Source: Sphaerisporangium album (lineage in GTDB: Bacteria > Actinomycetota > Actinomycetes > Streptosporangiales > Streptosporangiaceae). Taken from it: a stretch of DNA of 64,000 bases. The stretch is from positions 124,001 to 188,000 of the forward strand of contig NZ_QOIL01000011.1 in NCBI RefSeq assembly GCF_003323745.1, read 5' to 3'. A model generated the notes under the pieces. The model saw only the letters and a program-made list of their open reading frames with translations. It was not told the DNA's origin and searched no databases. Positions 1-64,000 of the stretch are shown one piece after another (the stretch's first letter is position 1; each line of letters begins with the position of its first letter). The position numbers and the translations under genes were made by a program.

Positions 1-937
1 GCAGCCCGAGAACCCAGTTCGCCAGCGTCTCCAGGTAACCCCGCGTGTACGCGCCGCCGTTGACGCGCATCGCGTGGTCGGCGCCGCCGAGAAAGCGGAT
101 CGTGTAGTCGGGGTTGTTCCCCGCGTCCAGTGCCGAGGTGAGCGTGTGCATGCTCTCGACGAACGGGATGGAGGGGTCCATCGTGCCGTACAGGGCGAGG
201 ACCGGCTGGTGCATGCGCCGCAGGTCGGGGACGCCGTCGTAGCGCAGGAAGTCGAACCCGACCCCGCCCATCGCCTTGGTCAGCAGCTCGCGGACGCCGA
301 GCGGCGCGTGCAACCGCTCCAACTGCTCGTTGAGCGCCCAGGCCACCTGGCGCACGGGGGACACGTTGGGGGAGGACACCAGGACGCTGAAGCCGACGTC
401 GTCGCTGGAGGCGGCGGCGATGGGGACCACCCAGCTTCCCTCGCTGACACCCCACAGACCCGTGCGGAGGGGGTCGACGTCGGCGCGCTGGCGCAGCACC
501 CGGATCATGCGCAGGGCGTCGTCGGCGAGGAGGCCGAAGTCGCGGTGGCGGAAGTCGTACCCGATGCTGCGCTTGTCGTAGGTGAGCGTCACCACCCCGG
601 CCTTGGCCAGCCACGTGGACTGCGTGGTGAAGTCGCCGCGGGCCCCGGAGCCCGAGCCCTGCACGAACACCATCGCGGGGTGCCGGCCCGGTGTGCGCGG
701 CGCGCGGATCGTCGCGGTGAGCGCGGTGCCCTCGACGGGGACCGAGACGTCCTGGCTGGTGATGGCGCCGTTGTGCGCGACAGGGCGGTACTCCGCCGCG
801 GGCTGGGCCGGGAGGGACTGAAGGCTCTCGGACAGCCGGGGCGGGTCGAACGCGGGCGGGGACAGCAGATAGCCCACTGACCCGAGCATCGCGAGCACCA
901 CCGCCGTCGCGACGCTCAACCGGCTACGGTCGGTCAC
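1..937 (-). CDS. Exported alpha/beta hydrolase, 3' end cut by window edge
   Basis: The gene starts at a GTG (935-937) preceded by AGGAGG and runs off the left edge, so about 312 residues are visible and the C-terminus is missing. The N-terminus has one hydrophobic segment (about residues 8-26) that could be a signal peptide or membrane anchor. The fold is that of a serine alpha/beta hydrolase: an oxyanion-type VQGSGSGARGDF stretch, a nucleophile elbow GVSEGS, an acid-bearing YGTMDPSIPF and a catalytic His in GGADHAM. This order of triad residues is what the dienelactone-hydrolase/acyl-esterase clan shows. The substrate cannot be told. It is divergently oriented to sbcD, separated by about 205 bp. 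The surface or secreted location is inferred from the N-terminus alone. Confidence 0.85.
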   Translation of the reverse strand, partial: MTDRSRLSVATAVVLAMLGSVGYLLSPPAFDPPRLSESLQSLPAQPAAEYRPVAHNGAITSQDVSVPVEGTALTATIRAPRTPGRHPAMVFVQGSGSGARGDFTTQSTWLAKAGVVTLTYDKRSIGYDFRHRDFGLLADDALRMIRVLRQRADVDPLRTGLWGVSEGSWVVPIAAASSDDVGFSVLVSSPNVSPVRQVAWALNEQLERLHAPLGVRELLTKAMGGVGFDFLRYDGVPDLRRMHQPVLALYGTMDPSIPFVESMHTLTSALDAGNNPDYTIRFLGGADHAMRVNGGAYTRGYLETLANWVLGL

Positions 938-1128
938 GCCACCTCCTACTTCTGCGACCTCCCCGCGGAACCCCGTCCCCAGGTGTTCCGCCCACCCGAC
1001 GGGACCCGGATCGAACGTTCACTACGCACAACACGATTACATCCCCACACACGACCTCAGATCATCAGGTTAAGTCACGGGGCACGAACGATGGTGCGGC
1101 CGGTACCGCATTTGTCGGTGGGACCTGT

Positions 1129-1134
1129 TAGCTT
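1129..1134 (+). promoter_or_regulatory. Candidate -10 box for leaderless sbcD transcript
   Basis: TAGCTT fits the actinobacterial TANNNT -10 pattern and ends 8 nt before the sbcD ATG, while no Shine-Dalgarno sequence precedes that ATG. A transcript starting at the ATG itself is therefore likely. No convincing -35 box is seen. Confidence 0.4.
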
Positions 1135-1142
1135 CCTGCGAC

Positions 1143-2270
1143 ATGCGTGTGCTGCACACCTCCGACTGGCACCTCGGGCGGGCATTCCACCGCGAAAGCC
1201 TCATCGGTGCCCAGGCGGCCTTCGTCGACCACCTGGTCGAGACGGTCCGCTCCGAACGCGTCGACGTCGTGGCCGTGGCCGGTGACGTCTACGACAGGGC
1301 GCTGCCCTCCGTGGACGCGGTCGCGCTGTGCAACGACGCCCTGCGCAGGCTCACGGCCGAGGGCGTGCGCACCATCCTGATCAGCGGCAACCACGACTCC
1401 GCGCGCAGGCTCGGCTTCGGCGCCGACCTGATCGACGCCGCGGGCGTGCACCTGCGCACCGACCCGGCCCGCGTGGGCGAGCCGGTCGTGGTCGGCGACG
1501 TCGCCTTCTACGGCATCCCCTACCTGGAGCCCGAGGTCGTGCGCGCGCCGTGGGAGCTCGCCGAGCGCAGCCACACGGCCGCTCTCCAGCACGCCATGGG
1601 CCTGATCCGCGCCGACCTCGCCGGTCGCGGCACGCGCGCGGTCGTGCTGGCCCACGCCTTCGTCACCGGCGGCGAGAGCAGCGACAGCGAGCGCGACATC
1701 AGCGTGGGCGGCGTCTCGCACGTGCCGGTCTCCGCCTTCGACGGCGTCGATTACGTCGCGCTCGGCCACCTGCACGGCAGGCAGCGCATGAGCGAGTCCG
1801 TCCGCTACTCCGGCTCGCCGATCGCCTACTCCTTCTCGGAGGAAAGACAGCACAAGGGGTCCTGGCTGGTCGACATCGGCCCGAAGGGCTTCGCCTCGGC
1901 CGAGTTCGTCCCCGCGCCCGTGCCGCGCCCGATCGCCAAGATCGCCGGCCGTCTGGACGGTCTGCTGACCTCGGAGGCGTGGGCCCGGTACGAGGACCAC
2001 TGGCTGCATGTCACGCTCACCGACCCGCAGCGCCCCAAGGCCGCCATGGAGCGGCTCCGGCAGCGCTTCCCCCACACGCTGGGCCTCGCCTTCGAGCCGG
2101 AGGGCGGCGCCGAGGCCGTCCCCGAGGCGCCCCGCTTCGAGGGCCGTCCCGAGATCGACGTCGCCCTCGACTTCGTGCGCGCCGTGCGCGGCGAGCCCGC
2201 CGACGCCGACGAGAAACGGCTCCTCCAGGCGGCGGTCGAGGCCTGTCGGCTGAAAGAGGCTCTGGTCTGA
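1143..2270 (+). CDS. sbcD: Exonuclease SbcD (Mre11-type nuclease subunit)
   Basis: This 375-residue protein is the nuclease subunit of the SbcCD complex, which cuts hairpins and DNA ends during repair and replication. Calcineurin-like phosphoesterase motifs appear in order: SDWHLGR near residue 7, AGDVYDRA near 46, GNHDS near 84, then a late AHAF and GHLHGRQ near 208, giving the metal-binding Asp and His residues. Its length is normal for actinobacterial SbcD. It starts with ATG without a ribosome-binding site. sbcC follows after a 74-bp gap on the same strand, as expected for partners of one complex. The protein acts on chromosomal DNA in the cytoplasm. Confidence 0.96.
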   Translation: MRVLHTSDWHLGRAFHRESLIGAQAAFVDHLVETVRSERVDVVAVAGDVYDRALPSVDAVALCNDALRRLTAEGVRTILISGNHDSARRLGFGADLIDAAGVHLRTDPARVGEPVVVGDVAFYGIPYLEPEVVRAPWELAERSHTAALQHAMGLIRADLAGRGTRAVVLAHAFVTGGESSDSERDISVGGVSHVPVSAFDGVDYVALGHLHGRQRMSESVRYSGSPIAYSFSEERQHKGSWLVDIGPKGFASAEFVPAPVPRPIAKIAGRLDGLLTSEAWARYEDHWLHVTLTDPQRPKAAMERLRQRFPHTLGLAFEPEGGAEAVPEAPRFEGRPEIDVALDFVRAVRGEPADADEKRLLQAAVEACRLKEALV

Positions 2271-2344
2271 ATGCGTTCGTGCCAGGCTGGAGCGCGTGAC
2301 CTCGTCATGCCCTCGATCACCCCCGCGCCGGGAGGCTTCCTGAG

Positions 2345-5300
2345 ATGAGGCTGCACCGGCTCCGGCTCACCGCCTTCGGGTCCTTCCCCGGCAGCGAAGA
2401 GGTCGACTTCGACGCGCTCGGGGAAGCGGGCCTGTTCCTCGTGCACGGCCCCACGGGCGCGGGCAAGACCACCGTGCTCGACGCCGTCTGCTACGCGCTC
2501 TACGGCCAGGTGCCCGGCCTGCGCAACAACGCCCGGCGCCTGCGCTGCGACCACGCGCCCGCCGACCGCGGGCCGGAGGTCACGCTCGAGGTCACCCTGC
2601 GCGGCCGCCGCCTTCGGGTCACGCGTTCCCCCGTCTGGGATCGGCCCAAGCTGCGGGGCGAGGGGGTCATCGAAGAGAAGGCCAAGGTCCGCGTGTGGGA
2701 ACTGCCGCCCTCGGGCGAGCCGGTGTTCCACACCAACCGCGCGGACGAGGCCGGGGAGTTCATCGGCGGGCTGCTCGGCATGAACGCCGACCAGTTCTGC
2801 CAGGTCGCGATGCTGCCCCAGGGCGACTTCGCCCGCTTCCTTCGCGCCGACGGCGACGAGCGGCGCAAGCTCCTGGAGAAGCTGTTCTCCGTCAAGATCT
2901 ACAGCGAGGTCGAGCACTGGCTCGCCGACCACCGCACCGCCGCCTGGCAGGAGCGCCAGGAGCTCCGCGCGCGCGTCGACTCCGTCCTCGACCAGATGCG
3001 CGGCGCGGCCGGTCCCGCGCTGCTGGCGGCGCCGTCCGGTGACGACGCGCGGTCCGGGCAGGGCGAGCTCGGCGAGCGTTCCGCTCTCGGCGCGCGCGGC
3101 GGCCGCGAGGCCGGCGGCCCGGACGTTCGCGCCGATCACGACCCGCAGGACAAGCCGCTGGAGTGGGCCCGCGATCTGCTCGCGGCGGCCGAGCGGGTGT
3201 GGGCCGCGTACGCGGGCGAGCGCGCGGCCGGCGAGCACGTCCTGAAGTCGGCGAGGGCCGAGCTGGAGGCCGGCCGCGAGCTGGCCCGGCGCCGCCGCGC
3301 CCACGCCGACGCCCAGGCCAGGCGCGACGAACTGGACCGCGCGGCCGAGGAGCGCTCCGACCTGGAGACGATCCTCGCCGAGGCCGCCCGCGCCGACCGG
3401 GTGGCGCCCTTGCTTCAGCAGGCCGAACAACGGGCCGAGGCCGCGGCCAAGGCCCGCCGCCTCGCCGCCGACGCCACGGCCCGCGCGTTGCCGCTGCTCC
3501 CCGAGAGCGAGCGGCCGTCCGCGCGGTCAGGCGCCGACGGGCCGATCGAAGGGGACTCCGCGTGGTCCCGTTCCGGTGTGCCGCCGCAGTGGCCCGATTC
3601 CGGGGAGCCGTGGGAGGGGGACTCCACGGGGGCCGATCCCGAGGGGCTGTCCGGGAGGCTGTCCGCGTGGCCGGATCCGGAGCGGTTGTCCGAGCTGGAG
3701 CGCGTGCGCAGGGACGAGGTCGCCCGGCTGGAACAGCTCGTGCCCGAGGAGTCGCGGCTGGCCCGGTTGTACGACGAGCTGGCCGGGGCGGGCCGTCGCC
3801 TGGAGGGCCTGGCGCGCGAGGAGGCCGAGACCGACCGGCGGCTGGCCGTCCTCCCGGAGCTCCGCAGGGACACGGGCGAGCGTCTGGCGCTGGCACGCCT
3901 CGCGACCTCCGGCCTTCCGACGGCGCGCGCCGCCGTCTCGGCCACCGCCCGCCACCTCGACGCGGTCCGCCGCCGGGAAGAGCTGGCCGCCGAGGTCGCC
4001 ACCGCCCACGACCGGTTCGTCACCGCCCTCTCCCGGTTGCCGGCCGCCCTGACCGGAGGCCTGCCCGTCGCCGCCCCCGCGCCGGACGATCGTGGGACGG
4101 TCGCCGGCCCGCTCGGCGCCTCCCCGCCGGACGACGGGGGCATCGGTCTGCCCGCCGCGGTGGCCGGCGGCCTGGCCGTCGACATGAGGGAGGTCGCGCG
4201 CGCGGTCCGCGAGCGGCTCGCCGAGTGGGAACGGGACCACCGGGACGAGCTGGCGGGGCTAGAGCACCGCCGCGCCGAGGAGGCCCGCTTCGCGGACGTG
4301 CGCGCCGAGCTGGCGGACGCGGACGAGCGGCTGGCCGGGCTGGCCGAGCGGGAGGCCGCCCTCGCCGGCGCCCAGGCGGAGCTCCCCGCGACCCTCGCGC
4401 GGATGGACGAGCGCCTGGCCGCCGTACGCCGGCGGGCCGCGCTGATCCCCGCCGCCGAGAACGCGTTCAACGCCGCCTGCGCCCTGCTGGAGCACGCCGA
4501 GCGCCGTGACGCGCTGGTGGCCGAGCTGGAGGCCGCCGAGGCCGAGCGGCGCGCGGCCACCGACGAGGCCCAGGAGCTGCGCGACCGCCTCCAGTCCATC
4601 CGGCAGGCCCGCATCGAGGGCATGGCGGCCGAGCTCGCGCACGGGCTGGTCCCGGGCGAGCCGTGCGTGGTCTGCGGGTCGACCGACCACCCCGAGCCCG
4701 CCCTCGCCGCCGAGTCCATGCCCACGGTCGACGACGAGCTGGAGGCCGAGGCGCGGGCCGACGCCGCGCAGGACGCCCGCCAGGCCGCCGAGGGCCGGGT
4801 CGCGGTGCTGTCGTCCCAGCTCGACGAGGCCGAGGCCCGCGCCGAGGGGTACTCGGTGGGCGAGGCCCTCGCCGCTCGCGAGGAGGCCGAGGGCGAGCTG
4901 GCCGCGCTCGCCGTGGCGGCGGAGGAGGCCGACGAGCTCGCCGAGCGGGCCCAGGGCGTCCGTGAGGCGCTCGGCGACGCTCAGGCCAAGGTGCGTGACC
5001 TCGACCTGCTTGCGGCCGAGCAGCGCACCCACCGCGCCGCGCTCCAGGCAGAGCTCGACCGGCTCACGGCCGTCCTCGACACGGCCCGGGGAGCCGACGC
5101 GTCCGTGGCCGCCCGGCGTGACCGCGTCGGCGAGGAGGCACGGCTGCTCGGCCTCGCCATCGAGGCCGCCGCGAGCCTCGGCGAGGCCGCGACCGTCCAC
5201 GAGGAGGCCGGAGCCGCCGTGCGCCGCGACGTCCCCGAGGTCCTCCGGCTCCTCGACGCCGCCGAGACGGCCGCGCGCGAGGCCACGGCCCCGCCAGGCG

Positions 5301-6712
5301 TCACGCCGGCGCCGGAGCCGGGGTCGCGCGAGCATGTCACGGCCGCGCCGGACGTCACGCCGGACCTGGGGCCGCGCGGGTCGGGGGTCGATGGTCCGGA
5401 TGATGGGGAGCGCGACGGCGGGCGCGAAGCCGACGGGGCGACGTTGGAAGGGGCCGGGCGGATCGCCGTGCGCGCCGAGGAGGCGCTGGGGCGGCTGCGG
5501 GAGGCCGGTGACGCGGAGACCGAGCTCGCCGAGGCGGCGGCGCGTATCGACGCCGAGCTCGCCGAGCTGAACGAGCGGCTCGCCCGCACGGGCGTGGAGC
5601 TCGCCGCCGAGCGGGTCAAGCAGGGAGGGCTCACGGCCGAGTCCGAACGGCTGGCCGAACGGCTCGGCGCCGCGCGGGGCGAGGACGCCACGCTGGCCGC
5701 GCGCCTGGACCGGCTCGCCGACGAGGCCGAGCTGCTCCGGGACGCCGCCGAGGTAGGACGCCACGCCCGTTCGGCCGCGGCAGAACGGGAGGCCGCCGTC
5801 GCCAGGGCCGAGAGCGCGGCGGCGGAGGCCGGCTTCGCGGGGGTCGAGGACGCCCGCGCGGCGACGCGCACGCCGGCGGCGCGCCAGGGCATGGCCGAGC
5901 GGCTGCGCGCGCTGGACGCCGAGCACACCGCCGTGGCCAAGCTGCTGGCCGACCCGCAGCTGGCCGAGGCCGCCGCGCGGCCCGCTCCCGACCTGCCCGC
6001 GCTCACCGAGGCGTTCGAGCGCGCCGAGCGCGAGCACGGCGAGCGCGTCTCGGCCTGCGACCAGGCCGCCGCCCGCCGCGACCGGCTCGCCGCGCTGGCC
6101 GGGGACCTGGAGGACACGATGGCGCGCTGGCGTCCCGCCGAGGACCGCCACAAGCTCGCCAAGGGGCTCGCCGAGCTGGCCGTCGGCACGTCGTCCGACA
6201 ACGTCCCGCACATGCGCCTGTCGTCCTACGTGCTGGGGGAGCGGCTGCGGCAGGTCGTGGCGGCGGCCAACACCCGCCTCGACCACATGTCGGGCGGCCG
6301 TTACGTCCTGCTGTACGACCCGCGCAAGGCGGCGGGCGACCGCAAGCGGGCGGGGGGCGGTCTCGGCCTGCGGGTCCTGGACGGGTGGACGGGCGTCGAT
6401 CGCGATCCGGCCACCTTGTCCGGCGGCGAGGCCTTCATGACCTCCCTGGCGCTGGCGCTGGCCCTCGCCGACGTCGTGACCGCCGAGGCGGGCGGCGTCG
6501 AGCTGGGCACGCTGTTCATCGACGAGGGGTTCGGCAGTCTCGACGAGGACACCCTCGACGGCGTCCTCGACATCCTGGACGAGTTGCGGGACGGCGGCAG
6601 GGCCGTCGGCATCGTGAGCCATGTCGGGGAGCTGCGCGCGCGCGTCCCGGCGCAGTTGCGGGTCGTCAAGAACCGCTTCGGCTCCCGTCTTTCCCTGGCC
6701 GTTCCCGGATAG
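2345..6712 (+). CDS. sbcC: Exonuclease subunit SbcC (Rad50-type SMC-like ATPase)
   Basis: At 1455 residues this is clearly longer than usual actinobacterial SbcC (about 1000). Walker A (GPTGAGKTT) lies near residue 35, the zinc-hook motif CVVC has Cys774 and Cys777, the ABC signature LSGGEAF is near 1358 and Walker B (LFIDEGF) near 1390. Long Ala/Glu/Arg-rich stretches between them are the coiled-coil arms. The extra length comes largely from three Gly/Pro/Asp-rich, non-coiled inserts at about residues 226-272, 386-448 and 979-1038. SbcC is the ATP-driven architectural partner of SbcD. Catalytic motifs are all intact, so the inserts are probably tolerated loops. Confidence 0.96.
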   Translation: MRLHRLRLTAFGSFPGSEEVDFDALGEAGLFLVHGPTGAGKTTVLDAVCYALYGQVPGLRNNARRLRCDHAPADRGPEVTLEVTLRGRRLRVTRSPVWDRPKLRGEGVIEEKAKVRVWELPPSGEPVFHTNRADEAGEFIGGLLGMNADQFCQVAMLPQGDFARFLRADGDERRKLLEKLFSVKIYSEVEHWLADHRTAAWQERQELRARVDSVLDQMRGAAGPALLAAPSGDDARSGQGELGERSALGARGGREAGGPDVRADHDPQDKPLEWARDLLAAAERVWAAYAGERAAGEHVLKSARAELEAGRELARRRRAHADAQARRDELDRAAEERSDLETILAEAARADRVAPLLQQAEQRAEAAAKARRLAADATARALPLLPESERPSARSGADGPIEGDSAWSRSGVPPQWPDSGEPWEGDSTGADPEGLSGRLSAWPDPERLSELERVRRDEVARLEQLVPEESRLARLYDELAGAGRRLEGLAREEAETDRRLAVLPELRRDTGERLALARLATSGLPTARAAVSATARHLDAVRRREELAAEVATAHDRFVTALSRLPAALTGGLPVAAPAPDDRGTVAGPLGASPPDDGGIGLPAAVAGGLAVDMREVARAVRERLAEWERDHRDELAGLEHRRAEEARFADVRAELADADERLAGLAEREAALAGAQAELPATLARMDERLAAVRRRAALIPAAENAFNAACALLEHAERRDALVAELEAAEAERRAATDEAQELRDRLQSIRQARIEGMAAELAHGLVPGEPCVVCGSTDHPEPALAAESMPTVDDELEAEARADAAQDARQAAEGRVAVLSSQLDEAEARAEGYSVGEALAAREEAEGELAALAVAAEEADELAERAQGVREALGDAQAKVRDLDLLAAEQRTHRAALQAELDRLTAVLDTARGADASVAARRDRVGEEARLLGLAIEAAASLGEAATVHEEAGAAVRRDVPEVLRLLDAAETAAREATAPPGVTPAPEPGSREHVTAAPDVTPDLGPRGSGVDGPDDGERDGGREADGATLEGAGRIAVRAEEALGRLREAGDAETELAEAAARIDAELAELNERLARTGVELAAERVKQGGLTAESERLAERLGAARGEDATLAARLDRLADEAELLRDAAEVGRHARSAAAEREAAVARAESAAAEAGFAGVEDARAATRTPAARQGMAERLRALDAEHTAVAKLLADPQLAEAAARPAPDLPALTEAFERAEREHGERVSACDQAAARRDRLAALAGDLEDTMARWRPAEDRHKLAKGLAELAVGTSSDNVPHMRLSSYVLGERLRQVVAAANTRLDHMSGGRYVLLYDPRKAAGDRKRAGGGLGLRVLDGWTGVDRDPATLSGGEAFMTSLALALALADVVTAEAGGVELGTLFIDEGFGSLDEDTLDGVLDILDELRDGGRAVGIVSHVGELRARVPAQLRVVKNRFGSRLSLAVPG

Positions 6713-6725
6713 ACCGCCACGTATG

Positions 6726-6751
6726 GGAACGTTGTCATGCCTGTGATGGTT
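6726..6751 (+). promoter_or_regulatory. Candidate SigR/SigH-type ECF promoter
   Basis: GGAAC at 6726-6730 and GTT at 6749-6751 are separated by 18 nt. This matches the GGAA(T/C)-N18-GTT architecture known for thiol-stress sigma factors SigR/SigH. It sits about 80 bp upstream of the FnIII-MoxR-DUF58-transglutaminase operon. The motif is short and could be chance. Confidence 0.3.
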
Positions 6752-6828
6752 GGTGCCTGTGGGATCGACGACACCCCTGGGATGGCGTACGGCGGGACAA
6801 ATTCGATCAGTTGGGGGAGAGCACGGGG

Positions 6829-8982
6829 ATGGACGTCCCAAAGCCGCGTGGTGACCGGCTCACCGGGGTGATCGCGGCGGTCGTGGTCGGTGCGCTCGGG
6901 GTCACGGCGGCCCTGGTCGGGGTGGGCGTGTCCAGCGCCAGTCCCAGGCTCGCCGACATCGGCGCGTGGCTGTGGAGCTCGCACACGGGCTCGGTGGTCC
7001 ACGCCAACGGCCTGTCCGGCAAGGTGGACGGGCGCATCGACAAGGTCGCCGGGGCCGGCCGCGACCTCGACATCGTCCAGGACGGCACGACGGTGCTGCT
7101 CGTCGACCGCGCGACCGGGGCGGTCAGCCGCATCGAGCCGAGCAGGCTCACCATCGTCCAGACCCGCGACTTCAAGGCCGCCCGCCTCCAGGTCGTCGTG
7201 GCCGGGGACGCCGCGTACGCCGTCGACCCGGAGGGCACCGTCCAGCGCATCGACCCGGCCACCCTCAACGCCGTCGGCGCGCCCGTCACCCTGCCCCGCC
7301 CGCTCGGCCGCGCCGCCTTCGACGGGGGCGGCACGCTGTGGGTTCCGGTGCCCGCGCGCGGCCAGGTCGTGCCGATCCACGGCGGCGTCAAGGGCCGGGA
7401 GGTCCCGGCCGGTGACGCCGGTGACCCGCTGTCGCTCACCGTCGCCGGTGGCCTGCCCGTCGTCGTGAACACCCGGGCCGCGAACGCGGTCACGATCGGC
7501 GCGGACGGCACGCGCTCGCGCTTCACTCTGCCCGAGGCGGTCACCTCGGCCGGGCACGGCGGCGTGCTGTCGCCGGCGATGACCGAGGGCTCGACCGTGC
7601 CGCTCCTGGTCCCCGGCCCGGATGGTCTGCTGCTCCTGCTCGACTCCGCGTCCGGGCAGATCGCGCAGACGAAGCTGGCGCAGGTCGTCGACGACCCCTC
7701 GGCGCTGGGGGTGCCGCAGGTGCTCGGAAGCCGCGCGTACATCCCGGACACCGGCAGCGGACGGCTGATCGTCTGGGACGCGGCGGCGAAGGGATTCGTC
7801 ACGCCCATCCAGGTCACGAAGCACAAGGGCGATTTCGAGGTCTTCGTGCGAGACGGGCTGCTGTGGGCCAACGAGGGCGACGGCGCCGTCGTGGTCGACC
7901 CCGAGGGGCGCGAGCAGCGCGTCCAGAAGGACGATCCGGACGTTCCCGGCCCGACGCGCACCCCGAGGCCCGAGCCGACGCCGAGCGCGCCGCCCACCGA
8001 CGACGGCAGCCCGCCGCCGTCCGATCCGCCGGTCTCCGACCCGACCGGCCGGGATCCGACTCCCACCAGGTCGCGTGACGCCGTGCCTCCCGAGGCCACC
8101 CCGACGCCCGAGCGCACCCGCACGCGCGGGCCGTCGCCCACCGCGAGCCCGACGCCCTCGGCGCCCGGCGCGCCCGGGTCGGTGAGCGTGCAGTCCGGCC
8201 CCGGCAGGATCGACGTGACGTTCTCCCCGTCGGCGGGAGGCCGGGTCGACCACTACACGCTGACCGCCTCCGCCCCGGGCGGGGACGTGACGCCCGCGCG
8301 GGTGGGCGGTAAGGGCCCGTTCCGGTTCCAGGTGACCGGCGGCGACTGCGCCAAGGAGTACACCTTCGTCGTGGTCGCCCACTGGAAGGGCGGTGAGGTG
8401 TCCTCGGAGCCGAGCGGCGCCGCCAAACCGTGCGTCGCGCCCGCCGCCCCCGCGAACTTCCGGGCCACGCCGAAGAACCACGGCGCCGACCTGTCGTGGG
8501 ACGCGCCCGGGAACGCGCGCGGGTCGGACACCACCTACTCCCTGTCCGGCGCCGCCGCCAAGGACGGCATCACCGCCACCTCCTTCGGTGTCGACGGCCT
8601 GAAGAACGCGCAGAGGTACGACTTCGTGCTGAAGGCGAAGAACGCGGCCGGGGAAGGACAGGCCACGGCCTCCGCCACGGCCGACCTCGCCTACCCGCGC
8701 CGGGCGTACGAGAACGCGTACAACGACCAGACCGACACGATCATCCGCCCCGGCACCGGCAAGACGGGCGAGGTCGGGCGGATCCCGCGGGGCCAGTACA
8801 GGTCCATCACCGTGATCTGCCAGCTCAAGGGCGACTCGGTCACGGAGGCGGATTCGGGGGAGACCAGCGACGTCTGGGACCGCATCGAATGGAACGGCGG
8901 TGTCGCGTACCTGAGCGACACGCTGATGAAGACACCACGCGGCGGATTCCCCGCCGCGCCGTTGTTCCAATGCGACGACTGA
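6829..8982 (+). CDS. Membrane-anchored surface protein with beta-propeller-like, FnIII and SH3-like regions
   Basis: This 717-residue protein starts at ATG 6829 just after a GGGGGAGAG stretch. The open frame extends further upstream but through non-homologous-looking sequence. A transmembrane segment lies at about residues 11-32. Residues about 40-365 contain repeats with alternating beta-type sequence (DRATGAVSRI, DPEGTVQRID, DSASGQIAQT) suggesting a propeller outside the cell. A Pro/Thr/Ser linker (about 370-445) is followed by two fibronectin type III-like modules (about 446-625) and a C-terminal piece with ITVICQLKGDSV and GGVAYLSDTL that resembles a bacterial SH3-like domain. It is the first gene of a cluster with MoxR, DUF58 and transglutaminase-fold genes. 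This suggests envelope-linked assembly work, though its partner or ligand is unknown. Confidence 0.8.
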   Translation: MDVPKPRGDRLTGVIAAVVVGALGVTAALVGVGVSSASPRLADIGAWLWSSHTGSVVHANGLSGKVDGRIDKVAGAGRDLDIVQDGTTVLLVDRATGAVSRIEPSRLTIVQTRDFKAARLQVVVAGDAAYAVDPEGTVQRIDPATLNAVGAPVTLPRPLGRAAFDGGGTLWVPVPARGQVVPIHGGVKGREVPAGDAGDPLSLTVAGGLPVVVNTRAANAVTIGADGTRSRFTLPEAVTSAGHGGVLSPAMTEGSTVPLLVPGPDGLLLLLDSASGQIAQTKLAQVVDDPSALGVPQVLGSRAYIPDTGSGRLIVWDAAAKGFVTPIQVTKHKGDFEVFVRDGLLWANEGDGAVVVDPEGREQRVQKDDPDVPGPTRTPRPEPTPSAPPTDDGSPPPSDPPVSDPTGRDPTPTRSRDAVPPEATPTPERTRTRGPSPTASPTPSAPGAPGSVSVQSGPGRIDVTFSPSAGGRVDHYTLTASAPGGDVTPARVGGKGPFRFQVTGGDCAKEYTFVVVAHWKGGEVSSEPSGAAKPCVAPAAPANFRATPKNHGADLSWDAPGNARGSDTTYSLSGAAAKDGITATSFGVDGLKNAQRYDFVLKAKNAAGEGQATASATADLAYPRRAYENAYNDQTDTIIRPGTGKTGEVGRIPRGQYRSITVICQLKGDSVTEADSGETSDVWDRIEWNGGVAYLSDTLMKTPRGGFPAAPLFQCDD

Positions 8983-8998
8983 TCAGGGGGACGACGTC

Positions 8999-10537
8999 GT
9001 GACCCACACACCGCGGCACAGCGACCAGGGGCGCGCCGACCCCCGGCCACCCGCCGACCCGCGCGTCCCCGCGGACCAGCCTTATGGCGCCCTGCCCCCG
9101 GGCGGAGCCACGCCGGCCGCCGGCGGTCAGGTCGACGAGCGGCCGTACATGACCGGCGGTGGCCGCACCGACGACCGGCCGTACACCGGCGCCGCGTACG
9201 GCGCCGAGCCGCCCGCCGCGCCGTACGGAGGCGCGGACCACGCGAGCACGGGGTACTCGGGCCGGCCCTACCTTCCCGAGCACGTCGGCCCCGCCCTGCC
9301 CTACGGCGCACCCGTCCAGGCCGATCCCGGCATGACCATCCCCAATCAGGGACGGACGGCCGTCGCCGATCATGCTGCGGCGACGCCCTATCGGGTGGGC
9401 CAGGAGGACATGGGCTCCCGCTACGGCGCTCCGGGGGGTGCGCAGGGCGGGCAGTTCAGCCCGATCGGTCAGGGCATGCAGACCGATCAGGGCGCGCACA
9501 CCAGTCAGATCGGGCAGGCCGGTTCCGATCCGATCGGCCAGGCCGCTCAGGCCGGTCAGGGCGGTCAGGACGACATGGCGGCGCTGGCGCTGCAGTTCCA
9601 GCAGCGGTTCCAGGCGCTCGCCGCCAACATGGAGCAGGTCATCCGGGGCAAGCGGGAGACCGTCGAGCTGGCGCTGATCTGCCTGTTCTGCGAGGGCCAC
9701 GTGCTCATCGAGGACGTGCCGGGAACGGGCAAGACCACGCTGGCGCGCAGCCTCGCGGCGAGCATCCAGGCCGAGCTGCGCAGGGTGCAGTTCACACCCG
9801 ACCTGCTGCCGTCCGACATCACCGGGGTGTCCATCTTCGACCAGGCCAGCCACAGCTTCGAGTTCCACCGGGGGCCCGTCTTCGCCAACCTCGTCCTCGC
9901 CGACGAGATCAACCGCGCGTCGCCCAAGACGCAGGCCGCGCTGCTGGAGGTCATGGAGGAACGACGCGTCACGGTCGACGCCGAGTCCCACCCGGTGCCG
10001 CGCCCGTTCATGGTCCTGGCCACCCAGAACCCGGTGGACATGGACGGCACCTACCCGCTGCCCGAGGCACAGCTCGACCGCTTCCTCATGCGCGTCGCGG
10101 TGGGCTATCCCGACCACGCGTCCGAGGTGGAGGTGCTCAAGGGCATGCCCACCGGCCCGCAGGTGGAGCGCCTTCCGCTCATCGCGCGCGCCGCCGACGT
10201 CGCGGGCATGATCGACTTCGCGGCGCGCATCCATGTCGCCGACTCCATCTACGACTACGTCGTCGCGGTGGTGGGCGCCACGCGGCGCTCGCCCGAGGTC
10301 CGGCTGGGGGCGAGCCCCCGGGCCAGCCTCGCGCTGCTGCGCGCGTGCAGGGTCAGGGCGGCGGCGGCAGGGCGGCACTATGTCGTTCCCGAGGACGTCA
10401 AGGCGCTGGCGGTGCCCGTCCTGGCCCACAGGCTCCTGCTCACCGCCGAGGCCGAGCTTCGCGGTCGCACCGCCATGGCGATCGTCGCCGACACCCTCGC
10501 GACGACCCCCGGCCCCCAGGCACTCGCCGGAGTCTGA
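8999..10537 (+). CDS. MoxR-family AAA+ ATPase with long disordered N-terminus
   Basis: The 512-residue protein starts at GTG 8999 with a GGGGG ribosome-binding site, 16 bp after the upstream stop. Residues 1 to about 185 are Gly/Pro/Gln/Tyr-rich and look disordered, with Gln-Gly repeats. The rest is a MoxR ATPase: Walker A PGTGKTTLA near 242, Walker B LVLADEIN near 300, sensor-1 ATQNPVD near 340 and the typical YPLPEAQLDRFL. MoxR ATPases act as chaperones that mature or load partner proteins, commonly together with DUF58 or VWA proteins. The next gene is indeed DUF58. The extended N-terminus is unusual compared with the roughly 320-350 residues normal for the family. Confidence 0.93.
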   Translation: MTHTPRHSDQGRADPRPPADPRVPADQPYGALPPGGATPAAGGQVDERPYMTGGGRTDDRPYTGAAYGAEPPAAPYGGADHASTGYSGRPYLPEHVGPALPYGAPVQADPGMTIPNQGRTAVADHAAATPYRVGQEDMGSRYGAPGGAQGGQFSPIGQGMQTDQGAHTSQIGQAGSDPIGQAAQAGQGGQDDMAALALQFQQRFQALAANMEQVIRGKRETVELALICLFCEGHVLIEDVPGTGKTTLARSLAASIQAELRRVQFTPDLLPSDITGVSIFDQASHSFEFHRGPVFANLVLADEINRASPKTQAALLEVMEERRVTVDAESHPVPRPFMVLATQNPVDMDGTYPLPEAQLDRFLMRVAVGYPDHASEVEVLKGMPTGPQVERLPLIARAADVAGMIDFAARIHVADSIYDYVVAVVGATRRSPEVRLGASPRASLALLRACRVRAAAAGRHYVVPEDVKALAVPVLAHRLLLTAEAELRGRTAMAIVADTLATTPGPQALAGV

Positions 10538-10786
10538 CCCCGTGCCGACACCCCCGCCCGGCCGCCCGAACACCTTCGCCGTGCCCGGCCGCCTCCCCGT
10601 CTCCAGGGTCACCGAAGCCGCGCGGGGCCGTCGTGTCGTCCCCTGCCGGCGGGCAGGCACCTCGCCGTGGCGACGACGAGCGATCAGGGCCGCGATGGCG
10701 GGCCGAATGGGCTGGGGTCGTCCGGCGGGGCGTGGTCGGCGAGGTCGGTCTGGCCGGTCGGCGGACGTGAGGGGTGGGGGGCTGTG

Positions 10787-12124
10787 ATGGCGGGTCGTCG
10801 TCGCCGGGGGGACGGCCCCGCGCCGGGAGGGTCTGCCGATGTCGCGACCTCTGCCGATCCCGTGCGATCCCCGACCGGTCATGTCGCGACCTCCCCGACC
10901 GGCGACGGGGTAGCCACCCCGATCGGCGATGCCGGGGGCGACGTCGCGGAGCGGGCGACAGGGGCGGTGCTGACCCGGGCGGGGAAGGGTGTTCTCGCCG
11001 GTTCGGTGCTGCTGTACGGGGCGGCGTTCGCGCTGGGCTACCCGGAGCCGGTCGTACTGGCGTCCGGAGGCGTGATCGGCCTGATCGTCGCCCTGCTGTG
11101 GACGTTGCCCCGCGCCAAGCTGGAGGTCGGCCGCGAGGTGACGCCGCTGAAGGTCTCACGCGGCGAGGCGGCCGTCGCCGTGCTCCGCGTGCACAACCAG
11201 GGACGGCTCGCGCTGATCGGCCTGCGCGCCCGTGACCGGATCGGCGCGGCCGAGCACGTCGTCGAACTGCCCACCCTGCGCGGCGGCCGGGCCCGCGTCG
11301 TCTCCTACCCCCTGCCCACGGACACGCGCGGCGAGATCGAGGTCGGGCCGCTGGCGGTCGTGCGGGAGGACCCGTTCGGCCTGACGCGCAACGTGACCGA
11401 GTACGGCGAGGATGCCCGCCTGCTGGTACGGCCGCGCGTCGTGCCGCTCGGCGTGCTGCCGTCCGGGCGGGCCCGGCACCTGGAAGGCCCGAGCGGCGAC
11501 CGCGCGCCGAGCGGGACCGCGACGTTCCACACCCTGCGCGAGTACGTTCCCGGCGACGACCTGCGGCACGTCCACTGGCGTTCGACCGCCCGCACGGGCA
11601 CGCTCATGGTCCGCAGGCTCGTCGACGCGAGCCTTCCCGTCACGACGGTCGCACTGGACACCCGCGCGGCCTCCGCCGAGGCGTGTGCCGGAATCGGGTC
11701 CGAGGCCGGGTCCGCGGCCGGGGCGTTGTTCGAGCTGGCCGTGGACGTCGCCGCGTCCGTGGCGGCGGGGGCCGCGAGAGCCGGGTTCCCGGTTCGGGTG
11801 GTCACGGGCGAGCGGGTGCTGCTCGACCTGAGGGGCGGCGCGGGCGACGTCGAGGCGGTGCTGGACGGGCTCGCCCTGGTCGGCCTCAGCGACGATCCCG
11901 GCGCCGACCCCGTGCGGCTCGCGCGCCCCGGCGGTTCGCTGGTCGTCGTCACCGGCGACCCGTCCGCCGTCGCCGGGGTCGCCGCCGCGCGCCGCCGCCA
12001 CGAGCGGACCGTCTGCCTGCGCGTCGCCCCGCGCGGAGGCCCGGTGTCCGTGCCCGGCGTCACGATCGTGGACGTCCCGGACCTGGAGACGCTCGCCACC
12101 GCCTGGACGGGAGCCGCCCGGTGA
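10787..12124 (+). CDS. DUF58 domain-containing membrane protein
   Basis: I place the start at ATG 10787 (a GTG immediately precedes it) because a G-rich ribosome-binding site lies just upstream; an open frame continues back to 10667. The 445-residue product has two close hydrophobic helices (about residues 65-105) and a DUF58 core with the characteristic REYVPGDDLRHVHWRSTAR sequence near residue 265. DUF58 proteins adopt a VWA-like fold and are found beside MoxR ATPases and transglutaminase-like membrane proteins, as here. The precise biochemical role is not known. The stop overlaps the GTG of the next gene (GTGA), indicating translational coupling. About 250 bp without a clear gene separate it from MoxR. 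Confidence 0.9.
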   Translation: MAGRRRRGDGPAPGGSADVATSADPVRSPTGHVATSPTGDGVATPIGDAGGDVAERATGAVLTRAGKGVLAGSVLLYGAAFALGYPEPVVLASGGVIGLIVALLWTLPRAKLEVGREVTPLKVSRGEAAVAVLRVHNQGRLALIGLRARDRIGAAEHVVELPTLRGGRARVVSYPLPTDTRGEIEVGPLAVVREDPFGLTRNVTEYGEDARLLVRPRVVPLGVLPSGRARHLEGPSGDRAPSGTATFHTLREYVPGDDLRHVHWRSTARTGTLMVRRLVDASLPVTTVALDTRAASAEACAGIGSEAGSAAGALFELAVDVAASVAAGAARAGFPVRVVTGERVLLDLRGGAGDVEAVLDGLALVGLSDDPGADPVRLARPGGSLVVVTGDPSAVAGVAAARRRHERTVCLRVAPRGGPVSVPGVTIVDVPDLETLATAWTGAAR

Positions 12125-14553
12125 CCACCTCGCCCTCCCCGTTTCCGCAGGGGCCGGCCCCGCGCGTCCGTCCGGACTCCCTCCCCGACGGCGATCCGGC
12201 CGGATCCCGGTTCGGCGGGGAGGTGCCCGTGCCGGCCTTCAGCACGCGTGGCGACGTGCCCGCGTCCAACCCCCGGACCAGCGGGGAGACGTCCGCGTCG
12301 GGCGTTGCTCCGCGCGGGGCGGGGCGCGGGCTCGAGGTGGAGGTCGTCGGGGCGTTGGTGGTGGTCGCGGCGATGGCCGCGGTGGCCGGGATGGGGTTTC
12401 TGCGGGTGTTCGAGCCGAGGGCGCTCGCTCCGGTGGCCGGGGTGGCCGCCGTGGCGCCGGTGCTGCTGGCCGCGCTCACCAGGCGGCTCCCCCTGCGGTC
12501 GGCCCTGGCGGCGCAGCTGGTGGTGTGGGTGCTGACGGTGTCGGCGACGCTGTTCCACACCACCGCCGTGGCCGGGTTCCTGCCGTCCCCCGCGACCGCC
12601 GCGGCCGTCGCCGAGGCGCTGCTGAACTCCTGGCGTGCCCTGCTGACGACGATCCTCCCGGCGCCGGCCGAGCCCGCGCTGCTGGTCGTGGCGCACCTGC
12701 TGGTGTGGCTGGCCGGGGCGGCGGGCGCCGAACTGGCCCTGCGCTCGCGGACGCGGTCGCGCGTCCTGCCCGCGCTGCCCGCCGTCGTGGTCTTCGCCGT
12801 CGCCGTGGCGGTGGGCGTGAACGGGCCGGGCTCGGTCATGCCCGTGGCGGGCGTGCTGCTGGGCCTCGTCGCGGCGCTGGCGGTGGTGCGCGGCGAGCGG
12901 GGCCTTCTGCGGTCGCTGGCCGCGGTTCCGGTCGCGGCGGCGCTGGGCCTGGCGGGCGTGCTGGTGGCCCCCTCGCTGCCGCTCGCGCGGGAGGTGTACG
13001 ACCCGCGGACGCTGGTCGACGAGCCTCCGGTGACGCGCTTCGGCGGCGTGAGCCCGCTGGATCGCGTGTCCGCCTGGCTGCAGGTGCCGACCACGCCCAT
13101 GTTCACCATGCGGGCCTCGCACCCGGAGAACTGGCGGCTGGCCGTGCTGGACCGCTACGACGGGGTGCGCTGGACGTCCTCGTCCCAGTACCGCATGACC
13201 GGCGGGCCCGTGCCGCCGGGGCCGTACCGCGGCGAGTACGTGACGGTGGAGCAGGCGGTCACGCTGGAGGGGCTTCCCGGCGGCTGGCTCCCGGCGGCCG
13301 ACCGTCCCGTCTCGGTCTCGGGCATCCGCGTCGCCGTGGACGAGTCGGGCACGCTGCTGTCCGCCCCGGGAGGCGCGCCGGGCAGGACGTACCAGGTCAC
13401 CTCGTACGTTCCCGTCCCCTCGGCCGAGCGCCGCAGGGACGCCACGCCCGCGGGGGCGCCGCCCGCGCTGCCGCCGAAGGTCGGGGTGTTCCGGTCGCTG
13501 GCCGAGCGGGTGACCCGCAACGCGCGCTCGCCGTACCAGCAGGCGTCGCTGCTGGAGCACTACCTGCGCACCCGGCAGAAGTACGACGTGACCTCGCCGC
13601 CCGGTCATTCGCTGGCGGTGCTGGAGTACTTCCTGCGCACGACGCACCGGGGGACCTCCGAGCAGTTCGCCGCGTCGTTCGCCCTGCTCGCCCGCACGCT
13701 CGGGCTGCCGAGCCGTGTCGTGGTGGGCTTTCGTCCCGGGACGCCGGGCTCCGACGGCGCGTACCACGTGGCCTCGGGCGACGTGCTGGCCTGGCCGGAG
13801 ATCGAGTTCAGGGACCTCGGGTGGACGGCGTTCGACCCGACGCCCGAGCGCGGCGGCGCGCGGGCGGGGCAGGACGTGGTCAGCACGGAGGTCAAGGAGC
13901 GCGAGCGCCTGGCCGAGCAGCTCCAGTCCGCGCCCACGAACGCGCCGACCAGCGCGCCCTCGCCATCGCCGAAGCCGCGCACGCGTGAGGACGCCCGGCC
14001 GTCCTGGGCGTCCTGGCAGGTGGCGGGGGCAGGGGCGGTCGCCGCCGTCCTGCTCTACTGCCTCGCCGTCGTGGTCGTGCCGGTGCTGCGACGGCGCCGC
14101 CGCCGTCGCGGTGATCCGGTGGAGCGGGTGAGGGGCGCCTGGCGGCAGGTGCGCGAGGACCTGGGCCTGGCGGGGGAGGCGGCGCTGACGGCGTCCGAGG
14201 TCGCGGCGCGCGGGCTGGCCCGGGTGGGGCCTGAAATATCACCTCATATCGGGGCGCTGGTGGAGCTGGTGAACCGCGCCGAGTTCGCCGGACGGGACGT
14301 CGGCCCCGGCACACCCGAGGAATCGTGGCGTCACGCGGACGCGGTGAGGGCGCTCGTCCGGCGCGGCACGCCGCCGCTCAGGCGGCTCGGCCGCCGCCTC
14401 CACCCCCGGGTCCTGCGTCAGGCACGGCCGCGTGCCCGCCGCGACCGACAACCGCCGGGGCCGCAGGCTCGCGACCGCGACCACCGCGAGCGTCACCCCC
14501 GCCGCGAAAGGAGAAGAGGTGGCCGGGAGCCTCGTCGAGTGGTCGCACCGTGA
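12121..14553 (+). CDS. TgpA-like multi-TM transglutaminase-fold protein, catalytic residues lost
   Basis: The protein has 810 residues and starts at GTG 12121, overlapping the DUF58 stop. A disordered first 70 residues is followed by about six to seven transmembrane helices (residues about 75-290), an extracytoplasmic transglutaminase-like domain (about 310-590), another helix (about 640-660) and a basic C-terminal tail. In active TgpA-type enzymes the core reads RRGxCE, HAW, DPT. Here the same places read HRGTSEQ with Ser513, VLAW with Leu556, and DPT with Asp572. So Cys and His of the triad are replaced and only Asp remains. I infer a non-enzymatic role in the MoxR/DUF58 system. The last 90 residues are Arg-rich and may be poorly conserved. 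Confidence 0.88.
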   Translation: MTTSPSPFPQGPAPRVRPDSLPDGDPAGSRFGGEVPVPAFSTRGDVPASNPRTSGETSASGVAPRGAGRGLEVEVVGALVVVAAMAAVAGMGFLRVFEPRALAPVAGVAAVAPVLLAALTRRLPLRSALAAQLVVWVLTVSATLFHTTAVAGFLPSPATAAAVAEALLNSWRALLTTILPAPAEPALLVVAHLLVWLAGAAGAELALRSRTRSRVLPALPAVVVFAVAVAVGVNGPGSVMPVAGVLLGLVAALAVVRGERGLLRSLAAVPVAAALGLAGVLVAPSLPLAREVYDPRTLVDEPPVTRFGGVSPLDRVSAWLQVPTTPMFTMRASHPENWRLAVLDRYDGVRWTSSSQYRMTGGPVPPGPYRGEYVTVEQAVTLEGLPGGWLPAADRPVSVSGIRVAVDESGTLLSAPGGAPGRTYQVTSYVPVPSAERRRDATPAGAPPALPPKVGVFRSLAERVTRNARSPYQQASLLEHYLRTRQKYDVTSPPGHSLAVLEYFLRTTHRGTSEQFAASFALLARTLGLPSRVVVGFRPGTPGSDGAYHVASGDVLAWPEIEFRDLGWTAFDPTPERGGARAGQDVVSTEVKERERLAEQLQSAPTNAPTSAPSPSPKPRTREDARPSWASWQVAGAGAVAAVLLYCLAVVVVPVLRRRRRRRGDPVERVRGAWRQVREDLGLAGEAALTASEVAARGLARVGPEISPHIGALVELVNRAEFAGRDVGPGTPEESWRHADAVRALVRRGTPPLRRLGRRLHPRVLRQARPRARRDRQPPGPQARDRDHRERHPRRERRRGGREPRRVVAP

Positions 14554-14632
14554 ATCTCCCCATATGTCCCCGTCGCCGGAGATCTTAGTGCGGGTCGCCG
14601 GGAGGCGCGGGGACAACGAGGCGATCGAGAGG

Positions 14633-15430
14633 TCAGCTCAGGCGGCCGAGGAGGTCCCACGGGGTCAGCAGGTACGCGCCGACGACGAGGGCGCCCGCCG
14701 AGACCAGCAGGAACAGGAAGACGAAGAAGCCGCCGGGGAAGGGGGTGAGCCGGGCGAGCTGGTCGGCGTCGGACTCCGGCGCCCTGCCCTGGCGGCGCTT
14801 GCGCCGCAGCTCCAGGATCGGGCGGATGCCGCCGAACAGGAGGAACCAGGCGGCGAGCTGCGCGCCGATGGCCTGGATGTCCGGCTTGGCCAGCCAGGTC
14901 AGCGCGAACACCGCCCCGCCGATGGTCAGCAGCGAGACCACGCCGAACAGGTTGCGGATCATCAGCAGCATGCAGGCGAGCAGCAGCAGGACCGTCCACA
15001 GCAGGAGCGTGATGTATCCGGCGGCGGCCAGCCAGGCGGCGCCGAGCCCGAGCAGCGAGGGGGCGACGTACCCGGCGGCGGCCGTGAAGATCATGCCGGG
15101 CCCGGTGGGGCGTCCGCGGGTGAGCGTGACGCCCGAGGTGTCGGAGTGCAGGCGGATGCCCTGGAGCTTGCGCCGCGTGAGCAGCGCCACGAGCGCGTGC
15201 CCGCCCTCGTGCGCGACGGTGATCAGGCCCCGGGAGATGTGCCAGGAGGTCGGGTACACCACCACGCCGAGGGCGACGAGCGCGGCCAGGGCCGTCATCC
15301 AGAAGGGCGGGCCCGGTTGCACGTCGATCAGCTTGGCCAGGAGTCCGCTGAGCGTCTGCAGGGTGCACCTCCGGTGCCATGCCGTCGTGTCGGGGGCGCG
15401 GGCGGGAATCGCGCGGACATGGCGTCGCAC
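14633..15430 (-). CDS. M50-family membrane metallopeptidase (M50B-like)
   Basis: The 265-residue protein carries the zinc-protease motif HEGGH at residues 74-78 inside a hydrophobic segment, followed by several transmembrane helices. This pattern belongs to M50B-like site-2-type peptidases. The only standard start codon that keeps the first helix is GTG 15430, but it has weak ribosome-binding sequence. A good GGAGG lies 6 nt before an in-frame CTG at 15359-15361, which would give a protein beginning QTLSGLLAK and fits the family better. The true start is thus uncertain. Its substrate is unknown. It converges with the transglutaminase-like gene and is divergent from the amidohydrolase gene. 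Confidence 0.82.
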   Translation of the reverse strand: MRRHVRAIPARAPDTTAWHRRCTLQTLSGLLAKLIDVQPGPPFWMTALAALVALGVVVYPTSWHISRGLITVAHEGGHALVALLTRRKLQGIRLHSDTSGVTLTRGRPTGPGMIFTAAAGYVAPSLLGLGAAWLAAAGYITLLLWTVLLLLACMLLMIRNLFGVVSLLTIGGAVFALTWLAKPDIQAIGAQLAAWFLLFGGIRPILELRRKRRQGRAPESDADQLARLTPFPGGFFVFLFLLVSAGALVVGAYLLTPWDLLGRLS

Positions 15431-15478
15431 GATCCCCCGGGCATCGCCGGGAAGTCGCGGGGTTAGGCTCTTCCCGAG

Positions 15479-16489
15479 ATGCTAGAGCATGATCCGCCCG
15501 GGTGGCGTGGTGAGCGCGGCGCCCGGCAGGGCCCTGAGGCGGGGGAGGACGGCCTGAGCGTGAGCGGGGAGGCGTGGCCCGGCGGCGGGCCGGTCGTCCC
15601 CGGGCCCGCGGAGGACGCCGAGGTCCCGGGCTGGTGGGCGGGGCTCGGCCTGCCGGGGCTGGCGGACGTGCACGTCCACTTCCTGCCCGAGCGCATGGAG
15701 CGGCGGGTCTGGCACCACTTCGAGCACGGCGGCCCGCTGGTCGGGGACGGCTGGGAGGTCCGCTACCGGGGTACCCGCGAGGAGCGCGTCGCCCGTCTGG
15801 ACGCCCTCGGCGTGCGCCGCTTCACCGCCCTCGCCTACGCCCACAAGCCGGACATGGCCCGCAGCCTGAACGCGTGGACGCTGGAGTTCGCCCGGACGAC
15901 GCCCGGCTGCGTGCCCTCGGCGACCTTCTTTCCCGAGCCCGGCGTCCTTTCGTACGTCCGCGAGGCGCTGGACGCCGGGGCGCGGATCTTCAAGGCGCAC
16001 CTGCAGGTGGGGGCGTTCGACCCGCGGGAGACGGCGCTCGTCCCGGTGTGGGGGCTACTGGCCGAGGCGGGCCTCCCCGTCGTGGTGCACGCGTCCTCGA
16101 TGCCGGTGCCCGGCCGGCACACCGGGCCGGGGCCGATCACGGAGGTCCTGGCGGCCCACCCGTCCCTGGCCGTCGTGGTGGCGCACCTGGGGATGCCCGA
16201 GTACGAGGAGTTCCTGGACCTCGCGGCGCGCTTCCCGAACGCCCGTCTCGACACGGCGATGGCGTTCACCGACTTCTGCGAGGCCGTCAGCCCGTTCCCC
16301 GCGCGCCTGCGCCCGGCGCTGCGCGACCTCGGGCTCGCCGGGAAGGCCGTCCTCGGGTCCGATTTTCCCGCGATCCCCTACGCCTACGCCCATCAGCTCC
16401 ACGCGCTCGCGCGGCTGGATCTCGGCGAGGACTGGCTGCGCGCGGTCTGCTGGGACAATGGGCTCAAGCTGCTGGGACATGCCGTCTAA
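15479..16489 (+). CDS. Amidohydrolase-family metal-dependent hydrolase
   Basis: The product (336 residues from ATG 15479) is a TIM-barrel amidohydrolase. ADVHVHF supplies the HxH metal site, KAHLQVG a possible carboxylated-Lys region, VVHASSMPVPG and VVAHLGMPEY the later His residues, and LGSDFP the final Asp. Two starts are plausible. ATG 15479 sits 9 nt after TAGGCT (15464-15469), a leaderless arrangement. GTG 15560 has GGGGGAGGA 10 nt upstream and would remove 27 low-complexity residues. Related proteins are often annotated as TatD-like or 2-amino-3-carboxymuconate-decarboxylase-like, but the substrate cannot be read here. The next gene starts 10 bp after its stop. Confidence 0.87.
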   Translation: MLEHDPPGWRGERGARQGPEAGEDGLSVSGEAWPGGGPVVPGPAEDAEVPGWWAGLGLPGLADVHVHFLPERMERRVWHHFEHGGPLVGDGWEVRYRGTREERVARLDALGVRRFTALAYAHKPDMARSLNAWTLEFARTTPGCVPSATFFPEPGVLSYVREALDAGARIFKAHLQVGAFDPRETALVPVWGLLAEAGLPVVVHASSMPVPGRHTGPGPITEVLAAHPSLAVVVAHLGMPEYEEFLDLAARFPNARLDTAMAFTDFCEAVSPFPARLRPALRDLGLAGKAVLGSDFPAIPYAYAHQLHALARLDLGEDWLRAVCWDNGLKLLGHAV

Positions 16490-16498
16490 GCTGGGGGA

Positions 16499-17011
16499 AT
16501 GCGCCGAACGTCGGCCTCACTCGGCCGGGAGCACCAGAGACTGCTGCATGATTTCTTCGACGCCTTCACCCGTGGCGACTCCGACGCCATGGGGAGGTGC
16601 TACCATCCGCAGATCAGCTTCGGCGACCCGCTCTACCCGGAGCTCGAAGGCCGCGAGCGCGTCGTCGGCATGTGGCGGCTGATGATCGTCCGCACCCGTG
16701 GCGTCGAGGTGTCGGCCCGCGACATCGTGGCGGGCGAGCACACCGGGGCGGCCCACTGGACGGCCTCCTACGTCCTGCGGGAGAACGGGCGCCGGGTGCT
16801 GAACGAGGTGGACGCGGAGTTCCGCTTCGAGGACGGGCTGATCGTCCGCCACCACGACGTGTTCGACTTCCGCCGGTGGTGCAAGATGGCGTTCGGCGTG
16901 CCCGCGGGAGTGGTGCTCGGCTGGACTCCGGCCCTGCGCCGCGGGGTACGTGACCATGCCCGGGGCCGGTTGGAGGAGTACCTGCGGAGTACCTCGCCCA
17001 TATCAGGTTAA
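16499..17011 (+). CDS. SnoaL-like / NTF2-fold protein
   Basis: This 170-residue protein starts at ATG 16499 just after GGGGGA. Its sequence (LLHDFFDAFTRGDSDAMG near residue 15, then FGDPLYPELEGRERV and a late VRHHDVFDFRRW) has the alternating pattern of the SnoaL-like polyketide-cyclase/NTF2 superfamily. That fold is used for small-molecule isomerases, cyclases and uncatalytic binding proteins. No active-site assignment is possible. It follows the amidohydrolase gene by 10 bp, so the two are probably co-transcribed. Confidence 0.82.
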   Translation: MRRTSASLGREHQRLLHDFFDAFTRGDSDAMGRCYHPQISFGDPLYPELEGRERVVGMWRLMIVRTRGVEVSARDIVAGEHTGAAHWTASYVLRENGRRVLNEVDAEFRFEDGLIVRHHDVFDFRRWCKMAFGVPAGVVLGWTPALRRGVRDHARGRLEEYLRSTSPISG

Positions 17012-17069
17012 GGTCTGACACGGGCGGAGTGCTTGATCGCCCGTCCCCACCATCCGAGGGGAGGGTTTC

Positions 17070-18215
17070 GTGGCAGAGCGTCGGGTACGCGGGCTGAGAG
17101 ATCTCATGCGAGTGCCGCCGCGGGGCGGCGAGCACGAGCAGGCGCCGGAACATTCGATGGACCCCCGCTCGGGCGAGCGCGGGGCGTCCTCACACCAGAG
17201 CGTGATCGACAACGCGGTCTACGTGAACGGCCAGCGCGTGGCCACCCCGCCCTCGCTGGCCGAGGCCGTGGTCGCGCTGCGCTCCCACGAAGGCAGCATG
17301 GCGTGGATCGGCCTGTACCGCCCGGCGGAGGCCGAGATCCTCAACGTCGCCGAGGAGTTCCACCTGCACGAGCTCGCCGTCGAGGACGCCATCGTCGCCC
17401 ACCAGCGCCCGAAGGCCGACCGGTACGGCGACACCCTGTTCCTCGTCCTGCGCGCGGCCCAGTACCTCGACTCGCCGGAGAAGGTCGAGTTCGGCGAGCT
17501 GCACGTCTTCGTCGGGCCCGACTTCGTGCTCACCGTCCGCCACAGCGAGGCCCCCGACCTGAGCAAGGTCCGCCGCCGCATGGAGACCGACCCCGATCTG
17601 CTGCGCCAGGGCCCTCAGGCCGTCCTGTACGCGATCCTGGACGCGGTGGTCGACGGGTACGCCCCGGTGGTGGCGGGCCTGCAGAAGGACATCGACGAGA
17701 TCGAGGTCCAGGTCTTCGGCGGCGACCCGGCCGCGCCGCGGCGCATCTACGCGCTGTCCCGCGAGGTGATCGAGTTCCAGCGGGCGACCCGGCCGCTGCT
17801 CGACATGCTCAACGGCCTGATCGCCGGCTCGTCCAAGTACGGCGTGGACGGCGAGCTCCAGCGCTACCTGCGCGACGTGGCCGACCACGCGATCACCGTG
17901 GTGGAGCGGGTGGACAACTTCCGCCAGATGCTCCAGGACATCCTGATCGTCAACTCCACCCTGGTCAGCCAGGCGCAGAACGAGGAGATCCGCAACGTCA
18001 CGCAGGCGAGCTACGCCCAGAGCGAGGAGGTCAAGCGCATCTCCTCCTGGGCGGCCATCCTGTTCGCCCCCACGCTCGTCGGCACGATCTACGGCATGAA
18101 CTTCACGCACATGCCCGAGCTGGACTGGCGGTTCGGCTACCCCTTCGCCGTCGCGCTCATGGCGGCCGTCTGCGTCACGCTGTACCTGGTCTTCAAACGC
18201 CGGGACTGGCTGTGA
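17070..18215 (+). CDS. corA: CorA-family magnesium/cobalt transporter
   Basis: The 381-residue protein starts at GTG 17070 after GGGGAGGG. It has a long cytoplasmic N-terminal domain and two C-terminal transmembrane helices, with the diagnostic YGMNF signature (about residues 341-345) at the end of the first helix, followed by the acidic MPELDW loop. CorA forms pentamers in the cytoplasmic membrane that conduct Mg2+ or Co2+. The first 50 residues are basic and probably disordered. Length and motif are normal. It lies alone, with no obvious partner gene. Confidence 0.94.
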   Translation: MAERRVRGLRDLMRVPPRGGEHEQAPEHSMDPRSGERGASSHQSVIDNAVYVNGQRVATPPSLAEAVVALRSHEGSMAWIGLYRPAEAEILNVAEEFHLHELAVEDAIVAHQRPKADRYGDTLFLVLRAAQYLDSPEKVEFGELHVFVGPDFVLTVRHSEAPDLSKVRRRMETDPDLLRQGPQAVLYAILDAVVDGYAPVVAGLQKDIDEIEVQVFGGDPAAPRRIYALSREVIEFQRATRPLLDMLNGLIAGSSKYGVDGELQRYLRDVADHAITVVERVDNFRQMLQDILIVNSTLVSQAQNEEIRNVTQASYAQSEEVKRISSWAAILFAPTLVGTIYGMNFTHMPELDWRFGYPFAVALMAAVCVTLYLVFKRRDWL

Positions 18216-18273
18216 TCGGCCGACTTCGCGGAAGAGCCCGGTAAACCGCGGCGAACGGGGTAGGTCCGCCGAT

Positions 18274-18843
18274 ATGGAGGATCGTGTCCTGGAACTGCAC
18301 GCCGTCGCGATGGACGAGTTCGGTCTGCGCGTGGCGATGGTCGGGGAAGACCGGTGGGACGCTCCGACGCCGTGCGAGGGGTGGACCGTCCGCGACCTGG
18401 TCGGCCACCTGGTGACCGAGCAGCTGTGGGTGCCGCCGCTGCTCGCCGGGCGGACCGTCGAGGAGGTCGGCGACCGCTTCGACGGCGACCAGCTGGGCGA
18501 CGACCCGGTGGGCCGGTGGACGCAGGCGAGCGCCGAGGCGCAGCGGGCCTTCGCCGAGCCCGGCGCCCTGGACCGCGACGTCCACCTGTCCTACGGGACG
18601 GTGAGCGCCCGGCGCTACTGCATGGAGATGAGCAGCGACCTGGCCGTCCACGCCTGGGACCTGGCCCGCGCCCTCGGCGTGGACAGCCGCATCGACCCCG
18701 CGCTCATGGCCGAGGTCTACGACTACCTGGCACCGATGAAGGACGAGCTGTCGGCGAGCGGCATGTTCGCCCCGCCCGTCCCCGTGCCGGACGACGCGGG
18801 CCCGCAGGACCGCACCCTGGCCCTCACCGGCCGCCACCCCTGA
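18274..18843 (+). CDS. TIGR03086-type maleylpyruvate isomerase-like protein
   Basis: The 189-residue protein belongs to the mycothiol-dependent maleylpyruvate isomerase/DinB-like group of four-helix proteins, TIGR03086 subtype. Recognisable are WDAPTPCEGWTVRDLVGHLV near residue 28 and DLAVHAWDLARALG near 125, whose His residues form the metal site of the fold. Members are common in actinobacteria and mostly of unknown function. The ATG start at 18274 lies 58 bp after corA. No operon partner is evident downstream. Confidence 0.85.
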   Translation: MEDRVLELHAVAMDEFGLRVAMVGEDRWDAPTPCEGWTVRDLVGHLVTEQLWVPPLLAGRTVEEVGDRFDGDQLGDDPVGRWTQASAEAQRAFAEPGALDRDVHLSYGTVSARRYCMEMSSDLAVHAWDLARALGVDSRIDPALMAEVYDYLAPMKDELSASGMFAPPVPVPDDAGPQDRTLALTGRHP

Positions 18844-19037
18844 CCCGGGACCGGGAACCGCACAGGGCCGTCGCGGCGTCGCCGGAGATATGGGTGATCT
18901 CCACCTCGCCGGGACGGCGCCGGCGCGAGGACGAACGCTGCCAGGCGCTGCTCAAGGACGAGCGCTTCCACCGGTCACGGACCTGGGCGTTCGGTCGCGT
19001 GCGCCTGACCCTCGTCACCCGCTCGGGCTCGGCCCGC
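18844..19037. other. Intergenic stretch without recognisable gene
   Basis: Between the TIGR03086-type gene and the convergent E1 gene there are 194 bp. A plus-strand frame without a normal start (ending 19049, containing REDERCQALLKDERF) is open here but I cannot match it to a family. Confidence 0.4.
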
Positions 19038-21248
19038 TCAGGCCAGTAGCCTCCGGGCGGCCACTTCGATGGCGGCCTCGGACAGCAGCACGTGGGCGGC
19101 GGCGTCGCCCAGCGGGACGAAGCTGTCCCGGGAGGTCACCCGGGCCGCCCTTCCGCCGAACCCGTTGTCGGCGAGCGCCGCCAGCACCCCCTCCGACACA
19201 CCTCCCGAGCCCCGGGTCTCGTCGGCGACGAGCACCCGGCCCGTCAGATCGGCCGCACGGATCAGGTCCTCCACCGGCAGGGGCGACAGCCACCGCAGGT
19301 CCAGCACACGGCAGCCGTACCCCTCGGAGGTCAGCCGGATCGCCGCCCGCAGGCTCATGCGCAGCCCGTTGCCGAACGTCACGATCGTCAGGTCGCGGCC
19401 GTCGCCGTACGAGCGCGCCCGGCCGATCGGCACGTGCGTCTCCGGCCACCTCGGCGGCGGGACGTACGGGGCGAGCCAGCCGTCGTCGCCCTCGTCCATC
19501 AGGTCGCGGGTGCCGTAGAGCGCGATCGGCTCCAGGAACACGCACACCTCGCCGTCGGCCTTGGCGGCGGCCACGCAGGTGCGCAGCATCGCGGCGGCGT
19601 CGTCGGGCCGGGCGGGGGAGGCGACGACCAGCCCGGGGATGTCGCGGAGCGCGGCCACCGAGTTGTCGTTGTGGAAGTGGCCGCCGAACCCCTTTTGGTA
19701 GGCGTACGCGGCCACCCGCACGACCATCGGGTTGCGGTAGGCGCCTTTGGAGAAGAACCGCAGCGAGGCGGCCTCGCCGCGGATCTGGTCCAGGGCGTTG
19801 TGCAGATAGGCGAGGTACTGGATCTCCGGAATCGGCAGCAGGCCGGAGGCGCCCGCGCCGAGCGCGAGGCCGAGCAGCGCCTGCTCGTCCAGCGGGGTGT
19901 CGAAGACGCGGGCCGCGCCGAACCTCTTCAGCAGCCCCCGCGTGACGCCGTACACGCCGCCCTTGCGCGCGACGTCCTCCCCGAACAGCAGGGCCTCCGG
20001 GTGCGCGGCGAGGATCTCGGTGAGCGTGCGGTTGATCGACTGGGCGAGCGTGAGCGGGCCCTCCTGCTCGGGCGGCGTCCCGCCGAACAGTGCGGAGCGG
20101 TCGCGCGGACGCCGCGCGGCCCGCTCCGCGACCAGGGCCGGGCGGCGGGGCGCCAGCGGCTCCATGACCTCGCGGGCCGAGCGCAGCCGGGGCCGCCGGG
20201 TGGACTCGAGCGCGAGCTTCAGCACGTGCTCGCGGATCGTCTCGTACCGCCCGAGCAGCTCGTCGGGGTCGGTCAGCCCCGCCTCGACCAGCAGCCTGGC
20301 CGTGGCGACCAGCGGGTCGCGGTCGAGGGACTCGGCGATCTCGCGCGGCGCGCGGTAGGCCGACTCGACGTCCGACCCCGCGTGCCCCATCAGCCGGACC
20401 ACCCGCAGGTGCAGGAAGGCGGGAGACCTGCGGGCGCGCACGTGCTCCGCGGCCTGGACGGCGGCGTCGTAGGCCTCGGCCAGGTCGCAGCCGTCGGCCT
20501 GGAACCTCGGGATCAGGGGGTGGCCGGACGCCTCGACCCACCCCGGCGGGGTGCGGACGCTGATGCCGATGCCGTTGTCCTCGCAGACGAACAGGACGGG
20601 CAGCGGCAGGCCCTGGTAGGCGCAGTAGGCGGCGGTGTTGAAGCCGGTGAGCGCGCTCGCGTGGTTGACGGAGGCGTCGCCGAAGCTGCACACCGCGATC
20701 GACTCGGCCGGCCAGGCGGAGGAGACGCCGAGCTTGCGCGCCCGCTCGATGGCGAACGCCACCCCCACCGCCCTCGGCAGGTGGCTGGCGATCGTCGAGG
20801 TCTGCGGGATGACCGCGAGGTCGGGGTGGCCGAACACCTTGTGGCGGCCTCCGGAGATCGGCTCCTCGGCCGCGGCGGACAGGCCGAGCAGGACGTCGCG
20901 CAGGCCCTCCTCGGCGAGCCGCCCCGCCTGCGCGGACCGCGCCAGGTAGAACGCCCCGGACCGGTAGTGCAGCAGCGCCGGGTCGGTGGCGCGGACGGCC
21001 GCGGCGACCGCCGCGTTGCCCTCGTGGCCGGCCGACCCGATCGTGTAGAAGCCCTCGCCCTGCTCGCGCAGCCACCGGGCGGCGATGTCGAGCAGCCGGC
21101 TGGCGAGCTGGATCTCGAAGAGCTCCCGGCAGCGCGCGCCCGTCAGCGTCGTGCCCGGGCGTATGGGCAGGGCGGGATCGCGTCGCGTACCCGGGGAGAG
21201 CGCGGCGACCGACTCGGTGAAGTGCGTCTCTACTGCGTCTCGGCCCAC
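19038..21248 (-). CDS. Fused alpha-beta E1 of a 2-oxoacid dehydrogenase
   Basis: The 736-residue protein joins E1 alpha (about residues 35-370) and E1 beta (about 395-736) in one chain. The alpha half shows IGSAGHEGN and the thiamine-diphosphate motif GDASVNHASALTGFN followed by CEDNGIGIS. The beta half shows LTEILAAHPEALLFGEDV, FDTPLDEQALLGLALG and GSGGVSEGVLAAL. Such enzymes decarboxylate pyruvate or branched-chain 2-oxoacids and pass the acyl group to a lipoyl E2. No E2 or E3 gene is in the window, so it must use distant partners. The start is GTG 21248. Branched-chain substrates are a guess encouraged by the leucine-type operon 7 kb away. Confidence 0.88.
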   Translation of the reverse strand: MGRDAVETHFTESVAALSPGTRRDPALPIRPGTTLTGARCRELFEIQLASRLLDIAARWLREQGEGFYTIGSAGHEGNAAVAAAVRATDPALLHYRSGAFYLARSAQAGRLAEEGLRDVLLGLSAAAEEPISGGRHKVFGHPDLAVIPQTSTIASHLPRAVGVAFAIERARKLGVSSAWPAESIAVCSFGDASVNHASALTGFNTAAYCAYQGLPLPVLFVCEDNGIGISVRTPPGWVEASGHPLIPRFQADGCDLAEAYDAAVQAAEHVRARRSPAFLHLRVVRLMGHAGSDVESAYRAPREIAESLDRDPLVATARLLVEAGLTDPDELLGRYETIREHVLKLALESTRRPRLRSAREVMEPLAPRRPALVAERAARRPRDRSALFGGTPPEQEGPLTLAQSINRTLTEILAAHPEALLFGEDVARKGGVYGVTRGLLKRFGAARVFDTPLDEQALLGLALGAGASGLLPIPEIQYLAYLHNALDQIRGEAASLRFFSKGAYRNPMVVRVAAYAYQKGFGGHFHNDNSVAALRDIPGLVVASPARPDDAAAMLRTCVAAAKADGEVCVFLEPIALYGTRDLMDEGDDGWLAPYVPPPRWPETHVPIGRARSYGDGRDLTIVTFGNGLRMSLRAAIRLTSEGYGCRVLDLRWLSPLPVEDLIRAADLTGRVLVADETRGSGGVSEGVLAALADNGFGGRAARVTSRDSFVPLGDAAAHVLLSEAAIEVAARRLLA

Positions 21249-21450
21249 AAGGCCGATTATGTCGCCCCAGGCGAGGCGGCGTCCCCGGGCTTGCCGGAAC
21301 CGTCTGGCCGCGGGTGTGGATCATTCTATCTGACTTACGGAATTTACTCTTTGTCAGAAGTCACAACCACCGTACCGGGCCGCCCGTCTATTGAAGGGAA
21401 TGACGTGGCACCCTCAAGCCGCGTTAGAGCAACGGGAAGGACGGTACCCC
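21249..21450. promoter_or_regulatory. Divergent promoter region of E1 and secreted-protein genes
   Basis: This 202-bp gap contains a locally AT-rich patch (21320-21360) with 6-bp inverted arms TCTGAC (21329-21334) and GTCAGA (21353-21358), 18 nt apart. Such an arrangement could hold a promoter and operator, but nothing more definite can be read. Confidence 0.3.
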
Positions 21451-22818
21451 GTGTTTCAACGCATGCGCGCCGTCGTCGTGGCGGTGGCGATGGGCGCCGG
21501 GGCGTTGGCCCTGGTCTCCTCACCCGCGCCGGCCACGGCGATGGCGGCCCCCCAGGTCACCTCCGTGGAGGTCGGCCCGAGCCCGGTCGTCGTCGAGAGC
21601 AGGGACGGCAGGCCGGTCACGTTCAGCTTCCTCGTGGACGGCGCGACCACGGGAGGCTTCACCCTCAAGCGGCCCGACGGGTCGAGCCTCGACGTCGAGG
21701 CCAAGAAGGCCGGCGAGGTCGGCGGCAAGCAGAAGTGGGAGGGCACCCGCAGGTTCGGGCGCTCGGACGCCCCCGGCACGTGGAACGTCACGGCCAAGGC
21801 GACCAGCGTGACCGGAACCGGCCAGGCGTCCAAGGACTTCACGGTCAGGCAGGTCTGGGAGACCGACCTCGCCGGGTTCGGCGCCGGACCCGAGCCGATC
21901 GGCCGGGGCGACACGCTGGTGCTCCGGGGCCGCCTGCTGATCAACGGCACCGACGGATGGAAGCCGTACGCGTCGCAGAAGGTGCACGTCGCGTTCCGCG
22001 CGCTCGGCGCCTCCGGCTACGAGCGGGTCGCCGACAAGTACACCGACGCCAGGGGCCGCTTCTCGCTCGGCGTCAGGGCGTGGCGCACCGGCTGGTGGCG
22101 GGCCGAGTACGACGGTTCGGACGTCGCGCACAAGTCGGTCAGCGACAGCGACCGGGTGGACGTGCGGATCAAGAGGACCGGCAGCCGGATCTCCGGCTTC
22201 ACCGTGTCCCCGAACCCCGCGGCCAAGGGCGACGATCTCGTCGCGCGCGGCCGCCTGGAGGCCTTGCGCGGGTGGGACGGCTACCGCGGGCAGAAGGTCA
22301 ACCTGCTGTTCAAGCCCGACGGGTCGAGCCGGTGGCAGTTCGTGGCCTACGACCGGACCGACCGCGGCGGCCGGTTCCGGATCGACGCCCGGGCCGAGCG
22401 GTCCGGCTGGTTCCGCGCCGAGTTCCCGGGCTCCCGCACCGTGCGGGGGTCGAGCAGCCGCGCGGTGTACGTGACGGTCAGGACACCGCCGGCCCCGGCC
22501 GCCGGCACCCGGATCATCCGGTTCGACGCCTACCCCGAGCCGGTCAAGTACGGCAGGTACGTCAAGAACCGGGGTGCGCTGCAGATCTGGAAGGGCGACC
22601 ACTGGGCCGGGTACGGCCACCAGAAGGTCGCGCTGTACTTCAAGCGGGCCGGGTCGTCCAAGTGGGAGTACGTCAAGACCGTCGCGACCGGCACCTCCGG
22701 GGCGTTCTGGACCCAGGTCAAGGCGTGGAACTCCGGCCACTGGAAGGTCACGTTCAAGGGGAACGCCGGGGCACGCGCCTCGGCCTCCCGGGCCGACTAC
22801 GTCAAGGTGAAGAGGTGA
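21451..22818 (+). CDS. Secreted protein with three related beta-rich repeats
   Basis: I start at GTG 21451, which has GGAAGGA 8 nt upstream; the frame is open back to 21391. The 455-residue product has a classical signal peptide (hydrophobic residues about 9-24, Ala-rich cleavage area) and is then beta-rich. An N-terminal Ig-like part (about 28-140, SVEVGPSPVVVESRDGRPVTF) precedes three related units of about 105 residues. Each contains a DxLxxRGRL-like strand, a QKVxxxF strand, an FxLxVRAWxTGxW-like strand and ends with a V-rich strand. Trp and aromatic spacing is conserved in all three. No catalytic motif is visible, so adhesion, binding or matrix function is possible but unproven. Confidence 0.8.
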   Translation: MFQRMRAVVVAVAMGAGALALVSSPAPATAMAAPQVTSVEVGPSPVVVESRDGRPVTFSFLVDGATTGGFTLKRPDGSSLDVEAKKAGEVGGKQKWEGTRRFGRSDAPGTWNVTAKATSVTGTGQASKDFTVRQVWETDLAGFGAGPEPIGRGDTLVLRGRLLINGTDGWKPYASQKVHVAFRALGASGYERVADKYTDARGRFSLGVRAWRTGWWRAEYDGSDVAHKSVSDSDRVDVRIKRTGSRISGFTVSPNPAAKGDDLVARGRLEALRGWDGYRGQKVNLLFKPDGSSRWQFVAYDRTDRGGRFRIDARAERSGWFRAEFPGSRTVRGSSSRAVYVTVRTPPAPAAGTRIIRFDAYPEPVKYGRYVKNRGALQIWKGDHWAGYGHQKVALYFKRAGSSKWEYVKTVATGTSGAFWTQVKAWNSGHWKVTFKGNAGARASASRADYVKVKR

Positions 22819-22842
22819 CCTAGGCGTACGGCCGATAGCGCA

Positions 22843-22878
22843 CCGCGGCCCGGGAACCCGCGGGTTCCCGGGCCGTGG
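22843..22878. terminator. Bidirectional terminator hairpin
   Basis: A perfect 15-bp-arm palindrome (22846-22875), extended by three more pairs including one G-U, lies between the convergent secreted-protein and regulator genes. Position and strength make a two-way transcription terminator the simplest reading. Confidence 0.75.
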
Positions 22879-22895
22879 CGCTCGCCCGTCAGAGA

Positions 22896-23924
22896 TCAGG
22901 CGCCGAACTCTCCTGCCTTGATGCCGTTCGCGAAGTCCGCCCACTCGCCCGGCGTGAAGACCAACGCCGGTCCGGTCGGCCTCTTGCTGTCCCGGATGCC
23001 GATGCGCCCGCCCGCCAGCGGGGCCACCTCGACGCAATTGCCGCCGCTACCGCCGGAGAAACTGGACTTCGCCCATCGCGCCACGGCGAGTTCCTCGTTC
23101 AGCTCCATATGTTCTCGAATCTCCCTAATTCGCTCAAGAGATGCTTGCTGAGGCAGCGCCTCAGCACGGATCATCTCGTATCGCGTAAGGAGTTCGTGCA
23201 CTTCCGAAGCACGTTCGACCACCTGGCCGTGCCCGCCCACCGCCTCGACGTAGACGGAGTCCGGAACGCCCGGGGCCTGCGCCATAAGGAATCCGCCCTC
23301 CAGACCGGCGGTGGAACGCGCCAGGAACGGCAATACCTGGACAATGACGTTGGAAACCGTTTCGAGGTCTTCCAGGCGCCGGAGCTGATCGATCATCACA
23401 CGGGCGTCGCCGATGACGCGGTGCAGCGCGCCCTCGTCCACGACGGCCCAGAACATCGGCGGCTCGGGGCGCTCGAAGATGGTCTGGCGTTCCATGCGCG
23501 CGGCCACCTGTTCCTCCACCCGTTCCAGCACCGGGCGCGGCTCGCCGCGGAAGATCGCCCTGGCGTACGCCTCGGTCTGGAGCAGGCCGGGGATGACCAG
23601 CGGCTCCCAGGCGCGCAGCGCCGAGGCCTCGCGCTCGATGTCCAGCCAGGGCCGGAACCACGGCGGCGTCGCCGAGTGGTGGATGAACGGCCACAGCCGG
23701 ACCAGCGCGCCGTCCAGGTCGAGCGCGTCGTCGCAGCGCTGGGCGAAGTCCCGCGACGGCGTGCGCTTGGCGGTCTCGACCGAGCTGATCATCGCGGCCG
23801 TGTACTGCACGCGGGCCGCGAGCTGCTCCTGGGAGAGACCGGCGGCCTTCCGGTGTTTGCGCAGCTCGTACCCGAAAAGGGCTCTCGGGCTCTCCGCGGG
23901 GTTGAGCTCACTTGGATGCGGCAT
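22896..23924 (-). CDS. XRE regulator with DUF5753 fused to a DUF397 domain
   Basis: The 342-residue protein has an N-terminal XRE helix-turn-helix (about residues 18-75, LRKHRKAAGLSQEQLAARV), a DUF5753 region (about 90-265, with VIPGLLQTEAYARAIF) and then, in the same open frame, a complete DUF397 domain (about 283-342, WAKSSFSGGSGGNC to FTPGEWADF). In actinobacteria these are almost always two neighbouring genes; here a linker of about 15 residues joins them with an internal Met at the usual DUF397 start. XRE/DUF397 pairs act as regulator and small antagonist in development and secondary metabolism (established for related BldB/WhiJ-type systems). A fused protein would be a self-regulated switch, which is my inference. 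Confidence 0.9.
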   Translation of the reverse strand: MPHPSELNPAESPRALFGYELRKHRKAAGLSQEQLAARVQYTAAMISSVETAKRTPSRDFAQRCDDALDLDGALVRLWPFIHHSATPPWFRPWLDIEREASALRAWEPLVIPGLLQTEAYARAIFRGEPRPVLERVEEQVAARMERQTIFERPEPPMFWAVVDEGALHRVIGDARVMIDQLRRLEDLETVSNVIVQVLPFLARSTAGLEGGFLMAQAPGVPDSVYVEAVGGHGQVVERASEVHELLTRYEMIRAEALPQQASLERIREIREHMELNEELAVARWAKSSFSGGSGGNCVEVAPLAGGRIGIRDSKRPTGPALVFTPGEWADFANGIKAGEFGA

Positions 23925-24244
23925 CGAGACGCTCCTCCGACCGCCCCGCGTTTCTCACGGCGGGATTAACCAGATCTGTCCGTGCGGTGTTGAAGGGAAA
24001 GCTCTACCGAGAGTAATCGCGAAGGAGCAATCTGAGAAGACCGGGCGAAGACGCCGGGGGGTATGGGTGGTCCGACGCCGTGGAAGACCTTCACGGCCGA
24101 ATGTAGCCCTTTAAGGCATTTATGGCTTTAACTCGACCGGCGGCGGCTTCGTTACAGAAATCGCGTCCGGGACGGGCCACGGAAACACGCGGCCCGGGCA
24201 CCTGGCCCGGGTCACTCTCCCATTCGACGAACGGTTCTCATCTC
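23925..24244. other. 320-bp divergent intergenic region
   Basis: The region between the fused XRE protein gene and the small plus-strand gene is less GC-rich than its surroundings. It contains a bulged hairpin (about 24079-24097) and a CCCGGG-bearing imperfect hairpin (about 24190-24214). I see no coding signal. It should hold both divergent promoters. Confidence 0.45.
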
Positions 24245-24628
24245 ATGAACCAGATCAAGACCAAGGCGGTTACGGAGAAGAAGGCGCACGCGGAGACGCG
24301 GCTGCTGGAGGCGCTGCACGACAGCCTGCGCGAGGAGGGCATCGCCTGCCTGGTGGTACGGCGGGTACGTCTGGTGCTCGCGTACGGGAAGATCCAGCCG
24401 GTGACCCACCAGCCCGGCGAGCTGCTGGTGTTCGGCCCGGACGGCTCGCCCCGGGGGCGGGTCACGATCCAGACGGGCATGCGCGGCACGGCCTACCGCG
24501 TCTGCCCGCGGGGCGGCGCGCCCGAGTGCCAGTTCGTCATGACGCAGCTCACCGAGGTCATCGCCTACCTCGGCGGCGTCGTGCGGGACTACGGCGCGGC
24601 GGTGACGGGCGAGCCGTCCGGCGGCTAG
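24245..24628 (+). CDS. Small conserved-looking protein of unknown function
   Basis: I choose ATG 24245; the frame is open to 24122 but the upstream part lacks coding character. The 127-residue soluble protein has a basic N-terminal helix followed by a mixed alpha/beta pattern (LVVRRVRLVLAYG, GELLVFGPDG, GRVTIQTGM) and a Cys-containing VCPRGGAPECQF segment. I do not recognise the family. Proteins of this size and composition commonly lie beside XRE/DUF5753 loci in actinobacteria, and here it is divergent from the fused regulator, so it may be its target. Confidence 0.6.
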   Translation: MNQIKTKAVTEKKAHAETRLLEALHDSLREEGIACLVVRRVRLVLAYGKIQPVTHQPGELLVFGPDGSPRGRVTIQTGMRGTAYRVCPRGGAPECQFVMTQLTEVIAYLGGVVRDYGAAVTGEPSGG

Positions 24629-24636
24629 TGTCGTGC

Positions 24637-24662
24637 CCGGCCGGCCGTATCCGGCCGGCCGT
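24637..24662. terminator. GC-rich hairpin between convergent genes
   Basis: Repeated GGCCGG/CCGGCC blocks flank CCGTATCC and can form a strong hairpin between the small gene ending at 24628 and the ABC permease ending at 24696. It likely terminates both transcripts. Confidence 0.6.
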
Positions 24663-24695
24663 GTCGGGGGTTCGGCGCCGGCCTGTCCGGTGGGG

Positions 24696-25568
24696 CTAGT
24701 CGGTGCGGCGGAACTGGGCGATGGCGACGCCGAGGAGGGCCGCGCCCATCAGGGCGACGATGCCGAGCTCCAGCGCGACCGGGACGTGCCAGCCGAACCA
24801 GTGGACGCCGGGGTTGAGCGCGTCGACGACCTGCGGGCTCACCGACAGGTGGCTGAACACGGCGTGGCGCATCGGGTCGACGGCGTACGTCAGGGGGTTG
24901 ATCTTCGTGAGCAGGGCGAGCCATGTCGGCAGGTTGGCCAGGGGGAACATGGCGCCCGACAGGAAGATCATCGGCATGATGGCCATCTGCATGACGCCGA
25001 AGAACGACTGCATGTTCTTCATGCGCGCCGCCAGGCTGACGCCGAAGGCGGTGATCGTGAACGAGGCCAGGAACATCTCGCCCAGCAGCGTGAGGATCAG
25101 CGTGGGGGAGTAGGGCACGTGCACCAGGCCGGCCAGGGCCAGGATGATGACGCCCTGGCCGGTCGCGACGATGCCGCCGCCCAGGCACTTGCCGATCACG
25201 ATCGAGCCGCGCCCGACCGGCGCGACCAGCATCTCGCGCAGGAACCCGAACTCGCGGTCCCAGACGATCGAGCCCGCGGAGAACATCGCCGTCGTGATCA
25301 CCGTCATGGCGATCACGCCCGGGTACATGAACGTGCGGAAGTCGACTCCCTGGGCGGCGCGGCCCGAGATCAGCGTGCTCAGGCCGGTTCCCATCACGAA
25401 CAGCCACAGCACGGGCTGGACGAGCACGGACACCATGCGCGTGCGGTCGTTGACGAACCGCAGCAGCTCGCGGTGCAGCACGATCTTGATCGCGCGCAGG
25501 TCGTGGCGGACGCTGCGGCCCGGCACACGCACCCGGACGACGCCGGGCGCGGTGACTCCGGTTGCCAT
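24696..25568 (-). CDS. ABC-2 type exporter permease (DrrB-like)
   Basis: The 290-residue protein has six predicted transmembrane segments and the ABC-2 permease layout. Its charged N-terminus HDLRAIKIVLHRELLRF is typical of DrrB-type drug or lipid exporters. It starts at ATG 25568. Its Shine-Dalgarno AGGAGG is formed by the last two Arg codons of the upstream ATPase gene, whose stop is 2 bp before this start, so the two are tightly coupled. Together with the ATPase it forms an exporter in the cytoplasmic membrane. The exported compound is unknown. Confidence 0.92.
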   Translation of the reverse strand: MATGVTAPGVVRVRVPGRSVRHDLRAIKIVLHRELLRFVNDRTRMVSVLVQPVLWLFVMGTGLSTLISGRAAQGVDFRTFMYPGVIAMTVITTAMFSAGSIVWDREFGFLREMLVAPVGRGSIVIGKCLGGGIVATGQGVIILALAGLVHVPYSPTLILTLLGEMFLASFTITAFGVSLAARMKNMQSFFGVMQMAIMPMIFLSGAMFPLANLPTWLALLTKINPLTYAVDPMRHAVFSHLSVSPQVVDALNPGVHWFGWHVPVALELGIVALMGAALLGVAIAQFRRTD

Positions 25569-25570
25569 CT

Positions 25571-26554
25571 CTACCTCCTCGCCATGGCGCGCATGACGGA
25601 CGACGCGCCGCTCTCGCCCTCGGCGTCACGGATCGTGGAGCCGGTGTAGTTCATGAAGACGTCGTCCAGCGACGGGCGCGACACGCTGACCGAGCGGATC
25701 GGCACGCCCAGCTCGGAGAACAGCCGGGGCACGAACGCCTCGCCGGAGGCCACGGCGAAGGTCACCATGCCCTCGCGGACGGCCGCGTCCAGGTCGAAGC
25801 GCTCCTTGAGCGCGGTGATGGCCGTCTCGTCGTCGGCGGTCTGGATCTGGACGCGGTCCTTGCCGACGCTGGCCTTCAGCGCCTCGGGCGAGTCGATGAC
25901 CACGATCTCGCCGTGGTCGATGATCGCGATGCGGTCGCAGTACTCGGCCTCGTCCATGTAGTGCGTCGTCATGAAGATCGTGATGTCCTCGGTGTGACGC
26001 AGTTTGTTGATATATCCCCAGATGGCGGAGCGGGTCTGCGGGTCCAGGCCCACGGTGGGCTCGTCCAGGAAGAGCACGCGCGGCGAGTGCAGCAACCCGC
26101 GCGCGATCTCCAGGCGGCGCTTCATGCCTCCCGAGAACGTGTTCACCTTGGCGTCCCTGCGGTCCCAGAGCGCGACCATCTCCAGGACCTGCTTGATGCG
26201 CTCTCCGACGACGTCCCTCGGCACACCGTACAGCTCGGCGTGGAAGCGCAGGTTCTGCGCGGCCGACAGGTATCCGTCCAGGGTGGGGTCCTGGAACACC
26301 AGCCCGATGTTGCGCCGCACCTCGTCGCGCTCCCGGACGACGTCGTGCCCCGCCACCAGGGCGCTGCCGCCCGTCGGGTTCACCAGCGTGCACAGCATGC
26401 TGATCGTGGTGGTCTTCCCGGCGCCGTTCGGGCCGAGGAAGCCGAACACCTCGCCCGGCCGCACGTCGAACTCGACGCCCTTCACGGCCTCCAGCGTGCC
26501 GTAGTTCTTCCTGAGCCCCCGTACGGCGACGGCGGGCGCCTCGCTTGTCGTCAC
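25571..26554 (-). CDS. ABC exporter ATP-binding subunit (DrrA-like)
   Basis: The start is GTG 26554, overlapping the PadR stop (GTGA); the longer open frame to 26755 runs inside padR. The 327-residue ATPase has Walker A GPNGAGKTTTISML near residue 42, signature FSGGMKRRLEIARG near 140, Walker B VLFLDEPTVGLDP near 160 and the H-loop MTTHYMDEAEYCDR. A C-terminal extension of about 85 residues after the nucleotide-binding domain is typical of the DrrA/DUF4162 group. It powers the DrrB-like permease encoded next. Confidence 0.94.
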   Translation of the reverse strand: MTTSEAPAVAVRGLRKNYGTLEAVKGVEFDVRPGEVFGFLGPNGAGKTTTISMLCTLVNPTGGSALVAGHDVVRERDEVRRNIGLVFQDPTLDGYLSAAQNLRFHAELYGVPRDVVGERIKQVLEMVALWDRRDAKVNTFSGGMKRRLEIARGLLHSPRVLFLDEPTVGLDPQTRSAIWGYINKLRHTEDITIFMTTHYMDEAEYCDRIAIIDHGEIVVIDSPEALKASVGKDRVQIQTADDETAITALKERFDLDAAVREGMVTFAVASGEAFVPRLFSELGVPIRSVSVSRPSLDDVFMNYTGSTIRDAEGESGASSVMRAMARR

Positions 26555-27159
26555 TGTTCCTCTTCCTCCTCGTCCCCGCCTTCCGCGAGGATCGCGAAGA
26601 TCGACCTTCTGGTGGTCTTGAGCAGCCTGCGCGCCGCGGCCAGTTGCTCGGGAGTGGCGACCTGGGTGAGCTGGGCGAACGCGTCGCCGAGCCGCGCCCA
26701 GAGCATGCGCAACTCCATCATCTCCTCGGGCAGGCTGCCCGCGACCTCCGACCACGTGTTGACCAGCACGTCGCCGTGCTCGGCGATGTGGCCGCGGCCC
26801 TTACCGGTGAGCTCGTAGGTGCGGCTGCCGCCGGAGTCCGTCCCGGCGATCAGGCCCTCGTCCTCCAGTTGCTGGAGCGCGGGGTAGACCGAGCCGGGGC
26901 TCGGCCGCCAGATGCCGTGGCTGCGGCTCTGGATCTCCTGGATCATCTGGTAGCCGTTGCGCCCCCGCTCGGCCAGCAGGGAGAGCAGCGCGGCCCGTAC
27001 GTCCCCGCGGCGCACGCGGGGCGCGAAGTGGGCTCCCGGCGGGCACGGAGGGGCGGGCGGGAACGGCGGCGCCGGGGGAACGGGGCCCGGCGGGGGCGCG
27101 CCGAACGGCGGCGGCACGGGCGGGGGTGGCGCCTGTGGTGGTGGCGGTGGCGCGGTCAT
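26551..27159 (-). CDS. PadR-family transcriptional repressor
   Basis: The 202-residue protein has an extremely Pro-rich first 45 residues and then a PadR winged helix (about 50-130, with LLSLLAERGRNGYQMIQEI and PSPGSVYPALQQLEDEGLI). A C-terminal helical dimerisation part ends in an acidic EEEEEQ tail. It is the first gene of the padR-ATPase-permease operon. PadR proteins usually repress their own operon and lift off on ligand binding. Two matching palindromes upstream (27207-27237) support autoregulation. The Pro-rich N-terminus is unusual for the family and may be disordered. Confidence 0.93.
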   Translation of the reverse strand: MTAPPPPPQAPPPPVPPPFGAPPPGPVPPAPPFPPAPPCPPGAHFAPRVRRGDVRAALLSLLAERGRNGYQMIQEIQSRSHGIWRPSPGSVYPALQQLEDEGLIAGTDSGGSRTYELTGKGRGHIAEHGDVLVNTWSEVAGSLPEEMMELRMLWARLGDAFAQLTQVATPEQLAAARRLLKTTRRSIFAILAEGGDEEEEEQ

Positions 27160-27201
27160 GCGCGTGTGCCGGTCGTCGTGTGGGTGTCCATCTCACGACC
27201 T

Positions 27202-27242
27202 CCAACTATCGAGATACGTTAACGATATATCTAGATAGTTGG
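27202..27242 (-). promoter_or_regulatory. Probable PadR operator: two TATC-N2-GATA boxes
   Basis: TATCGAGATA (27207-27216) and the perfect palindrome TATCTAGATA (27228-27237) start 21 bp apart, which is two helical turns. They lie inside a larger repeat with 9-bp arms CCAACTATC (27202-27210) and GATAGTTGG (27234-27242). The centre holds CGTTAACG. The block is 43-83 bp upstream of the padR start, as expected for an autorepressor operator. Confidence 0.7.
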
Positions 27243-27321
27243 CGCAACAAGAGGCTATTTCCGGACATGCGGAAGGGCGCCACGGCGGCGGGCCGGGGCG
27301 GCGGATGGGACGGTGAGGAAG

Positions 27322-27918
27322 TTAGTACTGGTTAACGAGCCCGAAGAGCGCGGCGCGGGCCATGCGGTGCAGGAGCGCCGCCATGGCCTCCCGGGGAAGC
27401 TCCCCGGCGCTGTGCGGGGTGGAGTTCAGCAGCCCGAAGACCGCGTGGGTCGCGGCCCGCAGGCCCGGCGGGGGCACGTCCGGGTACAGCTCGCTCAGCA
27501 CGGTGACCCACTCTTCGACGTACAGCCGCTGGAGCCGCCGGATCTGCCGCCGGGCCGGCTCGGGCACGTTGCCGAGCTCGCGGTCGTGCACGGTGATCAG
27601 CGCCGGATGGTCCAGCGCGAAGTCGATCTGGCCGCCGATCAGCGCGTCCAGCGCCTCGGCCGCCGTCTCGGCGCGGGTGACCCGCTCCACCGCCGAGCCG
27701 CGCAGGCGCTCGCTGATGTCCAGCAGCATCTCCGACAGCAGCGACACCTTGCCGCTGAAGTGGCGGTAGAGCGCGGGGCCCGAGATGCCGACCGCCCCGC
27801 CGATCTCCTCGATGGACGTGCCGTGGAAGCCCCGCGCCGCGAACAGCGTGGCGGCCGCGTCCAGGATCTCCCTGCGCCGGGGGCTGGGAACGCGGGTAGG
27901 ACTTCGCATGACCGTCAT
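27322..27918 (-). CDS. TetR-family regulator of the adjacent acyl-CoA operon
   Basis: I use ATG 27918 (198 residues); a TTG at 27927 and an ATG at 27909 are alternatives. The N-terminal TetR helix-turn-helix (about residues 15-62) contains RREILDAAATLFAARGFHGTSIEEIG and GISGPALYRHFSGK. The C-terminal ligand domain is helical. The gene is divergent from the methylcrotonyl-type carboxylase operon with only 85 bp between the starts. Two palindromic boxes sit in that gap, so it very likely represses the operon and itself. The likely ligand would be an acyl-CoA or branched-chain intermediate (inference). Confidence 0.93.
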   Translation of the reverse strand: MTVMRSPTRVPSPRRREILDAAATLFAARGFHGTSIEEIGGAVGISGPALYRHFSGKVSLLSEMLLDISERLRGSAVERVTRAETAAEALDALIGGQIDFALDHPALITVHDRELGNVPEPARRQIRRLQRLYVEEWVTVLSELYPDVPPPGLRAATHAVFGLLNSTPHSAGELPREAMAALLHRMARAALFGLVNQY

Positions 27919-27937
27919 GACCGGCAATGGTAGACGA

Positions 27938-27989
27938 ACCGGTTAATGATGACTAACATCCAGGGCGGAGTTAGCGTACGTTAACCGGT
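27938..27989. promoter_or_regulatory. Paired TetR operator boxes in divergent promoter
   Basis: Box B (27970-27985, GTTAGCGTACGTTAAC) is a near-perfect 16-bp palindrome (14 of 16). Box A (27942-27957, GTTAATGATGACTAAC) is a weaker palindrome (12 of 16). Both are extended by ACCGGTTAA/TTAACCGGT so that the two boxes face each other with centres 28 bp apart. The arrangement fits repression of both divergent genes by the TetR protein. Confidence 0.65.
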
Positions 27990-28003
27990 GGGAGGAGCGC
28001 ACC

Positions 28004-29590
28004 ATGGCCCCTGTGCTCCGGACTCTGGTGAGTCCGGGCGGCGAGGAGTTCAAGCGCAACGCCGAGGTCAACGAACGGCTGGCCGCCGAGCTGCGCGAAC
28101 GGCTGGCGGTGGCGGCCCTCGGCGGCCCCGAGCGCTCGCGCGCGCGGCACGTCGAGCGCGGCAAGCTGCTGCCCCGCGACCGGGTGGGCACGCTGCTCGA
28201 CCCCGGCTCCCGCTTCCTGGAGCTCTCGCCGCTGGCCGCCACCGGCCTGTACGGCGACGAGGCCCCCGCCGCCGGCATCATCACCGGCGTCGGGCGCGTC
28301 TCCGGCCGCGAGTGCGTGATCGTCGCCAACGACGCCACCGTGAAGGGCGGCACGTACTACCCGATCACGGTCAAGAAGCACCTGCGCGCCCAGGAGGTCG
28401 CCCTCCACAACCACCTGCCGTGCGTCTACCTGGTCGACTCCGGCGGCGCGTTCCTTCCCCTGCAGGACGAGGTGTTCCCCGACCGCGAGCACTTCGGCCG
28501 CATCTTCTACAACCAGGCCACCATGTCCCGGCGCGGCATCCCGCAGATCGCCGCAGTGCTCGGCTCCTGCACGGCCGGCGGCGCGTACGTGCCCGCGATG
28601 AGCGACGAGGCCGTCATCGTCAGGAACCAGGGCACGATCTTCCTCGGCGGCCCGCCGCTGGTGAAGGCCGCGACCGGCGAGGAGGTCTCGGCCGAAGAGC
28701 TCGGCGGCGGCGACGTCCACGCCCGGGTCAGCGGCGTCACCGACCACCTCGCCGAGGACGACGCCCACGCGCTGGCCATCGTCCGCGACATCGTCGCCAC
28801 CCTCGCCCCGCGCGGCCCCGCCCCCTGGGAGCGCGCGCCGTCCCGCGAGCCCGTCCACGACCCGCGCGATCTGTACGGCATCGTGCCCTCCGACACCCGC
28901 ACCCCCTACGACGTGCGCGAGGTCATCGGGCGCGTGGTGGACGGCAGCGAGTTCCTGGAGTTCAAGGCCGAGTACGGCGCCACGCTGGTGACCGGCTTCG
29001 CCCGGATCCACGGCCACCCGGTGGGCGTCGTCGCCAACAACGGCATCCTGTTCAGCGAGTCCGCGCTCAAGGGCGCGCACTTCATCGAGCTGTGCGACCA
29101 GCGCGGGATCCCCCTGGTCTTCCTGCAGAACATCAGCGGCTTCATGGTGGGCCGCGCCTACGAGGCCGGGGGCATCGCCAAGCACGGCGCGAAGATGGTC
29201 ACCGCCGTCTCCTGCGCCCGCGTGCCCAAGTTCACCGTGGTGATCGGCGGGTCGTTCGGCGCCGGCAACTACGCGATGGCCGGGCGGGCGTACTCTCCGC
29301 GCCTGCTGTGGATGTGGCCGAACGCCCGCATCTCGGTCATGGGCGGCGAGCAGGCCGCGAACGTCCTGGCCACCGTGCGGCCGGGCGGCGACGCCGCCGG
29401 GGAGGCGGAGTTCAAGCGCGAGATCCGCGAGCGGTACGAGGCGCAGGGCAACCCGTACTACTCCACCGCGCGGCTCTGGGACGACGGCGTGATCGACCCC
29501 CTCGACACCCGCACGGTGCTCGGGCTGGCCCTGTCGGCCGCGGCCAACGCCCCCCTCGACCCCATCGGCTACGGCGTCTTCCGGATGTGA
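28004..29590 (+). CDS. Acyl-CoA carboxylase carboxyltransferase subunit (methylcrotonyl-CoA type)
   Basis: The 528-residue protein is a complete carboxyltransferase beta subunit. Features include [22 protein letters not shown] near residue 60, [15 protein letters not shown] near 190 and, in the C-terminal half, the oxyanion-type [19 protein letters not shown] near 415. Length and the GxGNYAM pattern match methylcrotonyl- or geranyl-type subunits more than propionyl-type. It transfers carboxyl from carboxybiotin to the acyl-CoA. It begins a plus-strand operon continuing with biotin carboxylase, HMG-CoA lyase and acyl-CoA dehydrogenase, equivalent in content to the accD1-accA1 locus for leucine degradation in mycobacteria. 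Start ATG 28004 has GGGAGGAG upstream. Confidence 0.93.
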
Positions 29591-29592
29591 CC

Positions 29593-31653
29593 ATGAACTC
29601 TGGGCTTTTCGAGACCGTGCTGGTGGCCAACCGGGGTGAGATCGCGCTCCGGGTGATCAGGACGCTGCGCCGGCTCGGCATCCGCTCGGTCGCCGTCCAC
29701 AGCGACGCCGACGCGGGCGCCCGGCACGTCCGCGAGGCCGACGCGGCCGTGCGGCTGGCCTCCGGCTACCTCGACGTCGAGGGGGTCGTCGCGGCCGCGC
29801 GGGCGAGCGGCGCCCAGGCCGTGCACCCCGGGTACGGGTTCCTGGCGGAGAACACCGCGTTCGCGCGGCGCTGCGCCGAGGCCGGCCTGGTGTTCGTCGG
29901 CCCGCCGCCCGAGGCGATCGAGGCGATGGGCGACAAGATCCGCGCCAAGGCCGCGGTGGAGGCCGCGGGCGTGCCCGTGGTGCCCGGCGGCGCCGAGCCC
30001 GGCGACGACCTCGCCGAGGCCGCCGCGCGCATCGGCTTCCCCGTCCTGATCAAGCCCTCGGCGGGCGGCGGCGGCAAGGGCATGCTCGTGGTGCGCTCGG
30101 CGGACGGGCTGCCCGACGCGATCGCCTCCGCCCGCCGCACGGCCGAGGCCGCGTTCGGCGACGGCACGCTGCTCGTCGAGCGCTACGTCGGCGATCCCCG
30201 GCACATCGAGATCCAGGTGCTCGCGGATGCGCACGGCAACGTGATCCACCTGGGCGAGCGCGAGTGCAGCCTCCAGCGCCGCCACCAGAAGATCATCGAG
30301 GAGGCCCCGTCCCCGCTGCTGGACGAGGAGACCCGCCGCCGCATGGGCGCGGCCGCGGTCAGCGCCGCCCGCGCGGTCGGGTACGTCGGCGCGGGCACCG
30401 TCGAGTTCATCGTTCCGGGCGATCAGCCGGGGCACCCGGGCTACTTCATCGAGATGAACACCCGCCTGCAGGTCGAGCACCCCGTCACCGAGATGGTCAC
30501 GGGCCTGGACCTGGTCGAGCTCCAGCTCCGCGTCGCGGCCGGCGAGCCGCTGCCCCTGGCGCAGGAGGACGTGCGCCTGCGCGGCCACGCCGTCGAGGCC
30601 CGCGTGTACGCCGAGGACCCCGCGCGGGACTTCCTGCCCACGGGAGGGCGGGTGCTCGCCCTGGCCGAGCCCCGGGACGGCGACGGGGTGCGCGTGGACT
30701 CCGGGCTCTTCGAGGGCGCGGTCGTCGGCAGCGACTACGACCCGATGCTCTCCAAGGTGATCGCCTGGGGGCCCGACCGCGCGAGCGCCCTGCGGACGCT
30801 GGACGCGGCCCTCCGCGAGACCTCCGTCCTCGGCGTGACCACCAACGTCGCGTTCCTGCGCGCGCTGCTGGCCGACCCCGACGTCGCCGCAGGGCGCCTC
30901 GGCACCGGCCTGATCGACCAGCGCCTCGACGCCCTGCTCACCGCGGCGTACGGCACCGGGGCCCCGCCGGACGAGGTGCTCGCCGCGGCGGCGCTCGTCC
31001 TGCAGGACCGGCTGTCCGCGGACGCGGGCGACGACCCGTGGGAGGTGCCGGACGGCTGGCGCGTCGGCGAGGCCGCCTGGACGACCTGGCTGCTCGCGGC
31101 GCGCGGCGAGCCGGTCCCGGTCCGGGTCCGCGGCCTGCCGGGACGTGCCGCCGAGGTCGCCGTGGGCGACGGCCCCGCGCGCGCGGCCCGGCTGACCCCC
31201 GGGGACGCGGCCGGGGCGGCGCCCGGCGAGCGGCGCGGCGACGTGCTCGTCACGCTGGACGGGGTGACCGCGCGCTACGCCTGCGCGACCGGCGGCGGCC
31301 CTGCCGGGAGCACGGTCTGGCTGGGGCGCGAGGGCCACGCCTGGGCGCTCACCCGCCACGTGCCCGGCGACACGGGCGACCGCGCCGCGGCGGGCCTGGC
31401 CGGTGACGGCGTCGTCCGCAGCCCGATGCCGGGCACGGTGCTGCTGGTCAAGGTGACGCCGGGCGAGAAGGTCACCGAGGGCCAGCCGCTGCTGATCGTC
31501 GAGGCCATGAAGATGGAGCACACCGTGACCGCGCCCGCGGACGGTGTGGTCGCCGAGCTCTCGGTCCGCGCCGGTCAGCCGGTCGACATGGACGCGGTGC
31601 TCGCCGTCGTCCGTGCACCGGACGGGTCTCCGGACGAGACGGGAGGGTCATGA
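29593..31653 (+). CDS. Biotin carboxylase / biotin carboxyl carrier subunit (methylcrotonyl-CoA type)
   Basis: I start at ATG 29593; an in-frame GTG at 29587 overlaps the upstream stop and could be used instead. The 686-residue protein has a biotin carboxylase domain (about residues 5-450: [18 protein letters not shown]-grasp [26 protein letters not shown]) and a C-terminal biotinyl domain with EAMKMEH (about 640), whose Lys carries biotin. It carboxylates biotin with ATP and bicarbonate for the carboxyltransferase encoded just before. Its stop overlaps the next start (ATGA), so the operon is translationally coupled. Confidence 0.94.
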
Positions 31654-32621
31654 TGCTCGAACCGATGCGCGTGCCGGCGGACGGGCTGCCGGAGCGGGTG
31701 ACGATCTACGAGGTCGGCCCGCGCGACGGCCTGCAGAACGAGCCGTCCGTCGTCCCCCTGGAGGTCAAGGCGGAGCTGGTCGCCCGGCTGGCCGCGGCCG
31801 GGCTGACCACCATCGAGACCACCAGCTTCGTCCACCCCAAGTGGGTGCCGCAGCTCGCCGACGCCGAGGAACTGCTCAAGCGGGTCGAGCGCGTACCGGG
31901 CGTCCGCTACCCGGTGCTGGTGCCCAACGAGCGCGGCCTGGACCGCGCGCTCGACCTCGGCGTCACCGACGTCGCGATCTTCGGCAGCGCCACCGAGACG
32001 TTCGCGCGGCGCAACCTCAACCGGAGCGTGGACGCCTCGATAGAGATGTTCGCCCCGGTCGTGGCCCGCGCCCGCGAGAACGGCCTGGCCGTCCGGGCGT
32101 ACCTGTCGATGTGCTTCGGCGACCCGTGGGAGGGGCCGGTGCCGATCGAGCAGGTCGTCCGCAACGGCAGGCGCCTGCTGGACCTCGGCTGCGGGCAGCT
32201 CTCGCTCGGGGACACGATCGGCGTCGGCACCCCCGGCCACGTGACCGCGCTGCTGGAGGCGTTCGCCCAGGCGGGCGTCGGCCCCGAGCGCCTCGCCGTG
32301 CACTTCCACGACACCTACGGCCAGGCGCTGGTCAACACCCTCAGCGCCCTGCGCGCGGGGGTGACCGTCGTGGACGCGTCGGCGGGCGGCATCGGCGGCT
32401 GCCCGTACGCCAGGAGCGCCACCGGCAACCTCGCCACCGAGGACCTGCTCTGGATGCTCGCCGGGCTCGGCGTCGAGACCGGCGTCGACCTCCGGTCACT
32501 GGTCGCGACCAGCGTGTGGCTGGCCGGGGAGCTGGGACGTCCGAGCCCCTCCCGGGTGGTCCGCGCGCTCGCGAAGGAACTGGCTTCAGAGGCTTCAGAG
32601 GCTTCAAAGGATGAGGAGTAG
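31650..32621 (+). CDS. Hydroxymethylglutaryl-CoA lyase
   Basis: The 323-residue protein shows the HMG-CoA lyase hallmarks: [12 protein letters not shown] near residue 20, [15 protein letters not shown] near 55, and [15 protein letters not shown] near 247 with the active-site Cys. It splits HMG-CoA to acetyl-CoA and acetoacetate, the last step of leucine degradation. It starts at ATG 31650 inside the end of the biotin carboxylase gene (ATGATG, so 31653 is also possible). The C-terminus carries three copies of a 9-bp repeat encoding Ser-Glu-Ala. The 3-bp gap to the acyl-CoA dehydrogenase start shows co-transcription. Confidence 0.95.
32582..32608 (+). repeat. Three tandem 9-bp repeats
   Basis: GGCTTCAGA-like units repeat three times in the last codons of the HMG-CoA lyase gene and encode an acidic Ser-Glu-Ala tail. 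They are a likely slippage site but stay in frame. Confidence 0.7.
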
Positions 32622-32624
32622 GCC

Positions 32625-33785
32625 ATGCATCGGCTCAACGACGAGTACGAGGCGCTGCGCAAGACCGTCGAGGAGTTCGCCAGGGACGTCGTCGCCCCGG
32701 TGATCGGCGACTACTACGAGCGGTGCGCGTTCCCGTACGACATCGTCTCCCAGATGGGGCGGATGGGACTGTTCGGCCTGCCCATCCCCGAGGAGTACGG
32801 CGGCATGGGCGGCGACTACTTCGCCCTGTGCCTGGCCCTGGAGGAGCTGGCGCGCGTCGACTCCTCGGTGGCCATCACCCTGGAGGCCGCGACCTCCCTC
32901 GGCGCGATGCCGCTCTACCGTTACGGCTCCGAGGAGCAGAAGGCCGAGTGGCTGCCCGACCTCGCCGCCGGACGCACGCTCGGCGCCTTCGGCCTCACCG
33001 AGCCGGGCGGCGGCACCGACGTCCCCGGCGGCATGCGCACCACGGCGGTGCTGGACGGCGACGCGTGGGTGATCAACGGCTCCAAGGCGTTCATCACCAA
33101 CTCCGGCACCGACATCACCGGATTCGTCGCGGTCGCGGCCCTCACGGGTCCGCGCGAGGACGGGTCCGCGACGCCGGAGATCTCGACGATCCTGGTGCCG
33201 TCCGGTACGCCCGGGTTCACGGTGTCCAAGAAGTACTCCAAGGTCGGCTGGTCGGCCTCCGACACCCGCGAGCTGTCCTTCACCGACTGCCGGGTGCCCG
33301 CCGCGAACCTGCTCGGCGACCGCGGGCGCGGGTACGCCCAGTTCCTGCGCACCCTGGACGAGGGCCGCGTCGCCATCGCCGCCCTGTCGGTGGGCCTCGC
33401 GCAGGGCTGTGTGGACGAGAGCTTGCGCTACGTCAAGGAGCGGCACGCGTTCGGCATGCCGATCGGGCGCTACCAGGCCATCCAGTTCAAGGTCGCCGAC
33501 ATGGAGGTGCGCGCGCACACCGCGCGGCTGGCCTACTACCACGCGGCCGAGAAGATGCTGGCGGGCGAGCCGTTCAAGAAGGAGGCGGCGATCGCCAAGC
33601 TGGTGGGCTCCAACGCCGCGATGGACAACGCCCGCGACGCCACGCAGATCTTCGGCGGCTACGGGTTCATGAACGAGTACCCCGTGGGCCGTTTCTACCG
33701 GGACGCGAAGATCCTGGAGATCGGGGAGGGGACGAGCGAGGTCCAGCGCATGCTCATCGCCCGCCAGCTGGGCCTGAGCGCCTAG
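32625..33785 (+). CDS. Acyl-CoA dehydrogenase (branched/short chain)
   Basis: The 386-residue flavoprotein has the full acyl-CoA dehydrogenase layout: LPIPEEYGGMGGD near residue 50, GAFGLTEPGGGTD near 120, the FAD-binding WVINGSKAFITN near 145, and RQAFG-like ERHAFGMPIGRYQAIQ near 270. The catalytic base is Glu368 in IGEGTSEVQ. That is the medium/short-chain position; classic isovaleryl-CoA dehydrogenase uses a Glu elsewhere. Gene context still points to oxidation of isovaleryl-CoA or related branched acyl-CoA. It is the last gene of the operon. Confidence 0.94.
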   Translation: MHRLNDEYEALRKTVEEFARDVVAPVIGDYYERCAFPYDIVSQMGRMGLFGLPIPEEYGGMGGDYFALCLALEELARVDSSVAITLEAATSLGAMPLYRYGSEEQKAEWLPDLAAGRTLGAFGLTEPGGGTDVPGGMRTTAVLDGDAWVINGSKAFITNSGTDITGFVAVAALTGPREDGSATPEISTILVPSGTPGFTVSKKYSKVGWSASDTRELSFTDCRVPAANLLGDRGRGYAQFLRTLDEGRVAIAALSVGLAQGCVDESLRYVKERHAFGMPIGRYQAIQFKVADMEVRAHTARLAYYHAAEKMLAGEPFKKEAAIAKLVGSNAAMDNARDATQIFGGYGFMNEYPVGRFYRDAKILEIGEGTSEVQRMLIARQLGLSA

Positions 33786-33915
33786 TCCCGCGCGGATCGC
33801 CGGTCCCTGAGCGCATCGCTCGGTCTGCGCTAAAGTAAGCAAACCGACATATAGAGCATTTCAGGCTATTTCGCGCCACACCGGGGCCGGCGGTGCCGCG
33901 AGGAAGGGCGTCGCC

Positions 33916-34353
33916 ATGCCCGACGCGATGGAGTCCATGAACAGGGTCACCGAGGCCTTCAACCGCCACCACCTGGAGGCGGTGGTCCGCTGCTACGGCC
34001 CGCGTGCCGCGCTGGTCACCCCCAGCGGCATCGGGGAGGGCCCGGAGCAGATCTCCTTCTTCTGGGAGGCGATCATGAGCGCCTTCCCCGACATGATGGC
34101 GACGATCTGGACCGGCATCGCGCACGGCGACACGGCGGTCAGCGAGTGGACCGTCACCGGCACCCACGGCGGGCCCTACATGATGCCGGGCGGCGGGGAC
34201 CTCGACGCGACCGGGCGTCCCGTCGTCCTGCGGGGCTCGTCCCTCTGCAGCGTCGACGACGGCGGCATCGAGAGCCATCGCATCTACTACGACCAGCTGG
34301 AGCTGGCCTCCCAACTCGGATACGCCTTCTGCCCGTACGACGCCGACGCCTGA
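33916..34353 (+). CDS. SnoaL-like / NTF2-fold protein
   Basis: The 145-residue protein begins at ATG 33916 after AGGAAGG. MNRVTEAFNRHHLEAVVRCY, a central FFWEAIMSAFPDM and YYDQLELASQLG fit the SnoaL-like ester-cyclase group of NTF2-fold proteins. No substrate can be assigned. It lies 130 bp downstream of the acyl-CoA dehydrogenase gene and has its own promoter-like TAAAGT (33829-33834) in the gap, so it is probably a separate unit. Confidence 0.8.
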   Translation: MPDAMESMNRVTEAFNRHHLEAVVRCYGPRAALVTPSGIGEGPEQISFFWEAIMSAFPDMMATIWTGIAHGDTAVSEWTVTGTHGGPYMMPGGGDLDATGRPVVLRGSSLCSVDDGGIESHRIYYDQLELASQLGYAFCPYDADA

Positions 34354-34370
34354 TCTTCCCGGCATCCGAA

Positions 34371-34400
34371 TGGACGAACACGCGTGCGAGTCCCTAAAGT
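34371..34400 (+). promoter_or_regulatory. Candidate promoter giving a leaderless acetyltransferase mRNA
   Basis: TGGACG (34371-34376) and TAAAGT (34395-34400) are 18 nt apart and the -10 box ends 7 nt before ATG 34408, which has no Shine-Dalgarno. Transcription probably starts at the ATG. Confidence 0.45.
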
Positions 34401-34407
34401 CCTTTTC

Positions 34408-34860
34408 ATGACTTCAGATGATCTCCTGGTGCGGAGGGCGGGCGAGGACGACGGCGAGGAGATCTACGGGCTGACGCGCGAGTTCGCGCTCTCCTTCCGG
34501 CCAGAGCGCGCCGCCTTCCAGGCGGCCTACCCGGCACTGCTCGGCAACCCCGACGCGCTGGTGCTCGTGGCCTGCGTGGACGGCCACGTGCGGGGGTACC
34601 TTCTCGGCTTCGTCCACCTCACCCTGTTCGCCAACGGCCCCGTCGCCTGGGTGGAAGAGGCCATGACCCAGCACGGTTTCCGCAGGCGCGGCCTCGGCCG
34701 AGCGCTCCTGGAGGAGTTCGAAACCTGGGCCCGAAGCCGCGACGCCGGCTACATCGCCCTGGCCACCCGCAGGGCCCCCGAGTTCTACCAGGCCCTCAAG
34801 TACGAATCCGCCGGCACGTACTACCGCAAGGTCCTCAAAACCGGCGACCACCCCGCCTGA
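34408..34860 (+). CDS. GNAT-family N-acetyltransferase
   Basis: ATG 34408 is preferred to the GTG at 34384 because of the leaderless promoter in front. The 150-residue protein has the GNAT core: LVRRAGEDDGEEIYGLTREF at the start, LVACVDGHVRGYLLGFV in the middle and the acetyl-CoA loop FRRRGLGRALLEEFETWA near residue 92, followed by FYQALKYESAGTYYRK. It should acetylate an amine with acetyl-CoA in the cytoplasm. The substrate is unknown. Confidence 0.9.
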   Translation: MTSDDLLVRRAGEDDGEEIYGLTREFALSFRPERAAFQAAYPALLGNPDALVLVACVDGHVRGYLLGFVHLTLFANGPVAWVEEAMTQHGFRRRGLGRALLEEFETWARSRDAGYIALATRRAPEFYQALKYESAGTYYRKVLKTGDHPA

Positions 34861-35030
34861 CGGGGCGCCCCACAAAGCTCACCCCGCTTACCGGTGGCAA
34901 TGCCGGCTCGCTGCGCGCTGGTACAGGAAAGTACGCATTGGCGTCCAGGGGCATCGACACGGTCATGACCGCGACCCTGAAGAGGCTGGCCCAGTCTACG
35001 AGCCGGCGGCGGGCAAGTTGGTAGCGATGG

Positions 35031-35056
35031 CGATAGTATCTCTGTCGATACTATCG
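35031..35056 (+). promoter_or_regulatory. 10-bp perfect inverted repeat before the AAA NTPase gene
   Basis: CGATAGTATC (35031-35040) and GATACTATCG (35047-35056) are exact inverses with a 6-nt spacer. Each arm also contains GATA-N-TATC. It lies 15 bp before the ATG of the NTPase gene and could be an operator or an mRNA hairpin that controls translation. Confidence 0.6.
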
Positions 35057-35071
35057 GCTACGGGGGTGTAC

Positions 35072-36493
35072 ATGCGTCGTTTCGTCGGGCGGGAGCGGGA
35101 GCTGAACGTGCTCCGCAACGCCTTCCAAGCGGTTCACGATGCCGCCGGGTCGGCCAGACCAGGTCAATGCATCCTCATGCGGGGAAGGCGGCGGGTCGGC
35201 AAGTCGAGCCTCGTCGAGGAGTTCCTCCGGCGCACCGAGACGCCGAACCTCTTCTTCACCGCGGCGGGCGGTACGGCAGAGGACGAACTGACGGAGCTGC
35301 TCGACGCCGTCGCCAGATCCACGCTGCCGGAGCGGGGACTGTTCTCGGAGGAGACCCCGGAGCAGTGGAATGCGGCATTCAGGCTGCTTGCGGCGATCCT
35401 GCCCGATGACAGCCCGAGCGTGGTCGTCATCGATGAGGTTCCGTATCTCATGGACCGCATCGACGCCTTCGAGGGCATGCTCCAGCGGGCATGGGACCGC
35501 CTGCTCAGCCGCAAGCCGGTACTTCTCCTCCTGGTCGGATCCGACCTGTCGATGATGGAGGCGCTGAACAGCTACGACCGACCCTTCCATCAGCGGGGCC
35601 GGGAAATGGTCGTGGGGCCGCTGACCCCGGCCGACATCGGCGAGATGCTCGGCCTTCCGCCGGCGGCCGCCTTCGACGCCGCCCTGATCACGGGCGGTCT
35701 CCCGCTGATCTGCGCGGAGTGGCGGGCCGGAGCGGACGTCTGGGAGTTCCTTCGCGACTCGCTGGACAACCCCATCTCGGCGCTGCTGGTCTCCGCAGAG
35801 CGCTCACTGGCCGCCGAGTTTCCACCGCAGGCGATGAGCAGGGAAGTCCTGCGGGCCATCGGTACCGGGGAGCGCACCTTCACCAACATCGCGCGCGCCG
35901 CCGGCGGCATCGCTCACACCAGTCTCACCCGAGCCACGGATGTCCTGACCGAGAAACGGGTGGTGGCAGCCGAGTTGCCGCTCTCACTGCGGCCGTCGAA
36001 GGAACGGCGCTACCGGGTGGCCGATCCTTACCTGCGGTTCTGGCTCGCGTTTCTGGATCCGCACATGGCGGAGATCGAGCGGATGCGGGGAGATCTCACT
36101 CTGAGCCGGATCAAGGAGCAGTGGACGGCCTGGCGGGGCCGCGCGATCGAGCCCCTCGTCCGGGAATCACTCGCCCGTCTCCTGCCGGACGGGCTCCTAC
36201 CCGCCACCCCGGCGATCGGCGGGTACTGGACCCGTAGCAATGACGTCGAAATCGACCTAGTGGGCGCCGACCGACAACCGGTGGCCAAGCAGTTGCTCTT
36301 CCTCGGCTCGATCAAGTGGCTGGAGAACTCCACGTTCGACAGCCACGACCTGGCCGCGCTGCAGAAGCACCGGGCGGCGATCACCGACGAGCCGGTACCG
36401 CTCGTGGCGGTCTCCCGCAACGGGATCAGCTGTTCCGGGCTCCAAGCGGCGTACGGTCCCGAGGAACTGCTCAGCGCCTGGCGCAGCGCGTGA
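35072..36493 (+). CDS. AAA-type NTPase with DUF234-like C-terminal nuclease-fold region
   Basis: I start at ATG 35072 (473 residues); GTG 35066 and an earlier ATG at 35018 are open alternatives, but the latter would translate through the inverted repeat. The N-terminal RRFVGRERELNVLRNAF is typical of archaeal-type ATPases. Walker A is GRRRVGKS near residue 37 and Walker B VVVIDEVPYLM near 118. A winged-helix-like middle precedes a C-terminal region with VADPYLRFWLAFL and DVEIDLVGAD, resembling the DUF234 PD-(D/E)XK-like end of this family. Such NTPases are often on mobile or accessory DNA and their task is unsettled. Gene scraps on its 3' side suggest it was inserted here. Confidence 0.85.
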   Translation: MRRFVGRERELNVLRNAFQAVHDAAGSARPGQCILMRGRRRVGKSSLVEEFLRRTETPNLFFTAAGGTAEDELTELLDAVARSTLPERGLFSEETPEQWNAAFRLLAAILPDDSPSVVVIDEVPYLMDRIDAFEGMLQRAWDRLLSRKPVLLLLVGSDLSMMEALNSYDRPFHQRGREMVVGPLTPADIGEMLGLPPAAAFDAALITGGLPLICAEWRAGADVWEFLRDSLDNPISALLVSAERSLAAEFPPQAMSREVLRAIGTGERTFTNIARAAGGIAHTSLTRATDVLTEKRVVAAELPLSLRPSKERRYRVADPYLRFWLAFLDPHMAEIERMRGDLTLSRIKEQWTAWRGRAIEPLVRESLARLLPDGLLPATPAIGGYWTRSNDVEIDLVGADRQPVAKQLLFLGSIKWLENSTFDSHDLAALQKHRAAITDEPVPLVAVSRNGISCSGLQAAYGPEELLSAWRSA

Positions 36494-36605
36494 GCAGGGG
36501 TATTCCGTCGGCTTGGGCGACATGCAAGGGGAAGCTGATGGCTGGGGCGCCGTAGTAGAGCCCGGCGTGGTCGGCCGTGCTGAGGGGGTCGCTGGTGGCG
36601 GGGGA
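36471..36605 (-). pseudogene. Fragment of lanthionine synthetase C-like gene
   Basis: The minus-strand frame reads SDPLSTADHAGLYYGAPAISF and PLHVAQADG, which resembles the N-terminal part of actinobacterial lanthionine synthetase C-family proteins (DHAGLYYGAPAxAFALH). It has neither a start nor the remaining several hundred residues. Similarity fades where the AAA NTPase gene ends on the other strand. I read it as a remnant broken by insertion or deletion. The match rests on memory of the family. Confidence 0.45.
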
Positions 36606-36634
36606 GGCACTGGCCGCCTGCCGAGGACAGGCTC

Positions 36635-37259
36635 TCACGACTCGGAGTTGTCCGCTGGCACGATGTAGCAGGTGAGCGTCGAGTCCAGCCATTCCTTGTC
36701 GATCTCCCGGCCGACCATCCTGCCGATGGCGACCAGCGCGGAGGTGAAAACTCTCGTGCGGTTCGACCATGGGTTCGCCGGGCTTCCGCTCGTCTATGTT
36801 GAAGCGCAGGCCGTGCAGGTAAGGATCGAGCGCGTCCGGGTCGCGACCTGACCGGTCGCTCGTGTCGAAGATATCGAGGACGGTGATCAGCTCGCCGTCC
36901 CTGGCGTATTTCAGCGTGTTGTCGTCGTGGCTATCCCAGCTGATTCCCAGTGTCCGCCTGTTGTTCTCCGATAAGGCGGATAGCGCTTCGTCTTCGGTAC
37001 AGCGGTGGTCGCCGATGAGCACGACCCAGGCGCTGATCGTCCCCACGAGCAAGCCGCTGTCCTCGTCACCGCTTCCGTCGGAGCCGGGCCCCCACCCGAC
37101 GAAGGTGGCCGGCGTGGCGGTGTCCGGGTCGGCGCTCAGGAGAAGAACGGCTTCCTCGACGGCGATGCCTTCGCACCACACGGCGTAGAACCGCCACATC
37201 GAAACATCGCTGTCGTCATAGGAGCTCAGCAGGTCGTACAGCCTTTCGGCCGGCTTCAT
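36635..37259 (-). pseudogene. DUF6461-like gene with a single-base frameshift
   Basis: From ATG 37259 the frame encodes a DUF6461-type protein for about 155 residues (WRFYAVWCEGIAVEEAVLLL, TISAWVVLIGDH, NRRTLGISWDSHDDNTLKYA, LDPYLHGLRFNID). Near 36775-36805 the coding signal jumps by one base: the other frame continues sensibly with ANPWSNRTRVFTSALVAIG, GREIDKEWLDSTL, TCYIVPADNSES and a TGA at 36635-36637. Without the shift the frame runs through nonsense to 36471. A real mutation, a sequencing error or programmed shifting are all possible; no slippery heptamer is evident. The function of DUF6461 proteins is unknown. Confidence 0.7.
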
Positions 37260-37416
37260 GCCTATGGCCTCCTGGATAGATGACAGCTCAGTCGGCCGAG
37301 TCGGCCCCCAAAGCCATATCCAGCGGCCAGAGGCTGGACGTCTCTGAGCCTCACGTGTGCTTGAACTCCCACCGTGACACGCTCGGTCTGTCAGTGACCG
37401 GTTACACGATGCGTGA

Positions 37417-39276
37417 TCAGGCAGTGAGCTGGGCGTCCAGGCGGTAGCCGTCGACGGTGACGTAGACCGAGTCGCCTGGGCGGGCGTTGAGGCGCATCAG
37501 GACCGGTTGCAGGGAGTCGAAGACGGGCTGGCGGTCGCGCCAGACCAGGACCACCGCGTTGTCGCCGGGGCCGGTGACCGACAGCAGCGTGCCGGGGCGC
37601 ATGCCGAGCTGGGTGGCGTACCCCTCCGGCACGGGCACCGGCTCGCCACGCAGGTGCTCGCTGGTGACGTCGATGCGCTGCCAGCGGCGCGGGTCGGAGG
37701 ACGGGCTCGGCAGCGGCGGCGCGTGGGTCGCGGCGCGCGGCTCGGGGACCAGGTGGGGTCTCGGCGGGCCGGACAGCGCCGTGAGCGCGGCCAGGGCGGC
37801 CTGGGCGTCCGGCAGGTTGCCGGACACGGACGGGACGGGCACGCCGCCGCGCATCTGGTGCCCGTTGGCGCCGGGCGTGCGGCGGGGGAGCGGCGCGAAG
37901 CCGCCCGTCGCCGTGAGGTCGGGCGGCGGGACCGCGGCCTTCGGCAGGGCGTCGATCCACGCCTGGGCCGAGTGGGCGCGGATCCCGACCTGCGCCAGCA
38001 GCTCGACGGCGTCCTCGCCGGAGGTCTTGTCGCCGAGCATCTGCGCGGTGCGCTCCCGCAGCCGGGTCAGGTCGCCGACGACCAGCCAGCCGTCCTGGAG
38101 GCGGCGGTCGCGCATGAGCGCGACCAGCACCCGCCACAGGGGGGTGCCGAGCGAGGGGACCTCGATCGGGTGCGCGGGGTCGGCGCCGATCAGCTGCTCC
38201 TCGGTGGCCGCGTTGCCGAGCCACTCGGTGAGCCGGAACAGGTGGCCGGTGACGGCGGTGGACTCCGGCGAGCGCAGCCAGTGCAGCACGCGTTCCTCGG
38301 CGGCGCGCTGCGCCTGGGAGAGCATGTCACGGTCGACGTGCAGCTCGTGGGCCAGCCTGCGCAGGCTGACGGGCTCCTCGGCGAACAGCCGCTCGATCGC
38401 CACGGCCCGCTCGAGCGGGGTCCACTCGCGGAAGACCGCGTCGACGAGCCGGACGAGCGGGTTGTCCGAGACGGGCGGTGAGGGCGGGAGGGCGGGTTGC
38501 GCGGCCGCCTGCGGCGCGTACGGGGCCTGCGGCGCGCCGTTCGCCCCGGCGGCCGGAGCCTGGACCGGGTGCGGGCCGGTCGGCTGCGCGGGGTAGGGCC
38601 CGGTCGTCTGGGCGGGGTGTGGGCCGGTCGGCGGCGTCCGGGCCCCGGCGGGCAGCGCGGGCTGGGGCCCGGTCGGCTGCGCCGGGTAGGGGCCGGTCGG
38701 CTGCGCGGGGTAGGAGCCGGTCGTCTGGGCGGGGTGCGGGCCGGTCGGCGGCGTCCGGGGCCCGGCGGGCAGCGCGGGCTGGGGCCCGGTCCGCTGCGCG
38801 GGATGGGGGCCCGTCGGCGGGCCCGCGGCGGCGGGGACCTGCGGCGACACGGCGGGGACCCGGCCGAGCACCTCGCGGAACATCGCCGTGATGATGACCT
38901 CGGGCGAGGCGGGGGCCGACGGGACCCGCAGGTCCGCGGCGGTGAGCCTGCGCAGCCGCTGCCATCCGCCCATGCCGCTGATGGCCGAGCGCGCGGGCTC
39001 CGGCCAGCCGGGCAGGGCCGGGTCGACCTTGTGGACCTGCAGCGCGGGCAGCACGTCCATCAGCGCCAAATGCTCCCAGCGGCTGACCGCCAGCCGCGAG
39101 AGGCGGTCGCAGAGCCACTCGACACCGGTCGTGCCGAGGGCGCGACCGAGAGCGACCGACGCCCACCAGCCCCCAGGAAGCCGGGGGTCGGCGAGAACTT
39201 CGGCGATCTGCTGAGGCCGGCTCCAGCGCAGAACCGGTACCAGATCACTCAGGCAGATCATTGAATCGGCGTCCAT
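37417..39276 (-). CDS. Large protein of unknown function with Pro/Gly repeat and sigma-like HTH segment
   Basis: The 619-residue protein starts at ATG 39276 after GGGAGG. I do not recognise a named family. Residues 1-145 are helical and Trp-rich (LVPVLRWSRPQQIAEVLADPR, VEWLCDRLSRLAVSRWEHL). Residues about 150-260 are repeats of PTGPxPAQ and PALPAG. Residues about 270-330 (FREWTPLERAVAIERLF, SLRRLAHELHVDRDMLSQ) look like a sigma-region-4 type helix-turn-helix. After a helical part comes a second disordered stretch (about 430-535). The final 80 residues are beta-rich (GMRPGTLLSVTG, LNARPGDSVYVTVDG). DNA binding or regulation is conceivable but unproven. It stands alone on the minus strand. Confidence 0.75.
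   Translation of the reverse strand: MDADSMICLSDLVPVLRWSRPQQIAEVLADPRLPGGWWASVALGRALGTTGVEWLCDRLSRLAVSRWEHLALMDVLPALQVHKVDPALPGWPEPARSAISGMGGWQRLRRLTAADLRVPSAPASPEVIITAMFREVLGRVPAVSPQVPAAAGPPTGPHPAQRTGPQPALPAGPRTPPTGPHPAQTTGSYPAQPTGPYPAQPTGPQPALPAGARTPPTGPHPAQTTGPYPAQPTGPHPVQAPAAGANGAPQAPYAPQAAAQPALPPSPPVSDNPLVRLVDAVFREWTPLERAVAIERLFAEEPVSLRRLAHELHVDRDMLSQAQRAAEERVLHWLRSPESTAVTGHLFRLTEWLGNAATEEQLIGADPAHPIEVPSLGTPLWRVLVALMRDRRLQDGWLVVGDLTRLRERTAQMLGDKTSGEDAVELLAQVGIRAHSAQAWIDALPKAAVPPPDLTATGGFAPLPRRTPGANGHQMRGGVPVPSVSGNLPDAQAALAALTALSGPPRPHLVPEPRAATHAPPLPSPSSDPRRWQRIDVTSEHLRGEPVPVPEGYATQLGMRPGTLLSVTGPGDNAVVLVWRDRQPVFDSLQPVLMRLNARPGDSVYVTVDGYRLDAQLTA
38530..38830 (-). repeat. Degenerate tandem repeats encoding Pro-Thr-Gly-Pro units
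   Basis: Units of about 24-27 bp built around GGGCCGGTCGGCTGCGCGGGGTA-like sequence, and a larger duplicated block of about 100 bp, repeat within the unknown-function gene. They encode PTGPxPAQ/PALPAG repeats and are a likely site of length change. Confidence 0.7.
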
Positions 39277-39354
39277 CGGCTGACCGCATCCTCCCGAGTG
39301 TGACGCATGTTGCTAATGGTGCAGCTTACGCCGGAGGCTATCAATTAGCGCCAT

Positions 39355-40296
39355 CTAGGGAGAACATAGCGGCTCACTGACTCCCGGGCCCGCCGGTGCG
39401 CGGATCCCGCCCGTCCCGCCGGGCCTCCCGCCGAGCCCGGCGACCGCCCGCGCGCCCGCCAGACAGCCCGCTTCCAGGGCGGACTCCGCTGAGTGACCGT
39501 CCAGGAGCGCGGTGAGGTACCCGGCGGCGAACGCGTCCCCGGCACCCGTGGAGTCCACGGCCCGCGGTGCCGCGGCGCGGGCCCGGTGCGTGACGCGGCC
39601 GTCCACCGCCAGCAGGGCGCCGTCCGGCCCCAGCTTCACCACGGCGGTGCCGTAGCGGGCGCTGAGGGCGGACGCGGCCCGCTCCGGCTCGCGCTCGCCG
39701 GTGAGCAGCAGGGCCTCGTCCCGGTTGGGGAAGACGAGCGAGGCGGCGCGGGTCTCGGCCAGGAACCGCTCGACGCCGAAGCCCGTCAGGGGCCCGGTGG
39801 AGGCCGGGTCGACGCTGATCCGCAGGCCGCGGCCGAGTGCGGCCCCCACGGCCGTCCTGAACAGCGCGAGGCCCGGTTCGGCGAACAGCGTGTACCCCGA
39901 GACGTGCAGGTGGGTCACGCCGTCGAGCAGGCCGTCGTCCCAGTCGGCGGGCCCGATGCGGCCGCCCGCGCCCCGGTTGGTGAGCATGGAACGCTCCCCG
40001 GTGGCGTCCACCATGGCGATGACGACCGCCGTCGGATGGCCGGGATCGACCTGGACGTGCGGGCGCACCCCCGCGCCGCGCAGCTCGGCGACGTGCCAGG
40101 GGCCGGTGTCGTACCCGACGCGGGTCAGGATGCGCGCGTCCGCGCCCAGGTGGGCGGCCCAGGCGGCGGTGTTGGCCCCCGAGCCGCCCGGCCGCACGAC
40201 GATGTCGGCGGCGGTGTCGGTCCCGGGGGCCACCGGCGCGTGGTGGACCGCTACAACGTCGGTGACCGCGTCGCCGATGACGAGCAGGCCGGCCAC
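39355..40296 (-). CDS. PfkB-family sugar kinase, probable pseudouridine kinase
   Basis: The 313-residue ribokinase-fold protein starts at GTG 40296, directly after the psuG stop. The N-terminal VRPGGSGANTAAWAAHLG holds the substrate-binding GG, and DSTGAGDAFAAGYL near residue 250 holds the catalytic Asp and anion hole. Because it is co-transcribed with pseudouridine-5'-phosphate glycosidase, the likely reaction is phosphorylation of pseudouridine to the 5'-phosphate, but the sequence alone does not exclude another nucleoside or sugar. The C-terminal 20 residues are Gly/Pro-rich. Confidence 0.88.
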   Translation of the reverse strand: MAGLLVIGDAVTDVVAVHHAPVAPGTDTAADIVVRPGGSGANTAAWAAHLGADARILTRVGYDTGPWHVAELRGAGVRPHVQVDPGHPTAVVIAMVDATGERSMLTNRGAGGRIGPADWDDGLLDGVTHLHVSGYTLFAEPGLALFRTAVGAALGRGLRISVDPASTGPLTGFGVERFLAETRAASLVFPNRDEALLLTGEREPERAASALSARYGTAVVKLGPDGALLAVDGRVTHRARAAAPRAVDSTGAGDAFAAGYLTALLDGHSAESALEAGCLAGARAVAGLGGRPGGTGGIRAPAGPGVSEPLCSP

Positions 40297-41232
40297 TCAG
40301 CTCTCCGGACCGGTCCAGGCGGCGGCGATGGCCCCGGCTAGGCGGGTGTTGCCGCGCACGGCGGCCAGGTTGGCCTCCAGCGAGGCGCCGCCGGTGCCCC
40401 GCACGAGGTAGTCCAGCAGGAAGGGGGTGATCGCCTGCCCGGCGATCCCCTCGCGCGCGGCGGCGTCGAGCGCCTCGGCCAGCACGCGGTCGTGCAGGGC
40501 GGGGTCGAGCTGCTCGTCCTCGGGGACGGGGTTGGCGACGATCAGCGCGGTCTCGGGCCCGCCGAGGCGGTCCTGCGCGCGCATCACCGCGGCGGCGTCC
40601 TCGGGGTTCTCCAGCCGCCAGTCGACCGGCAGCCCGGAGCTGTGGAGGTAGAAGCCGGGGAAGGCGTCCGTGCGGTACCCGGCGACGGTCACGCCGCGCG
40701 TCTCCAGCCGCTGGAGCGTGGCCGGCACGTCCAGGATCGACTTCACGCCCGCGCACACGATCGTGATCCTGGTCTTGGCGAGCATGTCCAGGTCGGCGGA
40801 CTCGTCCTGGTCGGCCGTCCACTCGCGGTGGACGCCGCCGAGGCCGCCCGTGGCGAACACCCGGATCCCGGCGCGCGCCGCGAGGAACGCGGTGGCCGAG
40901 ACGGTGGTGGCCCCGCTCGCGCCGAGCGCGGCGGCGACGGGCAGGTCGCGGAAGCCCAGCTTGCGCAGGTCCGGCTCGGTGGCGACGCGTTCCAGCATGT
41001 CCTTGTCCAGGCCGACCCGGGCCACCCCGTCGAGCACGGCGATGGTCGCGGGGACGGCGCCGGCCTCGCGGACCAGCTCCTCCAGTTCGATCGCGACGCG
41101 CAGGTTGCGGGGGCGGGGCAGGCCGTGGGAGATGATCGTCGTCTCCAGCGCCACCACGGGGGCGCCCGTGGCCAGGGCCTCGGAAACCTCCTCGGACGTC
41201 CGGATCGCCGCGCCGGGGCCGGTCAGTCGCAT
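40297..41232 (-). CDS. psuG: Pseudouridine-5'-phosphate glycosidase
   Basis: The start is ATG 41232 (311 residues). The PsuG signature ALETTIISHGLPRP begins at residue 28 with Glu30, and VCAGVKSILDVPATLQRLE carries the conserved Lys; GVHREWTADQDESADL and FPGFYLHSSG are also characteristic. The enzyme cleaves pseudouridine 5'-phosphate to uracil and ribose 5-phosphate. With the adjacent kinase this makes a complete route for pseudouridine salvage from RNA turnover. A 7-bp inverted repeat lies 33 bp upstream of the start. Confidence 0.96.
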   Translation of the reverse strand: MRLTGPGAAIRTSEEVSEALATGAPVVALETTIISHGLPRPRNLRVAIELEELVREAGAVPATIAVLDGVARVGLDKDMLERVATEPDLRKLGFRDLPVAAALGASGATTVSATAFLAARAGIRVFATGGLGGVHREWTADQDESADLDMLAKTRITIVCAGVKSILDVPATLQRLETRGVTVAGYRTDAFPGFYLHSSGLPVDWRLENPEDAAAVMRAQDRLGGPETALIVANPVPEDEQLDPALHDRVLAEALDAAAREGIAGQAITPFLLDYLVRGTGGASLEANLAAVRGNTRLAGAIAAAWTGPES

Positions 41233-41264
41233 GCTCGCTCTCGGTCCTCTCCGTATGTACGCTC

Positions 41265-41284
41265 CCAGGGAGATTGTTCCCTGG
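41265..41284. promoter_or_regulatory. Perfect 7-bp inverted repeat between psuG and FAD oxidoreductase
   Basis: CCAGGGA (41265-41271) and TCCCTGG (41278-41284) flank GATTGT in the 93-bp divergent gap. The site is well placed to control both genes. The binding protein is not encoded nearby. Confidence 0.5.
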
Positions 41285-41325
41285 TGTGCCATCTCACCGT
41301 ACTGTCCGGGTTAGGGGGCTTTGTT

Positions 41326-42870
41326 ATGAGACCGTCGCAGTACGACGCCGTCATCGTCGGGGCCGGGCACAACGGCCTGGTGGCCGCGGCCTACCTGGCG
41401 CGCGCCGGCCGCCGCGTGCTGGTGCTGGAACGCCTGCCGTACGCCGGAGGCCTCGCCGTCTCCGCCCGCGCGTTCCCCGGGGTGGACGCCCGGCTGTCGC
41501 GCTACTCCTACCTCGTCAGCCTGCTGCCCGGCAAGGTCGTCGCCGATCTCGGTCTCGCCCTCGACCTGCGGCGGCGGCGCTACGCCTCCTACACCCCCGT
41601 CGGCGACACCGGGCTGCTCGTCGACAACGGCGACGCCGCCCGCACCGCCGCGTCCTTCGCCAACGTGACCGGCGGCGCCGAAGACCTCGCGGCCTGGGAC
41701 CGCTTCTACGCGATGACCGCCCGCGTCGCCCGCCGCCTGGCCCCGACCCTGCTGGAGCCCCTGCGCGACCGGGCGGCCGTGCGCGACGAGGTCGTCGCCG
41801 ACGAGGAGGCCTGGCGCGACCTGTTCGAGCGGCCCATCGGCGAGGTCGTGGACGAGCGGTTCGCCGACGACACCGTACGCGGGGTGGTGCTGACCGACGC
41901 CCTGATCGGCACCTTCGCCGACCCGTCCGCGGACCTGCTCGCCAACCGCTGCTTCCTCTACCACGTCGTGGGGGACGGCACGGGAGACTGGAACGTCCCC
42001 GTGGGCGGCATGGGCGCGGTCAGCGGCGCGCTCGCCGAGGCCGCGGCCCGGTACGGCGCGGAGATCAGGACCGGGACGGAGGTGCTGGCCGTCGACCCCG
42101 GCGGGGAGGTCGTCTTCCGGGACGGGGCGGGCGCCGAGCACACCGTGACGGGCGGCCACGTGCTGGTCAACGCCTCGCCGGTCATCCTGGCCCGGCTGCT
42201 CGGCGAGGGCGGCGCGCCGGACCCGGAGGGGGCGCAGCTCAAGGTCAACATGGTGCTCGCGCGGATGCCCCGGCTGAACGACCCGTTCGTGGACCCGGCC
42301 GAGGCGTTCAGCGGCACGTTCCACATCAACGAGGGGAGCGCGGCGCTCGCGCGGGCGTACGCGCAGGCCGCGGCGGGGAGCATCCCCACGCTGCCGCCGG
42401 CCGAGGTGTACTGCCACTCGCTGACCGACCCGTCGATCCTCGGGCCGTCGCTGCGGGAGGCCGGGGCGCAGACGATGACGCTGTTCGGGCTGCACATGCC
42501 CGCCCGCCTTTTCCGGGAAAATCCGGATAAGGCGCGTGAGGAGGCGCTGGCCGCCACCCTCGCCTCCGTCAACAGCGTCCTCGCCGAGCCCATTGAGGAC
42601 TGCCTGCTGCGCGCCCCGGACGGATCGCCGTGCCTGGAGGTCAAAACCCCCGTCGACCTGGAGAACGAGGCCGGCCTGCCCGGCGGCCACATCTTCCACC
42701 GGGACCTGTCCTGGCCCTTCGCCGAGGACCCGGGAGAGGCCGGGCGGTGGGGCGTCGAGACCGCCCACCCGCGCGTCCTGCTGTGCGGGGCGGGCGCCAG
42801 GCGCGGCGGCGGCGTCAGCGGCATCCCCGGGCACAACGCGGCCATGGCCGTCCTGGAGGCCACCTCCTGA
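41326..42870 (+). CDS. FAD-dependent oxidoreductase of the phytoene-desaturase-like group
   Basis: ATG 41326 is the natural start because the dinucleotide-binding motif [22 protein letters not shown] follows at once. The 514-residue protein matches the all-trans-retinol-saturase/phytoene-desaturase-like NAD(P)/FAD oxidoreductases: [44 protein letters not shown], and a C-terminal [23 protein letters not shown] for FAD. The enzyme should oxidise or reduce a hydrophobic substrate. No carotenoid genes are near, so its pathway is open. It is divergent from the pseudouridine genes. Confidence 0.9.
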
Positions 42871-42962
42871 GGGTTTCGCGCCCCCCGCCGCGCCCCCCGC
42901 CGCGCCCCTGGTGGATCCTGGCCGATCGCCGGGTGAGGGCGAGCGGGCGCCTTTTCATCGCG

Positions 42963-42989
42963 TTCTCATGGTCCTTAACGGGCTTCTCA
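42963..42989 (+). promoter_or_regulatory. TTCTCA direct repeats before the two-component operon
   Basis: TTCTCA occurs at 42963-42968 and 42984-42989, 21 bp apart, 24-50 bp before the response-regulator start. OmpR-family regulators bind direct repeats with such spacing. A third TTCTCA sits at 45114-45119 before the glycosyltransferase genes. Confidence 0.45.
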
Positions 42990-43012
42990 CGATTCGCGGC
43001 TACCGTGGGCCG

Positions 43013-43747
43013 GTGAGCACCTCCGACCTCCGTGATCTCCAGGATCCCGCCCGCCGGGACGCCGTCCGCGTGCTGGTGGTGGACGACGAGCCCGCCCTGC
43101 GCGAGGCCCTGCACAGCAGCCTCACCTTCGAGGGGTACGACGTCACCCTCGCCAAGGACGGCGCCGAGGCCCTGGAGACGCTCGCCGGCGGGTCCTACGA
43201 CCTGGTCCTGCTCGACGTCATGATGCCCCGCGTGGACGGCCTCACCGCGTGCAGGCGGCTGCGCGCGGCGGGCGAGGAGGTGCCGGTCCTCATGCTCACC
43301 GCCCGCGACGCCGTCGGCGACCGCGTCTCCGGGCTCGACGCCGGGGCCGACGACTACCTGGTCAAGCCGTTCGAGCTGGACGAGCTGTTCGCCCGCGTCC
43401 GCGCCCTGCTGCGGCGCGGCGCCAGGCGGCCCCCCGAGGAGACCGGCGTGCTCGCCTACGGCGGCCTGCGCATGGACACCGCGACCCGCGAGGTCACCCG
43501 CGATGGCCGCCCCCTGGAGCTCACCCGCACCGAATACCTGCTGCTCGAACTGTTCCTGGGCCACCCCCGGCAGGTGCTCACCCGCGAGCAGATCCTCGGC
43601 GACGTGTGGGGTTTCGACTTCGAGCCGTCCTCCAACTCGCTCGACGTCTACGTCATGTACCTGCGCCGCAAGACCGAGGCCGGAGGCGCGCCGCGCCTGA
43701 TCCACACCGTGCGCGGCGTCGGCTACACGCTGCGGACCTCCGCCTGA
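43013..43747 (+). CDS. OmpR-family response regulator
   Basis: GTG 43013 is chosen as start (244 residues); upstream sequence in frame overlaps the promoter repeats. The receiver domain has VVDDEPA near residue 22, the phospho-acceptor Asp in [13 protein letters not shown] near 65 and KPFELDEL near 118. The C-terminal OmpR winged helix has [22 protein letters not shown] and [14 protein letters not shown]. It pairs with the sensor kinase that starts within its stop codon. Glycosyltransferase genes follow, so envelope glycosylation is a plausible target. Confidence 0.95.
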
Positions 43748-45141
43748 TGAGTGGCCCGACGCGCGGCGGACGCCGGTCGCTGGGATCGCGGCTGACCCTG
43801 CTCGTCGCGGCCGCGGTCGCGCTGGCGATCGCCGTCTGCGCCGCCACCTGCTGGTTCCTCGTCCGCGACGTCCTCGACCGCCAGCTCAACGACTCCCTGA
43901 ACCAGCCCCCGCTGGACGGCAGGACGGCGGCGATGATCCGCCGCGACTGCGCCGAGCAGCCGACCGGCGCCGAGCCGCCTGGACCGTTCCTGCGGCTCCA
44001 GCAGATCGTCACGGCCGAGGGCGCCCGCTGCGCGCAGGGATGGGACGCCGTCAAGGTCGTCCCGGCCGACGAGCGCGTGGCGCGCGTGCCGGGAGGGCGG
44101 CTGCTGCGGGACGGCGTCACCGAGAGCGGCGACGCCGTCCGCGTGCTCACCGTCAACATCGGGCCCGGTGTGGCGGTCAGCGCGGCCCGCTCGCTGTCGG
44201 GCATGGACGCCACCCTGCGCGTCCTGGCCCTGACGCTCGCCGGCGTCGCCGCCCTCGGCGTCCTCGGCGCCGCCACGGCGGGACGGCTCGTCTCCCGCGC
44301 CGCGCTGCGCCCCGTCGAACGGCTCACCGGCGCCGTCGAGCACATCGCCCGCACGGAGGACCTCGCCACGCGCATCCCCGTCGACGGCGACGACGAGATC
44401 GCCCGGCTGGGCACGTCGTTCAACGCCATGACCGCCGCGCTGGCCGGCTCGCGCGAACGCCAGCTCCAGCTCGTCGCCGACGCCGGGCACGAGCTGCGCA
44501 CCCCGCTCACCAGCCTGCGCGCCAACGTCGACCTGCTGCTGCACAGCGAGAACTCCGGCCGCCCGCTGGATCCCGGCGCCCGGCGGCGGCTCCTGGCCGG
44601 GCTGAAGGCGCAGATGACCGAGATGTCCAGCCTCGTCGGCGACCTGCTGGAGCTGTCGCGCGTCTCCGAGGGCGAGGAGCCCGTCCCGGGCCTCCCGTTC
44701 CACGACGTCGTCGAGACCGCCCTGGCCCGCGCCCGCCTGCGCGCCGGAGAGGTCCGCGTCCACGCCGACCTCGCCGAGTGGTACGTCCACGGCCGCGAGG
44801 GCGCGCTCGAACGCGCGGTCGTGAACCTGCTGGACAACGCCGTCAAGTTCAGCCCGCCCGGCGGCGTGGTCCGCGTGCGGCTGGCCGGGGGAGAGCTGAC
44901 CGTGCGCGACCACGGCCCCGGCATCCCCGAGGACGAGCTGCCGCACGTCTTCGAACGGTTCTGGCGGTCCTCGGCCGCCCGGAGCATGTCCGGCTCCGGG
45001 CTCGGCCTCGCCATCGTCGCCCAGGCGGTCCGCGACGCCGGAGGCGAGGTCACGCTCGCCAACGCGGCCGGCGGCGGGATCCTGGCCACCGTCCGGCTTC
45101 CCGGGCGCGCGCATTCTCAGACGGGGTTAATGAAGGCCTAA
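43747..45141 (+). CDS. Sensor histidine kinase
   Basis: The 464-residue kinase starts at ATG 43747 overlapping the regulator stop by 1 base. It has a transmembrane helix at about 15-38, an external domain of about 120 residues, a second helix (about 160-180), a HAMP linker, HisKA with the phospho-His in AGHELRTPLTSL near 248, and an HATPase domain with NLLDNAVKFSPPGG, DHGPGIPEDELPHVF and GSGLGLAIV. It should sense an envelope signal and phosphorylate the upstream regulator, as MprB-like kinases do. Confidence 0.95.
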   Translation: MSGPTRGGRRSLGSRLTLLVAAAVALAIAVCAATCWFLVRDVLDRQLNDSLNQPPLDGRTAAMIRRDCAEQPTGAEPPGPFLRLQQIVTAEGARCAQGWDAVKVVPADERVARVPGGRLLRDGVTESGDAVRVLTVNIGPGVAVSAARSLSGMDATLRVLALTLAGVAALGVLGAATAGRLVSRAALRPVERLTGAVEHIARTEDLATRIPVDGDDEIARLGTSFNAMTAALAGSRERQLQLVADAGHELRTPLTSLRANVDLLLHSENSGRPLDPGARRRLLAGLKAQMTEMSSLVGDLLELSRVSEGEEPVPGLPFHDVVETALARARLRAGEVRVHADLAEWYVHGREGALERAVVNLLDNAVKFSPPGGVVRVRLAGGELTVRDHGPGIPEDELPHVFERFWRSSAARSMSGSGLGLAIVAQAVRDAGGEVTLANAAGGGILATVRLPGRAHSQTGLMKA

Positions 45142-45208
45142 CGGTCGTTCAATCCGGCCCGCCGACGGTGGACCCATGAACGAACCGACCCCGGGTCGTC
45201 GCCGATGA
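45114..45208 (+). promoter_or_regulatory. Leader region of glycosyltransferase genes with TTCTCA box and 10-codon upstream ORF
   Basis: TTCTCA (45114-45119) repeats the motif seen before the response-regulator gene. An ORF of 10 codons (45176-45208, MNEPTPGRRR) has its TGA overlapping the ATG of the glycosyltransferase gene (45205). It could be a translated leader or merely a start-site ambiguity. Confidence 0.35.
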
Positions 45209-46752
45209 CCCCGCCCACGACCCGGCCCACGACCTTGTCGATGACCCCGCCGACGACTCGGCCGGCCACCTCCCCCGCGGACGGCCGTTCCGCGTCGGCG
45301 CTCCGGCCCGCGCCCGCCGAGGCGGCCTCTTCCCCAGGGGCCTCCGGCCGGTCCGCGCCCGCGCCCCTGCGCGACCCCGAGCCCTCCGAGCCGCTCGCCC
45401 GGTTCGCCTCGCCGCCGACGGGGCGGGGACGCCTGGTCGAGGTGGTCGTCCCGGTGTACAACGAGCGGCGGGCGCTCGCGTCCAGCGTCCGCCACCTCCA
45501 CGACTACCTGACCGGCACCTTCCCCTACGGCTTCCGCATCACGATCGCCGACAACGCGAGCACCGACGGTACCGGTGGCATCGCGGAAGGCCTCGCCCGC
45601 GACCTGCCCGGCGTGCGCGCCGTCCGCCTGGACGAGAAGGGCCGGGGGCGCGCGCTGCGCCGGGTGTGGGCGGAGAGCGACGCCGACGTCGTCTGCTACA
45701 TGGACGTGGACCTGTCCACCGGGCTCAACGCGTTCCTGCCCCTGGTCGCGCCCCTGCTGTCCGGGCACAGCGACCTGGCGATCGGCACCCGGCTCGCCCG
45801 CACCTCCCGGGTCGTCCGGGGCCCGAAGCGGGAGATCATCTCCCGCGCCTACAACCTGCTGCTGCGCTCGGCCATGGGCGCCCGCTTCTCCGACGCCCAG
45901 TGCGGGTTCAAGGCCGCGCGCACCGAAGTCGTCCAGGCACTGCTGCCGGCGGTCGAGGACGAGCAGTGGTTCTTCGACACCGAGCTGCTCCTGCTGGCCG
46001 AGCGGCACGGCCTGCGCATCCACGAGGTCCCGGTCGACTGGGTGGACGACCCCGACAGCCGCGTCGACATCGTCCGCACCGCCCTGGACGACCTGCGCGG
46101 CATGGCCAGGCTCGCCCGCACCGCCCTCTCGGACGTCCCGGACGCGGTTCGCCCGGAGTTCCCGGCAGGGGTTCGTCCCGGGTCCCCGGAGGGGTCGCGC
46201 GTGGTCGGCCCCGGGCTCCCGGAGGGGTCGCGCGTGGTCGGCTCCGGACTCCCGGAGGACCCGCGCCCGGGGCGGGCCGGGCTGAGGCCGCGGCCGGCGC
46301 GTCCTCGGCTGGTACGCCACCTTGCCTCGTTCGCCGCAGTCGGGGTGGCCTGCACCCTCGCCTACACGGCCCTGTTCTGGGTCCTTCGCGGGTTCATGCC
46401 GGCGGTGGCGGCGAACGCGGTCGCGCTGCTCGTGACCGCCGTCGCCAACACCGCCGCCAACCGGCGCTTCACCTTCGGCGTCTCCGGGCGCGCCGGGGCG
46501 CTGCGGCACCACGTCCAGGGCCTGGTCGCGTTCGCGGCCGGGCTGGCCCTGACCACCTGCGCCCTCGCGCTGCTCCCGGACACCGCCTCCCGGACGGCGG
46601 AGCTCGCGGGGGTCGTCTGCGCCAACGCGCTCGCCACCCTCCTGCGCTTCCTGCTGCTGCGCGCCTGGGTCTTCACCCCGCGCCGCCCCGAGCGCGGCGG
46701 CCCGGACCGGAGTCGCCCGTTGCCCGCCGATCAGAAGGAGAATGGCCGATGA
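45205..46752 (+). CDS. GT2 glycosyltransferase fused to a GtrA-like membrane domain
   Basis: The 515-residue protein has a Pro/Thr/Ser-rich first 70 residues. Then comes a dolichyl-phosphate-mannose-synthase-like GT2 domain (about 72-310: EVVVPVYNERRAL, ADNASTDGT, CYMDVDLSTG with the DxD-type acid, DAQCGFKAAR). An 11-residue repeated linker leads to a GtrA domain (about 370-495) with four transmembrane helices (HLASFAAVGVACTLAYTALF). It probably makes and flips polyprenyl-phosphate sugars used by the GT39 enzyme encoded next. Fusion of the two parts in one chain is known but not the rule. The stop overlaps the GT39 start (ATGA). Confidence 0.92.
   Translation: MTPPTTRPTTLSMTPPTTRPATSPADGRSASALRPAPAEAASSPGASGRSAPAPLRDPEPSEPLARFASPPTGRGRLVEVVVPVYNERRALASSVRHLHDYLTGTFPYGFRITIADNASTDGTGGIAEGLARDLPGVRAVRLDEKGRGRALRRVWAESDADVVCYMDVDLSTGLNAFLPLVAPLLSGHSDLAIGTRLARTSRVVRGPKREIISRAYNLLLRSAMGARFSDAQCGFKAARTEVVQALLPAVEDEQWFFDTELLLLAERHGLRIHEVPVDWVDDPDSRVDIVRTALDDLRGMARLARTALSDVPDAVRPEFPAGVRPGSPEGSRVVGPGLPEGSRVVGSGLPEDPRPGRAGLRPRPARPRLVRHLASFAAVGVACTLAYTALFWVLRGFMPAVAANAVALLVTAVANTAANRRFTFGVSGRAGALRHHVQGLVAFAAGLALTTCALALLPDTASRTAELAGVVCANALATLLRFLLLRAWVFTPRRPERGGPDRSRPLPADQKENGR
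46180..46260 (+). repeat. 33-bp tandem repeat in GT2-GtrA linker
   Basis: About two and a half copies of a 33-bp unit encode the 11-residue motif GLPEGSRVVGP between the glycosyltransferase and GtrA parts. The copies are nearly identical, indicating recent duplication. Confidence 0.75.
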
Positions 46753-49040
46753 CGCTGAAGATCGAGACCCCGCTCCCCATGGCCGGAGGCCGGCACGACA
46801 CGCGCGGGAGGTTCGCCCGGATCGTCCTCGGCCCGCCGGGGCAGCCCCGCTGGGCACGCCCCGCGCTGCTCGCCGTGCTGGCCCTGGCCGCAGTGCTCTA
46901 CACCTGGGGACTCGGACGCAACGGCCACGCGAACGACTACTACGCCGCCGCCGTCCTGTCCGGGACGCGGAGCTGGAAGGCGTTCTTCTTCGGCGCGCTG
47001 GACTCGGGGGCGTTCATCACGGTGGACAAGCCGCCGTTCGCGCTGTGGGTCATGGGCCTGTCGGCGCGGATCTTCGGGTTCGGCACCTGGAGCATGCTCC
47101 TGCCGCAGGCCCTCGCGGGCGTCGCGACTACCGGCATCCTGTACTCGGCCGTCCGGCGCGCCTTCGACGGGATGGGACGGGGTGCGGACGCGGGACACGT
47201 GACCGGCCCGGTGACCGGCTCTCCGACCGGTTCTGCGCTCGGCCGCGTGGCACGATCTACGACCGGCTCCACGATCGGTTCAGTGGCGGGTTCCGTGGCG
47301 GGCTCCACGACCGGCCATGTCGCCGGGCTGCTGGCCGCCCTGGTGATGACGCTCACGCCGATCACCGTGGCGATCAACCGGGACAACAACCCCGACACGA
47401 TCCTCGTGCTGCTGCTCGTCGCCGCCGCCTGGGCGTGCGCGGAGGCGGTCAGGACGGGGCGTCCGCGGTGGCTGGTGCTGTGCGGGGTCCTCGTCGGCAT
47501 GGGCTTCACGACGAAGATGCTCCAGGCGTACCTGGTCCTGCCGGGGTTGGCGCTGGTCTACGTGCTGGCCGCGCCCGTGGGTCTGTGGCGGCGGCTCGGT
47601 CACCTGGGCGTCGCGGGCGCGGCGCTGGTCGTGTCCAGCGCCTGGTGGATGGTCGTCGTGGACCTGTGGCCCTCGGGCGACCGCCCGTACGTCGGGGGCA
47701 GCACCGACAACACGGTCTGGGACCTGGTGGTCGGCTACAACGGCCTCGGGCGGATCTTCGGCGGCGGCGGCGGTCCCGGCGGGGGCGGTCCGGGCGGTGG
47801 CGGCGGCTTCGGAGGGCAGGCGGGAGCGGGCCGCCTGTTCAACGAGATCATGGCGGGCCAGATCTCCTGGCTGATCCCGTTCGCGGCCCTCGCCCTCGTC
47901 TTCGGGCTCCTCACGTACGCGCGGCGGCGCGGCCCGGCGGGCGGCGGGCTCCCGGTGGACCCGCACGTCCACCCGCTTCCGACCGCCGTCCCGGACACCT
48001 CAGGCGCGCGGCCCCTCGCCGTGCCGGCCGGGCCCGGCGTGCCGGCGGCCCTGCTGCTGTGGGGCGGGTGGCTGGTGGTGCACTACGCGGTGTTCAGCTT
48101 CTCGGCGGGGATCTTCCACCCGTACTACGCCACGGCCCTGGCCCCGGCCGTCGCGGCGCTGACCGGGATCGGCGGCGTGCTGATGTGGGGGGCGTACCGG
48201 GCGCGGCGGCCGGTCGCCGGCTGGGCCCTCCCGCTCGGCGTCGCGGTCACCGGGGCGTGGGCGTTCGCCGTCCTGCGCCGCACGTCCGGCTGGGTGCCCT
48301 GGCTGCCGTTCGCGGTCGCCGTCGCGTGCGCGGCGGCGCTCCTCGGCCTGGTCGTCCTGCGCCTCGGCCGCAGGGGACGGGTACGGCTCGCCGCCGTCGC
48401 GATCGCGCTCGCCCTGGCGGGCGGGCTCGCGGGCCCGGCGGCGTACGCGCTGACCCCGCTGTCCGACCCCGTCAACGGCACCAACCCCACGGCCGGACCG
48501 CAGACGGGCTTCGGCGGCATGGGAGGTCCGGGCGGGCCGTCCGGCCGTCCGGGCATGCGGGCCGGAGATGCCGGCGACGGCGTGCCCCCCGGCCCGGGGC
48601 TGCCCGCAGGCGCGGCCACCGGCACGCGGACGGGCGCCTCCGCCCGCGCGGGAACGCGGCCTTCCGGCGGTCCCGGCGGCCCTGAGGGCGGCGTCGACCC
48701 CGCGCTGGTGTCCTACCTGCGCGCGAACAAGGGGACGTCCACGTGGCTGGTCGCGGTGAGCAGCGCCCACGAGGCGTCGTCGCTCATCCTCGCCACCGGT
48801 GGGGAGCCCGTCATCGCGATGGGCGGCTTCAGCGGCAGCGATCCGGCGATGACCGTGGAGACGCTCCAGCGGTACGTGGCCGAGGGGCGGCTGAAGTACG
48901 TCCTGGCCGGCGGGCGCATGGGCGGTCCCGGCGGGCGGAACGACGAGGTCACCGCGTGGGTACAGGGCAACGGCACCGAGGTCCCGGCGTCGGAGTACGG
49001 AGGAACCAGTACACAGGGGACGCTCTACCGCCTCGGCTGA
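46749..49040 (+). CDS. GT39-family (ArnT/PMT-like) membrane glycosyltransferase
   Basis: The 763-residue protein starts at ATG 46749. About eleven to twelve transmembrane helices carry the GT39 pattern, with the acidic external loop NDYYAAAVLSGTRSWKAFFF and DSGAFITVDKPPFALW near residues 60-100. A low-complexity Gly/Ser/Thr/Val insert (about 150-193) and Gly-rich stretches (about 337-357 and 580-650) interrupt the helices. The soluble C-terminal part (about 655-763) has STWLVAVSSAHEASSLIL and AMGGFSGSDPAMT and lies outside the cell. It should transfer a sugar from a polyprenyl-phosphate donor to a wall or protein acceptor. Confidence 0.92.
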   Translation: MTLKIETPLPMAGGRHDTRGRFARIVLGPPGQPRWARPALLAVLALAAVLYTWGLGRNGHANDYYAAAVLSGTRSWKAFFFGALDSGAFITVDKPPFALWVMGLSARIFGFGTWSMLLPQALAGVATTGILYSAVRRAFDGMGRGADAGHVTGPVTGSPTGSALGRVARSTTGSTIGSVAGSVAGSTTGHVAGLLAALVMTLTPITVAINRDNNPDTILVLLLVAAAWACAEAVRTGRPRWLVLCGVLVGMGFTTKMLQAYLVLPGLALVYVLAAPVGLWRRLGHLGVAGAALVVSSAWWMVVVDLWPSGDRPYVGGSTDNTVWDLVVGYNGLGRIFGGGGGPGGGGPGGGGGFGGQAGAGRLFNEIMAGQISWLIPFAALALVFGLLTYARRRGPAGGGLPVDPHVHPLPTAVPDTSGARPLAVPAGPGVPAALLLWGGWLVVHYAVFSFSAGIFHPYYATALAPAVAALTGIGGVLMWGAYRARRPVAGWALPLGVAVTGAWAFAVLRRTSGWVPWLPFAVAVACAAALLGLVVLRLGRRGRVRLAAVAIALALAGGLAGPAAYALTPLSDPVNGTNPTAGPQTGFGGMGGPGGPSGRPGMRAGDAGDGVPPGPGLPAGAATGTRTGASARAGTRPSGGPGGPEGGVDPALVSYLRANKGTSTWLVAVSSAHEASSLILATGGEPVIAMGGFSGSDPAMTVETLQRYVAEGRLKYVLAGGRMGGPGGRNDEVTAWVQGNGTEVPASEYGGTSTQGTLYRLG
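47197..47326 (+). repeat. Low-complexity degenerate repeat in GT39 gene
   Basis: Repeated ACCGG(C/T)TC and GTGGCGGG(T/C)TCC units encode a Gly/Ser/Thr/Val insert between membrane segments. Confidence 0.6.
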
Positions 49041-49123
49041 GCCGAAAGCCCAGGCAGGGCGCATCGCGCCCGCAGGACGGGGTAGGAGCCCGGACCTCAG
49101 CGACGAAGGAAGGATGATCAAGC

Positions 49124-49540
49124 GTGGACCAGCAGAGTTTCATCGCCCTCCTCAACGAGGACCTGGAGAGCGAGTACCGCTCCATCGTGCAGTACACCCA
49201 GCACACCGCGACGATCACCGGGGCGGAGTACCAGAGCCTGATCGAGGAGCTGAAGGCGCACCTGCACCAGGAACTGGAGCACGCGACGACGCTCGCCGGT
49301 CAGATCGCCTTCCTCGGCGGCGTCCCGTCGGTGACGGTCCCGGAGATCCCCAGCGTGCCCGAGGGCGCCGAGGCGCTGCGCCTGGACCTCGACCTGGAAC
49401 AGACCCAGCTCCAGCGCTACCGCGAACGCGTCGCCCAGGCGATGGACCTGGGCCTGCCCGACGTCGCCGAAGCCCTGCGCCCGCTCCTCCAGCAGACCCA
49501 GGACCACGTCATGGACCTGCAGACGGCCCTCGGCGACTGA
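49124..49540 (+). CDS. Ferritin-like domain protein
   Basis: The 138-residue protein begins at GTG 49124 after GGAAGGA. It is a four-helix ferritin-like protein with NEDLESEYRSIVQY at the N-terminus, ELEH (Glu50, His53), and a third helix with Glu92 and Glu101. The fourth helix reads QQTQDHVMDL, so Thr125 stands where an ExxH iron ligand Glu is normally found before His128. Iron binding or oxidation is therefore uncertain. A strong hairpin follows its stop, so it is a single-gene unit downstream of the glycosyltransferases. Confidence 0.88.
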   Translation: MDQQSFIALLNEDLESEYRSIVQYTQHTATITGAEYQSLIEELKAHLHQELEHATTLAGQIAFLGGVPSVTVPEIPSVPEGAEALRLDLDLEQTQLQRYRERVAQAMDLGLPDVAEALRPLLQQTQDHVMDLQTALGD

Positions 49541-49590
49541 GCGGCCGCGCCCACCGGCGCCGGCGTGACCGCGCCTCGCCGGTGCCGCTC
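49539..49590 (+). terminator. Long two-part terminator hairpin
   Basis: GAGCGG (49539-49544) pairs with CCGCTC (49585-49590), and CACCGGCG (49552-49559) with CGCCGGTG (49577-49584). The hairpin begins at the stop codon of the ferritin-like gene. Confidence 0.65.
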
Positions 49591-49599
49591 CGTCCCGCC

Positions 49600-49835
49600 T
49601 CCCGGTCCGTCCAGGCGGGCAGGACGGCGAGCCGCAGCGACCGGCGGGCCGCGCTCGGCCAGCAGCGGCAGATGGTTGCGGACGCTGCACGTGGCGGCCA
49701 GCAGGGTGTAGCGCGAAAGCAGGACGCGTTGGACGGTCGCGGCATCCACGGCGCCGTGGAACTCCTGGGTCAGGCGGCCGGCGGCGCCGCGCAGCGCCTG
49801 CCGCTGGTCGATGACGAGGTCTTCACGACGATGCG
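49600..49835 (-). pseudogene. Remnant of a three-helix-bundle (arsenate-reductase-associated) gene
   Basis: A minus-strand frame encodes RQALRGAAGRLTQEFHGAV, DAATVQRVLLSRYTLLAAT and NHLPLLAER. This closely resembles the three-helix-bundle domain that accompanies actinobacterial low-molecular-weight phosphatase/arsenate reductases. There is no start codon in a suitable place, and after LLAER the expected ARRSLRLAVL continues in a different frame. Missing start plus frameshift mark it as decayed. It fills most of the 370-bp gap before the TetR gene. Confidence 0.5.
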
Positions 49836-49911
49836 GCGGGCGGGAATGCCGCCGGGTAGTAGGATCAAGGCCGTGCGCAGTGCGGGCAGTGCGGATGGGG
49901 CAGCGGGGGGT

Positions 49912-50532
49912 ATGCGTGTCAGCCGGTCCGGCCAGGCTGACCATCGCCGGGCGGAGCTGCTCGAGGCCGCGCGCCGGGTCGTGCTGGAACGCGGCATCTC
50001 CAGCACCCGGGTGGCCGACATCGCCAAGGCGACCAACGTCAGCGGCGGCCTGATCCACTACCACTTCGCCACCAAGGACGACCTGATCACCGCCATGCTC
50101 CGCTCCACCATCGACGGCGAGGTGGGCCGGCTCAGGGAGCTGATCCAGGAGCCCGGCTCGGCCGCCGAGCGGCTGGACCGCGTGTTGCGTTACTACATCC
50201 CGAGGTCGCGCGCCGACCAGAGCTGGCTCCTCTGGATCGACGCGTTCGCGGCCGGGCTGCGCGAGGCGGTCGTCCAGGAGATCCTGCTGGAGCTGGAGTC
50301 GGGCTGGATCGGCACGCTGGAGCAGGTGATCAGCGCGGGAGTCGACACCGGCGAGTTCGTGTGCGACGACCCGCGCGGCGCCGCCGAGCGCATCGACGGC
50401 ATGCTCGACGGCCTGATCATCCGCTACACCCTCCACCCCTCCGTCCTCTCCCGCCGCCGCCTCCTCGAACACGCCCGCATAGCCGCCGCCCGCGAGGTAG
50501 GCATAGACCGCTCCGCCTTCCCCTCCTCCTGA
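49912..50532 (+). CDS. TetR-family transcriptional regulator
   Basis: I take ATG 49912, preceded by GCGGGGGG, giving 206 residues; the frame is open far upstream through non-coding sequence. The helix-turn-helix (about 8-55) reads RRAELLEAARRVVLERGISSTRV and GGLIHYHFATKDDLI. The C-terminal domain contains LLWIDAFAAGLREAVVQE and resembles BetI-like TetR_C domains. No target gene is adjacent: upstream are a terminator and a gene remnant, downstream a hairpin. Its regulon is unknown. Confidence 0.92.
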   Translation: MRVSRSGQADHRRAELLEAARRVVLERGISSTRVADIAKATNVSGGLIHYHFATKDDLITAMLRSTIDGEVGRLRELIQEPGSAAERLDRVLRYYIPRSRADQSWLLWIDAFAAGLREAVVQEILLELESGWIGTLEQVISAGVDTGEFVCDDPRGAAERIDGMLDGLIIRYTLHPSVLSRRRLLEHARIAAAREVGIDRSAFPSS

Positions 50533-50999
50533 CCCCGCACTCGAGCGCTGACGGGTTGGCCGGCGGGGTTGATGCTGATCCCGGTGGTGAGCGGCGCGGC
50601 CATCGTTGTCCTGTCCCGAGAGTTCTGGCAGTGAAGTGCGTGGACCCGAGAGGCCTCCCGATAGCTGGCGGAAGGACTCTCGGGTCCACCGTGGGGTGGG
50701 TCAGGGTTGGTCGGAGGTGTACTCGCAGCGGGTGAACGTGTCCGTGCCGGGACCGCCGACGCACGAGTCTGACGGGCCGGGGTCACCGTTCGCGTCCCGC
50801 AGACGCCAATGCCCGGAGCAGCGCGTCGGCGATTGGCGGTCCGCTCCGGTCATGCCAATGTCGGTGACGTCGTGTTCGCACGCGACGGCAGGACGTTCGC
50901 CAGTGCGAGCGTCGGCCGGGCCGCGCCGATCTGGGAGGTTCCTCCCCGCTAGATCGACTTCTCCCGTCCCGGGGTTTCGGTAAGACTAGGCCGCTTCCG
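50533..50999. other. 467-bp region with hairpin and a cysteine-rich ORF remnant
   Basis: No complete gene is seen. A minus-strand frame ending with TGA at 50701-50703 encodes about 90 residues including ACEHDVTDIGMTG, RCSGHWRLRDANGDPG and CEYTSDQP with four cysteines. It lacks a start apart from an internal ATG and hits a stop near 50984. A strong hairpin directly follows this TGA, which suggests a once-real gene of unknown family. Confidence 0.4.
50640..50689. terminator. 13-bp perfect inverted repeat, probable bidirectional terminator
   Basis: GTGGACCCGAGAG (50640-50652) and CTCTCGGGTCCAC (50677-50689) are exact inverses. The loop can extend the stem by six more pairs with mismatches. It lies 107 bp after the TetR stop and 11 bp after the stop of the minus-strand ORF remnant. 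Confidence 0.65.
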
Positions 51000-51380
51000 C
51001 TATGCGCTCACCCAGAGGCAGAACGGGTGCCCGGCCGGGTCGAAATGCACGCGTACGTCGTCCTGAGGTTGGAAATCGGCCACGGTCGCGCCCAGTTCGA
51101 CGGCGCGGGCGCTGCTTGCGTCGAGATCGTCGACCTCGATGTCCAGATGCATCATCAGCTGCTGCTCTCCGGGCCGCGTGGGCCAGGCCGGGCGGACGAA
51201 ACCGGGGTCGCTCTGGAACGACAAACCGGGGCCGCCGTCCGGCGGGGCGAGCAGCACCCAGTCGGGTTCCTGGGCTTTGACCCGCCAGCCGAGCAGCTCG
51301 CGATAGAACGAGGCCAGCGCCGGCCCGTCGAGCGCCTCCAGGCAGACGGTCGACCACCTGAATCTGGGGCTCCCGCTCAT
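51000..51380 (-). CDS. VOC-superfamily (glyoxalase-like) protein
   Basis: ATG 51380 starts a 126-residue VOC protein; its ATG overlaps the stop of the upstream hydrolase remnant (ATGA). Sequence such as STVCLEALDGPALASFYRELLGW, MMHLDIEVDDLDASSARAVELGA and DPAGHPFCLW shows the paired beta-alpha-beta-beta-beta modules of glyoxalase/bleomycin-resistance proteins. The likely metal residues are His in MHLD and Glu-like positions near the C-terminus are unclear. The substrate is unknown. It has probably lost its original co-transcribed partner. Confidence 0.88.
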   Translation of the reverse strand: MSGSPRFRWSTVCLEALDGPALASFYRELLGWRVKAQEPDWVLLAPPDGGPGLSFQSDPGFVRPAWPTRPGEQQLMMHLDIEVDDLDASSARAVELGATVADFQPQDDVRVHFDPAGHPFCLWVSA

Positions 51381-51691
51381 GCGGAACCGGTGAAATGGGT
51401 CGAGAACCAGTCTCTGGCGTGCTCGGCCACGGCCTCCAGTGCGCCGGGCTCCTCGAACAGATGGGTGGCCCCGGGCACGACGGTGATCCGGCTCTCGGCG
51501 CTCAGGCGCCGGTGAACCTCCTCGTTCAGCTTCACCACGATCGGATCCCGGCCGCCCACGATGAGCAGCGTGGGGGCGCGGACCGCCGCGAGCCGGGGCC
51601 CCGCCAGGTCGGGCCGCCCGCCGCGCGAGACGATCGCGGAGATCGCGGTGTCCGGCTCGGCCGCCGCCCACAGCGCCGCCGCCGCGCCGGT
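51377..51691 (-). pseudogene. 5'-truncated dienelactone-hydrolase-like gene
   Basis: The frame ending at 51377 encodes TGAAAALWAAAEPDTAISAIV, SRGGRPDLAGPRLAAVRAP, TLLIVGGRDPIVVKLNEEV and PGATHLFEEPGALEAV. This is the C-terminal half of the actinobacterial dienelactone-hydrolase/phosphoribosyltransferase-associated family. The acid (GGRD) and His (ATHLF) of the triad are present, but the region up to and including the nucleophile Ser is gone and there is no start codon before an internal GTG. It abuts the scrap of another gene at about 51691, so a deletion removed its front half. Confidence 0.7.
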
Positions 51692-51732
51692 AAGGAGAGC
51701 AGCGCGAGCAATCGTGCGGGGGTGTCGCTCAT
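51692..51732 (-). pseudogene. First 14 codons of a WYL-type HTH regulator
   Basis: ATG 51732 begins MSDTPARLLALLSL, the typical opening of YafY/WYL helix-turn-helix regulators. After about 51691 the frame becomes Arg-rich nonsense while the hydrolase remnant begins in another frame. Such regulators are often divergent from epoxide hydrolase genes, and an intact epoxide hydrolase gene lies on the other side. I infer a deletion junction. Confidence 0.5.
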
Positions 51733-51760
51733 GGATCCATCATGCCCAGCCATATGGGAC

Positions 51761-51783
51761 AGGAACTGACCTAAATGGTTCCT
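51761..51783. promoter_or_regulatory. Inverted repeat in epoxide-hydrolase promoter
   Basis: AGGAAC (51761-51766) and GTTCCT (51778-51783) flank 11 bp in the 126-bp gap between the regulator remnant and the epoxide hydrolase start. It may be the operator of the lost WYL regulator. Confidence 0.45.
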
Positions 51784-51858
51784 ACTGTCGATCACGTCAC
51801 CGCGACACACCACCCGGATCTTCCGGGACAACGCGGCGGGCACACACCGAGGAGAACC

Positions 51859-52992
51859 ATGAGCACCGAGATCCGCCCCTTCCGCATTGATATCCCCCAG
51901 GCAGGTCTGGACGACCTGCGCGACCGGCTGGCCCGCGCCCGGTGGCCCCGGCGACTACCCGGCGAGGAGTGGAGCCGCGGCGTCCCCGCCGGCTACCTCA
52001 AGGACCTGGCCGGCTACTGGCGCGACGGCTACGACTGGCGCCGGCACGAGGCACGACTGAACGAATTTCCCCAGTTCATGACCGAGATCGACGGTCAGGA
52101 CATCCACTTCCTGCACGTGCCTTCCGCCGAGCCCGACGCCCTGCCGATCATCCTCACCCACGGCTGGCCGAACTCGTTCGTGGAGTTCACCGACCTCATC
52201 GGCCCCCTCACCGATCCTCGCGCGCACGGCGGCGACCCGTCTCAGGCGTTCCACGTGGTCGTGCCGTCGGTGCCCGGGTTCGGGTTCTCCGCGCCGCCGC
52301 GCGAGATCGGCTGGAACGTCACGCGCGTGGCGCGGATCTGGGCGGAGCTGATGCGCCGCCTCGGATACGACCGCTACGGCACCCAGGGCGGGGACTTCGG
52401 CGCGTACGTCGCCCCGGAAGTCGCCAAGGTCGCCCCGGATCACGTGATCGGCGTCTATGTCATCAGCGGGCTCGGTTTCCCCACCGAAGACGACGTTCCC
52501 GAGATGACCGACGACGAGCGGGCGGCCTACGCACAGCTCCAGAAGCAGGACTGGATGAGCGGCGTGGACCATCATGGGCTGCTGCGCGCGGCGCCCCAGA
52601 CCTTCGCCTACGGATGGCACGACTCCCCGGTCGCCGCGCTGGCCTGGATGACGCAGAAGTTCAAGGAGTTCGCCACCGCCGCGAAACCGCCGGAGCAGGT
52701 GATCGATCGCGACCTGATCCTCACCAACGTGAGCCTCTACTGGCTCACCGGGACGTTGGGAACCTCATCCTGGCCCTATTACGACAGCGCGGGTTTCGGC
52801 TGGCCGGAGGGGCAGACGGCGGCGCCGACCGGTGTGTACAGCGGACCGCCCGGAATCCGCCGGCTCGCCGAACGACACAACACCATCGTTCACTGGCCGG
52901 AAGACAACCCAGGCGGCCACCACTTCGTCGCGATGGAGCAGCCCGATCACGTCGCCGCCGACATCCGCGAGTTCTTCGGCAAGGTCCGCTGA
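51859..52992 (+). CDS. Epoxide hydrolase (EHN-domain alpha/beta hydrolase)
   Basis: ATG 51859 has GAGGAGA upstream and gives 377 residues. The N-terminal EHN segment ([21 protein letters not shown]) is followed by the alpha/beta-hydrolase core: oxyanion HGWPNS at 101-106, nucleophile Asp179 in [11 protein letters not shown] and catalytic His in [13 protein letters not shown] near 355. An Asp nucleophile marks an epoxide hydrolase, which opens epoxides to diols. Its physiological substrate is unknown. The divergent regulator that would normally control it is reduced to a few codons. Confidence 0.94.
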
Positions 52993-53112
52993 CCTTCGCC
53001 CGCGGCCGCGTCTCTCAAGCCCGGTGACGCGGCCGCACTGCCCCCTTTCTTGCGACAGAGCCGTTAACTACTGGACACACCCCGTCCCCCCCGCGGGCAG
53101 TACGGTACGGCG

Positions 53113-54219
53113 GTGAGAACGCTGCCTTCTGAGACGCTGATCCGCCGTGATGGCGTGGTGGTCGAGTTGCCGGCTCCCGGGCGCGCGATCGACACCTGGC
53201 CCGGGGAGGTCGGTGACCTGACGGAGCTGCGCCGGATCGACCTGGCGTGGAACCGGCTCGCCGAACTCCCCGCCTCGATCGGCGGCCTGACCAGGCTGGT
53301 CACACTCCGGCTCGACGGCAACCGGCTCACCGGCCTGCCGCCCGAGGTCGCCCGGCTCCGGGCGCTGCGCGAGATCCACCTGGACGGCAACGCCCTGGAC
53401 GCCTTTCCCCGCGCGCTGCTCGACCTGCCCGGCCTGACCACGCTCTCCCTCTACGGCAACCAGGTCGCGGAGCTCCCCGCGGACCTGGACCGCCTGGCGA
53501 GCCTGCGGCACCTCGCGGCAGGCGGCAACGGGCTCACCTCCGTACCGGACGCGGTGTGGCGCATGACGGGGCTGCGCTCGCTCAACCTGGCCGAGAACGC
53601 GATCACGGAGATCCCCGAAAGCATCGGCCGCCTGCGGGAGCTGCGCATGCTCGACCTCGGCCACAACCGCCTGGCGCGGATCCCCGAGGCGATCGGCGAC
53701 CTGGTGAACCTCACCGACTACCTGTACCTGAGCGACAACGGCTTCACCTCGGTGCCGTCCTCGCTGGGGAGGCTGCGCCGGCTGGCGTACCTCAACCTCA
53801 CCGACAACCGGCTGACCGACCTGCCCGGCAGCCTCGGCGACCTCGCCGGGCTGGTCGAGCTCAGGCTCTACAACAACCGCCTGACCGCGCTGCCCGAGTC
53901 GTTCGGGCGCCTTGCCGCGCTGCGCGAGCTGCACCTGCGCGGCAACCGCCTCGCCGGGCTGCCCTCCGCCCTCGGCGGCCTGCGCGAGCTGCGCGTCCTC
54001 GACCTGCGGGACAACGTGCTCACCCGCCTGACGGACGCCGTCGGCGGGCTGACCGCGCTGACCCACCTCGACCTACGGAACAACCGGCTGCGCGACCTCC
54101 CGGAGGCCCTCGCCGCGCTGCCCCGCCTGGAGAAGCTCGACCTGCGCTGGAACAAGTTGGACGGGCACCCCGCCGTGCTCGACACGCTCCGTGAGCGCGG
54201 CTGCGCCGTCCTGCTGTGA
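53113..54219 (+). CDS. Leucine-rich repeat protein
   Basis: The 368-residue protein starts at GTG 53113. From residue about 38 it consists of roughly 14 leucine-rich repeats of 23 residues with the consensus LxxLxLxxNxLxxLPxxLGxL (for example LRRIDLAWNRLAELPASIGGL). No signal peptide or membrane segment is visible, so it should be cytoplasmic and act in protein binding. Bacterial LRR proteins of this plain type have no agreed function. It converges with the next small gene, 33 bp away. Confidence 0.92.
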   Translation: MRTLPSETLIRRDGVVVELPAPGRAIDTWPGEVGDLTELRRIDLAWNRLAELPASIGGLTRLVTLRLDGNRLTGLPPEVARLRALREIHLDGNALDAFPRALLDLPGLTTLSLYGNQVAELPADLDRLASLRHLAAGGNGLTSVPDAVWRMTGLRSLNLAENAITEIPESIGRLRELRMLDLGHNRLARIPEAIGDLVNLTDYLYLSDNGFTSVPSSLGRLRRLAYLNLTDNRLTDLPGSLGDLAGLVELRLYNNRLTALPESFGRLAALRELHLRGNRLAGLPSALGGLRELRVLDLRDNVLTRLTDAVGGLTALTHLDLRNNRLRDLPEALAALPRLEKLDLRWNKLDGHPAVLDTLRERGCAVLL

Positions 54220-54251
54220 CGTTCGGTGACCGCTCCGCGCGAAAGGGGGTC

Positions 54252-54509
54252 TCAGGCGGGCATGGCGGCGAGCAGGTACGCCAGGCGCGCGGCGGCGGCC
54301 TCGACGTTGTCGGCGGTGCCGAGGCGGTAGCCCCAGGAGGTGAGGAAGACGCCGTCGGGGGTGCAGGTGACGACCTCGTTCAGCGTGCTGCTGAAGCGGT
54401 TGCGGACGCGGACGGTGACCGGGGTGCCGCCGAGGACGCGCACGGAAAGGTCGATATGTCCGCGGGCCGCGAGGGCGAACCGCTCAAGACAGGACATGGT
54501 GTCCAGCAT
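54252..54509 (-). CDS. Small protein of unknown function near XRE locus
   Basis: ATG 54509 has GGAGG/GGGGAG upstream and gives 85 residues; a longer frame to 54608 is less likely. The protein is mixed alpha/beta (LERFALAARGHIDLSVRVLGG, TPVTVRVRNRFSSTLNEVV, AAAARLAYLLAAMPA). I do not recognise it. It lies downstream of the XRE/DUF5753 gene on the same strand with 175 bp between, and sequences like CAATTGT (54574-54580) in front of it recall the palindrome at 55887-55904, so the same regulator may control it. Confidence 0.6.
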   Translation of the reverse strand: MLDTMSCLERFALAARGHIDLSVRVLGGTPVTVRVRNRFSSTLNEVVTCTPDGVFLTSWGYRLGTADNVEAAAARLAYLLAAMPA

Positions 54510-54652
54510 GCACTCCCCACCTCCGCTTCTATCGGAGAAGTCAGGATCGCATGATCTTGGCATAGCGGGCAAGCAATTGTGAGTATTAGGGAGCGATTGT
54601 TGGCCCAACCAGAATTTTCGGACTCCAGGCCAGAGGGTTAGGGCGGATTCGT

Positions 54653-54665
54653 CCGAATATTTCGG
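54653..54665. promoter_or_regulatory. Nested inverted repeats between XRE gene and small gene
   Basis: CCGAATATTTCGG is an exact inverted repeat with 3-nt spacer, overlapping ATTCGTCCGAAT (54647-54658), another exact inverse. It could be an operator for the small gene or a weak terminator of the XRE gene. Confidence 0.35.
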
Positions 54666-54684
54666 TTCTATAGCTGTCGGTGGA

Positions 54685-55542
54685 TTATGGGGCCGTCCGG
54701 TCGGCGAAGTCCACCAGCACCCGGAAGATCACCTCGCGCGCCCTCTCGCGGAACACCGCGACCTCGCACAGGTCCTCGAAGGCGTTCGCGTAGAAGGCGA
54801 CGTCCTCCGGATCGCGGAGCTGGAGGTCCTTGGTGCGCGTCGGCACGCCCACGAGGGACTCGTTGTAGATCCAGAAGCCGTTGAGCAACGTGGACGGCAA
54901 CTCGGCCGAGAAGGGGATCACGCCGAACTCGACGTTGGGCAGGGTCGTCACGGCGAGTAGCCGGTCGAGCTGGCCGCGCATCACCTCGTCCGGGGCGAGC
55001 CGGTAGCGGAGCGCGGCCTCGGGGACGACGAAGCGGAACCGGCGCTCGGGGTCGTAGAGGATCTCCTGGCGGCGCATGCGGACGCGGATCGCGGCGTCGA
55101 CGTCGTCGGTCGCGCCGTAGACGCGGCGGACCTTGCAGAAGATGTTGCGCGCGTACTCGGCCGTCTGGAGGAGGCCCATGACGACGCCGGGCTCGAACGC
55201 GCGGAAGAGCTTGGTACGCGACTCCAGGTCGCGGATGTCCTCCTGGAGCGCCGCCAGCCCGCTCTTGTGCCGCTGGCGCCAGGAGTCGTGCCGCTCCAGC
55301 AGGCCGATGGCCTCCGCGATGAGCTCGTCGATGACCTCGGGCGACGCCTCGACGGCCTGGCCCCACACCACGACGTCGTCCTCGGTGGCGGTCTGCCGGG
55401 CGTTCTCGATGCGCGAGACCTTGGAGGCCTGCCAGTTCAGGCGCGCGGCGAGGTCCTTGCCGGACAGCTGGGCCGCCTCGCGGAGGTGGCGGAGCCGGGT
55501 GCCCAGGTCGATCCGCGCCTGCTGAAAGCTGCTCACCCTCAC
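54685..55542 (-). CDS. XRE-family regulator with DUF5753
   Basis: The 285-residue protein starts at GTG 55542 or, with better GGAGG spacing, GTG 55536. The XRE helix-turn-helix occupies about residues 10-68 (LGTRLRHLREAAQLSGKDLAARL, ASKVSRIEN). DUF5753 follows (about 95-280: FEPGVVMGLLQTAEYARNIF, LLNGFWIYNESL, AFYANAFEDLCEVAVF). Unlike the protein at 22.9-23.9 kb it has no DUF397 domain. It is encoded 66 bp after the 80-residue protein, the usual partner arrangement in actinobacteria, and an 18-bp palindrome upstream of that gene is a likely operator. Confidence 0.93.
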   Translation of the reverse strand: MRVSSFQQARIDLGTRLRHLREAAQLSGKDLAARLNWQASKVSRIENARQTATEDDVVVWGQAVEASPEVIDELIAEAIGLLERHDSWRQRHKSGLAALQEDIRDLESRTKLFRAFEPGVVMGLLQTAEYARNIFCKVRRVYGATDDVDAAIRVRMRRQEILYDPERRFRFVVPEAALRYRLAPDEVMRGQLDRLLAVTTLPNVEFGVIPFSAELPSTLLNGFWIYNESLVGVPTRTKDLQLRDPEDVAFYANAFEDLCEVAVFRERAREVIFRVLVDFADRTAP

Positions 55543-55608
55543 CCTCCGGTCGGCCTCGGACTCGCACGAGGTTAGACCGGCGGGAGCGTGCGTGCCATAG
55601 GGATCACC

Positions 55609-55851
55609 CTATTCGTGATCAACTACCGTCAGGTCGGGGTCGCGACCGGACAGGACGGTGCGCGCGACCTCCACCAGGAGCGCGCGTGGCACCTCCACGG
55701 CCGACTCGCCGTCCAGGACGTCGCGAAGATCCGCCCGGGCGTCCGGGTCGGTCAGCGTGAGGCCCTGGACGACGATCGTGCCCCGGTCCGTCTCGTACAG
55801 CGACGGGCACGCGCCGGCCTCGGATGTGGAACCTAGAAACCGCAGGCGCAT
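55609..55851 (-). CDS. Small conserved partner protein of XRE/DUF5753 regulator
   Basis: The 80-residue protein (MRLRFLGSTSEAGACPSLYET, RGTIVVQGLTLTDPDA, AVEVPRALLVEV) belongs to a small actinobacterial group regularly encoded directly upstream of XRE/DUF5753 genes. It has one Cys and an acidic, beta-rich composition. It may be an antagonist or effector of the regulator, as DUF397 proteins are for theirs, but this is inference. ATG 55851 has GGAGGAGGA upstream. Confidence 0.8.
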   Translation of the reverse strand: MRLRFLGSTSEAGACPSLYETDRGTIVVQGLTLTDPDARADLRDVLDGESAVEVPRALLVEVARTVLSGRDPDLTVVDHE

Positions 55852-55886
55852 AAACGTCCTCCTCCCCGTTAATGCTGCCGAAACAG

Positions 55887-55904
55887 CACAATTGCGCGCA
55901 ATTG
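55887..55904 (-). promoter_or_regulatory. Perfect 18-bp palindrome, probable XRE operator
   Basis: ACAATTGCGCGCAATTGT is identical to its own reverse complement and lies 36 bp upstream of the 80-residue protein gene. An autoregulatory XRE dimer site is the simplest explanation. Confidence 0.65.
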
Positions 55905-55930
55905 TAGATTATCTGGACATGCTGAGGAGG

Positions 55931-56434
55931 TCAGTCCCCCGTGACGCCGTCCGCCATCTCCCGAAGGATGTCGATGTGCCCGTTATGCCGGGCCGTCTCC
56001 TCGATGAGGTGGTGCATGATCCAGCGCAGCGTCACGTACTCGCCGCTCCGCGTGGGCTTCTTCGCCACGGTGTCGAGATCCGTCACGGCCACCAGCTCGC
56101 GGTAGCGCGCGCACTGCTCCTCGTACTCCTTGAGGAGCCGGTCCAGGGGGATCTCGGCCGCGATGCGCATCTCGCGGTCGGGATCGTCGTCGGTCCAGGG
56201 GCCGCGGTCCTCCTCGCCGAGCAGCCGGATCTGGATCCAGGCGTACTCGACCCACCGCAGGTGGCTCACCAGCGCGCTGATGCTCATCAGCGGCGAGGTG
56301 GGCAGCGGCGTGGCGCGGGCGTCCTCCTCGGCCAGGCCCTCGCACTTGGCGTGGACGGTGGCCCGGACGTAGTCGAGCATGGTGGTCAGTGTGGCCCGTT
56401 CATCCCAGGTGGGAGGTGTGTCCGTTCTGGTCAT
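55931..56434 (-). CDS. DinB-family (DUF664) protein
   Basis: The 167-residue protein matches the DUF664 subgroup of DinB-like four-helix proteins: MLDYVRATVHAKCEGL with a metal His, LVSHLRWVEYAWIQI, WTDDDPDREMRIAAEIP and IMHHLIEETARHNGHIDILRE. The His residues suggest a divalent metal site. The family may act as thiol-dependent S-transferases (mycothiol or bacillithiol). The ATG overlaps the end of the AtuA-family gene by 35 bp, so it is probably the last gene of that operon. Confidence 0.9.
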   Translation of the reverse strand: MTRTDTPPTWDERATLTTMLDYVRATVHAKCEGLAEEDARATPLPTSPLMSISALVSHLRWVEYAWIQIRLLGEEDRGPWTDDDPDREMRIAAEIPLDRLLKEYEEQCARYRELVAVTDLDTVAKKPTRSGEYVTLRWIMHHLIEETARHNGHIDILREMADGVTGD

Positions 56435-58259
56435 GTGAGGAGCGTGCTAGACCCGCGCTCGCCTGTCCAACGGTTATAGGAATCCGGACTACCGCCGCGC
56501 GGAGCTCCTCTCCGAGGGCCTTGGCCTGGGCGTCCATGCGCGGGCTCGCCGCCACGCCCCGGCCGAGCAGGCCGTGCACGACGAAGTTCAGCGCGCGCAG
56601 GTTCGGCAGCCGGTACCGGTCGATGCCGAACGAGGCCAGGGCCGGGAGGAGGCTGCGGAGCCGGTCGGCGGTCAGGAAGCCCTCCAGCCAGGCGTACTCG
56701 GCGTCCGTGCGCACCCAGACACCGAGGTTGGCGTTGCCGCCCTTGTCGCCGGACCGCGCTCCCGCGACCGTCCCCAGCGGGACCTCGCGGACGGGCCCGC
56801 CGCCCTCTCCGCCCGGCGCCGGGCCGCCGACGGCGAGATCACCCGCCGCGTCGTCCGGTGTGCCGCTCACCGTGCCTTCCGTGCCGTCGCCGCTCGGACC
56901 GTGGGCCTCGCCGGACGGGCGGCCGGCCGGGGAGTCCTGCCAGGCGCGCCGGTCGCCGAACCACACCTCGGCCCGCACGGCCCCCGCGGGGACGGCGCCC
57001 GGCCAGTACACCCCGTACGCGGACGCCTCTCCCGGGGGAGTGAGCGCGTAGAAGCCCGGGAAGCTCGCGAGCCCGGTCTCCACGACGGCGGAGGAGAACG
57101 CGCGCCCCGCCTTCCTCTGGTCGGCGTCCATCACCGTGACGCGCAGCAGCGCGAGCGCGCCGGGACCGTCCGGCGCGGCCACGGGCGTCAGTTCCACGTG
57201 GACCTCGTCGAAGGACTCGCGCGGGACGCGGGCGAAGACGGCGTCCAGCGCCAGCCGCGCCTTGGCCTCGATCTCCAGGCCGGTGAGCACGAGCGTCATC
57301 GTGTTGCGGTAGCCGCCGAGGTGGTTGAGCGCGACCTTCAGCGTGCCCGGCGGCGGCTCGCCCCGGACGCCCGAGACGCGGACGCGGTCCTCGCCGTCCG
57401 GCTTCAGGTGGATCGTGTCGAAGCGGGCCACGACGTCCGGGCCGAGGTAGCGGGGAGAGCCGATCTCGTACAGGAGCTGCGCGGTCACCGTGCCGACCGA
57501 CACGCGGCCGCCCGTGCCCGGGTGCTTGGTGATCACGCTGGAGCCGTCGGCGTGCAGCTCGGCGATCGGGAAGCCGCAGTGCGCGATGCCGGGCACCTCG
57601 GTGAAGAACGCGTAGTTCCCGCCGGTCGCCTGGCAGCCGCACTCGATGACGTGCCCGGCGACGACCGACCCGGCGAGCGCGTCGAGGTCGCCGGGACCCC
57701 AGCCGTACCGCCACATACCCGGGCCGGTGACCAGCGCCGCGTCCGTCACCCTGCCAGTCACCACCACGTCGGCGCCGAGTTCCAGGGCGGCGGCGACGGG
57801 CCGGCCGCCGAGGTAGGCGTTGGCGGTCAGGGGCGTCGCGTCCAGCCGCTCGCCGGTGTCGAGGTTCACCAGGGCGCCGAGGGCGTCGAGGTCCCGCCCG
57901 GTCAGGTCGTCGCCGGTCACATGCGCGACCCGCGCGTCCAGCCCGAGCCGGTCGGCCAGCTCGGCGACGGCCCGCGCGCACCCGGCCGGGTCCAGGCCGC
58001 CCGCGTTGGACACGATCTTGATGCCCCGGTCCAGGCACGTGCCGAGCACCTGCTCCATCTGGGTGAGGAACGTGCGCGCGTACCCCGGGCGGCCCTTCAG
58101 CCGGTTGCCGGCGAGGATCAGCATGGTGAGCTCGGCCAGCCAGTCCCCGGTGAGCACGTCGATCGGCCCGCCCTCGACCATCTCGCGGGCGGCCGACAGC
58201 CGGTCGCCGTAGAACCCGCTGCAGTTGGCGACGCGCAGCGGCGCCGGGGCGGCCTTCAC
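56400..58259 (-). CDS. Acyclic terpene utilization AtuA-family protein (DUF1446)
   Basis: GTG 58259 overlaps the crotonase stop (GTGA), giving 619 residues. The AtuA/DUF1446 core (about 8-450) shows ANCSGFYGDRLSAAREMVEGG, DVLTGDWLAELTMLIL, IVSNAGGLDPAGCARAV, VVTGRVTDAALVTGP and ECGCQATGGNY. A Gly/Pro-rich linker (about 455-505) joins a second domain (about 507-600: AGARSGDKGGNANLGVWV, PNLRALNFVVHGLLG), the part encoded separately in some bacteria. AtuA is required for citronellol/geraniol catabolism in pseudomonads but its reaction is not established. Co-transcription with a carboxylase and hydratase matches that pathway. Confidence 0.92.
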   Translation of the reverse strand: MKAAPAPLRVANCSGFYGDRLSAAREMVEGGPIDVLTGDWLAELTMLILAGNRLKGRPGYARTFLTQMEQVLGTCLDRGIKIVSNAGGLDPAGCARAVAELADRLGLDARVAHVTGDDLTGRDLDALGALVNLDTGERLDATPLTANAYLGGRPVAAALELGADVVVTGRVTDAALVTGPGMWRYGWGPGDLDALAGSVVAGHVIECGCQATGGNYAFFTEVPGIAHCGFPIAELHADGSSVITKHPGTGGRVSVGTVTAQLLYEIGSPRYLGPDVVARFDTIHLKPDGEDRVRVSGVRGEPPPGTLKVALNHLGGYRNTMTLVLTGLEIEAKARLALDAVFARVPRESFDEVHVELTPVAAPDGPGALALLRVTVMDADQRKAGRAFSSAVVETGLASFPGFYALTPPGEASAYGVYWPGAVPAGAVRAEVWFGDRRAWQDSPAGRPSGEAHGPSGDGTEGTVSGTPDDAAGDLAVGGPAPGGEGGGPVREVPLGTVAGARSGDKGGNANLGVWVRTDAEYAWLEGFLTADRLRSLLPALASFGIDRYRLPNLRALNFVVHGLLGRGVAASPRMDAQAKALGEELRAAVVRIPITVGQASAGLARSSHDQNGHTSHLG

Positions 58260-59053
58260 GAGGCGGGGGCGTCGGCGGACGGGACCCAGGAGGCCGGGCG
58301 CTTCTGCATGAAGGCTCGCAGACCCTCCTGCCCCTCGGCGGAGGTGAAGCGCTGGGCGGACAGCTCGGCCATGCGCCGCATGCCCTCGTCCACCGTCACG
58401 CCCGGAACCTCGCGGACCAGCCGCTTGGTGATCGCCAGCGCCTCCGGGCCGCCGCGCAGGAGCATGTCCGCGTAGCGCGCGACCGTGGCGTCGAGCTCCC
58501 CGGCCGGGACGGCGCGGGTCAGCAGGCCGATCTCGGCGGCGCGGGCGGCGTCGAACACCTCGCCGGTGAGGAAGTACTCGGCGGCGGCGCGCGGGTCCAG
58601 CCGCCGCAGCACCGTCACCGAGATCATGGCGGGGACGACGCCGAGCCGCACCTCGCTGAACGCGAACGTCGCCGAGTCGGGGGCGATGGCGAAGTCGCAC
58701 GCGGCCACGAGCCCGAGCCCCCCGGCGCGCGCGGTGCCGTTCAGCCGGCAGATCACCGGCTTGGGGCTCTGCCAGATCAGGCTCATGACGCCGGGGAAGG
58801 ACGCGGTGACCGGCGCGTCGTCCGGACGCTCGGCGCGCGCGGGCGCCTGCTCCTTCAGGTCGGCGCCGGAGCAGAACACCGGCCCCGCGCCCGTCAGCAC
58901 GATCACGCGCACGGCCTCGTCGCCGATGGCGTCCTCCAGCGCGCGCTCCAGCTCGCCGAGGAGGCGCACCGACAGCGCGTTCCTGTTGGAGGGCGAGTCC
59001 AGGGTCACGGTGGCGACGCCGCCCCGCGTCTCGTGGTGGACCAGCGTGGTCAC
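58256..59053 (-). CDS. Crotonase-family hydratase (LiuC/AtuE-like)
   Basis: The 265-residue enoyl-CoA hydratase family protein has TLDSPSNRNALSVRLLGEL, the oxyanion FCSGADLKE and a second oxyanion loop NGTARAGGLGLVAACDFAIA. Of the two catalytic Glu residues of classic hydratases, the first is replaced by Leu (GGLGL), as in methylglutaconyl-type hydratases, while the second is kept in SEVRLGVVP. Its operon with a biotin-dependent carboxylase suggests hydration of 3-methylglutaconyl-CoA or isohexenylglutaconyl-CoA. It could also serve the leucine-type operon at 28-34 kb, which lacks a hydratase. GTG/ATG start at 59053. Confidence 0.9.
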   Translation of the reverse strand: MTTLVHHETRGGVATVTLDSPSNRNALSVRLLGELERALEDAIGDEAVRVIVLTGAGPVFCSGADLKEQAPARAERPDDAPVTASFPGVMSLIWQSPKPVICRLNGTARAGGLGLVAACDFAIAPDSATFAFSEVRLGVVPAMISVTVLRRLDPRAAAEYFLTGEVFDAARAAEIGLLTRAVPAGELDATVARYADMLLRGGPEALAITKRLVREVPGVTVDEGMRRMAELSAQRFTSAEGQEGLRAFMQKRPASWVPSADAPAS

Positions 59054-59114
59054 TGAAGCACCCTCTTTCTCACGGCACCGGCTTTCCCGAGCGCCGGCCT
59101 TGTCACTGCGGGGG

Positions 59115-61181
59115 TCACGAGTTCTCGATCACGGCCAGGACGGCCCCCGCCTCCACCTGCAGGCCGGGGGTCGCGTTCAGCGCGGACAGCACCCCGGACG
59201 AGGGGGCGCGGATCTCGTGCTCCATCTTCATCGCCTCCAGCGTCAGGATCGGCTGCCCGGCCGCGACGCGGGCCCCGGACGCGACCTCGACCCGCAGGAC
59301 CGTACCCGGCATGGGGGCGAGCAAAGAACCGGGGGCCACCCGCGCCACCGGCTCGGGCAGCCTGGGCAGCGCCGTCAGCCGGACCGAGCCGAGAGGGGAG
59401 TCCACGTACACGGCGTCATGGGCGGCGTCGTACGCGGTATCGGACGTGGGCTCGTGTGCGGCTTCACGCGGGGGGCCGGCGTACCTGGCGACGGCGAAGC
59501 GCCGGGCGACCCCGGCGACGTCGAGCACGACCAGCGCCGGCGCGGCCGAGACGAGCCGCACGTCCTCGAAGCCTTCGGCCCGCAGGCCGTCACGGGTCAG
59601 CCGGTAGGCGATCTCGACCCGCCCCGCCGGACCCTCGAAGGCGGCGCGCTGCGGCTGGGAGGGGACGTTGCGCCAGCCGCTCGGCAGCCCGCCCAGCGCC
59701 GGCGCGGCGGCCCGGCGCCCGGCGGCGAGCGCCAGCGCGGCGGCCAGCGCCGACAGCGGCACGACCGGGTCGGCGGAGGGCCTCGCGGAGCCCGACGCGG
59801 AGCCGGACCCGGACAAGGTTTCCGGCGCGGACGCCAGGTCGTGGACCTCCAGGAAGCCGGTGTGGGTGTCGCCCGCCAGGAACGCCTCGTGCCGCAGCAC
59901 GCGCACGAGCAGGTCGCGGTTGGTGGTCACCCCGTGCACGCGGGCGCGGGCCAGCGCGGACGCGAGCCGCCGCGCCACCGCCGCCCGGTCCGGACCCCAG
60001 GCGATGACCTTGGCCAGCATCGGGTCGTAGTGCGTGCCGACGCGCGACCCGGTCTCGACCCCCGAGTCCAGCCGGAGCCCGTACGCGGCCCTGGCGGGCA
60101 CCTCGAAGCGCGCGCCGACCCCCGGCACCTCGAACAGGCGCAGCGTGCCCGCCTGGGGACGCCAGCCGTCCGCGGGGTCCTCGGCGTACAGGCGGACCTC
60201 GATGGCGTGCCCCGACGGCTCGGGCGGCGCGGCGGGCAGGCGGGCGCCCTCGGCGACCTCCAGTTGCAGGCGCACCAGGTCGACGCCGTACACGCATTCG
60301 GTCACCGGATGCTCGACCTGCAACCGGGTGTTCATCTCCAGGAACGCGACGGTGTGCCCCTCGGCGCCGTCCTTGACCAGGAACTCGACGGTGCCCGCCC
60401 CGACGTAGCCGATCGCCTTGGCGGCCCGGACGGCGGCGTCGCGCAGCTGCTCGCGGACGGCGGGGGACAGGCCGGGCGAGGGCGCCTCCTCGACGACCTT
60501 CTGGTGGCGGCGCTGGATCGAGCACTCGCGCTCGCCCAAGGTCCAGACGGTGCCGTGGGAGTCGGCCAGGACCTGCACCTCGACGTGGCGGGCGTGCTCC
60601 AGCAGGGGCTCGACGAACAGGGTGCCGTCGCCGAACGCCGCGAGCGCCTCGCCTCCGGCCGCCGCGAGCGCGGCCTCCAGGCCGGCGGGGTCGCGGACGA
60701 CGCGCATGCCGCGCCCGCCGCCGCCCGCCGACGCCTTCACCAGCACGGGATAGGCGAGCTCGGCCGGGGACCCGGGGACGACCGAGGCGAGCACCGGCAC
60801 CCCGGCCGCGGCCATCAGCGCCTTGGCCTCGATCTTGGACCCCATGCGCGCGATGGCGTCCGGCCCCGGCCCCACCCAGGTCAGCCCGGCCTCGATGACC
60901 GCCCGCGCGAACGCGGCGTTCTCGGACAGGAAGCCGTAGCCGGGGTGGACGGCGTCGGCGCCCGCTCTCAGCGCCGCGTCCACGACCGCGGCGATGTCGA
61001 GGTAGGTGTCGGCGGGCCTCACCCCGGGCAGCCGCACGGCGTGGTCGGCCTCGGCGGCGTGCGGGGAGCCGGCGTCGGCGTCGGAGTACACCGCGACGGT
61101 CTCGATGCCGAGGTCGCGGCACGTGCGGAAGACGCGGCGGGCGATCTCGGCACGGTTGGCCACCAGCAGGCGACTGATCAT
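59115..61181 (-). CDS. Biotin carboxylase / carrier subunit (second acyl-CoA carboxylase)
   Basis: The 688-residue protein starts at ATG 61181, 4 bp after the carboxyltransferase stop. The biotin carboxylase part (about 1-450) has LLVANRAEIARRVFR, KASAGGGGRGM and [14 protein letters not shown]. The biotinyl domain ends the protein with LEAMKMEHEI near 655. A Ser/Ala/Gly-rich stretch around 455-480 separates them. It works with the carboxyltransferase just upstream on an acyl-CoA. Context favours geranyl-CoA or methylcrotonyl-CoA. Confidence 0.94.
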   Translation of the reverse strand: MISRLLVANRAEIARRVFRTCRDLGIETVAVYSDADAGSPHAAEADHAVRLPGVRPADTYLDIAAVVDAALRAGADAVHPGYGFLSENAAFARAVIEAGLTWVGPGPDAIARMGSKIEAKALMAAAGVPVLASVVPGSPAELAYPVLVKASAGGGGRGMRVVRDPAGLEAALAAAGGEALAAFGDGTLFVEPLLEHARHVEVQVLADSHGTVWTLGERECSIQRRHQKVVEEAPSPGLSPAVREQLRDAAVRAAKAIGYVGAGTVEFLVKDGAEGHTVAFLEMNTRLQVEHPVTECVYGVDLVRLQLEVAEGARLPAAPPEPSGHAIEVRLYAEDPADGWRPQAGTLRLFEVPGVGARFEVPARAAYGLRLDSGVETGSRVGTHYDPMLAKVIAWGPDRAAVARRLASALARARVHGVTTNRDLLVRVLRHEAFLAGDTHTGFLEVHDLASAPETLSGSGSASGSARPSADPVVPLSALAAALALAAGRRAAAPALGGLPSGWRNVPSQPQRAAFEGPAGRVEIAYRLTRDGLRAEGFEDVRLVSAAPALVVLDVAGVARRFAVARYAGPPREAAHEPTSDTAYDAAHDAVYVDSPLGSVRLTALPRLPEPVARVAPGSLLAPMPGTVLRVEVASGARVAAGQPILTLEAMKMEHEIRAPSSGVLSALNATPGLQVEAGAVLAVIENS

Positions 61182-61185
61182 GGGC

Positions 61186-62775
61186 TCACATCCGGAAGAC
61201 GCCGAAACCCGGTCCGGCGGGGGCGGGGGCGTTGCCGATGGCGGACAGGCACAGGCCGAGGACGGTGCGGGTGTCGCGCGGGTCGATCACGCCGTCGTCG
61301 TACAGCCGCCCGGACAGGAAGAACGGCAGCGACTCCGACTCGATCTGCGCCTCGACCATCTGGCGCATCGCCGCGTCGGCCTGCTCGTCGTAGGCCTGGC
61401 CGCGGGCCTCGGCGGCGGCCCGCCCGACGATGGAGAGCACCCCCGCGAGCTGGGCGGGGCCCATGACGGCCGACTTGGCGCTCGGCCACGAGAACAGGAA
61501 GCGCGGGTCGTACGCCCGCCCGCACATGCCGTAGTTGCCCGCCCCGTAGGAGGCGCCCATGACGACGGTGAGGTGCGGGACGGTCGAGTTGGACACCGCG
61601 TTGATCATCATGGCGCCGTGCTTGATGATGCCGCCCTGCTCGTACTCTTTGCCGACCATGTAGCCCGTGGTGTTCTGCAGGAACAGCAGCGGGGTGCCCG
61701 ACCGGCAGGCGAGCTGGATGAACTGCGCCGCCTTCCGCGCCTCCTCGCTGAACAGCACGCCCCGGGCGTTGGCCAGGATGCCGATCGGATACCCGTGCAA
61801 CTCGGCCCAACCCGTCACCAGGCTCTCGCCGTACAGCGGCTTGAACTCGTCGAACTCGCTGGCGTCGACGATGCGGGCGATGACCTCGCGCGGGTCGAAC
61901 GGCACGCGCAGATCCTCGGGGACGATGCCGAGCAGCTCCTCCTCGTCGTAGAGGGGAGGCCGCGCGGCGCCCGGCGCCGGGCCCGGCTTGCGGTGGTTGA
62001 GACGCCGGACGACGCGACGGCCGAGGCGCAGCGCGTCGTGCTCGTCCAGCGCGAGGTGGTCGGCCAGGCCGGAGACCCGGGCGTGCATCTCGGCGCCGCC
62101 CAGAGACTCGTCGTCGGCCTCCTCGCCGGTGGCCATCTTGACGAGCGGCGGGCCGCCGAGGAAGACCTTGGCGCGCTCCTTGACCATGACCACGTGGTCG
62201 CTCATGCCCGGGACGTACGCGCCGCCCGCCGTGGAGTTGCCGAACACGATCGCGACGGTCGGGACGCCGGCGGCCGACAGACGCGTGAGGTCGCGGAACA
62301 CCCGCCCGCCTGGGATGAAGATCTCTTTCTGCGTGGGCAGGTCGGCACCGCCCGACTCGACCAGGTTGATCAGCGGGAGCCGGTTCTCCAACGCGATGTC
62401 GGCCGCCCGCAGCGTCTTGCGCAGCGTCCACGGGTTCGACGCGCCGCCGCGTACGGTCGGGTCGTTGGCGGTGATCACGCACTCGACGCCCTCGACCACC
62501 CCGATGCCGGTCACCACGCTGGCGCCCACCGGGAAGTCGGTGCCCCACGCGGCCAGCGGCGACAGCTCCAGGAACGGCGAGTCGGGGTCGAGGAGCAGCT
62601 CGACGCGTTCGCGGGCGAGCAGCTTGCCCCGCCGGTGGTGGCGCTCGGCGTACTTGGGGCCGCCGCCCGCCACCGCCTTGGCCTGCTCGGCCGAAAGGTC
62701 GCGCAACTTGGCCAGCATGGCCTCGCGCCTCGCCCGGTGGTCGGCGCTCGCGGCGTCGAGCCTGCTGTCGATCAC
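61186..62775 (-). CDS. Acyl-CoA carboxylase carboxyltransferase subunit (second system)
   Basis: The 529-residue protein starts at GTG 62775 with GGGGAG 6 nt upstream. It is a full carboxyltransferase with [22 protein letters not shown] near 58, ESGGADLPTQKE near 145, [18 protein letters not shown] near 185 and GASYGAGNYGMCGRAYDPR near 410. The size and GxGNYGM pattern match methylcrotonyl/geranyl-type subunits. It opens the minus-strand operon continuing with biotin carboxylase, crotonase and AtuA, the same set as pseudomonad atuC, atuF, atuE and atuA. No regulator gene is adjacent. Confidence 0.94.
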   Translation of the reverse strand: MIDSRLDAASADHRARREAMLAKLRDLSAEQAKAVAGGGPKYAERHHRRGKLLARERVELLLDPDSPFLELSPLAAWGTDFPVGASVVTGIGVVEGVECVITANDPTVRGGASNPWTLRKTLRAADIALENRLPLINLVESGGADLPTQKEIFIPGGRVFRDLTRLSAAGVPTVAIVFGNSTAGGAYVPGMSDHVVMVKERAKVFLGGPPLVKMATGEEADDESLGGAEMHARVSGLADHLALDEHDALRLGRRVVRRLNHRKPGPAPGAARPPLYDEEELLGIVPEDLRVPFDPREVIARIVDASEFDEFKPLYGESLVTGWAELHGYPIGILANARGVLFSEEARKAAQFIQLACRSGTPLLFLQNTTGYMVGKEYEQGGIIKHGAMMINAVSNSTVPHLTVVMGASYGAGNYGMCGRAYDPRFLFSWPSAKSAVMGPAQLAGVLSIVGRAAAEARGQAYDEQADAAMRQMVEAQIESESLPFFLSGRLYDDGVIDPRDTRTVLGLCLSAIGNAPAPAGPGFGVFRM

Positions 62776-62850
62776 GCTTCACTCCCCGGATGCCGGTGGC
62801 CTGGCCCAGAAGTTAGTACACCGCGCCGACACTTCCGGCGGCGGACCCGG

Positions 62851-64000
62851 CTAGCCGCAGTGGGACCAGCCGCTCTTCCACGTGGCGGAGCCGTACCCGC
62901 CGCCCCAGATCACGCACACCTTCTTGGCGGCGAGGCGGATCGGCCCGGCGTAGGCGGTGTAGACGCCCGTGTCGCTCCCGGTGGCGCCGCCCTTCACCTG
63001 GAGGATCGCGCTCATCCTGACCTTCTGCGGCACGACGTACTTCGACAGCGTGACGACGCAGTTCTTCCCCACCGCGCCGTTGTAGAGCAGATAGGTCGTC
63101 CCGGAGCCGAACGCGTGGGATTCGAGGACCTTGTACCCCGACCCGCACACCTGGGCCGCCGTGTACGGGTTCGGCTTGGGCGTGGGTTTGGGGGTCGGCG
63201 TGACGCTGGGCTTCACCGTGGGCTTGACGGTGGGCTTGACGGTGGGCTTGGCCGTCGGGCTCGCCGTGGGCTTGCTCGTCGGGGTCGGCTTGCCCGTGGG
63301 CGTCGGCGCGCTCGTGGGCCGGTCCGAGGGCGACGGGGACCTCGTCGGCGCCTTCGTCGGGGTGGGGGACTTCGACGGCCTCGCGGTATGGGCCGGCTTC
63401 TTCGCCGGGGCGGTGGCCTGGCGCGTCGTCCCGGCCGTGGGACGGGGCGTCCTGCTCCTCGACGGGCTCGCCATGGTCGCGCTCGGGACCGGCGCGACGG
63501 ACGCGGTGCCCTCCACCAGCGGCTCGGAGCCCGTGGGCACGGTGGTCGGCGTGGCCGTCGGCGGCACCGGGGCCGCGGTGGAGGCGACCGTCTGGGCGAT
63601 CAGCGCGCCGCCTCCGGCCAGGACGGCGGCCACCGCCCCCGCCGCGACCGGCAGCAGGACCGCCCTGCCCCCGCGTCTCGCCCCGCGCCCGTCCTTGCCG
63701 GCCGCCCCGGCGGATCCCGCCACTCCGGGAGATCCCGGCGGCGGGCCGGCCGGGCGGCCCATCAGGTGCGCGACCACGTCGTCGGCCGACGGGCGCCGGG
63801 CGGGGTCCTTCGACAGGCACGCGGCCACGACGCCGCGCAGCGGCCCGTCCAGCGCGGACAGGTCGGGCTGCTCGTTGAGGATGCGGTTGATCACCGCGGG
63901 GATCGAGTCCGCGCCGAAGGCCGGCCGCCCGGTGGCGGCGAAGACCATCGTGACGCCCCAGGCGAACAGGTCCACGGCGGGCGTGACGGGCGCGCCCCTG
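62851..64000 (-). CDS. Membrane Ser/Thr protein kinase, N-terminal part beyond window
   Basis: The right edge cuts off the start. The visible 382 residues begin in the kinase C-lobe (VDLFAWGVTMVFAATGRPAFG, CLSKDPARRPSADDVVAHLM with the conserved Arg). A Gly/Pro juxtamembrane stretch, one transmembrane helix and a long Pro/Thr/Lys-rich spacer follow. The protein ends with an external domain of about 100 residues containing four cysteines (VCGSGYK, KNCVVTL, KVCVIWGG, SHCG), probably two disulfides. The kinase class is the actinobacterial PASTA-less Pkn type. What the external domain senses is unknown. Confidence 0.9.
   Translation of the reverse strand, partial: RGAPVTPAVDLFAWGVTMVFAATGRPAFGADSIPAVINRILNEQPDLSALDGPLRGVVAACLSKDPARRPSADDVVAHLMGRPAGPPPGSPGVAGSAGAAGKDGRGARRGGRAVLLPVAAGAVAAVLAGGGALIAQTVASTAAPVPPTATPTTVPTGSEPLVEGTASVAPVPSATMASPSRSRTPRPTAGTTRQATAPAKKPAHTARPSKSPTPTKAPTRSPSPSDRPTSAPTPTGKPTPTSKPTASPTAKPTVKPTVKPTVKPSVTPTPKPTPKPNPYTAAQVCGSGYKVLESHAFGSGTTYLLYNGAVGKNCVVTLSKYVVPQKVRMSAILQVKGGATGSDTGVYTAYAGPIRLAAKKVCVIWGGGYGSATWKSGWSHCG
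63175..63330 (-). repeat. Repeats encoding Pro-Thr-Lys spacer of the kinase
   Basis: 12-bp units such as CCGTGGGCTTGA are repeated, with three near-identical copies at about 63218-63251. They encode PTVKPTVKPTVKP-type sequence that probably spans the cell wall. Confidence 0.7.

Follow-up and report, generated by a model that had tools for sequence, protein, structure and literature searches.

A WhiJ-type XRE-DUF5753 regulator joined in frame to DUF397 in Sphaerisporangium album, with a probable origin from two overlapping genes

Regulators of the XRE-DUF5753 type and DUF397 proteins are usually encoded in actinobacteria by two adjacent genes, yet within the 64,000-nucleotide stretch of the S. 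album genome analyzed here (hereafter "the window") both parts are found in a single gene. This raises the questions of how the two genes became joined and of how the joined protein might work. The gene occupies positions 22896..23924 on the minus strand, begins with ATG, and encodes 342 aa. ORF and Pfam analysis of 22896-23924 showed one uninterrupted frame containing an HTH_31 domain (residues 17-78; 23691..23876, minus strand; 58.1 bits against a cut-off of 27), a DUF5753 domain (residues 91-268; 23121..23654, minus strand; 165.2 bits, cut-off 23.4) and a DUF397 domain (residues 282-336; 22917..23081, minus strand; 79.5 bits, cut-off 24). An earlier note, made from the DNA sequence only, had described the regulator and DUF397 as both complete and joined in frame, and the domain scores bear this out.

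The N-terminal HTH_31/XRE domain and the DUF5753 domain C-terminal to it, both scoring above cut-off, identify the protein as a WhiJ-like XRE regulator. The DUF397 part carries the CVE and RDS motifs (present as NCVEV and IRDSK), and CxE and RDS motifs are markers of the DUF397/BldB family (PMC7159879); together with the above-cut-off Pfam match, they also assign the protein to that family. Having both parts in one frame, the protein corresponds to the WhiJ-BldB fusions mentioned in PMC10294661. The genome (9.3 Mb in 62 contigs) contains 44 DUF397 matches at E <= 0.001, some of them fragments; the match in the window lies in an open frame of 352 aa, while the other 43 lie in frames of at most 214 aa.

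Searching related genomes for this architecture, as the earlier note had proposed, retrieved fused orthologs without internal stops in two others of the 11 genomes of the genus (G008, 84% identity; G003, 83%). Both are exactly 342 aa long and align without gaps to the window protein, and the CVE and RDS motifs are intact in all three species. The three fused genes share one collinear region of more than 14 kb with about 86% nucleotide identity. No further fused ortholog was found among 341 genomes of the family at E <= 1e-95, with 6 candidates scored per genome.

In the remaining eight genomes of the genus, the sequences flanking the locus (window positions near 22.8 kb and 24.69 kb) lie close together without the fused gene, and the 19.5-20 kb stretches taken around this empty site gave no match to the DUF5753 and DUF397 domain models. 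The flanks almost abut in G005 and G009; other sequence intervenes in G001, G002, G004 and G007, and a 475-aa neighbor is also missing at the site in G006 and G010. Since the flanks are found together without the fused gene, it and the divergent small gene beside it behave as a cassette (22819..24693; about 1.9 kb, boundaries approximate), present in 3 of the 11 genomes. Upstream of the fused gene and on its strand, region 24696-27159 encodes an ABC-2 permease, a DrrA-like ATPase and a PadR regulator; all 11 genomes of the genus have the permease. On the other side, 19038-21248 encodes another composite protein, with dehydrogenase E1 alpha and transketolase-like beta domains in a single polypeptide of 736 aa.

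The closest relatives of the fused gene are five unfused pairs with 60-65% identity (in G001, G004, G005, G009 and G010), which have the usual two-gene arrangement described in the earlier note. These pairs are collinear with one another at a separate site (site B); in the three fused genomes, that site was found to contain neither DUF5753 nor DUF397. Across the 11 genomes, three carry the fused gene, five the site-B pair and three neither (E <= 1e-95; L190, L191, L192). The two forms thus appear mutually exclusive, a pattern that is suggestive and not significant (about 0.12, calculated by hand).

Comparison with the unfused pairs points to how the joining may have taken place. In all five, the end of the regulator gene overlaps the DUF397 ATG by 10-13 nt, with DUF397 read in another frame. 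The fused gene still has an internal ATG (Met273; 23106..23108, minus strand) that matches the DUF397 starts of the unfused pairs, so that the earlier note was right to see a former DUF397 start codon inside the protein. Twelve nucleotides before it lies a Shine-Dalgarno-like AGGGAG (23121..23126, minus strand), identical in the three fused genes, and just beyond the ATG is an out-of-frame TGA (23099..23101, minus strand) that we read as the fossil stop codon of the XRE gene, as the same overlap is seen in the unfused relatives. In the old regulator frame (that of the ATG plus one), the sequence reads TGG-AGC-TGA in the window and TGC-AGC-TGA in both orthologs. The spacing from AGGGAG to ATG is 11 nt in 5/5 unfused pairs and 12 nt in 3/3 fused genes; this difference, together with the TGA kept out of frame, suggests a net +1 indel between the Shine-Dalgarno sequence and the ATG. 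The fusion is therefore best explained, as far as sequence comparison with relatives just 60-65% identical can tell, by the merging of two overlapping genes through a net +1 indel immediately before the DUF397 start. In a phylogenetic tree the three fused proteins were sister to the five unfused pairs with support of 94/84, slightly below the strong-support threshold of the tree tool, and the tool counted a single label change for the fused group, as measured against the five site-B pairs and with 32 unlabelled rows uncounted. We infer that the merger was probably a single event that preceded the divergence of the three fused species.

Fusions of this kind are not unique to this lineage. In its Discussion, PMC10294661 counted 129 WhiJ-BldB fusions in 2023 and gave a median of 19 paralogs for its 3,358 bldB-containing genomes; the 11 genomes of the genus studied here have 19 to 71 DUF397 matches each. 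A second fusion in the genus (L017 1486-2490, G007:C80) has the junction GTG GTG TCG AAA ATG where the unfused L011 has GTG TGA ACC AAA ATG, and thus appears to have formed by loss of the stop between two in-frame genes. A third, found on an IMG/VR viral contig (L106 1496-2536), also has Met residues at its junction; in the tree it stands well apart, at the end of a long branch, and its placement is unsure. Since L017 nests with unfused L011 and L022 (support 100/99) and the junctions differ, both of these fusions look separate in origin from that in the window. Four other candidates, taken among the matches listed out of 428 DUF397 matches in the genus (G004:C4, G004:C11, G003:C1:1687317 and G010:C32), had frames of at least 290 aa without an in-frame DUF5753 and were rejected.

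In a set composed of L031 and 80 viral-contig loci, some of the contigs being near-duplicates, 69 of the 82 DUF5753 matches were followed by a DUF397 within 900 nt, and only one of these 69 was fused. The frame of DUF397 relative to the regulator in these cases was +2 in 42, +1 in 15, and identical in 12, one of which is the fused case. Surveys of 341 genomes at family level, 345 at order level and 394 at class level (overlapping sets, the order set being the family set plus four genomes) retrieved no stop-free full-length match beyond four in the genus. This count is a lower bound, because scoring was limited to the 8-9 top candidates of each genome at strict thresholds (E 1e-40 to 1e-45), which diverged fusions would escape. 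Taken together, the 129 published fusions and the 1 of 69 observed here indicate that the architecture is known and rare; what the present analysis adds to an already published architecture is the likely origin by frameshift, the synteny and the kept start site.

To see how the joined parts may be arranged, we examined predicted structures. For the fusion, AlphaFold2 gave a model with pLDDT 93.4 and pTM 0.85. Its input alignment had 44 rows; DUF397 is covered by 8 of them, six of which read through a stop. The model contains a single continuous helix (residues 259-280) that spans the junction from DUF5753 towards DUF397. Foldseek results for the whole model were largely HTH domains, and DUF5753 was therefore modelled alone (residues 84-272; pLDDT 95.2, pTM 0.90). 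The best Foldseek match of this model was to SauUSI (E 7.9e-4, the sole match under 0.001), and VIA-align also placed SauUSI first (7clg; Z 11.1, rmsd 3.1, 141 aligned), with TrmBL2 (5bqt) at Z 9.7 and the sugar-binding domain of TrmB (2f5t) at Z 8.7 (rmsd 3.2, 118 aligned), scores to be read against the Z of 7 to 8 that this program gives even to models lacking any clear match. The best 50 of 184 chains with Z >= 2 comprised phospholipase D (PLD)-type enzymes and nucleases, TrmB and TrmBL2, and FAM83, F13 and polyphosphate kinase, the last three of which we take to be PLD-like. A search of the PDB by sequence (E <= 1) gave 11 matches, 10 of them covering the HTH; a match of residues 183-270 to a designed ferredoxin (E 0.41) was taken as chance.

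The catalytic motif of phospholipase D is HxK(x)4D. Residues 85-272 contain no HxK motif, and the 44 DUF5753 rows have no His or Lys position that is invariant or close to it. Conserved residues in this region include E97, Q116, T117, R143, R146, E164 and Q180. DUF5753 is thus assigned to the phospholipase D fold by its predicted model, and falls outside the catalytic phospholipases D. The combination of a PLD fold with a missing HKD motif, as in the sugar-binding domain of TrmB, suggests a ligand sensor, and we consider it likely from the model that DUF5753 is a PLD-fold sensor or docking domain rather than an enzyme. We found no open-licence PMC literature that calls DUF5753 PLD-like.

Next to the fused gene on the opposite strand lies a small gene (24245..24628, plus strand), which encodes 127 aa if read from its ATG at 24245 and also accompanies both fused orthologs. 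An upstream ATG at 24122 would give a protein of 168 aa, and this longer form had no Pfam or NCBIfam match. Between the window and the sister species the 127-aa protein shows just 54-56% identity, as against 83-84% for the neighboring fused protein; a relative with 44% identity occurs in L030 (3146-3472), near another XRE-DUF397 pair. Between the two genes, in the intergenic DNA at 23925-24244, we found a conserved element, TACCGAGAGTAATCG (24005..24019), which is a candidate operator or promoter element. It matches at 15/15 positions in the three fused loci and in the unfused L005 and at 14/15 in L004, the motif having been derived from the same loci that match best; in L007 it scored no better than shuffles. 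As judged from this conservation, the 15-mer is the best candidate site for the regulator.

Our preferred reading, to which we assign a probability of about 0.6, is that the fused gene encodes a single-chain actinobacterial regulator of the WhiJ/BldB type (XRE-DUF5753 / DUF397) that works as follows. The HTH would bind the intergenic element and control its own promoter together with the divergent 127-aa gene. DUF5753, with its PLD fold lacking the catalytic motif, would sense a small molecule or serve as a docking platform. DUF397, positioned at the end of the predicted helix 259-280, would act on its own chain or on its dimer mate, and its action in cis would relieve DNA binding or modulate it, in the way presumed for free DUF397 proteins acting in trans. 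The covalent link would take the place of the translational coupling between the overlapping genes.

That DUF397 acts in cis is something we infer by analogy with two-protein systems. According to the model published in PMC4255298, WhiJ acts as a repressor, and a signal leads the DUF397 protein to lift the repression; strains that lack the DUF397 gene SCO4542 are bald, and this is suppressed when whiJ is deleted as well (PMC4255298). As described in the Discussion of PMC10294661, the repeats bound by WhiJ9 lie between iosA and whiJ9, activation of iosA in a bldB mutant requires WhiJ9, and loss of WhiJ9 doubles whiJ9 transcription, so that WhiJ9 probably represses itself.

Could the gene also deliver free DUF397? 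A kept internal ATG, or a transcript begun within the gene, might add free DUF397 to the 342-aa fusion, a possibility that we regard as real though clearly the less likely one. In its favor, the AGGGAG and ATG are preserved in all three species, but the 12-nt spacing between them is long. Moreover, overlapping stop and start codons in the unfused pairs allow termination-reinitiation, and this route is gone in the fused gene because an in-frame stop is absent there. Shine-Dalgarno duplex energies at the internal ATG (-7.9/-7.9/-8.5) rank 4, 2 and 2 among the in-frame internal ATG/GTG sites of the three species; the six unfused starts used for comparison have stronger values (-9.0 to -11.0), and Met214 outscores Met273 in 2/3 species. 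Codon usage is also unusual at the junction, with a GC3 of 0.33 over codons 265-273 as compared to 0.81-0.85 over the gene, and all 10 of the degenerate codons for conserved residues within codons 267-278 are identical in the three species, which is the joint longest such run. However, an equal run of 10 codons occurs at 99-111, about one run per gene is expected by chance by our estimate, and codon 274 itself differs by one base among the three species; given the chance expectation and the second run, the codon signal is suggestive only. With respect to an internal transcript, in S. venezuelae a bldB9 promoter lies inside whiJ9 (PMC10294661), while our scan of 22800-24700, which covered the sigma-70-like type only, found no promoter. 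The kept Shine-Dalgarno sequence and ATG make the idea of an internal start testable. The earlier note had proposed that joining fixes the ratio of regulator to DUF397 at 1:1 and could create an intramolecular switch; if the ATG is in use, the ratio would differ from 1:1.

A bolder proposal would treat the fusion as a natural trap of the regulator-partner complex, in which DUF397 acts in cis on a catalytically dead PLD-fold ligand sensor (DUF5753), the Shine-Dalgarno sequence and ATG dose extra free DUF397, and the DUF5753 family as a whole are small-molecule sensors, bacterial equivalents of TrmB in their build. We hold this combination only tentatively, as a speculation that is rather more likely wrong than right in its entirety.

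It may alternatively be argued that the fusion is decaying, with a functional XRE part and DUF397 as a passenger on its way out. We computed dN/dS (NG86) in three pairwise comparisons: the window gene with G003, the window gene with G008, and G003 with G008. The whole gene gave 0.155 in both window-gene comparisons and 0.24 for G003 with G008; the corresponding values were 0.07-0.09 and 0.25 for the HTH, 0.14-0.15 and 0.16 for DUF5753, and 0.27 (both comparisons) and 0.32 for the DUF397 core, with 0.32-0.55 over residues 272-342. The higher values in DUF397 (0.27-0.32, against 0.14-0.16 in DUF5753) speak for decay to the extent that this domain may be under less constraint. Nevertheless, dN/dS is below 1 in every domain in all three comparisons, the CVE and RDS motifs have been kept in the three species, and DUF397 scores far above its Pfam cut-off, which together make decay improbable. 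Still less credible is a fused type II toxin-antitoxin module with DUF397 as toxin and XRE as antitoxin: such a role has been proposed for the two-gene form (PMC2701414; PMC7159879), but when fourteen S. coelicolor pairs were overexpressed, 0/14 behaved as type II toxin-antitoxin systems (PMC10364602). An assembly or sequencing error, for which one single-base indel would suffice and which the earlier note had named along with a stop or frameshift as what could undo the fusion, is rejected as practically negligible, since the assemblies of two sister species give the identical frame and length, free of stops, at a collinear site.

DUF397 pairs steer development and antibiotic production, and genomes encode many DUF397 proteins. 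The fusion is a useful natural experiment on how regulator and DUF397 cooperate: it has survived speciation, and the joined state is therefore compatible with function. It also offers a single construct for structural work, whereas free Scr2 was insoluble (PMC6262351). For DUF5753, a common regulator domain, the predicted PLD fold supplies a concrete hypothesis, namely a ligand pocket rather than an enzyme.

Among known regulators, the archaeal TrmB and TrmBL2 likewise combine a DNA-binding domain with a PLD-fold domain that lacks an enzyme motif. TrmB consists of a winged-helix DNA-binding domain and a sugar-binding PLD-fold domain, and we know of no DUF397 in it. The HTH of the window protein is of the cro/C1 type (HTH_31) and no TrmB Pfam match was found at E <= 0.1, which places the window protein outside the TrmB family.

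The earlier note had further stated that the products of the two genes interact, which is an overstatement: in the published accounts considered here, the evidence for interaction is genetic suppression (PMC4255298), PMC6262351 reports that Scr1-Scr2 binding could not be demonstrated because Scr2 was insoluble, and the two-hybrid data in PMC10294661 concern BldB with BldB paralogs. The WhiJ-BldB fusions of PMC10294661 likewise hold a WhiJ-type XRE regulator and BldB/DUF397 in one polypeptide; the Discussion of that paper does not say which sequences or organisms the 129 are or how they arose, and the window gene could be among them. The pairs WhiJ/SCO4542, Scr1/Scr2 and WhiJ9/BldB9 have the same domains in the same order as the fusion, and the WhiJ9 pair, like the fusion, is adjoined by a divergent small gene. 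However, in each of these three systems the domains are divided between two proteins, whereas in the window they form a single one.
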